DNA of 34,812 nt from assembly GCF_029258315.1 (NCBI RefSeq), contig NZ_JARHZE010000019.1:1-34812 (forward strand). Reading direction: 5' to 3'. Each line of letters opens with the position of its first letter. Position 1 is the stretch's first letter. The position numbers and the translations under genes are program-made. Below the pieces are notes generated by a model. That model was given only the letters and a program-made list of their open reading frames with translations. It was not told the origin of the DNA and ran no database searches. Shown here one piece after another: positions 1 to 34,812 of this stretch. This DNA is from Fusobacterium sp. (GTDB lineage Bacteria > Fusobacteriota > Fusobacteriia > Fusobacteriales > Fusobacteriaceae).

Positions 1-43
1 TTAACTTTTTTAATTAAGTTGTCTTTATTTTGACCTAAAACAT

Positions 44-72
44 TTGATTTTACCAAAAATCTGTTGTATACT
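44..72 (+). promoter_or_regulatory. Promoter of the GPH symporter gene
   Basis: The -35 is TTGATT (44-49), the spacer is 17 nt and the -10 is TATACT (67-72). Transcription would start near 79, leaving a leader of about 140 nt before the ATG at 221. No equally good promoter lies closer to the gene. Confidence 0.6.
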
Positions 73-80
73 TAGACCGC

Positions 81-140
81 TGTTAAACAAATTGTACTTT
101 TTATAGAAAATTAGACATCTAAAAAACACAATGTTTAACA
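81..140 (+). promoter_or_regulatory. Inverted repeat in the symporter leader
   Basis: TGTTAAACA (81-89) and its exact reverse complement TGTTTAACA (132-140) flank a 42-nt segment and begin at the predicted transcription start. As RNA the stem can extend with TTGT (92-95) pairing ACAA (128-131) past a 2-nt bulge. It could be two operator copies for a repressor such as the nearby LacI protein, or a 5'-terminal mRNA stem-loop. Confidence 0.45.
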
Positions 141-220
141 CTATATTTACAAAGTAAAATTAGTGTAATTAAGTTAAATTATACATTTTATTTTTTATAA
201 ATTAGGAGGGGTTTTTTTCA

Positions 221-1588
221 ATGGATAATGTATCAAAAAAAATATCAGCAAAGGAAAGGTATTCTTTTGCAATCGGAGCTTTAGGTAAGGATTTAGTTTA
301 TGGAATTACAGCAACTTTTGCTATGGTTTATTTTACAGATGTTCTTGGGGTAGGAGCTAGTTTTGTAGGTATTGTATTTTTCGTGGCTAGATTCTGGGAT
401 GCTATCAACGACTTAATGTGTGGAGTTATTGTTGATAACACTAAAAATAAATTTGGTAAATTTAGAACTTGGTTGGTTATTGGGACTATTTCAAACGCTA
501 TTGTACTTGCTCTTATGTTTACTGACTTTGGACTTTCTGGAGCTTCACTATATACTTATGTAGCAGTATCTTATGTTCTTTGGGGTATGACTTATACTCT
601 TATGGATATTCCTTATTGGGCTATGATCCCTAACTTCTCAAGAGATAAAAAAGAGCGTGAAAAAATTTCTGTTCTTCCTAGAATATTTGCATCTATTGCA
701 AACACTCTTATCATTGGGGGATTTGGTATCCAAATTATCGACTTCCTTGGAAAAGGTAACACAGGTTTAGGATATTCTAGATTTGCTTATACAATATCAG
801 CTATATTTTTAGTTACAATAGCTATTACTGTTGCAAATGTAAAAACTCCTGATGAGGTAGCTCGTATTTCAACTAAACAAAATGATGAAAAACTTGATTT
901 CAAAAAAATGACTCAATTGATAAAAGAAAACGATCAGTTCTTAGTAACAGTTGGAGTTAGTTTAAACTATAATATCTCTATATCTTTAATATTTGCTGTT
1001 GCTGTATACTATTTTATATATGTTTGTGGATCTAAAGGAATGTTTGGAGTGTTTATGTCTTTTGCAAGTTTAGCAGAGATCTCTGGATTATTCTTATTCC
1101 CAAAAATGGCAACTAATTTCTCTAAAAAGAAAATATATTTCTATTCAGCTGTAACTCATATACTTGGATTTTTAGTTCTTTTATTCACTGGAATATTCTG
1201 TCCTCAAAATCCTATAATGACTGCATTATCTGGAATATTAATTAAATTTGGTGCTGGATTCATGCTTGGAATAATCACAGTTACTCTTGCGGATGTTGTT
1301 GACTATGGAGAGTATAAACTTAAGAAAAGAAGTGAAACTTTAATATTCTCAGCTCAAACTTTACTTGTTAAATTTACTGGAGCTCTTGGAGCTTTACTTG
1401 TTGGATTTGTTTTAGATCTAACTGGATATGTTCCTAATACTACTCAAGGACCTTTAACAATATTTGTTCTTCGTTTCCTTATGTGTATAGTTCCTATGAT
1501 ATTTATAACAATAAGTTATCTTCTTTATAAAAAGAAATATATTCTTAACCATCAATATATGGAAAAAATTCATGCTTCTTTAAAATAA
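221..1588 (+). CDS. GPH-family sugar:cation symporter
   Basis: Inner-membrane transporter of the glycoside-pentoside-hexuronide:cation symporter family (MelB/YicJ/XynP type), expected to import a sugar or glycoside with Na+ or H+. The 455 residues match the family length and form about 12 hydrophobic segments. The N-terminus (YSFAIGALGKDLVYG, then a WDAINDLMCG segment and NTKNKFGKFRTW) is the characteristic first-loop signature with conserved D and R/K residues. A GGAGGGG Shine-Dalgarno precedes the ATG. It stands alone between its own promoter and a terminator and converges on a LacI/GalR-family gene, a common pairing for sugar transporters. The substrate cannot be read from the sequence because no glycosidase or sugar kinase lies in the window. 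Confidence 0.9.
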   Translation: MDNVSKKISAKERYSFAIGALGKDLVYGITATFAMVYFTDVLGVGASFVGIVFFVARFWDAINDLMCGVIVDNTKNKFGKFRTWLVIGTISNAIVLALMFTDFGLSGASLYTYVAVSYVLWGMTYTLMDIPYWAMIPNFSRDKKEREKISVLPRIFASIANTLIIGGFGIQIIDFLGKGNTGLGYSRFAYTISAIFLVTIAITVANVKTPDEVARISTKQNDEKLDFKKMTQLIKENDQFLVTVGVSLNYNISISLIFAVAVYYFIYVCGSKGMFGVFMSFASLAEISGLFLFPKMATNFSKKKIYFYSAVTHILGFLVLLFTGIFCPQNPIMTALSGILIKFGAGFMLGIITVTLADVVDYGEYKLKKRSETLIFSAQTLLVKFTGALGALLVGFVLDLTGYVPNTTQGPLTIFVLRFLMCIVPMIFITISYLLYKKKYILNHQYMEKIHASLK

Positions 1589-1605
1589 TAAATTACGATA
1601 ATTCG

Positions 1606-1645
1606 CCCACTATTTTAAATCTAAGATAGTGGGTATTTTTTTATA
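1606..1645 (+). terminator. Intrinsic terminator of the GPH symporter gene
   Basis: A 12-bp stem with one G-T pair (CCCACTATTTTA at 1606-1617 with TAAGATAGTGGG at 1622-1633) and a 4-nt loop is followed by TATTTTTTT. Confidence 0.9.
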
Positions 1646-1649
1646 AAAA

Positions 1650-1677
1650 ATAAAAAAACTACATCGAGCTGATGTAG
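1650..1677 (-). terminator. Intrinsic terminator of the LacI-family gene
   Basis: Read on the minus strand, CTACATC and GATGTAG arms (1659-1665 and 1671-1677) close a 5-nt loop, followed by a run of seven T. It lies just past the LacI-family stop and back to back with the plus-strand terminator. Confidence 0.85.
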
Positions 1678-1685
1678 CTAAAAAT

Positions 1686-2720
1686 TTATTTTAGTTTTTT
1701 TATACTTTCTCTTTCCATTATTTCGGGAAAAACTGAGATCTGTATTGGAAAATATTCATTTTCCGATTGTCTCACTACTAAATCCACTGCAATCTTAGCC
1801 ATGTATTCACTATTAATACTTATACTAGAAAGAGGTGGATTTACAAAAGCAGAATAGACAGTATTATTATAATTTAAAATACTCACATCTTCTGGAACTT
1901 TTATATTATAGTGACTCAAGGCATTTAAAATTCCTATCGTTACGCTTTCATTTACAGCTAAAAAAGCTGTTGGAAATTTGTTTTTTTCATTGATAAATTT
2001 AACTACCATTTTATGTGCACTTTCTATTGAACGCTCACAATCAATTATTTGAGTAAATTCTTCTATATTTTTTTCTTTTGCATATTTAATAAAAGCATTT
2101 CTCTTTACTTCTGGTTCTTCTCTATTTAATATATTAGGAGCTGTCTTAGGCCCTACAAAGCAAAGATCTTTATGACCACATTTTAATAAATAATCAATAC
2201 CTCTTTTTACTCCCAACTCTAAGTCGACCACAACACTTGAATATTTTCCATTCTTAGGTGCACAGTCTAGAAATACAATATTTTTTGATATTTTTTTTAT
2301 AGCCTTCATCTTATCAGGAGAAAAATTTCCCAAAGTTATTATTCCGCTAACTTTTTTATTGGGAAACAGACTATATTTTCCTTCTTTTTCATCATATTGT
2401 ATTTTTACTATCTCAATTTTTTTATTAAAACATTCCTGTTCTACAAATCCCTTTAAATACATATAATATGGATCTTGAATATATTCCTCCATATTAAAAG
2501 TTTCTACAATCCCAAGATAGGTTTTTTTTATTAAATTATTTTTTAACTTGGATTTATTTTTCTTACTCTGCATAGTCTTATATCCAGAACTCTTGGCTAT
2601 CGTTCTTATTACATCTTTTGTCTTTTCACTTGCTCTCAATGTTGTATCATTATTCAGTACCCTAGAAATTGTTGTAATAGAATATCCTGTCATTTCTGAA
2701 AGATTTTTTAATGTAATCAT
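1686..2720 (-). CDS. LacI/GalR-family transcriptional regulator
   Basis: DNA-binding repressor with a sugar-sensing periplasmic-binding-protein fold, 344 aa. Residues 1-48 are a typical LacI HTH and hinge (ITLKNLSEMTGYSITTISRVLN). The region from about 66 onward (YLGIVETFNMEEYIQDPYY) and the C-terminal PPLSSISINSEYMA segment resemble the EbgR/MsmR subgroup, whose members control galactoside or related sugar genes. The start has an AAGGGAAG Shine-Dalgarno. It lies 33 nt downstream of the secreted OmpH-like gene and is probably read through from the prfA operon or a promoter inside that gene; I see no separate promoter in the gap. The convergent GPH symporter is the most obvious candidate target. 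This is inference from position and from the leader repeats at 81-140. Confidence 0.9.
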   Translation of the reverse strand: MITLKNLSEMTGYSITTISRVLNNDTTLRASEKTKDVIRTIAKSSGYKTMQSKKNKSKLKNNLIKKTYLGIVETFNMEEYIQDPYYMYLKGFVEQECFNKKIEIVKIQYDEKEGKYSLFPNKKVSGIITLGNFSPDKMKAIKKISKNIVFLDCAPKNGKYSSVVVDLELGVKRGIDYLLKCGHKDLCFVGPKTAPNILNREEPEVKRNAFIKYAKEKNIEEFTQIIDCERSIESAHKMVVKFINEKNKFPTAFLAVNESVTIGILNALSHYNIKVPEDVSILNYNNTVYSAFVNPPLSSISINSEYMAKIAVDLVVRQSENEYFPIQISVFPEIMERESIKKLK

Positions 2721-2753
2721 TTTTCTTCCCTTTCATTAATACATTTTTATTTA

Positions 2754-3203
2754 TTAAGCAATAACTCCCATAATATCTGTTTTCTTTGCAGATTTTATTA
2801 TCATATTTTCTCTTGAATATTCGTCATTTAAAAATTTTAGAACTCTTTTACTTATATCGTCCACTCTACCAAAACGAACCATCTTTTTCTCAACTAACAT
2901 ATCTTTTTCACAGACAAGGTACATAGCCCACTCAACTTCAAAATTAACCTCTCTACTTAACTCATCTCTTTTCTTTTGAAACTCGATATATCCCTTATTT
3001 GATTTCAACTCCTCTGAATCATCATTAAAATCAATGGAGTATTTTTTCTCAATACCCTCTCTTAGTTTTTTTAAAACTTCGTTATAATCCTTTGTCTTTT
3101 GGTAGTTCTCCAATACATAGACTTCATCTATCACTGCCAATTTTTCTTTAGCAAAAGAAGGAATACACATAATTAAAATCACTAACAATATTATTTTTTT
3201 CAT
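2754..3203 (-). CDS. Small secreted OmpH/Skp-like protein
   Basis: A 149-aa protein with a cleavable signal peptide (residues 1-18, MKKIILLVILIMCIPSFA, cleavage after the alanine) and a charged, mostly helical mature part. The first mature residues, KLAVIDEVYVLENYQKTKDY, resemble the start of OmpH/Skp periplasmic chaperones, and residues 40-85 have coiled-coil-like charge spacing. The mature chain is shorter than typical Skp (about 140 residues), and the C-terminal half does not obviously follow that family. A strong AGGAGGG precedes the ATG. The gap after rsmD is only 25 nt, so it is probably the fifth gene of the prfA operon. Periplasmic location is well supported; a chaperone role is only suggested. 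Confidence 0.7.
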   Translation of the reverse strand: MKKIILLVILIMCIPSFAKEKLAVIDEVYVLENYQKTKDYNEVLKKLREGIEKKYSIDFNDDSEELKSNKGYIEFQKKRDELSREVNFEVEWAMYLVCEKDMLVEKKMVRFGRVDDISKRVLKFLNDEYSRENMIIKSAKKTDIMGVIA

Positions 3204-3228
3204 AAATCCCTCCTACTGACAATATTTT

Positions 3229-3783
3229 TTAATCTTCATTGACAAAAAATGAAATAGCCTTTTTACTATATAGTCTTCTATCTGTGAATTTAAATCCCTC
3301 TTCGTCTGAAGTAAGTTCTTCGAAAACATGGTGTTCACAGATGATTAATCCATTTTTTTCTAATATATCAGCCTTTCTTATAGCTTTTAAAACTTTTCTA
3401 CAAAGTTCTTCTTTATAAGGTGGATCCATAAATATTATATCAAATTTTTCTTTTTTCTTTCCTAAAATTTCAACAGCTCTCACTACATCATTTTTATAAG
3501 CTCTACATCTATTTTCAAATCCTAGATCGTTTATATTTTCTATTATAACCTTTAGAGCCTCTGGATCTTTCTCTATCATTACAGCCTTTTCTGCTCCTCT
3601 ACTTAGAGCCTCTAAAGCTATATTTCCAGTTCCACTAAAAAGATCTAGGAAACGAGATCCCTCAACATAATTTTGAATTATAGAAAAAAGTGATTCTTTA
3701 ACATTAGCTAAAGTTGGTCTTGTGTCCATCCCTTTTCTACTTTTTATTTTTCTACCTTTGGCCTCTCCAGCTATTATTTTCAT
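3229..3783 (-). CDS. rsmD: 16S rRNA (guanine966-N2)-methyltransferase
   Basis: RsmD methylates N2 of G966 in 16S rRNA in the small ribosomal subunit. The 184 aa contain the family start (MKIIAGEAKGRKIK, then TRPTLANVKESLF), SAM-binding motif I (FLDLFSGTGNIALEALSRGA, about 43-62) and the catalytic DPPY motif (IIFMDPPY, about 118-125). The length is normal. A GAGGAG Shine-Dalgarno precedes the ATG. It follows queA by 19 nt in an operon of translation and tRNA/rRNA modification genes. Confidence 0.95.
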   Translation of the reverse strand: MKIIAGEAKGRKIKSRKGMDTRPTLANVKESLFSIIQNYVEGSRFLDLFSGTGNIALEALSRGAEKAVMIEKDPEALKVIIENINDLGFENRCRAYKNDVVRAVEILGKKKEKFDIIFMDPPYKEELCRKVLKAIRKADILEKNGLIICEHHVFEELTSDEEGFKFTDRRLYSKKAISFFVNED

Positions 3784-3802
3784 ATTTCACTCCTCATTTA
3801 AA

Positions 3803-4834
3803 TTAATAAATAAACATTGCATCTCCAAAACTGAAGAAATGATATTTTTTCTCTACCGCCTCTTTATACACATCTAGCATAAATTCTCTACTACTGAATG
3901 CTGAAACAAGCATTAGAAGTGTTGATTTTGGTAAATGGAAATTTGTTATTAAGGCATCTATTATTTTAAATTTATAACCAGGATAGATGAAGATATTTGT
4001 ATCTGCCACTTCAGAAATAAGCTCTCCATTTTCATCAACAGCTGATTCTAAAGCTCTTACTGTTGTAGTTCCAACAGCCACTATTCTTCTTCCCTCTCTC
4101 TTAGCCTTGTTTATTATTTCACAAGCCTCTTTAGGTATCTCAAATTTTTCTGTATGCATCTTATGTTGTAATACATCTTCAACTTGAACAGGTCTAAAAG
4201 TTCCAAGTCCTACTTCTAAATATATATCAACTATTGTTATACCCTTATTTTTTATTTTTTCCAAAAGTGCCTCTGTAAAATGAAGTCCAGCAGTAGGTGC
4301 TGCTACTGACTCACCTCTTTTAGCATAAACAGTTTGGTATCTAGTTTGATCCTCTAACTCTTCCACTATATATGGAGGTAATGGCATCTCACCTAATTTA
4401 TCTAAAACTTCTTCAAATACACCCTCGAAATAAAATTTAATTATTCTATTTCCATCATCTTTTATTTCAAGTAGCTCTCCAACAAGTTCGTTATTTTCTC
4501 CAATATATACTTTTTGTCCTAGTTTTAATTTTTTAGCGTGTCCAACTAAACACTCCCAAGTATCTATACTCTGTCTTTTTAAAAGAAATATCTCAAGCAC
4601 AGCTCCAGTTTCTTTTTTCCCAATAAGTCTTGCTGGTATTACTTTAGTTGAATTTCTCACTAAAACATCTCCAGGATTTAAATAATCTATTATATCATAG
4701 AAGTGTTTATCCTCAGTTGTTTCATTTTCTTTATTCACTACCATAAGTCTTGAGTGATCTCTAGGCTCTCTTGGGTGTTGTCCTATTAATTCTTCTGGTA
4801 AATCATATTCATAATCTTTTAATAAAGTAGACAT
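3803..4834 (-). CDS. queA: tRNA preQ1(34) S-adenosylmethionine ribosyltransferase-isomerase
   Basis: QueA transfers and isomerises the ribosyl moiety of SAM onto preQ1 at tRNA position 34 to give epoxyqueuosine, the penultimate step of queuosine synthesis. Family signatures are DYEYDLPEELIGQHP at the N-terminus, RDHSRLMVV, VRNSTKVIPARL, the SVAAPTAGLHFT segment and TNFHLPKSTLLMLVSAF near the end. The frame is open up to 4852, but the ATG at 4834 is chosen because it matches the family start and has AAAGGAGT directly upstream; that gives 343 aa. The start lies 1 nt after the prmC stop (TAAAATG), so translational coupling is likely. Confidence 0.95.
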   Translation of the reverse strand: MSTLLKDYEYDLPEELIGQHPREPRDHSRLMVVNKENETTEDKHFYDIIDYLNPGDVLVRNSTKVIPARLIGKKETGAVLEIFLLKRQSIDTWECLVGHAKKLKLGQKVYIGENNELVGELLEIKDDGNRIIKFYFEGVFEEVLDKLGEMPLPPYIVEELEDQTRYQTVYAKRGESVAAPTAGLHFTEALLEKIKNKGITIVDIYLEVGLGTFRPVQVEDVLQHKMHTEKFEIPKEACEIINKAKREGRRIVAVGTTTVRALESAVDENGELISEVADTNIFIYPGYKFKIIDALITNFHLPKSTLLMLVSAFSSREFMLDVYKEAVEKKYHFFSFGDAMFIY

Positions 4835-4835
4835 T

Positions 4836-5957
4836 TTACTCCTTTCTACCAATCACAACTCTTTGATTATTTCCGTAATCTTTTATTACTCCCATCACTT
4901 CATAACCAATTTTCTTCATTATTTCACTTACTTCTTCCCCTTGATTATATCCTATTTCAAAGGCTAGGTATCCACCTTTTTTCAAAAAGTTCATAGCCTC
5001 CTCTGAAATCTTTCTATAAAAATAGTATCCATCACCCTTATCAGTAAGAGCTGTCATAGGTTCATAATTTTTTACCTCTGGCATAAGTTCTTCATACTCT
5101 TCCATTGGAATGTATGGTGGGTTTGAAACTATTAAATCAAAATCTTTTTCCAAAACATTTTGGAATACATCAGATAAAACAAAGGTTACATTTTCAGCCT
5201 TATTTAATTCTTTATTTTGTTGAGCTACCTCTAAAGCATCTCTGCTTATATCAGCTCCAAAAACTTTTCCTTTAGGGAAGAGCTTAGCTAGTGAAATACT
5301 TATAGCTCCACTACCTGTTCCAATATCCAAAATTTTTGGTTCCTCTTTTCCCTCTAGTAAAAATTTACACTCTTCTACTAAGATCTCTGTATCTGGTCTT
5401 GGTATCAACACTCTTTCATCAACTATAAATGGCAATCCATAAAATTCCCACTCTTTTAAAATATATTGTAGAGGTTCTCTCTTCTTACCTCTTCTAAAAA
5501 TATATTCTCTTATTTTTTCCTTATCTTCCTCTTTTATCTCTCTGTTAAAGTTTAACATCAAGGCATTTCTTTTTATTCCTAAAACATTGGCAAAAATATA
5601 TTCTGCATCTATTCTTGCATTTTCCACTCCAAACTTTTTTAAATACTGGATTGATTTTGTTAAAATCTCTATATTTTCATTTTTAAAATCTTTTTCAACA
5701 GTTTGGATCTCCTGTGTTTTTTCTTTTTCTGCTAAGATTTCATCAAAAGTTTTTCTTTTTCTAGCCATCTCTTTTAAAAAAGTTTTTACCTCTGTTTTTT
5801 CACTTTCAGTTAACTCCATTTCAAAGTTTGAATAAAGGTTTATTCTATCCATCTTAAGAACATAGGCAATCAGTTTTTCACTTTCTACCCTAGATTTGGA
5901 AAAGGAGTATTTTTCCAAATACTCCTTTGAAAAGTTTATTATTTCTAATAATCTCAT
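4836..5957 (-). CDS. prmC: Release factor glutamine N5-methyltransferase with duplicated N-domain
   Basis: PrmC (HemK) methylates the GGQ glutamine of class I release factors; its usual partner gene, prfA, is immediately upstream. SAM motif I is DIGTGSG (about 211-217) and the catalytic NPPY is at about 279-282. The chosen ATG (5957) gives 373 aa, about 95 more than a usual PrmC. The extra length is a second copy of the N-terminal substrate-binding helical domain: residues about 3-75 (LLEIINFSKEYLEKY to KTFDEIL) align with about 95-167 (IEILTKSIQYLKKFG to LQYIL). Shared positions include EI, YL, the E.E/DAE region, VL, R, NF and the final IL. A TTG start at 5972 is possible but lies inside prfA; the ATG is 4 nt after the prfA stop with GGGGTAGG upstream. 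Confidence 0.93.
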   Translation of the reverse strand: MRLLEIINFSKEYLEKYSFSKSRVESEKLIAYVLKMDRINLYSNFEMELTESEKTEVKTFLKEMARKRKTFDEILAEKEKTQEIQTVEKDFKNENIEILTKSIQYLKKFGVENARIDAEYIFANVLGIKRNALMLNFNREIKEEDKEKIREYIFRRGKKREPLQYILKEWEFYGLPFIVDERVLIPRPDTEILVEECKFLLEGKEEPKILDIGTGSGAISISLAKLFPKGKVFGADISRDALEVAQQNKELNKAENVTFVLSDVFQNVLEKDFDLIVSNPPYIPMEEYEELMPEVKNYEPMTALTDKGDGYYFYRKISEEAMNFLKKGGYLAFEIGYNQGEEVSEIMKKIGYEVMGVIKDYGNNQRVVIGRKE

Positions 5958-5961
5958 TGAC

Positions 5962-7038
5962 CTACCCCGCAATATTTTTTAATTTTTCAGCTTGGTCAAA
6001 TGTTGTTAAGGCATCTATCATCTCTTCTAAATCTCCATCTAAGAATGCCTCTAATTGATATACAGTATATTTGATTCTATGATCAGTGATTCTTCCTTGA
6101 GGGAAGTTGTATGTTCTTATCTTTTCTGATCTAGCTCCACTTCCTACTTGTAATTTTCTTTCACTTTCAACTTGAGATCTTTGTTTTTCACATTCCATCT
6201 CATATAATTTTGAAAGTAAGTGTTTCATTGCTTTTTCTCTATTTTTTAACTGAGATCTCTCATCTTGACATTGTACTACTATTCCAGTTGGTAAGTGAGT
6301 AATTCTAACAGCAGAGTCTGTCATGTTTACGTGCTGACCTCCTGCTCCTCCAGATCTATATGTATCTATTTTTAATTCTGATGGATTGATAGTTTGAATT
6401 TGTTCTACTTCATCAACTTCTGGTAAAACTGCAACAGTTGCTGTCGATGTATGAACTCTTCCAGCTGCCTCTGTCTCAGGAACTCTTTGTACTCTATGTA
6501 CTCCAGATTCATATTTTAATTTAGAATATGCACCTTGTCCACTGATTGAGAATACAACCTCTTTTACTCCTCCAACACCGATTTCTTGGAACTCGATAAC
6601 ATCTATCTTCCATCTTTTTCTCTCTGCATATCTAGTATACATTCTATATAAGTCTCCAGCAAAAAGAGCTGCCTCATCTCCTCCTGCTCCTCCTCTTATC
6701 TCAATGATAACGTTTCTATCATCGTTAGGGTCTTTTGGAAGAAGTAATATTCTTAATTCATCTTCTAATCCAGGTAATTTTTCCTCTATTTCAGTCATTT
6801 CTTCGTTCATCATAGCTCTCATTTCGTGATCTTTTTCAGCTTTGATGTTCTCTTTTATAAAATCTAAATCTTCTTTATAAGTTTTATATTCATTATACTT
6901 TTCAACTATTGGAGTTATTTCATTTAGTGCTTTATTGTATTCAATCATTTTCTTTGTATCACTAGCAACTTCAATAGTACCTAATAATGCAGTTAATTCT
7001 TCATGTCTTTTTACAACTTCATCTAATTTTCCAAACAT
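5962..7038 (-). CDS. prfA: Peptide chain release factor 1
   Basis: RF1 recognises UAA and UAG and triggers peptide release in the ribosome. The 358 aa match the family. It carries the codon-recognition PxT tripeptide (RVPETEAAGRVHTS, here PET) rather than the SPF of RF2, and the catalytic GGQ in RSGGAGGQHVNMTDSAVR, followed by CQDERSQ. The acidic loop EIRGGAGGDEAALFA is intact. A TAAGGAG Shine-Dalgarno precedes the ATG. It is the first gene of the minus-strand operon with prmC, queA and rsmD, so the factor and its methyltransferase are co-expressed. Confidence 0.97.
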   Translation of the reverse strand: MFGKLDEVVKRHEELTALLGTIEVASDTKKMIEYNKALNEITPIVEKYNEYKTYKEDLDFIKENIKAEKDHEMRAMMNEEMTEIEEKLPGLEDELRILLLPKDPNDDRNVIIEIRGGAGGDEAALFAGDLYRMYTRYAERKRWKIDVIEFQEIGVGGVKEVVFSISGQGAYSKLKYESGVHRVQRVPETEAAGRVHTSTATVAVLPEVDEVEQIQTINPSELKIDTYRSGGAGGQHVNMTDSAVRITHLPTGIVVQCQDERSQLKNREKAMKHLLSKLYEMECEKQRSQVESERKLQVGSGARSEKIRTYNFPQGRITDHRIKYTVYQLEAFLDGDLEEMIDALTTFDQAEKLKNIAG

Positions 7039-7075
7039 TTTTTTCTCCTTATTTTTTCATATATTTAACTTATAG

Positions 7076-7084
7076 ATTATAACA
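7076..7084 (-). promoter_or_regulatory. Extended -10 promoter of the prfA operon
   Basis: On the minus strand the sequence is TGTTATAAT, a TGn-TATAAT extended -10, about 38 nt upstream of the prfA ATG. The -35 position holds only TAGTAA. It lies back to back with the nhaC promoter. Confidence 0.6.
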
Positions 7085-7161
7085 TAAATATTAATTAATT
7101 ACTATATATTTTTTTACCCTCTATTTTGGACAATAATTTTCACTTTAATGAAAGAGAGAAA

Positions 7162-7190
7162 TTGACTTTTCTATTTATATATTTTATAAT
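7162..7190 (+). promoter_or_regulatory. Promoter of the NhaC-family gene
   Basis: TTGACT (7162-7167), a 17-nt spacer and a perfect TATAAT (7185-7190), 36 nt upstream of the ATG. Confidence 0.8.
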
Positions 7191-7226
7191 GTAGTAATTA
7201 GTTTATTTTTATTTTAAGGGGGAGTT

Positions 7227-8582
7227 ATGTCTCAAGAAAAAAGTAGTTTTAGAGGACTTGTACCTCTTCTAATCTTTATTTTTATTTATCTAGGAACAGG
7301 TTGTTATTTACAATTTACTGGAACTGAAATGGCATTCTACCAGTTAAAATCTCCTGTTGCTATATTTGTCGGAATTATTTCCGCTTTTGTTATTTTTAAA
7401 GGAAGTTTTAATGAAAATTTTGATAATTTTTTAAAGGGTTGTGGTAACGAAGATATTATTATAATGTGTATTGTTTACCTTTTAGCTGGAGCCTTTGCTC
7501 AAGTATCTTCAGCTATGGGTGGAGTTGATTCAGCAGTTAATTTTGCTTTGGATTATATCTCTCCTCAATACATAGCTGCTGGTATATTTGTAATAGCTGG
7601 TTTTATTTCCACTGCCACTGGAACTTCAGTTGGAGCTATTGTTTCACTTGGACCAATAGGAGTTGGACTTGCTGAAAAATCTGGAGTTTCTTTAGGACTT
7701 GTTTTAGCTGCTCTTCTTGGTGGAGCAATCTTTGGAGATAACCTTTCTGTTATTTCTGACACAACTATTGCAGCTACTCGTACTCAAGGGGTGGAGATGA
7801 GAGATAAATTTAGAGTAAACCTTATGGTTGCTGCTCCTGCTGCTTTAATTACAATTATCTTATTAATTATCTTTGGAGAACCTTCAAATTTTCTTTCACC
7901 AGAAATTGGTGTATATGGATACTCCACTGTAAAAATACTACCTTATATTTTAGTACTTGGACTTTCACTTATTGGAATGAATGTATTTTTTGTATTAACA
8001 ATAGGTATATTGAGTGCTGGTTTCTTAGGACTTATCCTTGTACCAAACTTTTCTCTACTTGTTCTTTCAGAAAATATTTATACAGGATTTTTAAATATGA
8101 CAGAAATTTTCCTTCTTTCATTTTTAACTGGTGGTCTTGCTCAAATGGTAAAAACTGCTGGAGGAATAAACTGGCTTATCAAAAAAATTCAAACAATGAT
8201 AAGTGGAAAAAAATCTGCTCTTATTGGTATTGGAGTTTTGGTTGGACTTGTAGATATGGCTGTTGCAAATAATACTGTGGCTATAATTATAAATGGACCT
8301 ATTGCAAAAAAAATAAGTGATAAATACCAAGTTGACCCAAGAAAAACTGCCACTATTTTAGATATTTTCTCTTGTGTGGCTCAAGGTTTAATCCCTTATG
8401 GAGCTCAGATGTTAATCCTTATCGGTTTTGCTAAGGGAGCTGTTAACTTCTTTGATATTTTACCATTCCTATGGTATCAAGGACTTCTTTTTGTACTGAC
8501 AATACTTTCTATATTTATACCTTTTGCAGATTATTATATAAAAAAATATCCTTGGAATTTTGAAAAAGGAAAAGCTGAATAG
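7227..8582 (+). CDS. NhaC-family Na+/H+ antiporter
   Basis: Inner-membrane antiporter of the NhaC family, 451 aa with about 11 hydrophobic segments. The signature GGAIFGDNLSVISDTTIAAT (about 169-188) is the conserved NhaC core with polar and acidic residues in the membrane. TGTSVGAIVSLGPIGVG and the later NNTVAIIINGPIAKKIS segment are also typical. AAGGGGGAG precedes the ATG. The gene has its own consensus promoter and is followed by the separate mrp promoter. Some NhaC-family members exchange organic ions (for example malate/lactate in MleN) rather than Na+/H+, so the exact substrate is not fixed. Confidence 0.9.
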   Translation: MSQEKSSFRGLVPLLIFIFIYLGTGCYLQFTGTEMAFYQLKSPVAIFVGIISAFVIFKGSFNENFDNFLKGCGNEDIIIMCIVYLLAGAFAQVSSAMGGVDSAVNFALDYISPQYIAAGIFVIAGFISTATGTSVGAIVSLGPIGVGLAEKSGVSLGLVLAALLGGAIFGDNLSVISDTTIAATRTQGVEMRDKFRVNLMVAAPAALITIILLIIFGEPSNFLSPEIGVYGYSTVKILPYILVLGLSLIGMNVFFVLTIGILSAGFLGLILVPNFSLLVLSENIYTGFLNMTEIFLLSFLTGGLAQMVKTAGGINWLIKKIQTMISGKKSALIGIGVLVGLVDMAVANNTVAIIINGPIAKKISDKYQVDPRKTATILDIFSCVAQGLIPYGAQMLILIGFAKGAVNFFDILPFLWYQGLLFVLTILSIFIPFADYYIKKYPWNFEKGKAE

Positions 8583-8594
8583 GAAAATAAAAGA

Positions 8595-8623
8595 TTGACA
8601 AGATATATTTTCAGTAGTAAAAT
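8595..8623 (+). promoter_or_regulatory. Promoter of mrp
   Basis: A perfect -35 TTGACA (8595-8600), a 17-nt spacer and TAAAAT (8618-8623). The leader before the ATG at 8694 is about 65 nt, with no hairpin or terminator in it that I can see. Confidence 0.8.
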
Positions 8624-8693
8624 TATTCTGTAATATTCGGTAATTTTGTAAACTTTAACGAAACATTTTTCATCATAGTTTAGGGAGGAAATT

Positions 8694-9503
8694 ATGGCTA
8701 ATAAAGAAATGAACGAACTTGATTTAAGAGTTAAAAAAAATATGGAACAAATTAAACATAAAATTGTTGTTATGAGTGGAAAAGGTGGAGTTGGAAAATC
8801 TACTATGTCTACAAATATCGCTTATGGTTTAGCTTTAAGAGGATATAAAGTAGGTATCTTAGATGCTGATATTCACGGACCAAACGTAGCACTTATGCTT
8901 GGAAAAGAGGGGTATAAAGCTGCTACATTCAAACCACTTGAATTATTAGATGGAAATTTAAAAGTTGTATCTTTAAGTTTCTTCTTAGGATCTTCTGATG
9001 ATCCTATTATTTGGAGAGGACCTGCTAAGATAGGAGCTATCCACCAATTTTTAGGAGATGTTCAATGGGGAGAATTAGATTACTTAGTAGTTGACTTACC
9101 ACCTGGAACAGGAGACGAGCCTCTTACAATAGCTCAATCTATTGGAAAAGCTGATGGAAGTGTTATAGTAACTACTCCTCAAGAGGTTTCTATACTTGAC
9201 TCAAGAAAATCTATAAAATTCTCAAAACTTATAAACTTACCAATCCTTGGTATAGTTGAAAACATGAGTGGATTTGTTTGCCCTCATTGTGGAGAAAGAA
9301 TTGATATATTCAAAACTGGTGGAGGAGAAAAGACAGCTCAAGAACTAAACGTTGACTTCTTAGGAAAAGTTCCTATGAATCCTGCTATTGTTACTGCTGG
9401 AGATTCTGGAAATCCTTACATTGGTTCTGGAGAGAAAAACGCTGCTCACGATGCTTTAGAAGAGATCGTTGACAAGTTAGTTGCTAAAACTCAAAACAAA
9501 TAA
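8694..9503 (+). CDS. mrp: Mrp/NBP35-family Fe-S cluster carrier ATPase
   Basis: Cytosolic P-loop ATPase of the Mrp/ApbC/NBP35 family that assembles and transfers Fe-S clusters to apoproteins. The deviant Walker [10 protein letters not shown] sits at residues 29-37, [13 protein letters not shown] follows strand 2 and [13 protein letters not shown] is the switch region. The CxxC cluster ligand is in [11 protein letters not shown] (about 203-213). At 269 aa it lacks the N-terminal MIP18/DUF59 domain found in longer Mrp proteins, which is common in anaerobes. AGGGAGG precedes the ATG. It is transcribed alone. Confidence 0.93.
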
Positions 9504-9542
9504 TTGATTTTCAATATTTTATTTAAAAATTAACTTTTTTTG

Positions 9543-9571
9543 TTGACAAGAATTAATTTTTTTGATAGAAT
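9543..9571 (+). promoter_or_regulatory. Promoter of tRNA-Gln
   Basis: A perfect -35 TTGACA (9543-9548), a 17-nt spacer and TAGAAT (9566-9571), 18 nt before the tRNA 5' end. It overlaps an 11-bp inverted repeat (9545-9581). Confidence 0.8.
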
Positions 9572-9581
9572 AATTCTTGTC
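9545..9581 (+). repeat. Perfect 11-bp inverted repeat across the tRNA promoter
   Basis: GACAAGAATTA (9545-9555) and TAATTCTTGTC (9571-9581) are exact reverse complements separated by 15 nt. The left arm overlaps the -35 and the right arm begins in the -10 and covers the predicted start. Confidence 0.7.
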
Positions 9582-9589
9582 TAACAAGT

Positions 9590-9664
9590 TGGGATGTCGC
9601 CAAGCGGTAAGGCAACGGACTTTGACTCCGTTATGCGTTGGTTCGAATCCAGCCATCCCAGCCA
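9590..9664 (+). tRNA. tRNA-Gln (anticodon UUG)
   Basis: The acceptor stem TGGGATG (9590-9596) pairs with CATCCCA (9654-9660), followed by discriminator G and an encoded CCA (9662-9664). The anticodon stem ACGGA/TCCGT encloses CTTTGAC, giving anticodon TTG at 9622-9624, which reads CAA. The T-loop GTTCGAATC is standard. It has its own promoter and terminator, so it is a single-gene unit. U34 of this tRNA is a known target class for mnm5s2U and MnmH modification. Confidence 0.97.
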
Positions 9665-9680
9665 TTAAACAATAACCAAG

Positions 9681-9714
9681 CCTTTTAATCTTATGATTAA
9701 AAGGTTTTTTTTTT
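9681..9714 (+). terminator. Terminator of tRNA-Gln
   Basis: A perfect 10-bp stem (CCTTTTAATC at 9681-9690 with GATTAAAAGG at 9695-9704), a TTAT loop and ten T. Confidence 0.92.
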
Positions 9715-9731
9715 ACAATTTTATAATTTCG

Positions 9732-9761
9732 TTTGATATTTTTTATCAAAAAGAGTATACT
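9732..9761 (+). promoter_or_regulatory. Promoter and inverted repeat of the GntR gene
   Basis: TTGATA (9733-9738), a 17-nt spacer and TATACT (9756-9761). TTTGATA (9732-9738) and TATCAAA (9744-9750) form a perfect 7-bp inverted repeat over the -35 and spacer, the right place for an autoregulatory operator. Binding by the GntR protein is inference. Confidence 0.6.
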
Positions 9762-9792
9762 ATTAATAAATATTATTAAGAAGAGGTTTTTT

Positions 9793-10428
9793 ATGGGGAA
9801 CTATGTAAATTTAAAAGAAAAAGCTTATTGTTTTATAAAAAACAAAATAATAAATCTTGAATTTGCTCCTGGAGAGTATTTAGAAGAAAAAAAATTAGGC
9901 GATTTATTAGAGATAAGTCGTACTCCTGTTAGAGAAGCTTTAGCTAAATTAGAAAATGAACTTTGGGTTACAAATATGCCTCGTAAAGGTATTTTCGTAA
10001 CAAACATTGACGAAAATATGGTTAATGCTATTTTCGAAGTTAGAATACACTTTGAACCTGCTATTTTAGAACTTGCTTTTTCTAACCTGTCTGCTGTTAA
10101 ACTTCAACTTTTTAAAAGTAGATTTGAAGAATATGAAAATTGGAATCAAGCTGAAAGAGATAAAATTGACAATGATTTCCATCTTTATATTTTTAATTCT
10201 GTCGATAATATTTTTGTAAAAAATATGTTAAATACTACTTTTGATCATCTTGTAAGAGTAAGAAAATTTTCTTTCGATAAAAAAAGTAAAGAAAGAATAG
10301 AAGAATCAAATAGGGAACATATTGAAACTATTGATTATATTCTTGCTGGTGAAAAAGAAAAAGCTGTTAAAGCCTTCAGAAAACATATTGAAAATTCTTA
10401 TAAGTATTATCTAGGAATACTTTTTTAA
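9793..10428 (+). CDS. GntR-family (FCD subfamily) transcriptional regulator
   Basis: DNA-binding regulator of 211 aa. The N-terminal winged HTH (residues 5-70) shows the GntR pattern FAPGEYLEEKKLGDLLEISRTPVREALAKLE. The C-terminal part (about 75-205) is an all-helical FCD effector domain with FEVRIHFEPAILELAF, a DNDFHLYIF segment and SNREHIETIDYILAGEKEKAVKAFRKHIE, which supply the usual metal- or acid-binding histidines. The frame is open from 9733, but the ATG at 9793 is preferred because it has AAGAGG upstream and matches the family start. FCD members typically sense carboxylic acids or sugar acids. No catabolic operon adjoins it, so the target is unknown apart from likely autoregulation. 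Confidence 0.9.
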   Translation: MGNYVNLKEKAYCFIKNKIINLEFAPGEYLEEKKLGDLLEISRTPVREALAKLENELWVTNMPRKGIFVTNIDENMVNAIFEVRIHFEPAILELAFSNLSAVKLQLFKSRFEEYENWNQAERDKIDNDFHLYIFNSVDNIFVKNMLNTTFDHLVRVRKFSFDKKSKERIEESNREHIETIDYILAGEKEKAVKAFRKHIENSYKYYLGILF

Positions 10429-10430
10429 TA

Positions 10431-10459
10431 AATACTGACAATAGCGTCAGTATTTTTTT
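10431..10459 (+). terminator. Terminator of the GntR gene
   Basis: A 9-bp stem AATACTGAC/GTCAGTATT around AATAGC, followed by a T run to 10459. Confidence 0.9.
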
Positions 10460-10500
10460 ATTTCAACTTCTATATTAAAACGAAAGTAAAAAAATAACAT
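10447..10500 (-). CDS. Possible 17-aa peptide with a strong ribosome-binding site
   Basis: On the minus strand a full AAGGAGGT (10516-10509) sits 8 nt upstream of an ATG opening a 17-codon frame, MLFFYFRFNIEVEIKKY. It ends inside the stem of the GntR terminator. The peptide is hydrophobic and aromatic at the start and charged at the end. It may be a real small peptide, or the leftover start of a lost gene. I see no good minus-strand promoter for it. No function is proposed. Confidence 0.2.
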   Translation of the reverse strand: MLFFYFRFNIEVEIKKY

Positions 10501-10545
10501 ATTTTGATACCTCCTTGACTCCATATAAAAAAATATCTCTACTAG

Positions 10546-10568
10546 ACTGATCATTCATCAGTTTTTTT
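10546..10568 (+). terminator. Orphan terminator-like hairpin
   Basis: ACTGAT/ATCAGT (10546-10551 and 10557-10562) with a 5-nt loop and a run of seven T on the plus strand. No gene ends here. A TTGACT lies at 10514-10519, but the element 17 nt further on (TCTACT) is a poor -10. The rest of 10460-10640 holds nothing else I can name. Confidence 0.4.
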
Positions 10569-10633
10569 ATTTATAAAATTTTGGAGTTTTTTTCTATTTT
10601 CAACTTAAAAAATTAATCTATAATTTCCTTATA

Positions 10634-10671
10634 AATAAAAAAAGCCAAAGAGATAAAATATCCCTTTAGCT
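10634..10671 (-). terminator. Terminator of the M15 peptidase gene
   Basis: On the minus strand a 13-bp stem with two G-T pairs (arms 10659-10671 and 10643-10655) and a 3-nt loop is followed by TTTTTTTATT. It lies 55 nt beyond the gene. Confidence 0.85.
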
Positions 10672-10726
10672 AATTTAAAAATATAAAGTCATTTAAATTT
10701 ATAACTCTACTTTTTTATCTATAAAA

Positions 10727-11194
10727 TCATTGTCTTCTCTCTTCTCTTAGATTTTCTTTAAAACTTATATGTATATACTTTCTTCTTCTATATATAATAA
10801 TCTGATCGTAGCTATACCCCGATTTTATTATTCTATTAAAAGCTTTTCTTATATCCCCTCTTATTGTAAAATCCACTGCTAAACCTTTAGTATGAGCTGA
10901 GGTACTACTTCCACCTATTCTTCTATTTATCTTATATCCTCTGTACCAACTGTTTATATGTAAAGGTTCTCCCACTATTCTCCTTATTTTTTCCATTCTC
11001 CAAGCTGTACTTCTTATTCTTTTAAAGTCAGCTCTTGTAGGATAATTAGATATTCTATGTCTTTTTCCATAGGAACTATAAGTCGCTTCATAAAAATTGA
11101 AATTTCTTGAAATTTTATAACTTCCTCTTTTTTGGACTCGACCACAACTAACAAATAAAAATATAATCATAAAAATACTTATTAATTTTTTCAT
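10727..11194 (-). CDS. M15-family peptidase-like lipoprotein
   Basis: A 155-aa envelope protein with a lipoprotein signal ending in FVSC (Cys17), followed by a Peptidase M15A-type domain (D-Ala-D-Ala carboxypeptidase / endolysin-like zinc peptidase). The zinc-ligand signature SxHxxGxAxD is present as SAHTKGLAVDF (about 98-108), and the second histidine is in KYIHISF near residue 142. INSWYRGYKINRRIGG is the usual lead-in to the active site. The mature protein is strikingly basic and probably acts on peptidoglycan from a membrane-anchored position. It has its own promoter and terminator. Activity is inferred from the motifs; a catalytic acidic residue before the last His is not obvious. Confidence 0.82.
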   Translation of the reverse strand: MKKLISIFMIIFLFVSCGRVQKRGSYKISRNFNFYEATYSSYGKRHRISNYPTRADFKRIRSTAWRMEKIRRIVGEPLHINSWYRGYKINRRIGGSSTSAHTKGLAVDFTIRGDIRKAFNRIIKSGYSYDQIIIYRRRKYIHISFKENLREERRQ

Positions 11195-11225
11195 TAATCT
11201 TTAATCCTTTTTTTAGTTTTTTTTA

Positions 11226-11255
11226 ATTATATCATAACTTTTTATACTCTTACAA
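11226..11255 (-). promoter_or_regulatory. Promoter of the M15 peptidase gene
   Basis: On the minus strand TTGTAA (11255-11250), an 18-nt spacer and TGATATAAT, which is an extended -10 with TATAAT at 11231-11226. Confidence 0.7.
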
Positions 11256-11433
11256 GATTATTCTTTGGAATTTTTTTCCTATTTTTTTACAGAAAAGTGA
11301 AATTTTTGCCTATTTTTATATTTTATTTTTTTAATCCTTCACTAATCCTATATAAAAAAGGAAGTATTTTTTTATTATTTTGGCATTCAAATTGCTAATT
11401 TATACTCATTACTTAAAAAATAGGGGGTTATTT

Positions 11434-12645
11434 ATGTTAGAAATTAAATTGGATATATTCCAAACACTAGCATTCACAGTTTTACTTATTTGGTTAGGAG
11501 ATTTTTTAAGACAAAAGTTTCCTATTTTAAAGAAGTATTGTATTCCGTCAGCTGTTGTTGGAGGTTTATTATTTGCTATTCTTGCATGTTTCTTACATGT
11601 TAAAGGTTTAGTAGATTTTAAATTTGACAGTAAGACTACAAATACTTTATTCTATTGTTTATTCTTTGCTGCCAGTGGAGCTGCTGCTGGACTTAGCCTA
11701 TTAAAAAAAGGTGGAAAATTAATAGCTATATTCACTTTCCTAGCTGCTGCTACTGCATTTTTACAAAATGTACTAGCTGTTGGACTTGGTAAAGTTTTAG
11801 GTGTTCAACCACTTATTGCTCTTATGACAGGATCAATTCCTATGACTGGTGGACACGGAAATGCTGCTTCATTTGCACCTATAGCTGAAAAAATGGGAGC
11901 TACTGGAGCTATGGAAGTTGCTATCGCTGCTGCTACTTTCGGATTAATTTCTGGATGTATAGTTGGTGGACCTTTAGGTAACGCTATCGTTCAAAAATAT
12001 GGATTAAAAGGAAGTGCTACTGCTGAAGAAGTTGCTGAAATGGAAAAAGCAAGTCAAAAAACTTTTACTTTAGATAAATCAAGATCTTTAAAAGCTACTT
12101 GTTTAATGTTTATAGCTTGTGGATTTGGAGCTACTTTATTCGCAATATTAAAGAAAGCTCTTCCAGGAGTTAACTTACCAATTCACGTTCTTTGTATGCT
12201 TGGTGGATTAATTATAAGAATTATATATGATGTATTCATCGGAGAAGATGAGGCTCTTTATGAGTGTATCGACTCTCTTGGAGAAATTTCATTAGCAATG
12301 TTCGTTACTATGTCTATTATGACTATGAAATTATGGCAATTAGCTGACCTTGCTATTCCTATGGTTATTCTATTATTTGCACAAGTTGTTATGATAGTTT
12401 TATTCGCTGCATTCATTTCTTTCAGATTACTTGGAAAGAACTACGATGCTGCTGTTATGGCTGTTGGACATACTGGATTTGGTTTAGGTGCTGTTCCTGT
12501 TTCTATGGCAACAATGAAAACTGTTTGTGATAAATATGGATATTCAAAAATAGCTTTCTTCGTTGTTCCAGTAATCGGAGGACTTATCAGTAACTTCACT
12601 AATGCTGCTATTATAACTTTCTTCTTAAACTTATATAGCAAATAG
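11434..12645 (+). CDS. gltS: Sodium/glutamate symporter
   Basis: Inner-membrane Na+:glutamate symporter of the GltS (ESS) family. From the ATG at 11434 the protein is 403 aa, close to E. coli GltS, with about ten hydrophobic segments in two inverted halves. The two substrate-pore motifs are visible: MTGSIPMTGGHGNAASFAP in the first half and MAVGHTGFGLGAVPVSMATM in the second. The frame is open from 11380, but the internal ATG has TAGGGGG upstream and matches the family start. Glutamate import suits an amino-acid-fermenting anaerobe. The promoter is unclear; TTGGCA near 11380 with a downstream TATACT has a short 15-nt spacer. Confidence 0.95.
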   Translation: MLEIKLDIFQTLAFTVLLIWLGDFLRQKFPILKKYCIPSAVVGGLLFAILACFLHVKGLVDFKFDSKTTNTLFYCLFFAASGAAAGLSLLKKGGKLIAIFTFLAAATAFLQNVLAVGLGKVLGVQPLIALMTGSIPMTGGHGNAASFAPIAEKMGATGAMEVAIAAATFGLISGCIVGGPLGNAIVQKYGLKGSATAEEVAEMEKASQKTFTLDKSRSLKATCLMFIACGFGATLFAILKKALPGVNLPIHVLCMLGGLIIRIIYDVFIGEDEALYECIDSLGEISLAMFVTMSIMTMKLWQLADLAIPMVILLFAQVVMIVLFAAFISFRLLGKNYDAAVMAVGHTGFGLGAVPVSMATMKTVCDKYGYSKIAFFVVPVIGGLISNFTNAAIITFFLNLYSK

Positions 12646-12660
12646 AATATTTTAATAAGA

Positions 12661-12694
12661 AAAAAACCTTCCTCAACCAAGGAAGGTTTTTTTT
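12661..12694. terminator. Bidirectional terminator between gltS and the outer-membrane protein gene
   Basis: AACCTTCCT (12665-12673) pairs with AGGAAGGTT (12680-12688). There is a T run on the plus side and the matching A run upstream, so it serves both convergent genes. Confidence 0.92.
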
Positions 12695-12695
12695 A

Positions 12696-13181
12696 TTAGA
12701 ATATACTAAATCCAACTACAAGTGAAACTTGATTTAAATTATCATCGTCCATTTTTGTTCTAGAATATAATAATTCAGCTTCCATATTGAAGAAGTACAT
12801 TCCTACACCAGCACCATAATATAAGCTACCATCTTTATCTCTGTAATCATCGTCTGTATAAAGTACTCTTCCTAGTTTTCCAACTATATATGGTTGAACT
12901 GGAATTAAAGGAAAGAAATTAAATTTTGCAAGTCCATAAACTGGAACTGTTTCAACTTCAACCTCATCTGCACTTTTATTATAAGCTATTCCTACCCCTA
13001 GATCTGCTAAAGCAAAACTTTGAGTAACTTCCACTCCAAATGTTGGAGCATAGTTTTCAAAACTTCCACTCTCTTTATTATAAGATGAAGAGTTTGTGAT
13101 ACCTCCTAATCTAAAATGTGCATCTAGTGCAAGAATATTTACAGAAAATAAAAGAAATATTCCTAATAATAATTTTTTCAT
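12696..13181 (-). CDS. Small beta-barrel outer-membrane protein
   Basis: A 161-aa protein with a signal peptide (about residues 1-19, ending LALDA) and a mature chain of alternating hydrophobic and polar residues with many Tyr, Gly and Asn. It ends in a terminal phenylalanine (LVVGFSIF), the C-terminal signature recognised by the BAM machinery. The size fits an 8-stranded OmpA/OmpW-like barrel. AGGGAGGTG precedes the ATG. No enzymatic signature is present; a structural or pore role is likely, but the specific family is not recognised. Confidence 0.75.
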   Translation of the reverse strand: MKKLLLGIFLLFSVNILALDAHFRLGGITNSSSYNKESGSFENYAPTFGVEVTQSFALADLGVGIAYNKSADEVEVETVPVYGLAKFNFFPLIPVQPYIVGKLGRVLYTDDDYRDKDGSLYYGAGVGMYFFNMEAELLYSRTKMDDDNLNQVSLVVGFSIF

Positions 13182-13216
13182 CTTGTTGCACCTCCCTTTC
13201 TTTTAAACTTAAAAGA

Positions 13217-13245
13217 ATTATAGCACAAATATTTAAGTTTTTCAA
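13217..13245 (-). promoter_or_regulatory. Promoter of the outer-membrane protein gene
   Basis: On the minus strand TTGAAA (13245-13240), a 17-nt spacer and TATAAT (13222-13217). An 8-bp inverted repeat, TTCTTTTA/TAAAAGAA (13198-13217), covers the predicted start. The -35 overlaps the T tract of the upstream crr terminator by two bases. Confidence 0.75.
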
Positions 13246-13281
13246 AAAAAAGAAAATAGCCAGAATACCAGCTATTTTCTT
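13244..13281 (-). terminator. Terminator of the ptsG-crr operon
   Basis: On the minus strand AAGAAAATAGC (13281-13271) pairs with GCTATTTTCTT (13260-13250) around a 10-nt loop, followed by more T. Confidence 0.85.
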
Positions 13282-13318
13282 AATTTGTTTGTGTGTATTT
13301 TTTAATTTAGATTATAGA

Positions 13319-13810
13319 TTACTTTAAATAAATTTTCATCAAAAGGTCTCCTGCTTTTATCTGACCTTTCCCTAAAACTTCTATCTTTTCAACCATATCC
13401 ATAGAAGTAATTATTATTGGAGTTTTAACTGAAGGAGCATTTTCTTTTAAATATGCTAAATCATACTCTATAAGTTTTTCTCCTTTTTTTGCTGTATCAG
13501 ATATTGCTAATCTTTTTAGACCTTTTCCATTTAATTTTACTGTATCTACTCCAAAGTGAACTATCATCTCTAGTCCCTCTTTTGTTTCAATACTTACAGC
13601 ATGGTTTGTATCAAATATATCAATTTGAGCATCTACTGGTGCAAATATCCCCCCTTCACTTGGTTCTATTGCACATCCATCTCCTATCATCTTTTGGGCA
13701 AAAGCCTCATCTGGAACCTCTTCTAAAGTTATAACTGTTCCATTTAATGGTGAATATATTTCCACCACTTTTTCATTTTTAGATTTTTTAAATATATCAA
13801 ATAATCCCAT
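13319..13810 (-). CDS. crr: PTS glucose-type IIA component (IIA-Glc)
   Basis: Cytosolic IIA of the glucose PTS family, 163 aa. It accepts phosphate from HPr and passes it to IIB. The phosphorylated histidine is His85 in MIVHFGVDTVKLNGKG, and the partner is His70 in FDTNHAVSIET, matching His90 and His75 of E. coli IIA-Glc. YSPLNGTVITLEEVPDEAFAQKMIGDG is the standard first half. It lies 13 nt downstream of ptsG in the same operon and ends at the terminator at 13244-13281. In enteric bacteria this protein also regulates other uptake systems; whether it does so here cannot be told. Confidence 0.94.
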   Translation of the reverse strand: MGLFDIFKKSKNEKVVEIYSPLNGTVITLEEVPDEAFAQKMIGDGCAIEPSEGGIFAPVDAQIDIFDTNHAVSIETKEGLEMIVHFGVDTVKLNGKGLKRLAISDTAKKGEKLIEYDLAYLKENAPSVKTPIIITSMDMVEKIEVLGKGQIKAGDLLMKIYLK

Positions 13811-13823
13811 TTTTTCCTCCTAA

Positions 13824-15305
13824 TTAAAGATCTGTCATTTTCTTTAAATCATTACAAATAAATTGAGCTTTTGAACCAAAAATTGCTTGAACTCCATTTT
13901 TTCCAACTTTTAAAACTCCAGATGCACCTAATTTTTTTAACTCTTTATCCTCTACTAAACCTGTATCTTTAACTTCAACTCTAAGTCTTGTTATACAAGC
14001 ATCTAAAGAAACTAGGTTATCTTTTCCACCTAAAGCATTTAATACTCCAACAGCTAATTCTTCCTCTCCTAATTCTACTTTTTCCTCTTCAGTTTTTTTC
14101 TCTCTTCCTGGAGTCATTAAATTGAATTTTCTTATTGCAAATCTAAATCCAAAATAGTAGATAACTGAGAAACAAAGTCCAACTAATACAGCCACATGCC
14201 ATCTTGTTTCAAACCCTTCACTTCCTGGAAGTATTCCAAAAACTATAAAGTCAACCAATCCACCAGAGAAAGTTAAACCTATTCTGATATTAAGAATATT
14301 CATTAACATAAATGCTAATCCTGCAAATAAGCAGTGAACTCCATATAATATAGGAGCAACAAATAGGAATGAAAATTCTAATGGTTCAGTAATTCCTGTT
14401 AAAAATGATGTTAAAGCTGCTGAGAATAAAATTCCTCCAACTAATTTTTTATTTTCTTTTCTTGCTTCGTGATACATTGCTAAAGCTGCACCTGGTAATC
14501 CAAACATCATTATTATAAATTTACCAGTTAAGAATTTTCCAGCTCCTTGATAAGTTGCTGAACTAAAGTTAGTAACTCCGTCTTTTAACATTGCAAACCA
14601 AATTGTTTGGTCCCCTTTTACTATATCTCCAGCTTTATTTATGTACTCTCCAAAATCATACCAGAATGGAGCGTAGAATATATGGTGTAATCCAAATGGA
14701 ATCAATGATCTTTCTACCAAACCAAACATAAATGTTGATATATTTGTATTTCCTTCATTGGCGATATATGATAATTTGGCTAATCCTATTTGGACTGGTT
14801 GCCAGATAGTTGGCATTGCCATTCCAACTAAAAATGCTGTTATTGCTGTCATTATTGGAACTAATCTTTTTCCAGCAAAGAATCCTAAGAATGGTGGTAG
14901 TTCTGTTTTATAAAACTTTTTATAACAGATTGCTGCTATTACCCCAGCTATTAATCCACCAAAAACTCCTGTTTGAAGTGTAGGTATTCCCATTACCATC
15001 GCATACCCTTTATTTCCTGCTTCTATCATAGCTTGAGCATCTGTGATAGTTCCCATAGTAGTGCACATAATTAACAGAGCTACTATTGCTGCTAAACCTG
15101 CAACCCCATCTCCACCAACTAATCCTATCGCTGCCCCCACAGCAAATAATAGTGGTAAGTTTCCAAATATAACCCCTCCAACTTGTTCCATTAAAGGCAT
15201 CTGTAATTTGTTACCAAATGCTAAAAATAGTCCTGCTGCTGGTAAAATAGCAACTGGAGTCATCAACGCTTTTCCAACTTTTTGAATTTCTGCAAATACT
15301 TTCAT
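13824..15305 (-). CDS. ptsG: PTS glucose-type transporter IIBC
   Basis: Membrane-bound IIC permease plus cytosolic IIB domain of the glucose/GlcNAc PTS family, 493 aa from the ATG at 15305. The IIC part has about ten hydrophobic segments, the ERSLIPFGLHHIFYAPFW loop and the GITEPLEF sugar-site motif (about 304-311). IIB follows a charged linker after MTPGREKK; its phosphocysteine is Cys437 in SLDACITRLRVEV. The layout matches PtsG more than NagE, but glucose specificity is inferred. The start is unusual: the frame opens at a GTG at 15335 that overlaps the GGAGGG, and the ATG at 15305 is 29 nt away from it. See the leader element at 15303-15341. Confidence 0.9.
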   Translation of the reverse strand: MKVFAEIQKVGKALMTPVAILPAAGLFLAFGNKLQMPLMEQVGGVIFGNLPLLFAVGAAIGLVGGDGVAGLAAIVALLIMCTTMGTITDAQAMIEAGNKGYAMVMGIPTLQTGVFGGLIAGVIAAICYKKFYKTELPPFLGFFAGKRLVPIMTAITAFLVGMAMPTIWQPVQIGLAKLSYIANEGNTNISTFMFGLVERSLIPFGLHHIFYAPFWYDFGEYINKAGDIVKGDQTIWFAMLKDGVTNFSSATYQGAGKFLTGKFIIMMFGLPGAALAMYHEARKENKKLVGGILFSAALTSFLTGITEPLEFSFLFVAPILYGVHCLFAGLAFMLMNILNIRIGLTFSGGLVDFIVFGILPGSEGFETRWHVAVLVGLCFSVIYYFGFRFAIRKFNLMTPGREKKTEEEKVELGEEELAVGVLNALGGKDNLVSLDACITRLRVEVKDTGLVEDKELKKLGASGVLKVGKNGVQAIFGSKAQFICNDLKKMTDL

Positions 15306-15341
15306 CTCTTTTTTTATGTGAATAAATTCACACACCCTCCT
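15303..15341 (-). promoter_or_regulatory. ptsG start region with hairpin between Shine-Dalgarno and ATG
   Basis: On the minus strand GGAGGG (15340-15335) is followed directly by a hairpin (15334-15315) of 8 bp, including one G-U, with a UUUA loop. Nine nt then lead to the ATG. With the hairpin folded, the effective spacing is 9 nt instead of 29. The core 15332-15317, TGTGA-N6-TCACA, is also an exact match to the E. coli CRP half-site consensus, so it could be a protein site rather than an RNA element. Confidence 0.55.
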
Positions 15342-15421
15342 TTTTTTAATCTTTTAAACACTCTTTGATGTATAGTACTTTTTTTGTTATTTATGTTTTA
15401 TTTTATTCTGATTTGATTTTA

Positions 15422-15461
15422 TATTATCACATCTCTAGAAAAAAAGTCAAGTTTTTTTCTA
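15422..15461 (-). promoter_or_regulatory. Promoter of ptsG-crr with inverted repeat over the -35
   Basis: On the minus strand the -35 is TTGACT (15450-15445), followed by GATAAT at 16 nt (15428-15423) or TAATAT at 18 nt. TAGAAAAAAA (15436-15445) and TTTTTTTCTA (15452-15461) are a perfect 10-bp inverted repeat around the core of the -35. The leader is over 100 nt and includes ATAGTAC (15372-15378), also found at the ptsH promoter. Confidence 0.55.
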
Positions 15462-15495
15462 AAAAAATGAGCCTTTTTTTTGCAATATTTTTTTA

Positions 15496-15524
15496 TTGAC
15501 TTTTATAAAATTATATTGTATTAT
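15496..15524 (+). promoter_or_regulatory. Promoter of the Mu-transposase-like gene
   Basis: TTGACT (15496-15501), a 17-nt spacer and TATTAT (15519-15524), about 54 nt before the ATG. Confidence 0.75.
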
Positions 15525-15542
15525 ACAATTGATTATTGTATT
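15515..15542 (+). promoter_or_regulatory. Palindrome and direct repeat at the Mu-like gene promoter
   Basis: ATTGTAT-T-ATACAAT (15515-15529) is a perfect 7-1-7 palindrome that covers the -10. ATTGTATT recurs at 15535-15542, 20 bp further on, nearly two helical turns. This is the shape of an autoregulatory operator; the binding protein is unknown. Confidence 0.5.
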
Positions 15543-15577
15543 TTGAACTATTTTTTTATAAATATGGGAGTATCAAA

Positions 15578-16684
15578 ATGAATTCACTAGACGAATTAAA
15601 GATAAAAAGATTTAAGATAATTGAGCCTTTTTTGAAAAAAGAAAAAAAATTAAAAGATATTGAAAACGAAACTGGAATTTCTTACGCAACTCTTAAAAGA
15701 TGGACTAAATCTTATAAAGAAAATGGCTTATTTGGTTTAGAAAAAAAAGAACGTGAAGATAAAAACTCTTTCAAAGTCATAGATCAAGAGGGAATTTCAA
15801 TAATAAAAGATCTTTGTTCTAAAGAGAATGAATCAAATATTTCAAAACTATATGAAAGTTGTAAGAATACTTTAAAAGAAAAAGATTATAATATAAGTTA
15901 TCCAACTTTTTATAGAATTTTAAATAATTTAGATGGATTCTTTAAAAAATCTGTATCTTTTCATTTAAATAAAATAAAAAAATCCAATGAAATTTTCTCA
16001 GTTATCGAAATGCCTATCTCTATATTTGTTCAATCTACTAAAGTAGTTGTTCCATCTGTATTATTGCTATTCGATTTATCTGATTTAAAAATTATTCATT
16101 ATTCTTTAAATACAGATCCAACTAATATTTATTCTATTCTTGGATTTATTAAAGAGGCATTATTGAAATTATCTATATTAGAAAATAAATTGATAAAACC
16201 AAAGGAGATTCTTATAGATTCAGAAAATAATACAATAAGTAAATCTATCTCAAAAGAGATATTCAATAAAACTAATATTAAAATTTCTAACTATACATCT
16301 TATGATGAGGAGATTAAAAAATTTGCCACTCTTTTAAATGAAGATTTAAATAAAAACTTTTTTGATAAAGATAAAATTTTCTTAAAAAAAGATGTCGAAG
16401 ATTTTTTAAATCCATATATATATCTAGACAATCAAGATTATAATTTTGAACTTGAATTTAATCTTATAAAAAATTGTGAGTTTTCAAAAGAATTTGATGT
16501 CTTATTACAAAGTACAACTAGAAAAATTTCAGCTTCTAGTTTTAGATTTAAAAACATTATATTTAAATCAAACATTCTAAAATCTCTAGAGGGACAAGAA
16601 GTAGAATTAAAGTTCAACCCCCTAGATCAGAAAAAAATTTATATTTTCTTTAAAAATCAATTTTATGATTTAATAACAACTTAA
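15578..16684 (+). CDS. Mu-transposase-like protein with degenerate catalytic core
   Basis: A 368-aa protein with the domain order of Mu-type DDE transposases. It has an HTH at about 24-54 (KLKDIENETGISYATLKRW), a second helical HTH-like segment at about 85-118, an RNase-H/integrase-like core at about 138-255 and a C-terminal Mu-type beta-barrel at about 305-362 (RKISASSFRFKNIIF, then LEGQEVELKFNPLDQKKIYIFF). By my hand alignment the triad is not intact: the first Asp position is Glu144 (SVIEMP), the second is kept as Asp214 (ILIDSEN), and the final Glu aligns with Lys247 (EEIKKFATLL). No inverted termini, target duplication or partner ATPase gene was seen. It sits between ptsG-crr and ptsHI, so a DNA-binding role is plausible but inferred. 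The ATG at 15578 follows GGGAG. Confidence 0.75.
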   Translation: MNSLDELKIKRFKIIEPFLKKEKKLKDIENETGISYATLKRWTKSYKENGLFGLEKKEREDKNSFKVIDQEGISIIKDLCSKENESNISKLYESCKNTLKEKDYNISYPTFYRILNNLDGFFKKSVSFHLNKIKKSNEIFSVIEMPISIFVQSTKVVVPSVLLLFDLSDLKIIHYSLNTDPTNIYSILGFIKEALLKLSILENKLIKPKEILIDSENNTISKSISKEIFNKTNIKISNYTSYDEEIKKFATLLNEDLNKNFFDKDKIFLKKDVEDFLNPYIYLDNQDYNFELEFNLIKNCEFSKEFDVLLQSTTRKISASSFRFKNIIFKSNILKSLEGQEVELKFNPLDQKKIYIFFKNQFYDLITT

Positions 16685-16808
16685 TCACTAAAGAAATATA
16701 GTCAAAATTAAAAATTTAATCAATACACAAAAATCTTAAAAAGTCAATCTTATTTTAATACTATTTGTATTTTTTATATTTATTTTGTTAAATAAAGATG
16801 TTTTTTTA

Positions 16809-16848
16809 TTGACAATTTTTATTTTATAATATACTATGTTCATAGTAC
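16809..16848 (+). promoter_or_regulatory. ptsH promoter with palindrome
   Basis: The -35 is TTGACA (16809-16814), followed by TATACT at 15 nt or TACTAT at 17 nt (16832-16837). TACTATG-TT-CATAGTA (16832-16847) is a perfect palindrome that starts in the -10 and covers the predicted start. GTTCATAGTA (16838-16847) is nearly repeated as GTTCATTGTA at 16861-16870. The interval 16685-16808 holds no gene or terminator that I can identify. Confidence 0.55.
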
Positions 16849-16905
16849 AGTTTTTATTTTGTTCATTGTAAATATAGAATATTTATTTATATCTGGAGGT
16901 TAAAT

Positions 16906-17169
16906 ATGTTATCTAAAACTGTTGTAATTACAAACGAAACTGGGCTTCACACTAGACCTGGAAATGAATTTGTTGGACTAGCTAAAACTTTTAAATCAGT
17001 TATTGAGGTTGAAAATTCTGAAGGGAAAAAAGTTAAGGGAACATCTCTTTTAAAACTTCTTTCTTTAGGTATAAAAAAAGGAACTCAAGTTACTGTCTAT
17101 GCTACTGGAGAAGATGAACAAGAGGCTGTTGATAAACTAGCTGATTTTCTTGTTAATTTAAAAGATTAA
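16906..17169 (+). CDS. ptsH: Phosphocarrier protein HPr
   Basis: Cytosolic HPr, 87 aa, which relays phosphate from enzyme I to the IIA domains. The active His15 is in ETGLHTRPG. Ser47 in GTSLLKLLSLG aligns with the regulatory Ser46 of other HPr proteins, but this segment resembles the enteric KSLFKL form as much as the Firmicute HprK target, so Ser phosphorylation is not established. TGGAGG precedes the ATG. A weak terminator-like hairpin separates it from ptsI, which would allow HPr to be made in excess of enzyme I. Confidence 0.96.
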   Translation: MLSKTVVITNETGLHTRPGNEFVGLAKTFKSVIEVENSEGKKVKGTSLLKLLSLGIKKGTQVTVYATGEDEQEAVDKLADFLVNLKD

Positions 17170-17189
17170 TAGGTTCTTAAGCTTTTGGG

Positions 17190-17218
17190 ATGAGAAGGTT
17201 ATTTCTCTCTCATTTTTT
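17190..17218 (+). terminator. Weak terminator-like hairpin between ptsH and ptsI
   Basis: ATGAGA (17190-17195) pairs with TCTCAT (17208-17213), with additional internal pairing, followed by six T. The stem is short, so partial read-through is likely. No second promoter was found between the genes. Confidence 0.45.
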
Positions 17219-17272
17219 AAAAATAATAAATAAAAGTTTCAATCAAACTATAAGGAAAGAAGGTATTATTAA

Positions 17273-19003
17273 ATGAGTAAAATTATTAACGGAATCCCTG
17301 CATCACCTGGAATAGCAATTGGAAAAGTTTTTCTATATAAAGAAAATGAAATTGTTATCAATAAAGATAATATTGAAGATGTTGAAGCTGAAAAAGATAG
17401 ACTTCTTGCTGGAAGAAATGCTTCTAAAGAACAATTATTAATAATAAGAGAAAAAACTGCAAAAAAACTTGGAGAAGATAAGGCAAGTATTTTTGATGGA
17501 CATATCACTTTATTGGAAGATGAAGATTTATTTGATGAAGTTGTAGAACTTATTGAAGATGATAATATAACTGCTGAAAATGCTCTTGAGCAAGGTATTC
17601 AAGGATATTGTGAAATGCTTGGTTGCTTAGAAGATCCTTATTTAAGAGAAAGAGCTGCAGACCTTAAAGATATTGGAAAAAGATGGTTATACAATGTTAC
17701 TGGAACTGCTATATTAGATCTTTCAAATTTACCAAAAGATTCTATTATCATCACTAAAGATCTTACTCCTTCTGACACTGCTCAATTAGATTTAGAAAAT
17801 GTTCTAGCTTTTGTTACTGAAATCGGAGGAAAAACTGCTCACTCATCTATTATGGCAAGATCTTTAGAAATTCCTGCAGTTGTTGGAACTGGTGAACAAT
17901 ATTCTGATGTAAAATCTGGAGATTGTATCATAGTAGATGCCTTAGAAGGAACTGTAATCTTAGATCCTACTGATGAAGAGATTAAAACTTATACAGAAAA
18001 AAGAAATACTTTCTTAGAAGAAAAAGAATTATTAAAACAATTAAAAGATAAAGATGCTGTATCACTTGATGGTAAAAAAGTTAATACTTGGGCAAATATA
18101 GGATCTCCTAAAGATATTGAAGGAGTTTTAAAAAATGGAGCTCAAGGAATTGGACTTTATAGAACTGAATTTTTATTTATGAATAACGACCGTTTCCCTA
18201 GTGAAGATGAACAGTTTGAAGCATACAAAGCAGTTGCTGAGGCTTTAGAAGGAAAACCTGTTACTATCAGAACTATGGATATCGGAGGAGATAAATCTCT
18301 ACCTTATATGGAACTTCCAAAAGAAGACAATCCTTTCTTAGGATGGAGAGCATTAAGAGTTTGTCTTGACAGACCTGAAATTTTAAAAACTCAATTTAGA
18401 GCTTTATTAAGAGCATCTGCTTTTGGTTATATAAAAATTATGTTACCTATGATCATATCTCTAGCTGAAGTTAGAAAATCTAGAGAATTACTTAAAGAGT
18501 GTATGGAAGAATTAAGAGCTGAGGGAGTAGCTTTTGATGAAAATATTCAACTTGGTATAATGGTTGAAACTCCTGCAGTTGCTTTTAGAGCTAGATCTTT
18601 TGCAAAAGAATGTGATTTCTTCTCAATAGGAACTAACGACTTAACTCAATATACTCTTGCAGTTGATAGAGGAAATGAAAAAATTTCTAAACTTTACAAC
18701 TCATACAACCCTGCTGTTCTTCAAGCTATAAAATGTGCTATTGATGGAGCTCACGCTGAAAATATAACAATTTCTATGTGTGGAGAATTTGCTGGAGATG
18801 AAAATGCTACTGCTGTTTTATTTGGTATGGGACTTGATGCTTTCTCAATGTCAGCTATCTCTGTTCCTAGAATAAAAAGAAATATCCTAGCACTTAATAA
18901 AAAAGATTGTGAAGATTTAGTTGAAAGAGTTTTAGATTGTGCAACAGCTGAAGAGGTTATGGAAGAAATTTCTAAATTTAATTCATCTGTTTATAATAAA
19001 TAA
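17273..19003 (+). CDS. ptsI: PTS enzyme I (PEP-protein phosphotransferase)
   Basis: Cytosolic enzyme I, 576 aa, takes phosphate from PEP and transfers it to HPr. The N-terminal HPr-binding and phosphohistidine domains end in GGKTAHSSIMARSLEIPAVVG, with the active His190. The C-terminal PEP-binding barrel shows GIGLYRTEFLFM, the RTMDIGGDKSLPY segment, GIMVETPAV and the FFSIGTNDLTQYTLAVDRGN signature, with the catalytic Cys in SMCGEFAGD. The length is normal. AAGGAAAG with AAGG precedes the ATG. It is the last gene of the ptsHI unit and ends at a strong terminator. Confidence 0.97.
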   Translation: MSKIINGIPASPGIAIGKVFLYKENEIVINKDNIEDVEAEKDRLLAGRNASKEQLLIIREKTAKKLGEDKASIFDGHITLLEDEDLFDEVVELIEDDNITAENALEQGIQGYCEMLGCLEDPYLRERAADLKDIGKRWLYNVTGTAILDLSNLPKDSIIITKDLTPSDTAQLDLENVLAFVTEIGGKTAHSSIMARSLEIPAVVGTGEQYSDVKSGDCIIVDALEGTVILDPTDEEIKTYTEKRNTFLEEKELLKQLKDKDAVSLDGKKVNTWANIGSPKDIEGVLKNGAQGIGLYRTEFLFMNNDRFPSEDEQFEAYKAVAEALEGKPVTIRTMDIGGDKSLPYMELPKEDNPFLGWRALRVCLDRPEILKTQFRALLRASAFGYIKIMLPMIISLAEVRKSRELLKECMEELRAEGVAFDENIQLGIMVETPAVAFRARSFAKECDFFSIGTNDLTQYTLAVDRGNEKISKLYNSYNPAVLQAIKCAIDGAHAENITISMCGEFAGDENATAVLFGMGLDAFSMSAISVPRIKRNILALNKKDCEDLVERVLDCATAEEVMEEISKFNSSVYNK

Positions 19004-19043
19004 TTAAAAAGTCTATTATATTTTTAATAGTCCAATGATTAAA

Positions 19044-19080
19044 ATGCTAAAAAGATTTTTTCTTTTTGGCATTTTTATTT
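19044..19080 (+). terminator. Terminator of ptsHI
   Basis: A 12-bp stem with one G-T pair (ATGCTAAAAAGA at 19044-19055 with TCTTTTTGGCAT at 19061-19072), a T5 loop and a T-rich tail. The following 145 nt contain nothing I can identify. Confidence 0.88.
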
Positions 19081-19225
19081 TATTAACAAAATAAATTTCT
19101 TTTAATAAAACCTCTGTCTTACTTTTTATTTATAGATTATAACTAATTTTTTTACTCTTTTATAGTCATTAATAAATAATAAGTTTTTATATTTTTTATC
19201 ATAGTATATTTTATAATTTCTTAAT

Positions 19226-19274
19226 AAAAAAAAGCTGACAAACCAATGATAAAAAATCATCAATTTGTAGCAGC
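19226..19274 (-). terminator. Terminator of uvrA
   Basis: On the minus strand a long stem (arms within 19274-19234, about 17 pairs including several G-U and a 2-nt bulge) encloses a T-rich loop and is followed by eight T. Confidence 0.8.
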
Positions 19275-19286
19275 CTCTTTTTTATT

Positions 19287-22115
19287 TTATTTTTTCAGAT
19301 ATTTTTTTAAATATTTTCCTGTATAACTTTTTCTTGATCTTGAAACCTCTTCTGGAGTTCCTGTTTTAACAATAGTTCCCCCTCCACTTCCACCTTCTGG
19401 TCCAATGTCTATAATATAATCTGCTGTCTTTATAACATCTAAGTTATGTTCTATTACAACAACAGTATTTCCTTTATCTACAAGTCTATTTAAAACTTCA
19501 ACCAATTTTTTTACATCATCAAAATGAAGTCCTGTTGTAGGCTCATCCAAAATATATATTGTTTTTCCAGAAGAAACTTTTGAAAGTTCTGTGGCTAATT
19601 TTATCCTTTGAGCCTCTCCACCAGAAAGAGTGGTAGCTGGTTGTCCTAGTTTTATATATCCTAGACCAACATCCACTAAAACTTTTAATTTTCTTTCAAG
19701 AGATGGAATATTTTTGAAAAACTCATAGGCCTCATTTATACTCATATCCAAAACATCAGAAATATTTTTTCCTTTGTAATATACCTCTAATGTTTCCTTA
19801 TTATATCTTTTTCCGTGACAAACATCACACTCAACATAAACATCAGGTAAGAAGTTCATCTCTATTTTTAATATTCCAGCTCCTTGACAAGACTCACATC
19901 TTCCACCTTTCACATTAAAAGAGAATCTTCCCTTTTCATACCCTTTTATCTTAGCGTCCTTTGTCTGTGCAAATATATCTCTTATCTCATCAAAAACCTT
20001 TGTATAAGTTGCTGGATTTGAACGAGGAGTTCTTCCAATAGGAGTTTGATCTATATCGATTACCTTATCTAAATTTTCTATCCCCTCTATTTTTTTATAC
20101 TCTAATGGATATAATTTCCCCTTATTTAATTCATTGAAAAGTACTGGAAATAGAGTTTGATTTATAAGAGTTGATTTTCCACTTCCACTTACTCCAGTTA
20201 CAACTGTCATTACCCCTAAAGGAATTTCTACATCTATATTTTTTAAATTATTCCCTTTAGCTCCATAAAGTTTTAAGCTTTTAATAAACTCTCTTCTTTT
20301 TTCTGGAACCTCTATTTTCTTTTCACCTCTTAGATACTCACCTGTTAAAGAGTCTGGATTATTTTTTATATCCTCTGGTGTTCCATAGGCTATTAAGTTT
20401 CCTCCAAATTCTCCAGCCCCTCTTCCTAAATCTAAAATCCAGTCAGCTTGGTTCATTGTATCCTCATCGTGCTCTACTACAACCAAAGTATTTCCTATAT
20501 CTCTCAATCTATTTAAAGACTCCAAAAGTTTATCATTATCCCTTTGATGTAACCCTATACTTGGCTCGTCAAGTACATATAAAACCCCTGTTAAACCAGA
20601 ACCAATCTGAGTAGCAAGTCTTATTCTTTGACTCTCTCCACCAGATAAAGTTCTTGTTCCTCTGAAAAGTGAAAGATAATCCAATCCTACATTTATCATA
20701 AATTTTAATCTTTCTTTGATCTCTTTTAAAATCTCCTTAGAAATTTTTTCCTGTTTCTCTGTAAGACTTACCCCGTTAAAAAATTCTAAAGACTCAACTA
20801 TACTCATCTGACAAATTTCAATAATATTTTTTCCATTGATAGTGACAGCTAATACCTCATCTTTCAATCTTTTTCCGTGACAATATTTACACTCTTTCTC
20901 TATCATATATTTATTTTCAATCTCTTCTTTTTGAGCCTCTGAAAAACTTTCTTTATATCTTTTTTCCAACCCTTTTATCAATCCGTTAAACTCTCTAAGT
21001 CCGTGGAACGAAAAATCTTTTCCCTCATAATCAAATCTATATTTTTTATCTGTTCCGTGAAAAATTAATTCTAATTGTTTAGCTGGAATATCCTTCATTG
21101 GAATAGTTGTATCTATATCAAAAGTTTTACACATAGCCAAAAACATCTCCCAAGTCCAACCCTTTCTTGTTGAGGCTCCCGGTACATAAAGTCCCCCATC
21201 TTTTATTGAAAGAGTTTTATCCAAGATCAATTTATTTGGATCTATCTCCATACTTTGACCAAGTCCATTACAATGTGGACAAGCTCCATAAGGTGCATTA
21301 AAAGAAAAAAGTCTTGGAGTTAATTCTGGAATACTTATATCTTCGTGATATGGACAAGCATAGTTTTCACTATATAAATAATCTGTATCCTCTGTGTTTA
21401 TTATTATTTTTCCTTGAGAAAGTTCTGTGGCAGTTTCAATAGACTGATTTAATCTCATTTCAAACTCTCTATCATCTTTCTTTAAAACAAGTCTATCTAC
21501 AACAACCTCTATTGTATGTCTTTCATTTTTATCAAGATTGATCTCATCCTCTAAATAAAGTATCTCCCCATCAACTCTAGCTCTCACAAAACCTTTTTTT
21601 ACAAGATTTAAAAATAAATTTTTATGAGTTCCTTTTTTATCCTTTACCACTGGAGATAAAACTATAAGCTTAGCTCTGTCCTCAAATTTTTCTATTATAT
21701 TTTCTACTATCTCTTCTATACTTTTTCTATCTACTTCAGTCCCACATATTGGACAATGCGCCACACCAATATGAGAAAACAAAAGTCTCATATAATCATA
21801 TATCTCTGTTACTGTTCCTACTGTTGATCTAGGATTTTTATTAGTTGTTTTTTGTTCAATGGAAATAGCTGGTGAAAGTCCCTCGATAGAATCCACTTCT
21901 GGTTTTTTCATCTGCCCTATAAATTGACGAGCATAGGCTGAAAGGCTTTCCACATATCTTCTTTGCCCTTCTGAATATATTGTATCAAAGGCAAGAGAAG
22001 ATTTTCCACTTCCACTTACCCCTGTAACAACAACAAATTTATTCTTAGGAATTTCAACATCTATATTTTTTAAGTTATGTTCTCTAGCTCCCTTTATAAT
22101 TAATTTATCTAACAT
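19287..22115 (-). CDS. uvrA: Excinuclease ABC subunit A
   Basis: UvrA is the damage-recognition ATPase of nucleotide excision repair, working with UvrB and UvrC. The 942 aa are full length. Two ABC ATPase modules are present, with Walker [13 protein letters not shown] near residue 33 and [12 protein letters not shown] near 640, and two signature motifs, [13 protein letters not shown] and [13 protein letters not shown]. Zinc-binding cysteines appear as [21 protein letters not shown] and the [16 protein letters not shown] pair. GAGGTG precedes the ATG. It is transcribed alone, divergently from ruvC. Confidence 0.98.
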
Positions 22116-22201
22116 CTTTTCACCTCATACTTATTTTACTACAAGAATTTATTTTTATCTATAAAAAATTATATATATTCTATATACTTTTATTATTAAT
22201 T

Positions 22202-22229
22202 TTGAATTTAATTTTTTTTATGTTATAAT
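22202..22229 (+). promoter_or_regulatory. Promoter of ruvC
   Basis: TTGAAT (22202-22207), a 16-nt spacer and TGTTATAAT, an extended -10 with TATAAT at 22224-22229. It lies 35 nt before the ATG. The uvrA promoter on the other strand of this gap is not clear. Confidence 0.65.
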
Positions 22230-22263
22230 TTATATATAATTTTTTATATAGATTGGAGATAAA

Positions 22264-22836
22264 ATGAGAATTTTAGGTATAGACCCAGGAACAGCTATCG
22301 TTGGTTATTCAATAGTTGATTATGTTAATTCTAAAATGCAACTTATAGATTATGGTTGTATTTATACAGATAAAAATCTTCCTATGGAAGATAGACTTTT
22401 AATTATTTTTAATGAGCTTGAAGAGATTATAAAAAAATATTCCCCAGAACATATGGCAATAGAGGAACTTTTTTATTTTAAAAATAATAAAACTGTTATC
22501 TCTGTTGGTGAGGCAAGAGGAGTCATTGTACTAGCTGGTAAAAAAAATAATCTTAAAATTTCAGAATATACCCCTCTTCAAGTTAAGATTGGTATAACTG
22601 GATATGGAAAGGCTGAAAAAAAACAAGTTCAGCTTATGGTAAAAACTATTTTAAAACTAAAAGAGATACCAAAACCAGATGATGCTGCTGATGCCATAGC
22701 TATTGCTATCACACACATCAACTCTTTAACAAATTTACAATATATCCCTTCAAACTCTTCAACTCTTTCTACAAAAAATCTTACTAAAACAAAGATGTCA
22801 GCTAAAGAGTTCAGGGAATTAATAATGAATAAATAA
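22264..22836 (+). CDS. ruvC: Holliday junction resolvase RuvC
   Basis: RuvC is the endonuclease that resolves Holliday junctions with RuvAB. Catalytic acids are visible: Asp7 in RILGIDPGTAIVGY, the Glu pair in MAIEELFYFKNNKT and the two Asp in KPDDAADAIAIAITH. The conserved core ends near residue 155, and about 35 residues of Ser/Thr/Lys-rich tail extend the protein to 190 aa, longer than E. coli RuvC (173 aa). TTGGAG precedes the ATG. ruvA and ruvB are not in this window. Confidence 0.96.
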   Translation: MRILGIDPGTAIVGYSIVDYVNSKMQLIDYGCIYTDKNLPMEDRLLIIFNELEEIIKKYSPEHMAIEELFYFKNNKTVISVGEARGVIVLAGKKNNLKISEYTPLQVKIGITGYGKAEKKQVQLMVKTILKLKEIPKPDDAADAIAIAITHINSLTNLQYIPSNSSTLSTKNLTKTKMSAKEFRELIMNK

Positions 22837-22992
22837 TTATAAAAAATAGCGCGATTGTCCTCTGCATTTTTCTTTGTAATTTTTAAAAATCTCTATATTT
22901 AATATTATACTAAAATTTTTCTTACTTTCCTCAAATATTTTTTTAAATTTCTTTATTTTTTAGATCTTAAAATCTATGCTTTCCTAATTAAT

Positions 22993-23032
22993 AAAATAAC
23001 CTTAATGCTAAAACTAACATTAAGGTTATTTT
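22993..23032. terminator. Bidirectional terminator after ruvC
   Basis: A perfect 15-bp stem (AAAATAACCTTAATG with CATTAAGGTTATTTT) around a 10-nt loop serves ruvC and the convergent membrane-protein gene. The stretch 22837-22992 holds nothing I can identify. Confidence 0.85.
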
Positions 23033-23083
23033 AAAAGTTCATTTTATTTTTTACCAATACTATTTGATAAAAGCCTATTACAA

Positions 23084-23509
23084 TTAATAATCATAATAAT
23101 TATCTCTTCTACTATTATCTCCCATACAAGAGAAAAGTAAAACAGCAAAAAGTGCTATTGCCATCATTACCCCAAATGTTATTTGTAGAGCCATTACACA
23201 AATATATATAAAAGCAGCTATTGTTCCATATTTTAAATCTGTTTTTTTATAAGTTTCATATACTACTTTGATAAAAATTCCAACTCCTACTAATATAAGT
23301 CCAATTGATGATATTTTATCTGTAGGTTTAAATTGTCCATAAAAAAAGCCAAAAACAATAAACATTGAACCTATAAATGGTTTTTTTAAATTTTCTTTTG
23401 AAAATATAATAAAATTAAATCTCTTATTATATTCAGAATTTACTTTTTCCTTTAATTTAGGAATATATTTATAACTTAAAAAAATTAATATTAATTCAAT
23501 AATTAACAT
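23084..23509 (-). CDS. Small integral membrane protein, unrecognised
   Basis: A 141-aa protein of unknown function. A hydrophobic N-terminal segment (about 2-17) is followed by a basic loop (KLKEKVNSEYNKRF), then hydrophobic segments at about 46-60, 67-82 and 97-125. A short polar tail, DNSRRDNYYDY, ends the protein. The positive loop after the first helix suggests three or four membrane spans. GGGAGAG precedes the ATG. The gap to the upstream lipoprotein gene is 24 nt, so the two are probably co-transcribed. No family signature was recognised. Confidence 0.6.
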   Translation of the reverse strand: MLIIELILIFLSYKYIPKLKEKVNSEYNKRFNFIIFSKENLKKPFIGSMFIVFGFFYGQFKPTDKISSIGLILVGVGIFIKVVYETYKKTDLKYGTIAAFIYICVMALQITFGVMMAIALFAVLLFSCMGDNSRRDNYYDY

Positions 23510-23533
23510 AAACTCTCCCTTAAATATATTAAT

Positions 23534-24031
23534 TTATTTTTTTCTAATTGTAGAAAGACTAGACCCAGGCATCATAATTTCAACACTATTTTTTCCTACT
23601 ATTAAAGTTACTGATCCAGAATGATTAACTCCATAATTAGCATGCGAATGTGTTGTTCCATCAGACACTACATTTGTAATAAATCCTTTTATATAGTACT
23701 TTGATACTGAATCTGATTTTTCTTTTAAAGTTATAGAACTAATCTCATAATCAAAAACATCTGGAGTTCTCTCTATTTTTTCTTTTATTGAACCATCATT
23801 ATTTCTATATATTCTATCATTTCCTATACAAGTAAATCTAAATTCATTTCCCTTTAAATGTTGTATTGTTATTTCTTTATCATAACCAAAACCTACTTCT
23901 GATTTCTTCTTATGCTCTCTACTATAAGAACCTGGAAGATATTTTTTTACTATACTTTCATCTGATGAGCCACAACTAATAAATAAAGTAGCTAATAAAG
24001 TACAACAAACTAATTTAAAAAACTTTTTCAT
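23534..24031 (-). CDS. Small lipoprotein, unrecognised
   Basis: A 165-aa protein with a lipoprotein-type signal, ATLFISC (Cys20) then GSSDES. The mature part is polar, probably beta-rich and lacks membrane segments. It includes KYLPGSYSREHKKK, a DYEISSITLKEKS segment and THSHANYGVNHSGSVTLIVG with three close histidines. I do not recognise the family. The chain length and beta-rich look would suit a lipocalin-like or DUF-type envelope lipoprotein, but this is speculation. AAAGGTGAG precedes the ATG. It is first of a likely two-gene unit with the membrane protein downstream. Confidence 0.6.
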   Translation of the reverse strand: MKKFFKLVCCTLLATLFISCGSSDESIVKKYLPGSYSREHKKKSEVGFGYDKEITIQHLKGNEFRFTCIGNDRIYRNNDGSIKEKIERTPDVFDYEISSITLKEKSDSVSKYYIKGFITNVVSDGTTHSHANYGVNHSGSVTLIVGKNSVEIMMPGSSLSTIRKK

Positions 24032-24082
24032 AATCTCACCTTTCCATTATCATTTTACTTTTAATAAATTTATATTAAATAA

Positions 24083-24111
24083 ATTATATCATATCCAAAA
24101 TTAAAAAACAA
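24083..24111 (-). promoter_or_regulatory. Promoter of the lipoprotein gene
   Basis: On the minus strand TTGTTT (24111-24106), a 17-nt spacer and TGATATAAT, an extended -10 with TATAAT at 24088-24083. It lies about 52 nt before the ATG. Confidence 0.65.
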
Positions 24112-24340
24112 AGTATTTAGAACCAATTTAAGTGAATCGAAAAATTCTTAAAACTTTGTTTAAAATGGGATATATTTTAGATTAAGAATATAAAATATAA
24201 AAATTTTTAAAATGATAAATTTTATAAAAACAAAAACATTATTCTTTTTTAGTTTTTATTGATATTTAATAATATTATAATAAAATTTAATTAATCAATT
24301 AAGAAAAAATCTAAAAAATAAATATTACGAAGTTAATTTT

Positions 24341-24564
24341 ATGAAAAAATTTTTATTTTTAACAATATATCACTTTTTAAATATTCTAAATATTATATTC
24401 CTATTTAAGGAATGATAATTAGTACTGAATTTACTCATCTTGGAGCAATGGCTCTTTTTGTTTTTATAATATCAATATTATTCTTTAAAGTAAATGATAA
24501 TATGAAATTTTTAATTATAGCAACCATTTGTTTTTCTATAAGATTTATAGTTGCTATTATTTAG
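24341..24564 (+). pseudogene. Overlapping small membrane ORFs, possible gene remnant
   Basis: Two short frames overlap by ATGA. A 24-codon frame begins at 24341 (MKKFLFLTIYHFLNILN) and ends at 24415, where a 50-codon frame begins at 24412 and ends at 24564. The second has two hydrophobic segments separated by KVNDNMKF and ends IRFIVAII. That ending is reminiscent of the PsiE (phosphate-starvation-inducible) family core, but the protein lacks the rest. One frameshift would join the two. Ribosome-binding sites are weak, so a decayed gene is more likely than two functional peptides. The surrounding 24112-24340 and 24565-24615 hold nothing else I can identify. Confidence 0.3.
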
Positions 24565-24615
24565 GCAATAATTTAAACCCTCTAGATAAATTACACAAAT
24601 TTTTTTATACTAATC

Positions 24616-24645
24616 AAAAAAAGAACAGGCAACCTGTTCTTTTTT
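24616..24645. terminator. Bidirectional terminator at the sod 3' end
   Basis: GAACAGG/CCTGTTC around CAA, extended by an A run on the left and a T run on the right, gives a good terminator on both strands. On the minus strand it ends sod. Confidence 0.9.
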
Positions 24646-24661
24646 AGCTTTACTTAATAAT

Positions 24662-25279
24662 CTATTTTGCTAACTCGTAACGTTTAGCTACTAAATCCCA
24701 GTTTATTATTGACATATATTTTTCTATATAAGTTGGTCTTAAATTTTGATAGTCTATGTAGTAAGCATGTTCCCAAACATCTATTGTTAATAATGGTTTG
24801 TAACCATCTTTTAAAGGTGTATCTTGATTAGCTGTTTTTATAATTGATAATTTTCCATCTTTTAATACTAACCAAGCCCAACCTGATCCAAATAGTGTAG
24901 CTGCTGCTTGTTTAAACTCACCAACAAAGTTTTCAACACTTCCAAAATCTTTTTCTATTTTTTCTTTTAACTCCCCTTTAAGTTCAGTAGAGTTTGGAGC
25001 TGTTAATGCCTCAAAATAAAAATTATGATTGTAAACTCCTCCACCATTATTTGTAACTGGAGTTAGTATATCTTTTGGTACTCTATCTAAATTTGATAAT
25101 ATCTCTTCTAATGAAAGCTCTTGTAATTCAACTGATTTTGATAAAGCATCATTTAAATTATTTGTATAAGCATTAAGGTGTTTATCTCTATGAAATTCTA
25201 TTGTTCTCTTACTAATAACTGGCTCTAAACCTGTGTATTCAAAAGGTAATTCTCTTAATTTAAATGGATATTTTGACAT
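24662..25279 (-). CDS. sodA: Superoxide dismutase, Mn-type residues
   Basis: Cytosolic Fe/Mn-family superoxide dismutase, 205 aa. Metal ligands are His30 (EFHRDKH), His85 (GVYNHNF), and the Asp and His of DVWEHAYY. The second-sphere pattern is Mn-like: Gly rather than Gln four residues before His85 (GGGVYNH) and Gln in TANQDTPL. That is the MnSOD arrangement, although many anaerobe enzymes are cambialistic. AGGAGG precedes the ATG. It is a single-gene unit with its own promoter, a 25-nt palindrome at the predicted start and terminators on both sides. Metal preference is inferred from the motifs. Confidence 0.92.
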   Translation of the reverse strand: MSKYPFKLRELPFEYTGLEPVISKRTIEFHRDKHLNAYTNNLNDALSKSVELQELSLEEILSNLDRVPKDILTPVTNNGGGVYNHNFYFEALTAPNSTELKGELKEKIEKDFGSVENFVGEFKQAAATLFGSGWAWLVLKDGKLSIIKTANQDTPLKDGYKPLLTIDVWEHAYYIDYQNLRPTYIEKYMSIINWDLVAKRYELAK

Positions 25280-25315
25280 ATTTCTTCCTCCTATTTAACT
25301 TTATTTCATCTTTTT

Positions 25316-25340
25316 TAAAATTGAAATCATTTCAATTTTA
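25316..25340 (-). promoter_or_regulatory. 25-nt perfect palindrome at the sod transcription start
   Basis: TAAAATTGAAAT, a central base, and its exact complement make a 12-1-12 palindrome with a TTGAAAT-N-ATTTCAA core. The 7-1-7 core is the architecture of Fur/PerR-class operators, although the bases differ from the PerR and Fur consensus. It lies at about +1 to +25, so it could equally be a 5'-terminal mRNA hairpin. Confidence 0.6.
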
Positions 25341-25347
25341 TAAATAT

Positions 25348-25376
25348 ATTCTAACATAATTTTCTTTATTTTACAA
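25348..25376 (-). promoter_or_regulatory. Promoter of sod
   Basis: On the minus strand TTGTAA (25376-25371), a 17-nt spacer and TAGAAT (25353-25348). Transcription would begin near 25341, right next to the palindrome. Confidence 0.65.
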
Positions 25377-25385
25377 GATTTTTTT

Positions 25386-25423
25386 GAAAAAAATAAACAC
25401 CCTAATATTTAAATTAAGGTGTT
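25386..25423 (-). terminator. Terminator of the ymdB-trmB operon
   Basis: On the minus strand an 11-bp stem with one G-T pair (arms 25423-25413 and 25406-25396) and a 6-nt loop is followed by a T-rich tract. Confidence 0.85.
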
Positions 25424-25434
25424 CATTTCATAAA

Positions 25435-26133
25435 TTATTTTATTTTTTGTATTTCTATATAGTTTATATTTTTCTTAAATTTATTTAAAAATAGTTGCTC
25501 AAACTCTGTTAAAACATTATCAACAGCCTTTTCACTTTTATGTAAGTCTGAAGTATGATAAACTATCTCATAATTATCTATTCCCTTTAGAAGTTCTAAA
25601 GTATCTAGATAATATTGATCGTGGTCTGTTTTAAAAAATAGTTTTCCTCCAACCTTCATCACTTTATCTAAAGTATCAAATAATGGTTTTTGAATTATTC
25701 TATTTTTTTCATTTCCCTCCCAAGGATCTGGGAAGTTTATATACATTCCTTCTATTTCATTTTCTGCAACAAATTCAGTGATCTCCTCACCAAATCTTCT
25801 TAAAAATAAAACATTATTTAAACCATAGTTTTTAGATTTTCTAGCAGAAGAATGTAATCTTTTAAATCTTAATTCCATAGCTATATGGTTTCTATTAGGA
25901 TATTTTTGACACATACCAATAGCAAAATTTCCGCTACCAGAACCAATCTCTATATATATAGGATTTTCATTTTTAAAATACTCATTCCATTTTCCTTTGT
26001 GAGAATCCATTATATCCTTATCATACATTATATACTCAGGATATTCCTTTAATCTTTCCATATAGGGATTATATTGTTTTTTTGGTTTTTCAAAAAAGTG
26101 TTCCCAATATTCTTTTACTCTTGTTTCTGACAT
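25435..26133 (-). CDS. trmB: tRNA (guanine46-N7)-methyltransferase
   Basis: TrmB makes m7G46 in the tRNA variable loop using SAM. The 232 aa contain the SAM motif IEIGSGSGNFAIGMC (about 57-71), ELRFKRLHSSARK, the RRFGEEI segment and the family signature INFPDPWEGNEKNRII, followed by GGKLFFKTDHDQYY. The ending (TEFEQLFLNKFKKNINYIE) is also typical. It is the last gene of the ymdB-prmA-cmk-waaA-trmB operon, 11 nt after waaA. Confidence 0.96.
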   Translation of the reverse strand: MSETRVKEYWEHFFEKPKKQYNPYMERLKEYPEYIMYDKDIMDSHKGKWNEYFKNENPIYIEIGSGSGNFAIGMCQKYPNRNHIAMELRFKRLHSSARKSKNYGLNNVLFLRRFGEEITEFVAENEIEGMYINFPDPWEGNEKNRIIQKPLFDTLDKVMKVGGKLFFKTDHDQYYLDTLELLKGIDNYEIVYHTSDLHKSEKAVDNVLTEFEQLFLNKFKKNINYIEIQKIK

Positions 26134-26144
26134 TATTCCTCCAT

Positions 26145-27374
26145 CTATATTTTTTCTATTATTTTTTCAGCTACATTTTGATTTTCTTTAAAGAAATTTT
26201 CTATCTCCTTAATATCCAAATCATTTTTTTCTATTTTTAAAATATCTTCATATATATCTTGTGAGTTCTTTGCAAGATAACCAATCTTTCTTTTTAATAT
26301 CTCCTTAGAAATATCCTTTACATTTTGTAAATACTCTCCAAAAATAGGTGTCTTTCTATAAAATAGAGGCTCCAATAAACTATGCCCCCCAATATTTACC
26401 AAAGTCCCACCTACAAAAGTTATATCGGCTATTGAATAGAATTTTCTTAAAACTCCCATCTTATCAACTATCAAAACTTGATAATCTAAACTGCTATCCT
26501 TTGAAACATTTTCTATTTCACTATATTTTTTATAACTTATCCCTTGTTTTTCCAATAAATTTTCTATTTTATTAACTCTATCTAAATGTCTAGGAACTAA
26601 AACTAAGATATAATTTTTTAATCTCTTAAAACTCTCTATTAAAATTTCATCTTCACCTGTTCTAGTACTTCCACATACAAAAATCTTCTTTTTATTATAA
26701 AAAATATCATTTTTTAATTTTTCTTTTTCCAAATCAGAAAAATTTTCAAGTTCTATATCAAATTTTAAATTTCCTGTAACTTTTATTTTATTTTTATCAG
26801 CACCTAAACTCTCAAATCTCTCTCTATCAATCTCTGTTTGAACACAGAAAAAGTCTATTTTTTCACAAAGAAGAGATTTTAAAATAAATTTAATCTTTTG
26901 ATTTTTCTTAAAACTTTTATCAGATATTCTTCCATTGGCTAAAATAACCCTCCCCTCTTTTGAGCAAAGGCTTATCAGGTTTGGCCAAATCTCTGTTTCT
27001 ATTATAATAAGTGTTCTTAATCTTATATTTTTTAAAATTCTTTTTATTGATAGATAATCATCTAAAGGAAAATATATAATCTTAATTCTTAAATTATTTG
27101 AATATTTTTTCTCAGCAGTTTCATATCCAGTATCAGTAAAAACACTTAAAAGTATATCATTTTCTGTTTTTTCTAGGATTTTTTTTATCAATGAATCTGT
27201 AAGATTTACCTCTCCAACTGATGAACAGTGAATCCAAATGCAATTTTCTCTTAAATTTAATTTTTTAAAATCTTGAAAAAATCTTTTCTTTAAAAACTCT
27301 CTTTTTTTTCTATTAAAAATATATATAAATACAAGTGGTATATATATAATCATTCTTAAAAAATTATATATCAT
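26145..27374 (-). CDS. waaA: 3-deoxy-D-manno-octulosonic acid (Kdo) transferase
   Basis: WaaA transfers Kdo from CMP-Kdo to lipid A precursors at the inner face of the cytoplasmic membrane, starting the LPS core. The 409 aa have a single N-terminal hydrophobic anchor (about 1-20). The GT-B signatures are WIHCSSVGEVNL, FTDTGYETA, FFPLDD-like IYFPLDD, IIIETEIWPNL and the C-terminal FVGGTLVNIGGHSLLEPLFY. This gene is direct evidence for an LPS-bearing envelope. It lies 10 nt after cmk in the operon. Confidence 0.95.
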   Translation of the reverse strand: MIYNFLRMIIYIPLVFIYIFNRKKREFLKKRFFQDFKKLNLRENCIWIHCSSVGEVNLTDSLIKKILEKTENDILLSVFTDTGYETAEKKYSNNLRIKIIYFPLDDYLSIKRILKNIRLRTLIIIETEIWPNLISLCSKEGRVILANGRISDKSFKKNQKIKFILKSLLCEKIDFFCVQTEIDRERFESLGADKNKIKVTGNLKFDIELENFSDLEKEKLKNDIFYNKKKIFVCGSTRTGEDEILIESFKRLKNYILVLVPRHLDRVNKIENLLEKQGISYKKYSEIENVSKDSSLDYQVLIVDKMGVLRKFYSIADITFVGGTLVNIGGHSLLEPLFYRKTPIFGEYLQNVKDISKEILKRKIGYLAKNSQDIYEDILKIEKNDLDIKEIENFFKENQNVAEKIIEKI

Positions 27375-27384
27375 ACTCTTCTCC

Positions 27385-28068
27385 TTATATATTCTCTCTT
27401 CTAGCCTTTTTTTCTTTTGCTACTCCTATAAAAACTCCTAGTTTAGCAACTGTTTCCTCAATAGTATCTCCATCTGTACTTATTTCAATAGCGTCATCAG
27501 CTTTCTTTAAAGGTCCCTCTTTTCTTGTAGAATCTATAAAGTCTCTCTCTAAAATACTTGCTAAAACTTTTTCGTACTCTTCAATTATTCCTTTTTCTTC
27601 ATAATCTTTCATACGTCTTTTAGCTCTCTCTTCTGGGGAAGCTACTAAGAATACTTTTAAGTCTGCATCTGGGAAAACAACTGTTCCTATATCTCTTCCA
27701 TCAAGGATAACATCTTTCCCTTTGCTTATCTCTCTTTGTAGTTCTACCATTTTTTCTCTAATCTCTTTTATCTTTGCAACATAAGATACCATACTTGTAA
27801 CTTCTGGTGTTCTTATTTTTAAAGAAACATCTTTTCCATTTAAGAAAAATTTATCTTTCTCTATATCTAAATTTATAAGTGGTAAATTTTCCTCTATATT
27901 TTTTTTCTTATCAATGCTTATTTCATTTTCTATAAAATATAAGGCACACATTCTATACATTGCCCCTGTGTCTAAATAAGTCATAGAATATTTTTTTGCT
28001 AATATCTTAGCAACTGTACTTTTTCCACTTCCAGCAGGTCCATCTATTGCAACTATAAAATTTTTCAT
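27385..28068 (-). CDS. cmk: Cytidylate kinase
   Basis: Cmk phosphorylates CMP and dCMP to the diphosphates, recycling for example the CMP released by WaaA. The 227 aa contain the P-loop GPAGSGKSTVAK (about 10-21), YLDTGAMYR, LDGRDIGTVVFPDADLKVFL and the lid region ERAKRRMKDYEEKG. There is a modest insertion relative to short forms but no missing motif. It lies 16 nt after prmA and 10 nt before waaA. Confidence 0.96.
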   Translation of the reverse strand: MKNFIVAIDGPAGSGKSTVAKILAKKYSMTYLDTGAMYRMCALYFIENEISIDKKKNIEENLPLINLDIEKDKFFLNGKDVSLKIRTPEVTSMVSYVAKIKEIREKMVELQREISKGKDVILDGRDIGTVVFPDADLKVFLVASPEERAKRRMKDYEEKGIIEEYEKVLASILERDFIDSTRKEGPLKKADDAIEISTDGDTIEETVAKLGVFIGVAKEKKARRENI

Positions 28069-28084
28069 CTTTCTTCCCCCTAAA

Positions 28085-29017
28085 TTAATTATTTTTCATT
28101 AAGATTGCTCTCCACTCTTTATCTGCTTTAACCTCTAATATCTCAAGTCCCACTTCCTCAATGGCTCTCTTCATCTCATCTAATTTATCTTCAATTATTC
28201 CTGAGAATATAACAAGTCCATCTTTTTTTACAACTCTTGAAATATCTTTTAAAAGTATAAGTAATACATCAGCTAAAATATTTGCCACTACAACATCAAA
28301 CTTTTTATCTTGTACAACTGATATTAAATCTCCAACATATGCTTTAGCTTTTGTTTCATCAACCTTATTAAGAGCTAGATTTTCTTTTGCTACCTCAACA
28401 GCCATAGGATCTATATCTGTTCCATATATCTCTTTAGCTCCTAATTTTTCAGCAGCTATCATTAATATTCCTGAACCAGTTCCAACATCTATTACTGTAT
28501 CTTCTGAAGATATATTTTTCTCCATTAATTTTATACAAAGAGATGTTGTTGGGTGAGTTCCTGTTCCAAAAGCTCTTCCCGGATCTAATTCTATAATTAA
28601 TTCATCATCTTGAGGTTCATACTCTCTCCAAGTTGGTTTTACCACAAATCTCTCACTTATTTTTTGAGTATAGAAATATTTTTTCCAACTGTTTTGATAA
28701 TCCTCTTCATCATATTCATAAAACTCTATACTGTATATAAGATCATCTCTATCCATAAACTTATTATTAAAAGCCTCTTGAATAGCTAATTTTCTTCTTT
28801 CTGAATATGGATTTATAGGAAAATATGCAGATACTGCGTTCTCTACCATAAGAAATTCTTTTTCATCTTTATAATAATCCAATGAATTTTTATGAGTTAA
28901 TGGTTCTTCTATCTTAAGCCCTGTGGCACCAAAATCATAAAAAACATCACCTATTTCTTTTTTTGCTTTTTCTAAATCATCACTTTCATAAACAACTTTT
29001 ATTTCTAAAACCTTCAT
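28085..29017 (-). CDS. prmA: Ribosomal protein L11 methyltransferase
   Basis: PrmA trimethylates ribosomal protein L11 with SAM. The 310 aa have an N-terminal substrate-recognition domain (about 1-110) and a Rossmann methyltransferase domain with DPGRAFGTGTHPTTSLC (about 146-162), VIDVGTGSGILMIAA (about 177-191), GTDIDPMAVEVAKEN and VVANILADVLL. It lies 8 nt after ymdB and 16 nt before cmk. A 131-codon frame on the opposite strand (28161-28556) is only a shadow. Confidence 0.95.
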   Translation of the reverse strand: MKVLEIKVVYESDDLEKAKKEIGDVFYDFGATGLKIEEPLTHKNSLDYYKDEKEFLMVENAVSAYFPINPYSERRKLAIQEAFNNKFMDRDDLIYSIEFYEYDEEDYQNSWKKYFYTQKISERFVVKPTWREYEPQDDELIIELDPGRAFGTGTHPTTSLCIKLMEKNISSEDTVIDVGTGSGILMIAAEKLGAKEIYGTDIDPMAVEVAKENLALNKVDETKAKAYVGDLISVVQDKKFDVVVANILADVLLILLKDISRVVKKDGLVIFSGIIEDKLDEMKRAIEEVGLEILEVKADKEWRAILMKNN

Positions 29018-29025
29018 TCTTCCCC

Positions 29026-29817
29026 CTACATCATCTCTATTTGATCCAATGAAATATTTATTCTGTCTATTCTTAGACAGTCTCCTGTCTCTTCATCTAT
29101 CTCTACATCTAAACCGTTTAATCTTTCCATTCCCTTAGCAATCTCAAATCTTTGAGGAAGACAATTTAAAAATTTAGGAATTATCGAATTATTATCCATT
29201 CCTATTATTCCATTATCAGATCCAGTCATTCCTGCATCAGTTATATATCCTGTTCCTTCTAATAAGATTTTTTCATCTGCTGTTTGAATATGAGTGTGTG
29301 TTCCATATAAAAGAGAAATTTTTCCATCCATATATTTTGCAAGAGCTATCTTTTCAGAAGTAGCCTCTGCGTGAAAATCAACAATTATAATTTTACACTC
29401 TTTTCTCATCTCTTCAACAACATCAGCTAAAGTTTTAAAAGGGCAATCAATAGGTGGCATAAATACCCTTCCTTGTACTGAAACCACTCCAACTTTTATC
29501 CCTTTTTTACTTTCTACTATTGTATAACCTTTTCCTGGAACTCCTTTTGGATAATTTATAGGTCTTAATAATCTTTCAGAATTTTCTAAATATGTATATA
29601 TCTCTTTTTTATCCCAAATATGATTTCCACTTGTAATAACATCAATATTATTTGCTAAAAACTCATCTGCTATCTTAGCAGTGATCCCAAATCCTGCTGC
29701 TGCATTCTCCCCGTTTACAACTATAAAATCATAATTTGAACTAAATCTTTTTAAATATTCTTCTAAAGTCTTTCTTCCTGGACTTCCTACTACATCACCA
29801 ACTACTAATACTCTCAT
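29026..29817 (-). CDS. ymdB: YmdB-family metallophosphoesterase
   Basis: A 263-aa calcineurin-like phosphoesterase of the YmdB/TIGR00282 family; B. subtilis YmdB hydrolyses 2',3'-cyclic nucleotides and affects biofilm and motility decisions. Metal-binding motifs are VVGDVVGSPGRKTLEEYL, VVNGENAAAGFGIT, ITSGNHIWDKKE, VDFHAEATSEK and YGTHTHIQTAD. The frame is open to 29853, but the ATG at 29817 starts at the family MRVLVVGD and has TAGGAG upstream. It is the first gene of a five-gene operon with prmA, cmk, waaA and trmB. Confidence 0.93.
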   Translation of the reverse strand: MRVLVVGDVVGSPGRKTLEEYLKRFSSNYDFIVVNGENAAAGFGITAKIADEFLANNIDVITSGNHIWDKKEIYTYLENSERLLRPINYPKGVPGKGYTIVESKKGIKVGVVSVQGRVFMPPIDCPFKTLADVVEEMRKECKIIIVDFHAEATSEKIALAKYMDGKISLLYGTHTHIQTADEKILLEGTGYITDAGMTGSDNGIIGMDNNSIIPKFLNCLPQRFEIAKGMERLNGLDVEIDEETGDCLRIDRINISLDQIEMM

Positions 29818-29859
29818 TTCTCCTACTTTCTTTTTTGATTTTTTTATATTCAATAGTTC

Positions 29860-29868
29860 ATTATATCA
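29860..29868 (-). promoter_or_regulatory. Extended -10 promoter of the ymdB operon
   Basis: On the minus strand TGATATAAT is a TGn-TATAAT extended -10, 43 nt upstream of the ymdB ATG at 29817. The -35 position has only TTTAAA. It supports the shorter ymdB start. Confidence 0.6.
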
Positions 29869-29901
29869 CTTTTTTTTTTAATTTTAAAGAGTTGAATTTC
29901 T

Positions 29902-30750
29902 TTACAAATTCCTAAAAAATTCTACAAAATCTTTTGCCAATGTATTTTTTAAAAATACATAGTTAAATTCTCTTTCCATTTTATTTCCAATACAAAATCT
30001 TCCTATCTCTTTTTCATCTTTTATAACAGAGCTATAAACAAAAGATATCCCGGCATTTAATCTCACCAAATCTTTTATCAAATTAAAATTATTTATAACA
30101 ATCTGCTTTCTAAAAAACTCCAATGAAAAACTATTTTGGAATAACAGTTGTTCAAAGATTTTTCTTGTTCCTGATCCCTCTTCTCTTACAATTATATTTT
30201 CTTCAAAAAGTTCTTTAAATTTTATATTTTTATCATTGAATCTATGATTTTTACTACAAATCCCTATAAATTCATCCTTCTTATAAAGTTTGTATCCATA
30301 CTTCTCTTTATTAAATATCCCCTCTACAATAGCAAAGTCCAATTTATGCTCCTCTAACATCTTTATAAGATTTTCTGTATTATCAATTACTAAAGAAACA
30401 TCATATTTTTCATCTTCAATTAATTTTTTTATCTTTTCAGATATCACAAATTCCCCTATTGTTTTAGTTGCCCCTATATTTATCTTTATTCTTTCCTCTT
30501 CTTTAAGCCTTTTTTTCAAGTGAATATCATTATAATAGGCTGATCTGGCATATTCTTCCAATATGATAGCTGACTTTGTTTTTTCTAATTTCTTTCTATT
30601 ATATATAAAAAGTTTACAATCGTACTCCTCTTCTAAAAAATGTATATGCTGTGTCACTGCTGGTTGTGTCATATGCAACTTTTCTGCTGTAATTCTATAA
30701 TTCATTGTTTCACATAATTTTAAAAAAGTTATTATTCTGTGATCTAACAT
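29902..30750 (-). CDS. LysR-family regulator (YeiE-like by context)
   Basis: A 282-aa LysR-type transcriptional regulator. The HTH is residues 1-60 (FLKLCETMNYRITAEKLHMTQPAVTQHIHFLEEEYDCKLF). A periplasmic-binding-protein-like effector domain follows from about 90 (KINIGATKTIGEFVI), with VREEGSGTRKIFEQLL as a typical ligand-loop motif. It is divergent from a YeiH-type transporter, the same pairing as yeiE-yeiH in E. coli, where YeiE responds to sulfite. The shared gap has a palindromic site at 30806-30826. The effector is inferred from the neighbour only. Confidence 0.88.
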   Translation of the reverse strand: MLDHRIITFLKLCETMNYRITAEKLHMTQPAVTQHIHFLEEEYDCKLFIYNRKKLEKTKSAIILEEYARSAYYNDIHLKKRLKEEERIKINIGATKTIGEFVISEKIKKLIEDEKYDVSLVIDNTENLIKMLEEHKLDFAIVEGIFNKEKYGYKLYKKDEFIGICSKNHRFNDKNIKFKELFEENIIVREEGSGTRKIFEQLLFQNSFSLEFFRKQIVINNFNLIKDLVRLNAGISFVYSSVIKDEKEIGRFCIGNKMEREFNYVFLKNTLAKDFVEFFRNL

Positions 30751-30805
30751 TTTTTCACCCTCTCTTATATTCTATCAATAAATTTTTATTATTAATATAT
30801 AATGA

Positions 30806-30826
30806 ATGATTATTAGATTTTATCAT
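30806..30826. promoter_or_regulatory. Candidate LysR-type site in the LysR-yeiH gap
   Basis: ATGAT (30806-30810) and ATCAT (30822-30826) form an inverted repeat with an 11-nt spacer, in the middle of the 124-nt divergent gap. LysR regulators usually bind such interrupted dyads. The yeiH -10 is probably TATAAT at 30849-30854, with no clear -35, as expected of an activated promoter. Confidence 0.4.
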
Positions 30827-30874
30827 TTTTTCATGCTAAAATCAATTATATAATAAATATTTTAGGAGGATTTT

Positions 30875-31900
30875 ATGACACAAGCTTTTGCTATTTTACC
30901 TGGTTTTATTTTTGCATTGATTATTGCTGGAGTATCTAAATATTTAGAATCTCTAATGCCTATTCACCTGGTGGGGGCGTCGGTTATCGCACTTTTTATT
31001 GGAATGTTTATCAACCATTTTTATCAACCTTCACCAATTTTAAAAGACGGACTTAAGTTTACTTCTAAAAAAATACTAAAATTTGCAATTATTTTGTTAG
31101 GAGCATCTTTAAGTATTGGAACAGTTCTTCACATTGGGAAAATGTCTTTGGTTATTATGATATTTACTCTTATAACTTGTTTTGGTGGAGGATACGTTGT
31201 TGGAAATTTATTAGGACTTAACTGGAAAATATCAAACTTAATTTCTGCTGGTACTGGAATTTGCGGTGGATCAGCTATTGCTGCTATCGCTCCTGTTATT
31301 GATGCTGAAGATAGTGATATTGCTTATTCAATGTCAGCTACTTTTATCTTTGATATGGTTATGATAGTTCTTTTCCCTATTTTTGGAAAATGGTTAAATA
31401 TGACAGATATAGCTTATGGATTATGGGCTGGTACTGCTGTTAATGATACATCTAGTGTTGTTGCTGCTGGTTATGCTTTCAGTGAAGCTGCTGGAGATTT
31501 TGCAACAATGGTAAAACTTACTAGAACTCTTTCTATAATTCCAGTTGTTATTATATTTGCTATTATAAATGTTCGTTTAAAGCAAAAACAAAATAAAGTT
31601 TTTGAAGCAAATAAAGCGGAAGCAAGAGCTTATATTTTATCTATCTTCCCTTGGTTTATATTTGGATTTATCTTCTTAGCTCTTGTAAATAGTTTTGGAT
31701 TTATCCCTTATGGAGTTTCTGAATTTTTAAAAGAATTAAGTAAATTCTTAATGATCGCTGCCTTAGCTGCTATTGGATTAAACACAAGCTTTAGACAGAT
31801 GAGAAAATCTGGTTCAGCTCCTATGGTACATGGTTTTATAATATCCCTATTAGTTGTGGTAGTTGCTATAATTGTTGAATATGCTATGGGTATTGTATAA
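30875..31900 (+). CDS. yeiH: YeiH/PSE-family putative sulfate/sulfite exporter
   Basis: Inner-membrane protein of the UPF0324 (YeiH, putative sulfate exporter) family, 341 aa with about 10 hydrophobic segments. Family motifs include LKFTSKKILKFAIILLGASLSI, SAGTGICGGSAIAAIAPVIDA (about 125-145), the GLWAGTAVNDTSSVVAAGYAF segment (about 188-208) and AALAAIGLNTSFRQM near the end. TTTAGGAGG precedes the ATG. The substrate is not settled for this family. A short GC-rich patch lies in the coding sequence at about 30967-30990. Confidence 0.92.
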   Translation: MTQAFAILPGFIFALIIAGVSKYLESLMPIHLVGASVIALFIGMFINHFYQPSPILKDGLKFTSKKILKFAIILLGASLSIGTVLHIGKMSLVIMIFTLITCFGGGYVVGNLLGLNWKISNLISAGTGICGGSAIAAIAPVIDAEDSDIAYSMSATFIFDMVMIVLFPIFGKWLNMTDIAYGLWAGTAVNDTSSVVAAGYAFSEAAGDFATMVKLTRTLSIIPVVIIFAIINVRLKQKQNKVFEANKAEARAYILSIFPWFIFGFIFLALVNSFGFIPYGVSEFLKELSKFLMIAALAAIGLNTSFRQMRKSGSAPMVHGFIISLLVVVVAIIVEYAMGIV

Positions 31901-31972
31901 AACTTCTATTTAATTTACTACAAACTACTATTAATATATACTAGAAAGCTTTTTTAAAACATTTTTCATCCT

Positions 31973-32010
31973 AAAAAAGACCGCGAATAATTTATTCGCG
32001 GTCTTTTAAT
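31973..32010. terminator. Bidirectional terminator between yeiH and pckA
   Basis: GACCGCGAAT and ATTCGCGGTC close a 5-nt loop, flanked by an A run and a T run so that it works in both directions. It is the most GC-rich hairpin in the window. Confidence 0.93.
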
Positions 32011-32011
32011 T

Positions 32012-33688
32012 TTATAAGCTACTTACTTCTTTTAATACTTTTTCTATTGCTTCTAGAGCATCTTCTGGAAGTTTATCTTTTCCACCTTTGAATGTTTCTC
32101 TTGATTTTATAAATTCAACTCTATCTTTCATTCTATTTGTTAAAGCTTCTAAATAAGTTGGATCTTTAAGATCTGGTATAAATCCATCCCATTCTAGTAT
32201 CTCTATATCTGAGAATGGTCCCCATGGTTTAAAGTTAGCCTCTCCATCAACTATTTTTTCTAATATTCCAAGAGTATCTTGAGGTTTTACTTTTTTACCC
32301 ATAAATTCTCCTGTATTTAAAATGTAACAATCAACATTTTTGTCAGCAACTAATTTTTTAAATTTATTATAGTCATCTGATAATTTATGAGTTCTAAATG
32401 GATTTGCATATGGTTCAACTACTAGAGCATTTGGATCTACTCCGTGAGCAAGTCTTTCAGCACTACTTCTCTTAGTAGCAAGTGTAGCTCCCATTGCTGA
32501 AGCTAAAGAAGCTCCTTTTAATTTTACTACTGGTGGTAATGTAGGATCTTTCATCAACCAGAATATTGCATTTACTGGCTCATCTATTTTATCTACACGG
32601 TTAGGTGACCATAATTTTGATTTTATAGCTCTTCCGTTTCCATTACGAATATCTTCAGTTACTATTACAACTTTTCCATTTTCATCTAAAGTAGCTGAAC
32701 AGTTTTGAACTGTTAATAAATATTTATTATCTGGACTTCCTGCTGGATAGTCATTTGTTTTATCAAAATATGTTGGCTCTAAAGCTATTGATGAACAAGT
32801 TTCTGTATTTATTATAAAAGCATCATCGTGTAAAATTGTTACATCATATTTTCCATTATGTTTTGCATGAGTCAATGTAGATTTTCCTGTTCCTGAAAGT
32901 CCAAAGAAAGAAGCTACATAATTTCTTCCATCTTTTAATTTATATTTCTTTTGTCCTCCGTGGCAAGATACATATCCTTGACGATTTGCAATAGCCCAAG
33001 CAAGTGTTAAAGTTCCTTTTTTAAATTCTCCGAAATATTTCATTCCAAGAATTGCAGCACAGTTATTTTCTGGATCAAAATATGTTAAATATTCTGGGTC
33101 TGCAGCTTCAACATATCTAGTTCCTTTCCAGAATGGATCTGAGAATATATATATGTCTGATTCTTTTGGTAAAACTTTAGAATCTTTATACATTTTTAAA
33201 TATTCAGTAGATAAATATTGGAAGTTAAGCAACCATGAATACATAATATTTTCGTCCCCTTCAGGAATTAGAAGGTGAGCTTTTACCATAAATTCTGGGT
33301 TAAGTCCTATGTAAGCTTCTGCGTGATAAAGTTTTTTAAATCTTGTATAATAAACAGCATTCATTAAAGTTTTATCTAATCTTTCTTTATCTATATCTGG
33401 GTCTCCAACTATTCTTCTAGCTGCAGCATAACGTCCTGTTATAGGTCCATCATTAAACAATAAAACTTTTGTATCAGGTTCTAAGCCAAATTCCTCACCT
33501 TTATAAACAGGTATATCTGTCACTATTGTTCCAGGAGATGCTTTTGCTAATTTATAAGCTTCTTTTACTGTTGTAACCTTTGTTACATTGTTTCCATAAA
33601 AAGCAGCTTCTATTATAGAACGTGTTCTTGAAAATCCTGGTTTGTTTGCCCCAATTTCTTCTGTTTTGTAGTATGTTTTTGTAGCCAT
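32012..33688 (-). CDS. pckA: Phosphoenolpyruvate carboxykinase (ATP), divergent form
   Basis: ATP-type PEPCK interconverts oxaloacetate + ATP and PEP + CO2 + ADP. The 558 aa are longer than E. coli PckA (540). The conserved core is recognisable: GMKYFGEFKKG with the active lysine (about 215-225), SCHGG with the metal-binding His243, P-loop GLSGTGKST (263-271), HDDAF with Asp288-Asp289, and VTEDIRNGNGR with the catalytic Arg region. The usual FNFEGGCYAK segment after the DD is absent and replaced by TETCSSIALEPTYFDKT, so it belongs to a divergent clade. GAGGAGG precedes the ATG. In an anaerobe the PEP-carboxylating direction, yielding ATP, is possible; direction is inferred. Confidence 0.88.
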   Translation of the reverse strand: MATKTYYKTEEIGANKPGFSRTRSIIEAAFYGNNVTKVTTVKEAYKLAKASPGTIVTDIPVYKGEEFGLEPDTKVLLFNDGPITGRYAAARRIVGDPDIDKERLDKTLMNAVYYTRFKKLYHAEAYIGLNPEFMVKAHLLIPEGDENIMYSWLLNFQYLSTEYLKMYKDSKVLPKESDIYIFSDPFWKGTRYVEAADPEYLTYFDPENNCAAILGMKYFGEFKKGTLTLAWAIANRQGYVSCHGGQKKYKLKDGRNYVASFFGLSGTGKSTLTHAKHNGKYDVTILHDDAFIINTETCSSIALEPTYFDKTNDYPAGSPDNKYLLTVQNCSATLDENGKVVIVTEDIRNGNGRAIKSKLWSPNRVDKIDEPVNAIFWLMKDPTLPPVVKLKGASLASAMGATLATKRSSAERLAHGVDPNALVVEPYANPFRTHKLSDDYNKFKKLVADKNVDCYILNTGEFMGKKVKPQDTLGILEKIVDGEANFKPWGPFSDIEILEWDGFIPDLKDPTYLEALTNRMKDRVEFIKSRETFKGGKDKLPEDALEAIEKVLKEVSSL

Positions 33689-33731
33689 AGTGTAACCTCC
33701 TCAATCTTCATTGTAAAAAAAATATTTTTTA

Positions 33732-33793
33732 GGATAAATTTAGATCGTTTTTTGATTATTTTTTAATATTTTTTATCCAAAAATATTATACCA
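33732..33793 (-). promoter_or_regulatory. pckA promoter and 5'-terminal stem-loop
   Basis: On the minus strand TGGTATAAT (33793-33785) is an extended -10 with no good -35. The predicted start near 33778 begins GGATAAA, which pairs exactly with TTTATCC at 33738-33732, closing a 33-nt AT-rich loop before the ribosome-binding site. The rest of the 315-nt gap to mnmH (33794-33946) holds nothing I can identify. Confidence 0.5.
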
Positions 33794-33946
33794 AACTTTC
33801 TATATTTCTTCTAATATTTTTTATTTATTTTTTACTTTGCATACATAAAAAATTGTTATTGATAAATTACCCCTTTATTTTTGCCTTATTCTACATTATA
33901 CCTTGTAAAATATACTTTGGCAATACCTAAATTTCTTATTTCTTAA

Positions 33947-33975
33947 TTGCTATTATTAGTTTTTTAGTTTATAAT
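33947..33975 (+). promoter_or_regulatory. Promoter of mnmH
   Basis: TTGCTA (33947-33952), a 17-nt spacer and TATAAT (33970-33975), 28 nt before the ATG. Confidence 0.7.
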
Positions 33976-34003
33976 ATAGTGTAAATTTAAAAAGGTAGGT
34001 TAT

Positions 34004-34812
34004 ATGATGAGAGAAATTAATTTCGAAGATGTTTTAAAATTAAAAAATTATATCTTAATAGATGTAAGAAGTCCTAAGGAATTTGAAGAAGAACCTATTC
34101 CCGGAGCTATAAATATCCCTTCTCTTCTTGATGATGAAAGAGCTGAGGTTGGTACTGCTTATGTACAAGTATCTAAAGAAAAAGCTAAAGAGATTGGTAT
34201 TGAAAAAATTTCAAAAAGATTACCAGTAATTTTTAAAGAGATAAATGAACTTTCAAAAAAATATGATAAACTTATTTTTTATTGTGCAAGAGGTGGTATG
34301 AGAAGTACTACTTTAGAAGTTCTTTTCAATAGTCTTGGATATAAAACTTTAAAACTTCAAGGAGGTTATAAGGCTTATCGTCAATATATTTTAAATAATA
34401 TGGCAAATAAAAATGAGGATATAAAATATATTGTAGTTCACGGAAGAACTGGTGAAGGAAAAACTAAAATTTTAGAAAAACTTCAAGAAAAAAATTGTTC
34501 TGTATTAAACCTTGAAAAAATAGCAGATCATAAAGGATCTTTTTTCGGTGGGCTTTGTGAAAATAGAAAACAAAGTCAAAAGAGATTTGATGGGGAAGTT
34601 TTTGATGCTATTGTAAAAAATGAAAAAAAATATTTTTTAGCAGAGAGCGAGAGTAAAAGAATTGGAGATATTTATGTTCCTGAATCTGTTTATGCCTCAA
34701 TAGTAAATGGACTACATATTTTTGTTAGCACAACTATGGAAAATAGAGTTAAGGTTATAATGGAAGACTATTCTAGTGCTTCTATCGAAGAACTTGAACA
34801 ATGCCTTTTAAA
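34004..34812 (+). CDS. mnmH: tRNA 2-selenouridine synthase, 5' part
   Basis: MnmH (SelU, YbbB) replaces sulfur with selenium at wobble s2U34 of tRNA-Lys, -Glu and -Gln, via a geranylated intermediate, using selenophosphate. The reading frame runs off the right edge after about 269 codons, with no stop. The N-terminal rhodanese domain has LIDVRSPKEFEEEPIPGAIN, GTAYVQVSKEKAKEIG and the active Cys94 in FYCARGGMRS. The C-terminal P-loop domain begins VVHGRTGEGKTKIL (GRTGEGKT at 147-154), followed by DHKGSFFGG and AESESKRIGDIYVP. AAAGGTAGG precedes two adjacent ATGs (34004 and 34007); the first is used here. The window does not show selD. Confidence 0.95.
   Translation, partial: MMREINFEDVLKLKNYILIDVRSPKEFEEEPIPGAINIPSLLDDERAEVGTAYVQVSKEKAKEIGIEKISKRLPVIFKEINELSKKYDKLIFYCARGGMRSTTLEVLFNSLGYKTLKLQGGYKAYRQYILNNMANKNEDIKYIVVHGRTGEGKTKILEKLQEKNCSVLNLEKIADHKGSFFGGLCENRKQSQKRFDGEVFDAIVKNEKKYFLAESESKRIGDIYVPESVYASIVNGLHIFVSTTMENRVKVIMEDYSSASIEELEQCLL

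What the first reader, a model, noticed from the sequence alone, without database searches (positions are those of the whole stretch)
15578..16684. Mu-transposase homologue with a broken catalytic triad inside the PTS locus
The gene has the HTH / integrase-like core / Mu-type C-terminal barrel order of a transposase. By hand alignment the triad reads Glu144, Asp214, Lys247 instead of D-D-E. No transposon ends, partner ATPase or target duplication is visible. It is divergent from ptsG-crr and directly upstream of ptsHI, with a consensus promoter and a perfect palindrome of its own. A domesticated transposase acting as a sequence-specific regulator of sugar uptake would fit, and I know of no described case.
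Basis: partly seen in the sequence, partly recalled or inferred. Interest (0 to 1): 0.8.

Follow-up and report, generated by a model that had tools for sequence, protein, structure and literature searches.

The report
Transposase turned sugar-uptake gene regulator
In fusobacteria an old jumping-gene enzyme has lost its cutting residues and, to judge by its fixed place beside sugar-uptake genes and a shared DNA motif found there and inside its own gene, now probably works as a switch for glucose-type sugar uptake; no such use of this enzyme family in bacteria turned up in the literature searched.

Summary
The protein is full-length homologous to Tn552/TniA transposases (profile E 4e-35; TnsB/MuA fold), but no homologue keeps D-D-E. 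It is one clade, with one or a few copies per genome, under purifying selection (omega about 0.03-0.15), in 44 of 61 Fusobacteriaceae-family genomes. In all of about 50 loci with flanking DNA it is divergent from a PTS gene: mostly ptsG, else crr, or ptsH/ptsI in a paralogous lineage. The ptsH-ptsI adjacency of this window is incidental.

New here: a 23-bp motif (TTTCAAAAWAAWTGAGCCTTTTT). Copy O1 (15456-15479) lies between the divergent promoters, at a near-fixed distance from the ptsG -35 box, in 35 of 36 homologous regions. Copy O2 (15610-15633) lies inside the gene's own coding sequence and is conserved at codon level. In this genome only these two places match at up to 3 mismatches. Three genomes with a ptsG orthologue but no regulator lack it.

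Most likely a domesticated Tn552-type transposase that binds O1/O2, controls (probably activates) ptsG and limits itself. Binding, direction and signal are untested.

The parts
15578..16684 (+). domesticated Tn552-type transposase gene, 368 aa (proposed PTS regulator)
15605..15754 (+). first helix-turn-helix (residues 10-59), the most conserved part of the family
15785..15928 (+). second HTH-like helical unit (residues 70-117)
   Evidence: (HTH_32 38-115)
15992..16357 (+). degenerate RNase-H-like (DDE) core, residues 139-260; triad positions I143/E144, D214, K247
16499..16660 (+). Mu-transposase C-terminal barrel (residues 308-361)
15456..15479 (+). O1: conserved operator-like site between the divergent promoters (TTTCTAAAAAAATGAGCCTTTTTT)
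15610..15633 (+). O2: second copy of the site inside the coding sequence (codons for FKIIEPFL), conserved at codon level
15423..15450 (-). ptsG promoter, TTGACT-16-GATAAT with TG before the -10
   Evidence: -35 spacing to O1 conserved
15496..15524 (+). promoter of the regulator gene, TTGACT-17-TATTAT
13824..15305 (-). ptsG-like PTS IICB permease, the conserved divergent neighbour (a GTG start at 15335 is also possible)
13319..13810 (-). crr-like PTS IIA
16906..17169 (+). ptsH (HPr), downstream neighbour in this genome only among close relatives
17273..19003 (+). ptsI (EI), downstream neighbour in this genome only among close relatives

Best explanation
The gene is a Tn552/TniA-type DDE transposase domesticated in an ancestor of Fusobacteriaceae/Haliovirgaceae as a local transcription regulator of PTS sugar uptake. 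It kept the transposase's N-terminal DNA-recognition part (HTH units), its overall fold and its C-terminal barrel, and lost the catalytic triad and the partner ATPase. It binds a ~23-bp site, TTTCAAAAWAAWTGAGCCTTTTT. At O1, between the divergent promoters and just upstream of the ptsG -35 box, it most likely activates ptsG(-crr) by contact with RNA polymerase (about 65:35 for activation over repression). At O2, downstream of its own start codon, it most likely limits its own transcription, alone or by pairing O2 with O1 as transposases pair ends. Shown: homology, loss of the triad, fixed gene neighbourhood, purifying selection, the motif and its co-distribution with the gene. Inferred: that the protein binds the motif, the sign of regulation, O1-O2 pairing, and the signal (sugar or PTS phosphorylation state).
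For: Full-length profile homology to Tn552/TniA, TnsB/MuA fold, no D-D-E in 38 homologues. Divergent from a PTS gene in all of about 50 loci with flanks, over at least 10 genera and two families. Low omega in all domains, the dead core included. One clade against Tn552-like transposases, 100/100. O1 in 33 of 36 regions (strict) against a shuffle mean of 0.6 and maximum of 3, 35 of 36 relaxed, with the -35 21-24 bp away in 34 of 35. O2 conserved at codon level: GAG in 24 of 28 at a Glu where background GAG is 26%. O1 and O2 are the only matches in the own genome at up to 3 mismatches. The motif also accompanies crr- and ptsH-type copies, and is absent upstream of ptsG in the three genomes that have ptsG but not the gene.
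Against: No binding or expression data. O2 is degraded in some Cetobacterium members and absent in ptsH/ptsI-type copies; one copy (L031) has no O1. Only three gene-less genomes with a close ptsG could be compared. O1-O2 helical phasing is inconclusive. The position of O1 suggests, but does not prove, activation.
Confidence: 0.85

Rival explanations
1. Same protein and same sites, but it is a repressor of ptsG: it bridges O1 and O2 (or blocks polymerase from O1) and keeps both promoters off until the PTS signals sugar.
For: Two sites flanking its own promoter are a common layout of looping repressors (own knowledge).
Against: O1 lies upstream of the ptsG -35 box, at near-constant distance from it, and does not overlap the promoter, which is typical of activators. 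O2 is not kept in all lineages that keep O1.
Confidence: 0.3
2. The motif is bound by some other regulator, and the transposase-derived protein does something else (for example a structural or nucleoid role).
For: Binding was not tested.
Against: The motif follows the gene, not ptsG: it is at crr- and ptsH-type copies too, is inside the gene itself, and is missing at ptsG where the gene is missing. The HTH is the most conserved part of the protein.
Confidence: 0.1
3. It is simply a transposase (active or a decaying remnant) that happens to sit in the PTS locus.
For: Sequence and fold are those of a transposase.
Against: Low omega across all domains, same neighbourhood over at least 10 genera, no intact triad, no ends, no ATPase, one copy per genome in the genus.
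Confidence: 0.02

Closest known systems
Tn552 p480 / TniA transposases (Mu/TnsB superfamily; Staphylococcus, Enterococcus, Tn402-like elements)
   Same: HTH, RNase-H-like core and Mu C-terminal barrel align over the whole length (E 3.9e-35); N-terminal part 28% identical to p480 by BLASTP
   Different: No D-D-E, no adjacent ATPase or resolvase-like recombinase, shorter, not multi-copy, vertically kept beside PTS genes
TnsB / MuA
   Same: Predicted fold (Foldseek E 6.9e-18 to ShCAST TnsB, about 1e-6 to the MuA core)
   Different: Catalytic residues lost; no element ends
TldR, RNA-guided regulators derived from TnpB (PMC13418256)
   Same: Bacterial transcription regulators made from a transposon protein by loss of catalysis
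   Different: TnpB-derived and RNA-guided; here a DDE transposase with its own HTH domains
FHY3/FAR1 and other eukaryotic DDE-derived transcription factors (PMC13306707)
   Same: DDE transposase turned transcription factor
   Different: Mutator-type, in plants; this is Tn552-type, in bacteria, beside PTS genes
SfsB, related to phage Mu Ner (PMC8987985)
   Same: Mobile-element DNA-binding protein recruited to sugar-gene control in bacteria
   Different: Recruited from a phage repressor, not from a transposase

Membership tests
Tn552/TniA (Mu/TnsB superfamily) active transposase | full-length sequence and fold homology | tested here: met
Tn552/TniA (Mu/TnsB superfamily) active transposase | D-D-E catalytic triad | tested here: not met
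   I143 (E144 adjacent), D214, K247; no homologue has D-D-E
Tn552/TniA (Mu/TnsB superfamily) active transposase | adjacent AAA ATPase (TniB/p271) | tested here: not met
   none among annotated or predicted neighbours; present beside the Tn552/TniA comparators
Tn552/TniA (Mu/TnsB superfamily) active transposase | terminal inverted repeats, mobility, multiple copies | tested here: not met
   no flanking repeats; one copy, fixed neighbourhood
Divergent local transcription regulator | conserved divergent gene pair with its target | tested here: met
Divergent local transcription regulator | conserved operator-like site in the shared intergenic region, co-distributed with the gene | tested here: met
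Divergent local transcription regulator | binds the site and changes expression of the target | not testable with these tools
   needs EMSA/DAP-seq and a deletion strain
TldR-type RNA-guided regulator | TnpB/RuvC-type fold with guide RNA | tested here: not met
   best fold matches are TnsB/MuA; Rfam finds only a tRNA in the window

The most novel reading that the evidence does not exclude
A bacterial transcription factor family made from a whole, catalytically dead DDE transposase that still pairs two end-like sites: one beside the ptsG promoter and one written into its own coding sequence, so that a former transposition synapse has become a regulatory loop for sugar uptake.
Probability: 0.35. 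Interest if true: 0.9.

Novelty: new variant of a known kind. Interest (0 to 1): 0.78.

Why it matters
Domesticated DDE transposases serving as transcription factors are known from eukaryotes; the searches here found no bacterial case. This one is widespread in Fusobacteriaceae, appears to control a main sugar-uptake system, comes with a predicted 23-bp operator, and carries a copy of that operator in its own coding sequence. It makes the question of how a transposase becomes a regulator directly testable, with living transposase relatives (Tn552) for comparison.

Tried and rejected
Palindrome TTGTATTATACAA as operator: not conserved. ptsH/ptsI as the partner: adjacent only in this genome among its close relatives; ptsG is the constant. 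Motif as intrinsic terminator or general promoter element: no hairpin partner upstream in the copies checked, no terminator-like site in the region, and genome-wide the AAA/AAT forms fall almost only at this locus (27 of 30 AAATGAGCCTTTTT and 28 of 33 AATTGAGCCTTTTT, tallied by hand), whereas the TTTTGAGCC-type matches lie mostly elsewhere and look like chance. Wider regulon in the own genome: none found at up to 3 mismatches. Third window hit at 13854-13875 (score 9.4) is in ptsG coding sequence and far weaker. Helical phasing of O1-O2: inconclusive, p about 0.06.

Full report
Observation. The 368-aa protein at 15578-16684 has an N-terminal HTH, a middle region without any Pfam integrase-core match, and a Mu-transposase C-terminal domain. 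AlphaFold2 on 38 homologues gives pLDDT 84.5 with the strand-strand-strand-helix-strand order of an RNase-H-like core and a C-terminal barrel; Foldseek puts ShCAST TnsB, Tn7 TnsB, MuA and IstA first. A profile of the homologues aligns over 388 columns with Tn552/TniA transposases (99.9%, E 3.9e-35). Tn552 D166, D240 and E276 fall on I143 (E144 adjacent), D214 and K247. Over 38 homologues position 144 is E/Q/D/T/S/Y/H, 214 is D/S/N/A/T and 247 is almost anything; none is D-D-E.

Distribution. The window lies in a Fusobacteriaceae genome: contigs of relatives match by length a named Cetobacterium contig (84,977 bases) and the Haliovirga abyssi plasmid (297,551 bases). The gene is in 44 of 61 genomes of the family, in Haliovirgaceae, and in none of the remaining genomes of the phylum searched. 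There is one Mu-transpos_C protein per genome in the genus. The homologues form one clade, 100/100, against nine Tn552-like transposases, with a deep split between the ptsG-type and a group that holds the ptsH/ptsI-type and two crr-type copies. Close pairs show whole-gene omega of 0.03-0.15, and the dead core is constrained too.

Neighbourhood. In all of about 50 loci with flanking DNA the gene is divergent from a PTS gene: ptsG in most, crr then ptsG, or ptsH/ptsI in the paralogous lineage. In genome G062 three copies, one of them broken, each lie beside their own ptsG paralogue (77, 55 and 49% identical to the window's). Two C-terminal fragments at contig ends are uninformative. Of 17 family genomes without the gene, three (G011, G023, G031) have a ptsG orthologue at about 76% identity; the others have none above 49%. 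Public records call the protein only 'helix-turn-helix domain-containing protein'.

The motif. The divergent intergenic regions share a site, consensus TTTTCAAAAWAAATGAGCCTTTTTT, next to GTCAA, which is the ptsG -35 read on the other strand. [AT]TGAGC[CT] is on the + strand in 33 of 36 non-redundant regions; Markov-shuffled regions give a mean of 0.6 and a maximum of 3. Relaxed by one base it is in 35 of 36, with GTCAA 21-24 bp away in 34 of 35. The same site occurs beside crr- and ptsH-type loci and is missing upstream of ptsG in the three genomes that have ptsG but not the regulator (L076-L078). It therefore follows the regulator. In the window O1 is 15456-15479, 5 bp from the ptsG -35 and 16 bp from the -35 of the regulator.

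The second copy. A matching site lies inside the gene, codons 12-19 (FKIIEPFL; TTY AAA ATA ATT GAG CCT TTT TT). Glu16 is GAG in 24 of 28 rows although only 26% of Glu codons in these genes are GAG, and Pro17 is CCT in 29 of 35; no other Glu or Pro column examined departs comparably. Two serine columns score as high or higher, which may reflect the split serine codon block. Tn552-type transposases and the ptsH/ptsI-type paralogues have Lys, Gln or Arg there, so the Glu codon that completes TGAGCC is probably derived. In the own genome the 23-mer at up to three mismatches matches only O1 and O2 (reversed control pattern: 1). In the window a matrix trained on O1 sites scores O1 31.1, O2 24.0 and the next site 9.4 (the window's O1 is one of the 34 training sites, O2 is not). 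Some Cetobacterium members have lost the exact O2.

Mechanism. MuA/TnsB-type transposases recognise their ends through N-terminal HTH-type domains (own knowledge); the most conserved part of this protein is that region, and a 23-bp site fits two HTH contacts. O1 sits where activators sit for ptsG; O2 sits downstream of the regulator's own promoter. Activation of ptsG with self-limitation is therefore preferred, and repression by bridging the two sites is the main rival. The signal is unknown; constant pairing with a PTS permease or with ptsH/ptsI makes sensing through the PTS plausible (inference).

Novelty. Literature searches found eukaryotic DDE-derived transcription factors (PMC13306707), TnpB-derived RNA-guided TldR regulators in bacteria (PMC13418256) and phage-repressor recruitment such as SfsB/Ner (PMC8987985), but no bacterial regulator made from a DDE transposase. 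The library lacks most subscription journals, so an existing report could have been missed.

Noticed in passing
window 15317-15332: Perfect TGTGA-N6-TCACA (CRP-type) inverted repeat at the 5' end of ptsG; a similar one is found only in the nearest relative (L003), not in the rest of the family.
   Followed up: partly
L138 (G062:C4): A third copy of the gene, broken by stop codons, still lies divergent from a third ptsG paralogue.
   Followed up: partly
L002, L013, L018, L068, L071, L072, about +64 to +70 of the gene: Reverse-oriented TTTGAGCTTYTTT site inside the coding sequence (rare CTC Leu codon), making an inverted pair with O2 in some genera.
   Followed up: partly
L017 (G030): Apparent frameshift within the T-run of O2; sequencing error or real, not decided.
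   Followed up: no
L023, L025: An additional TTTGAGCYTTTTTT copy just upstream of the regulator's own -35 box.
   Followed up: no
L024, L025, L026, L028, L030, L031: The ptsH/ptsI-type and two crr-type copies carry a C-terminal extension beyond the barrel that the ptsG-type lacks.
   Followed up: no
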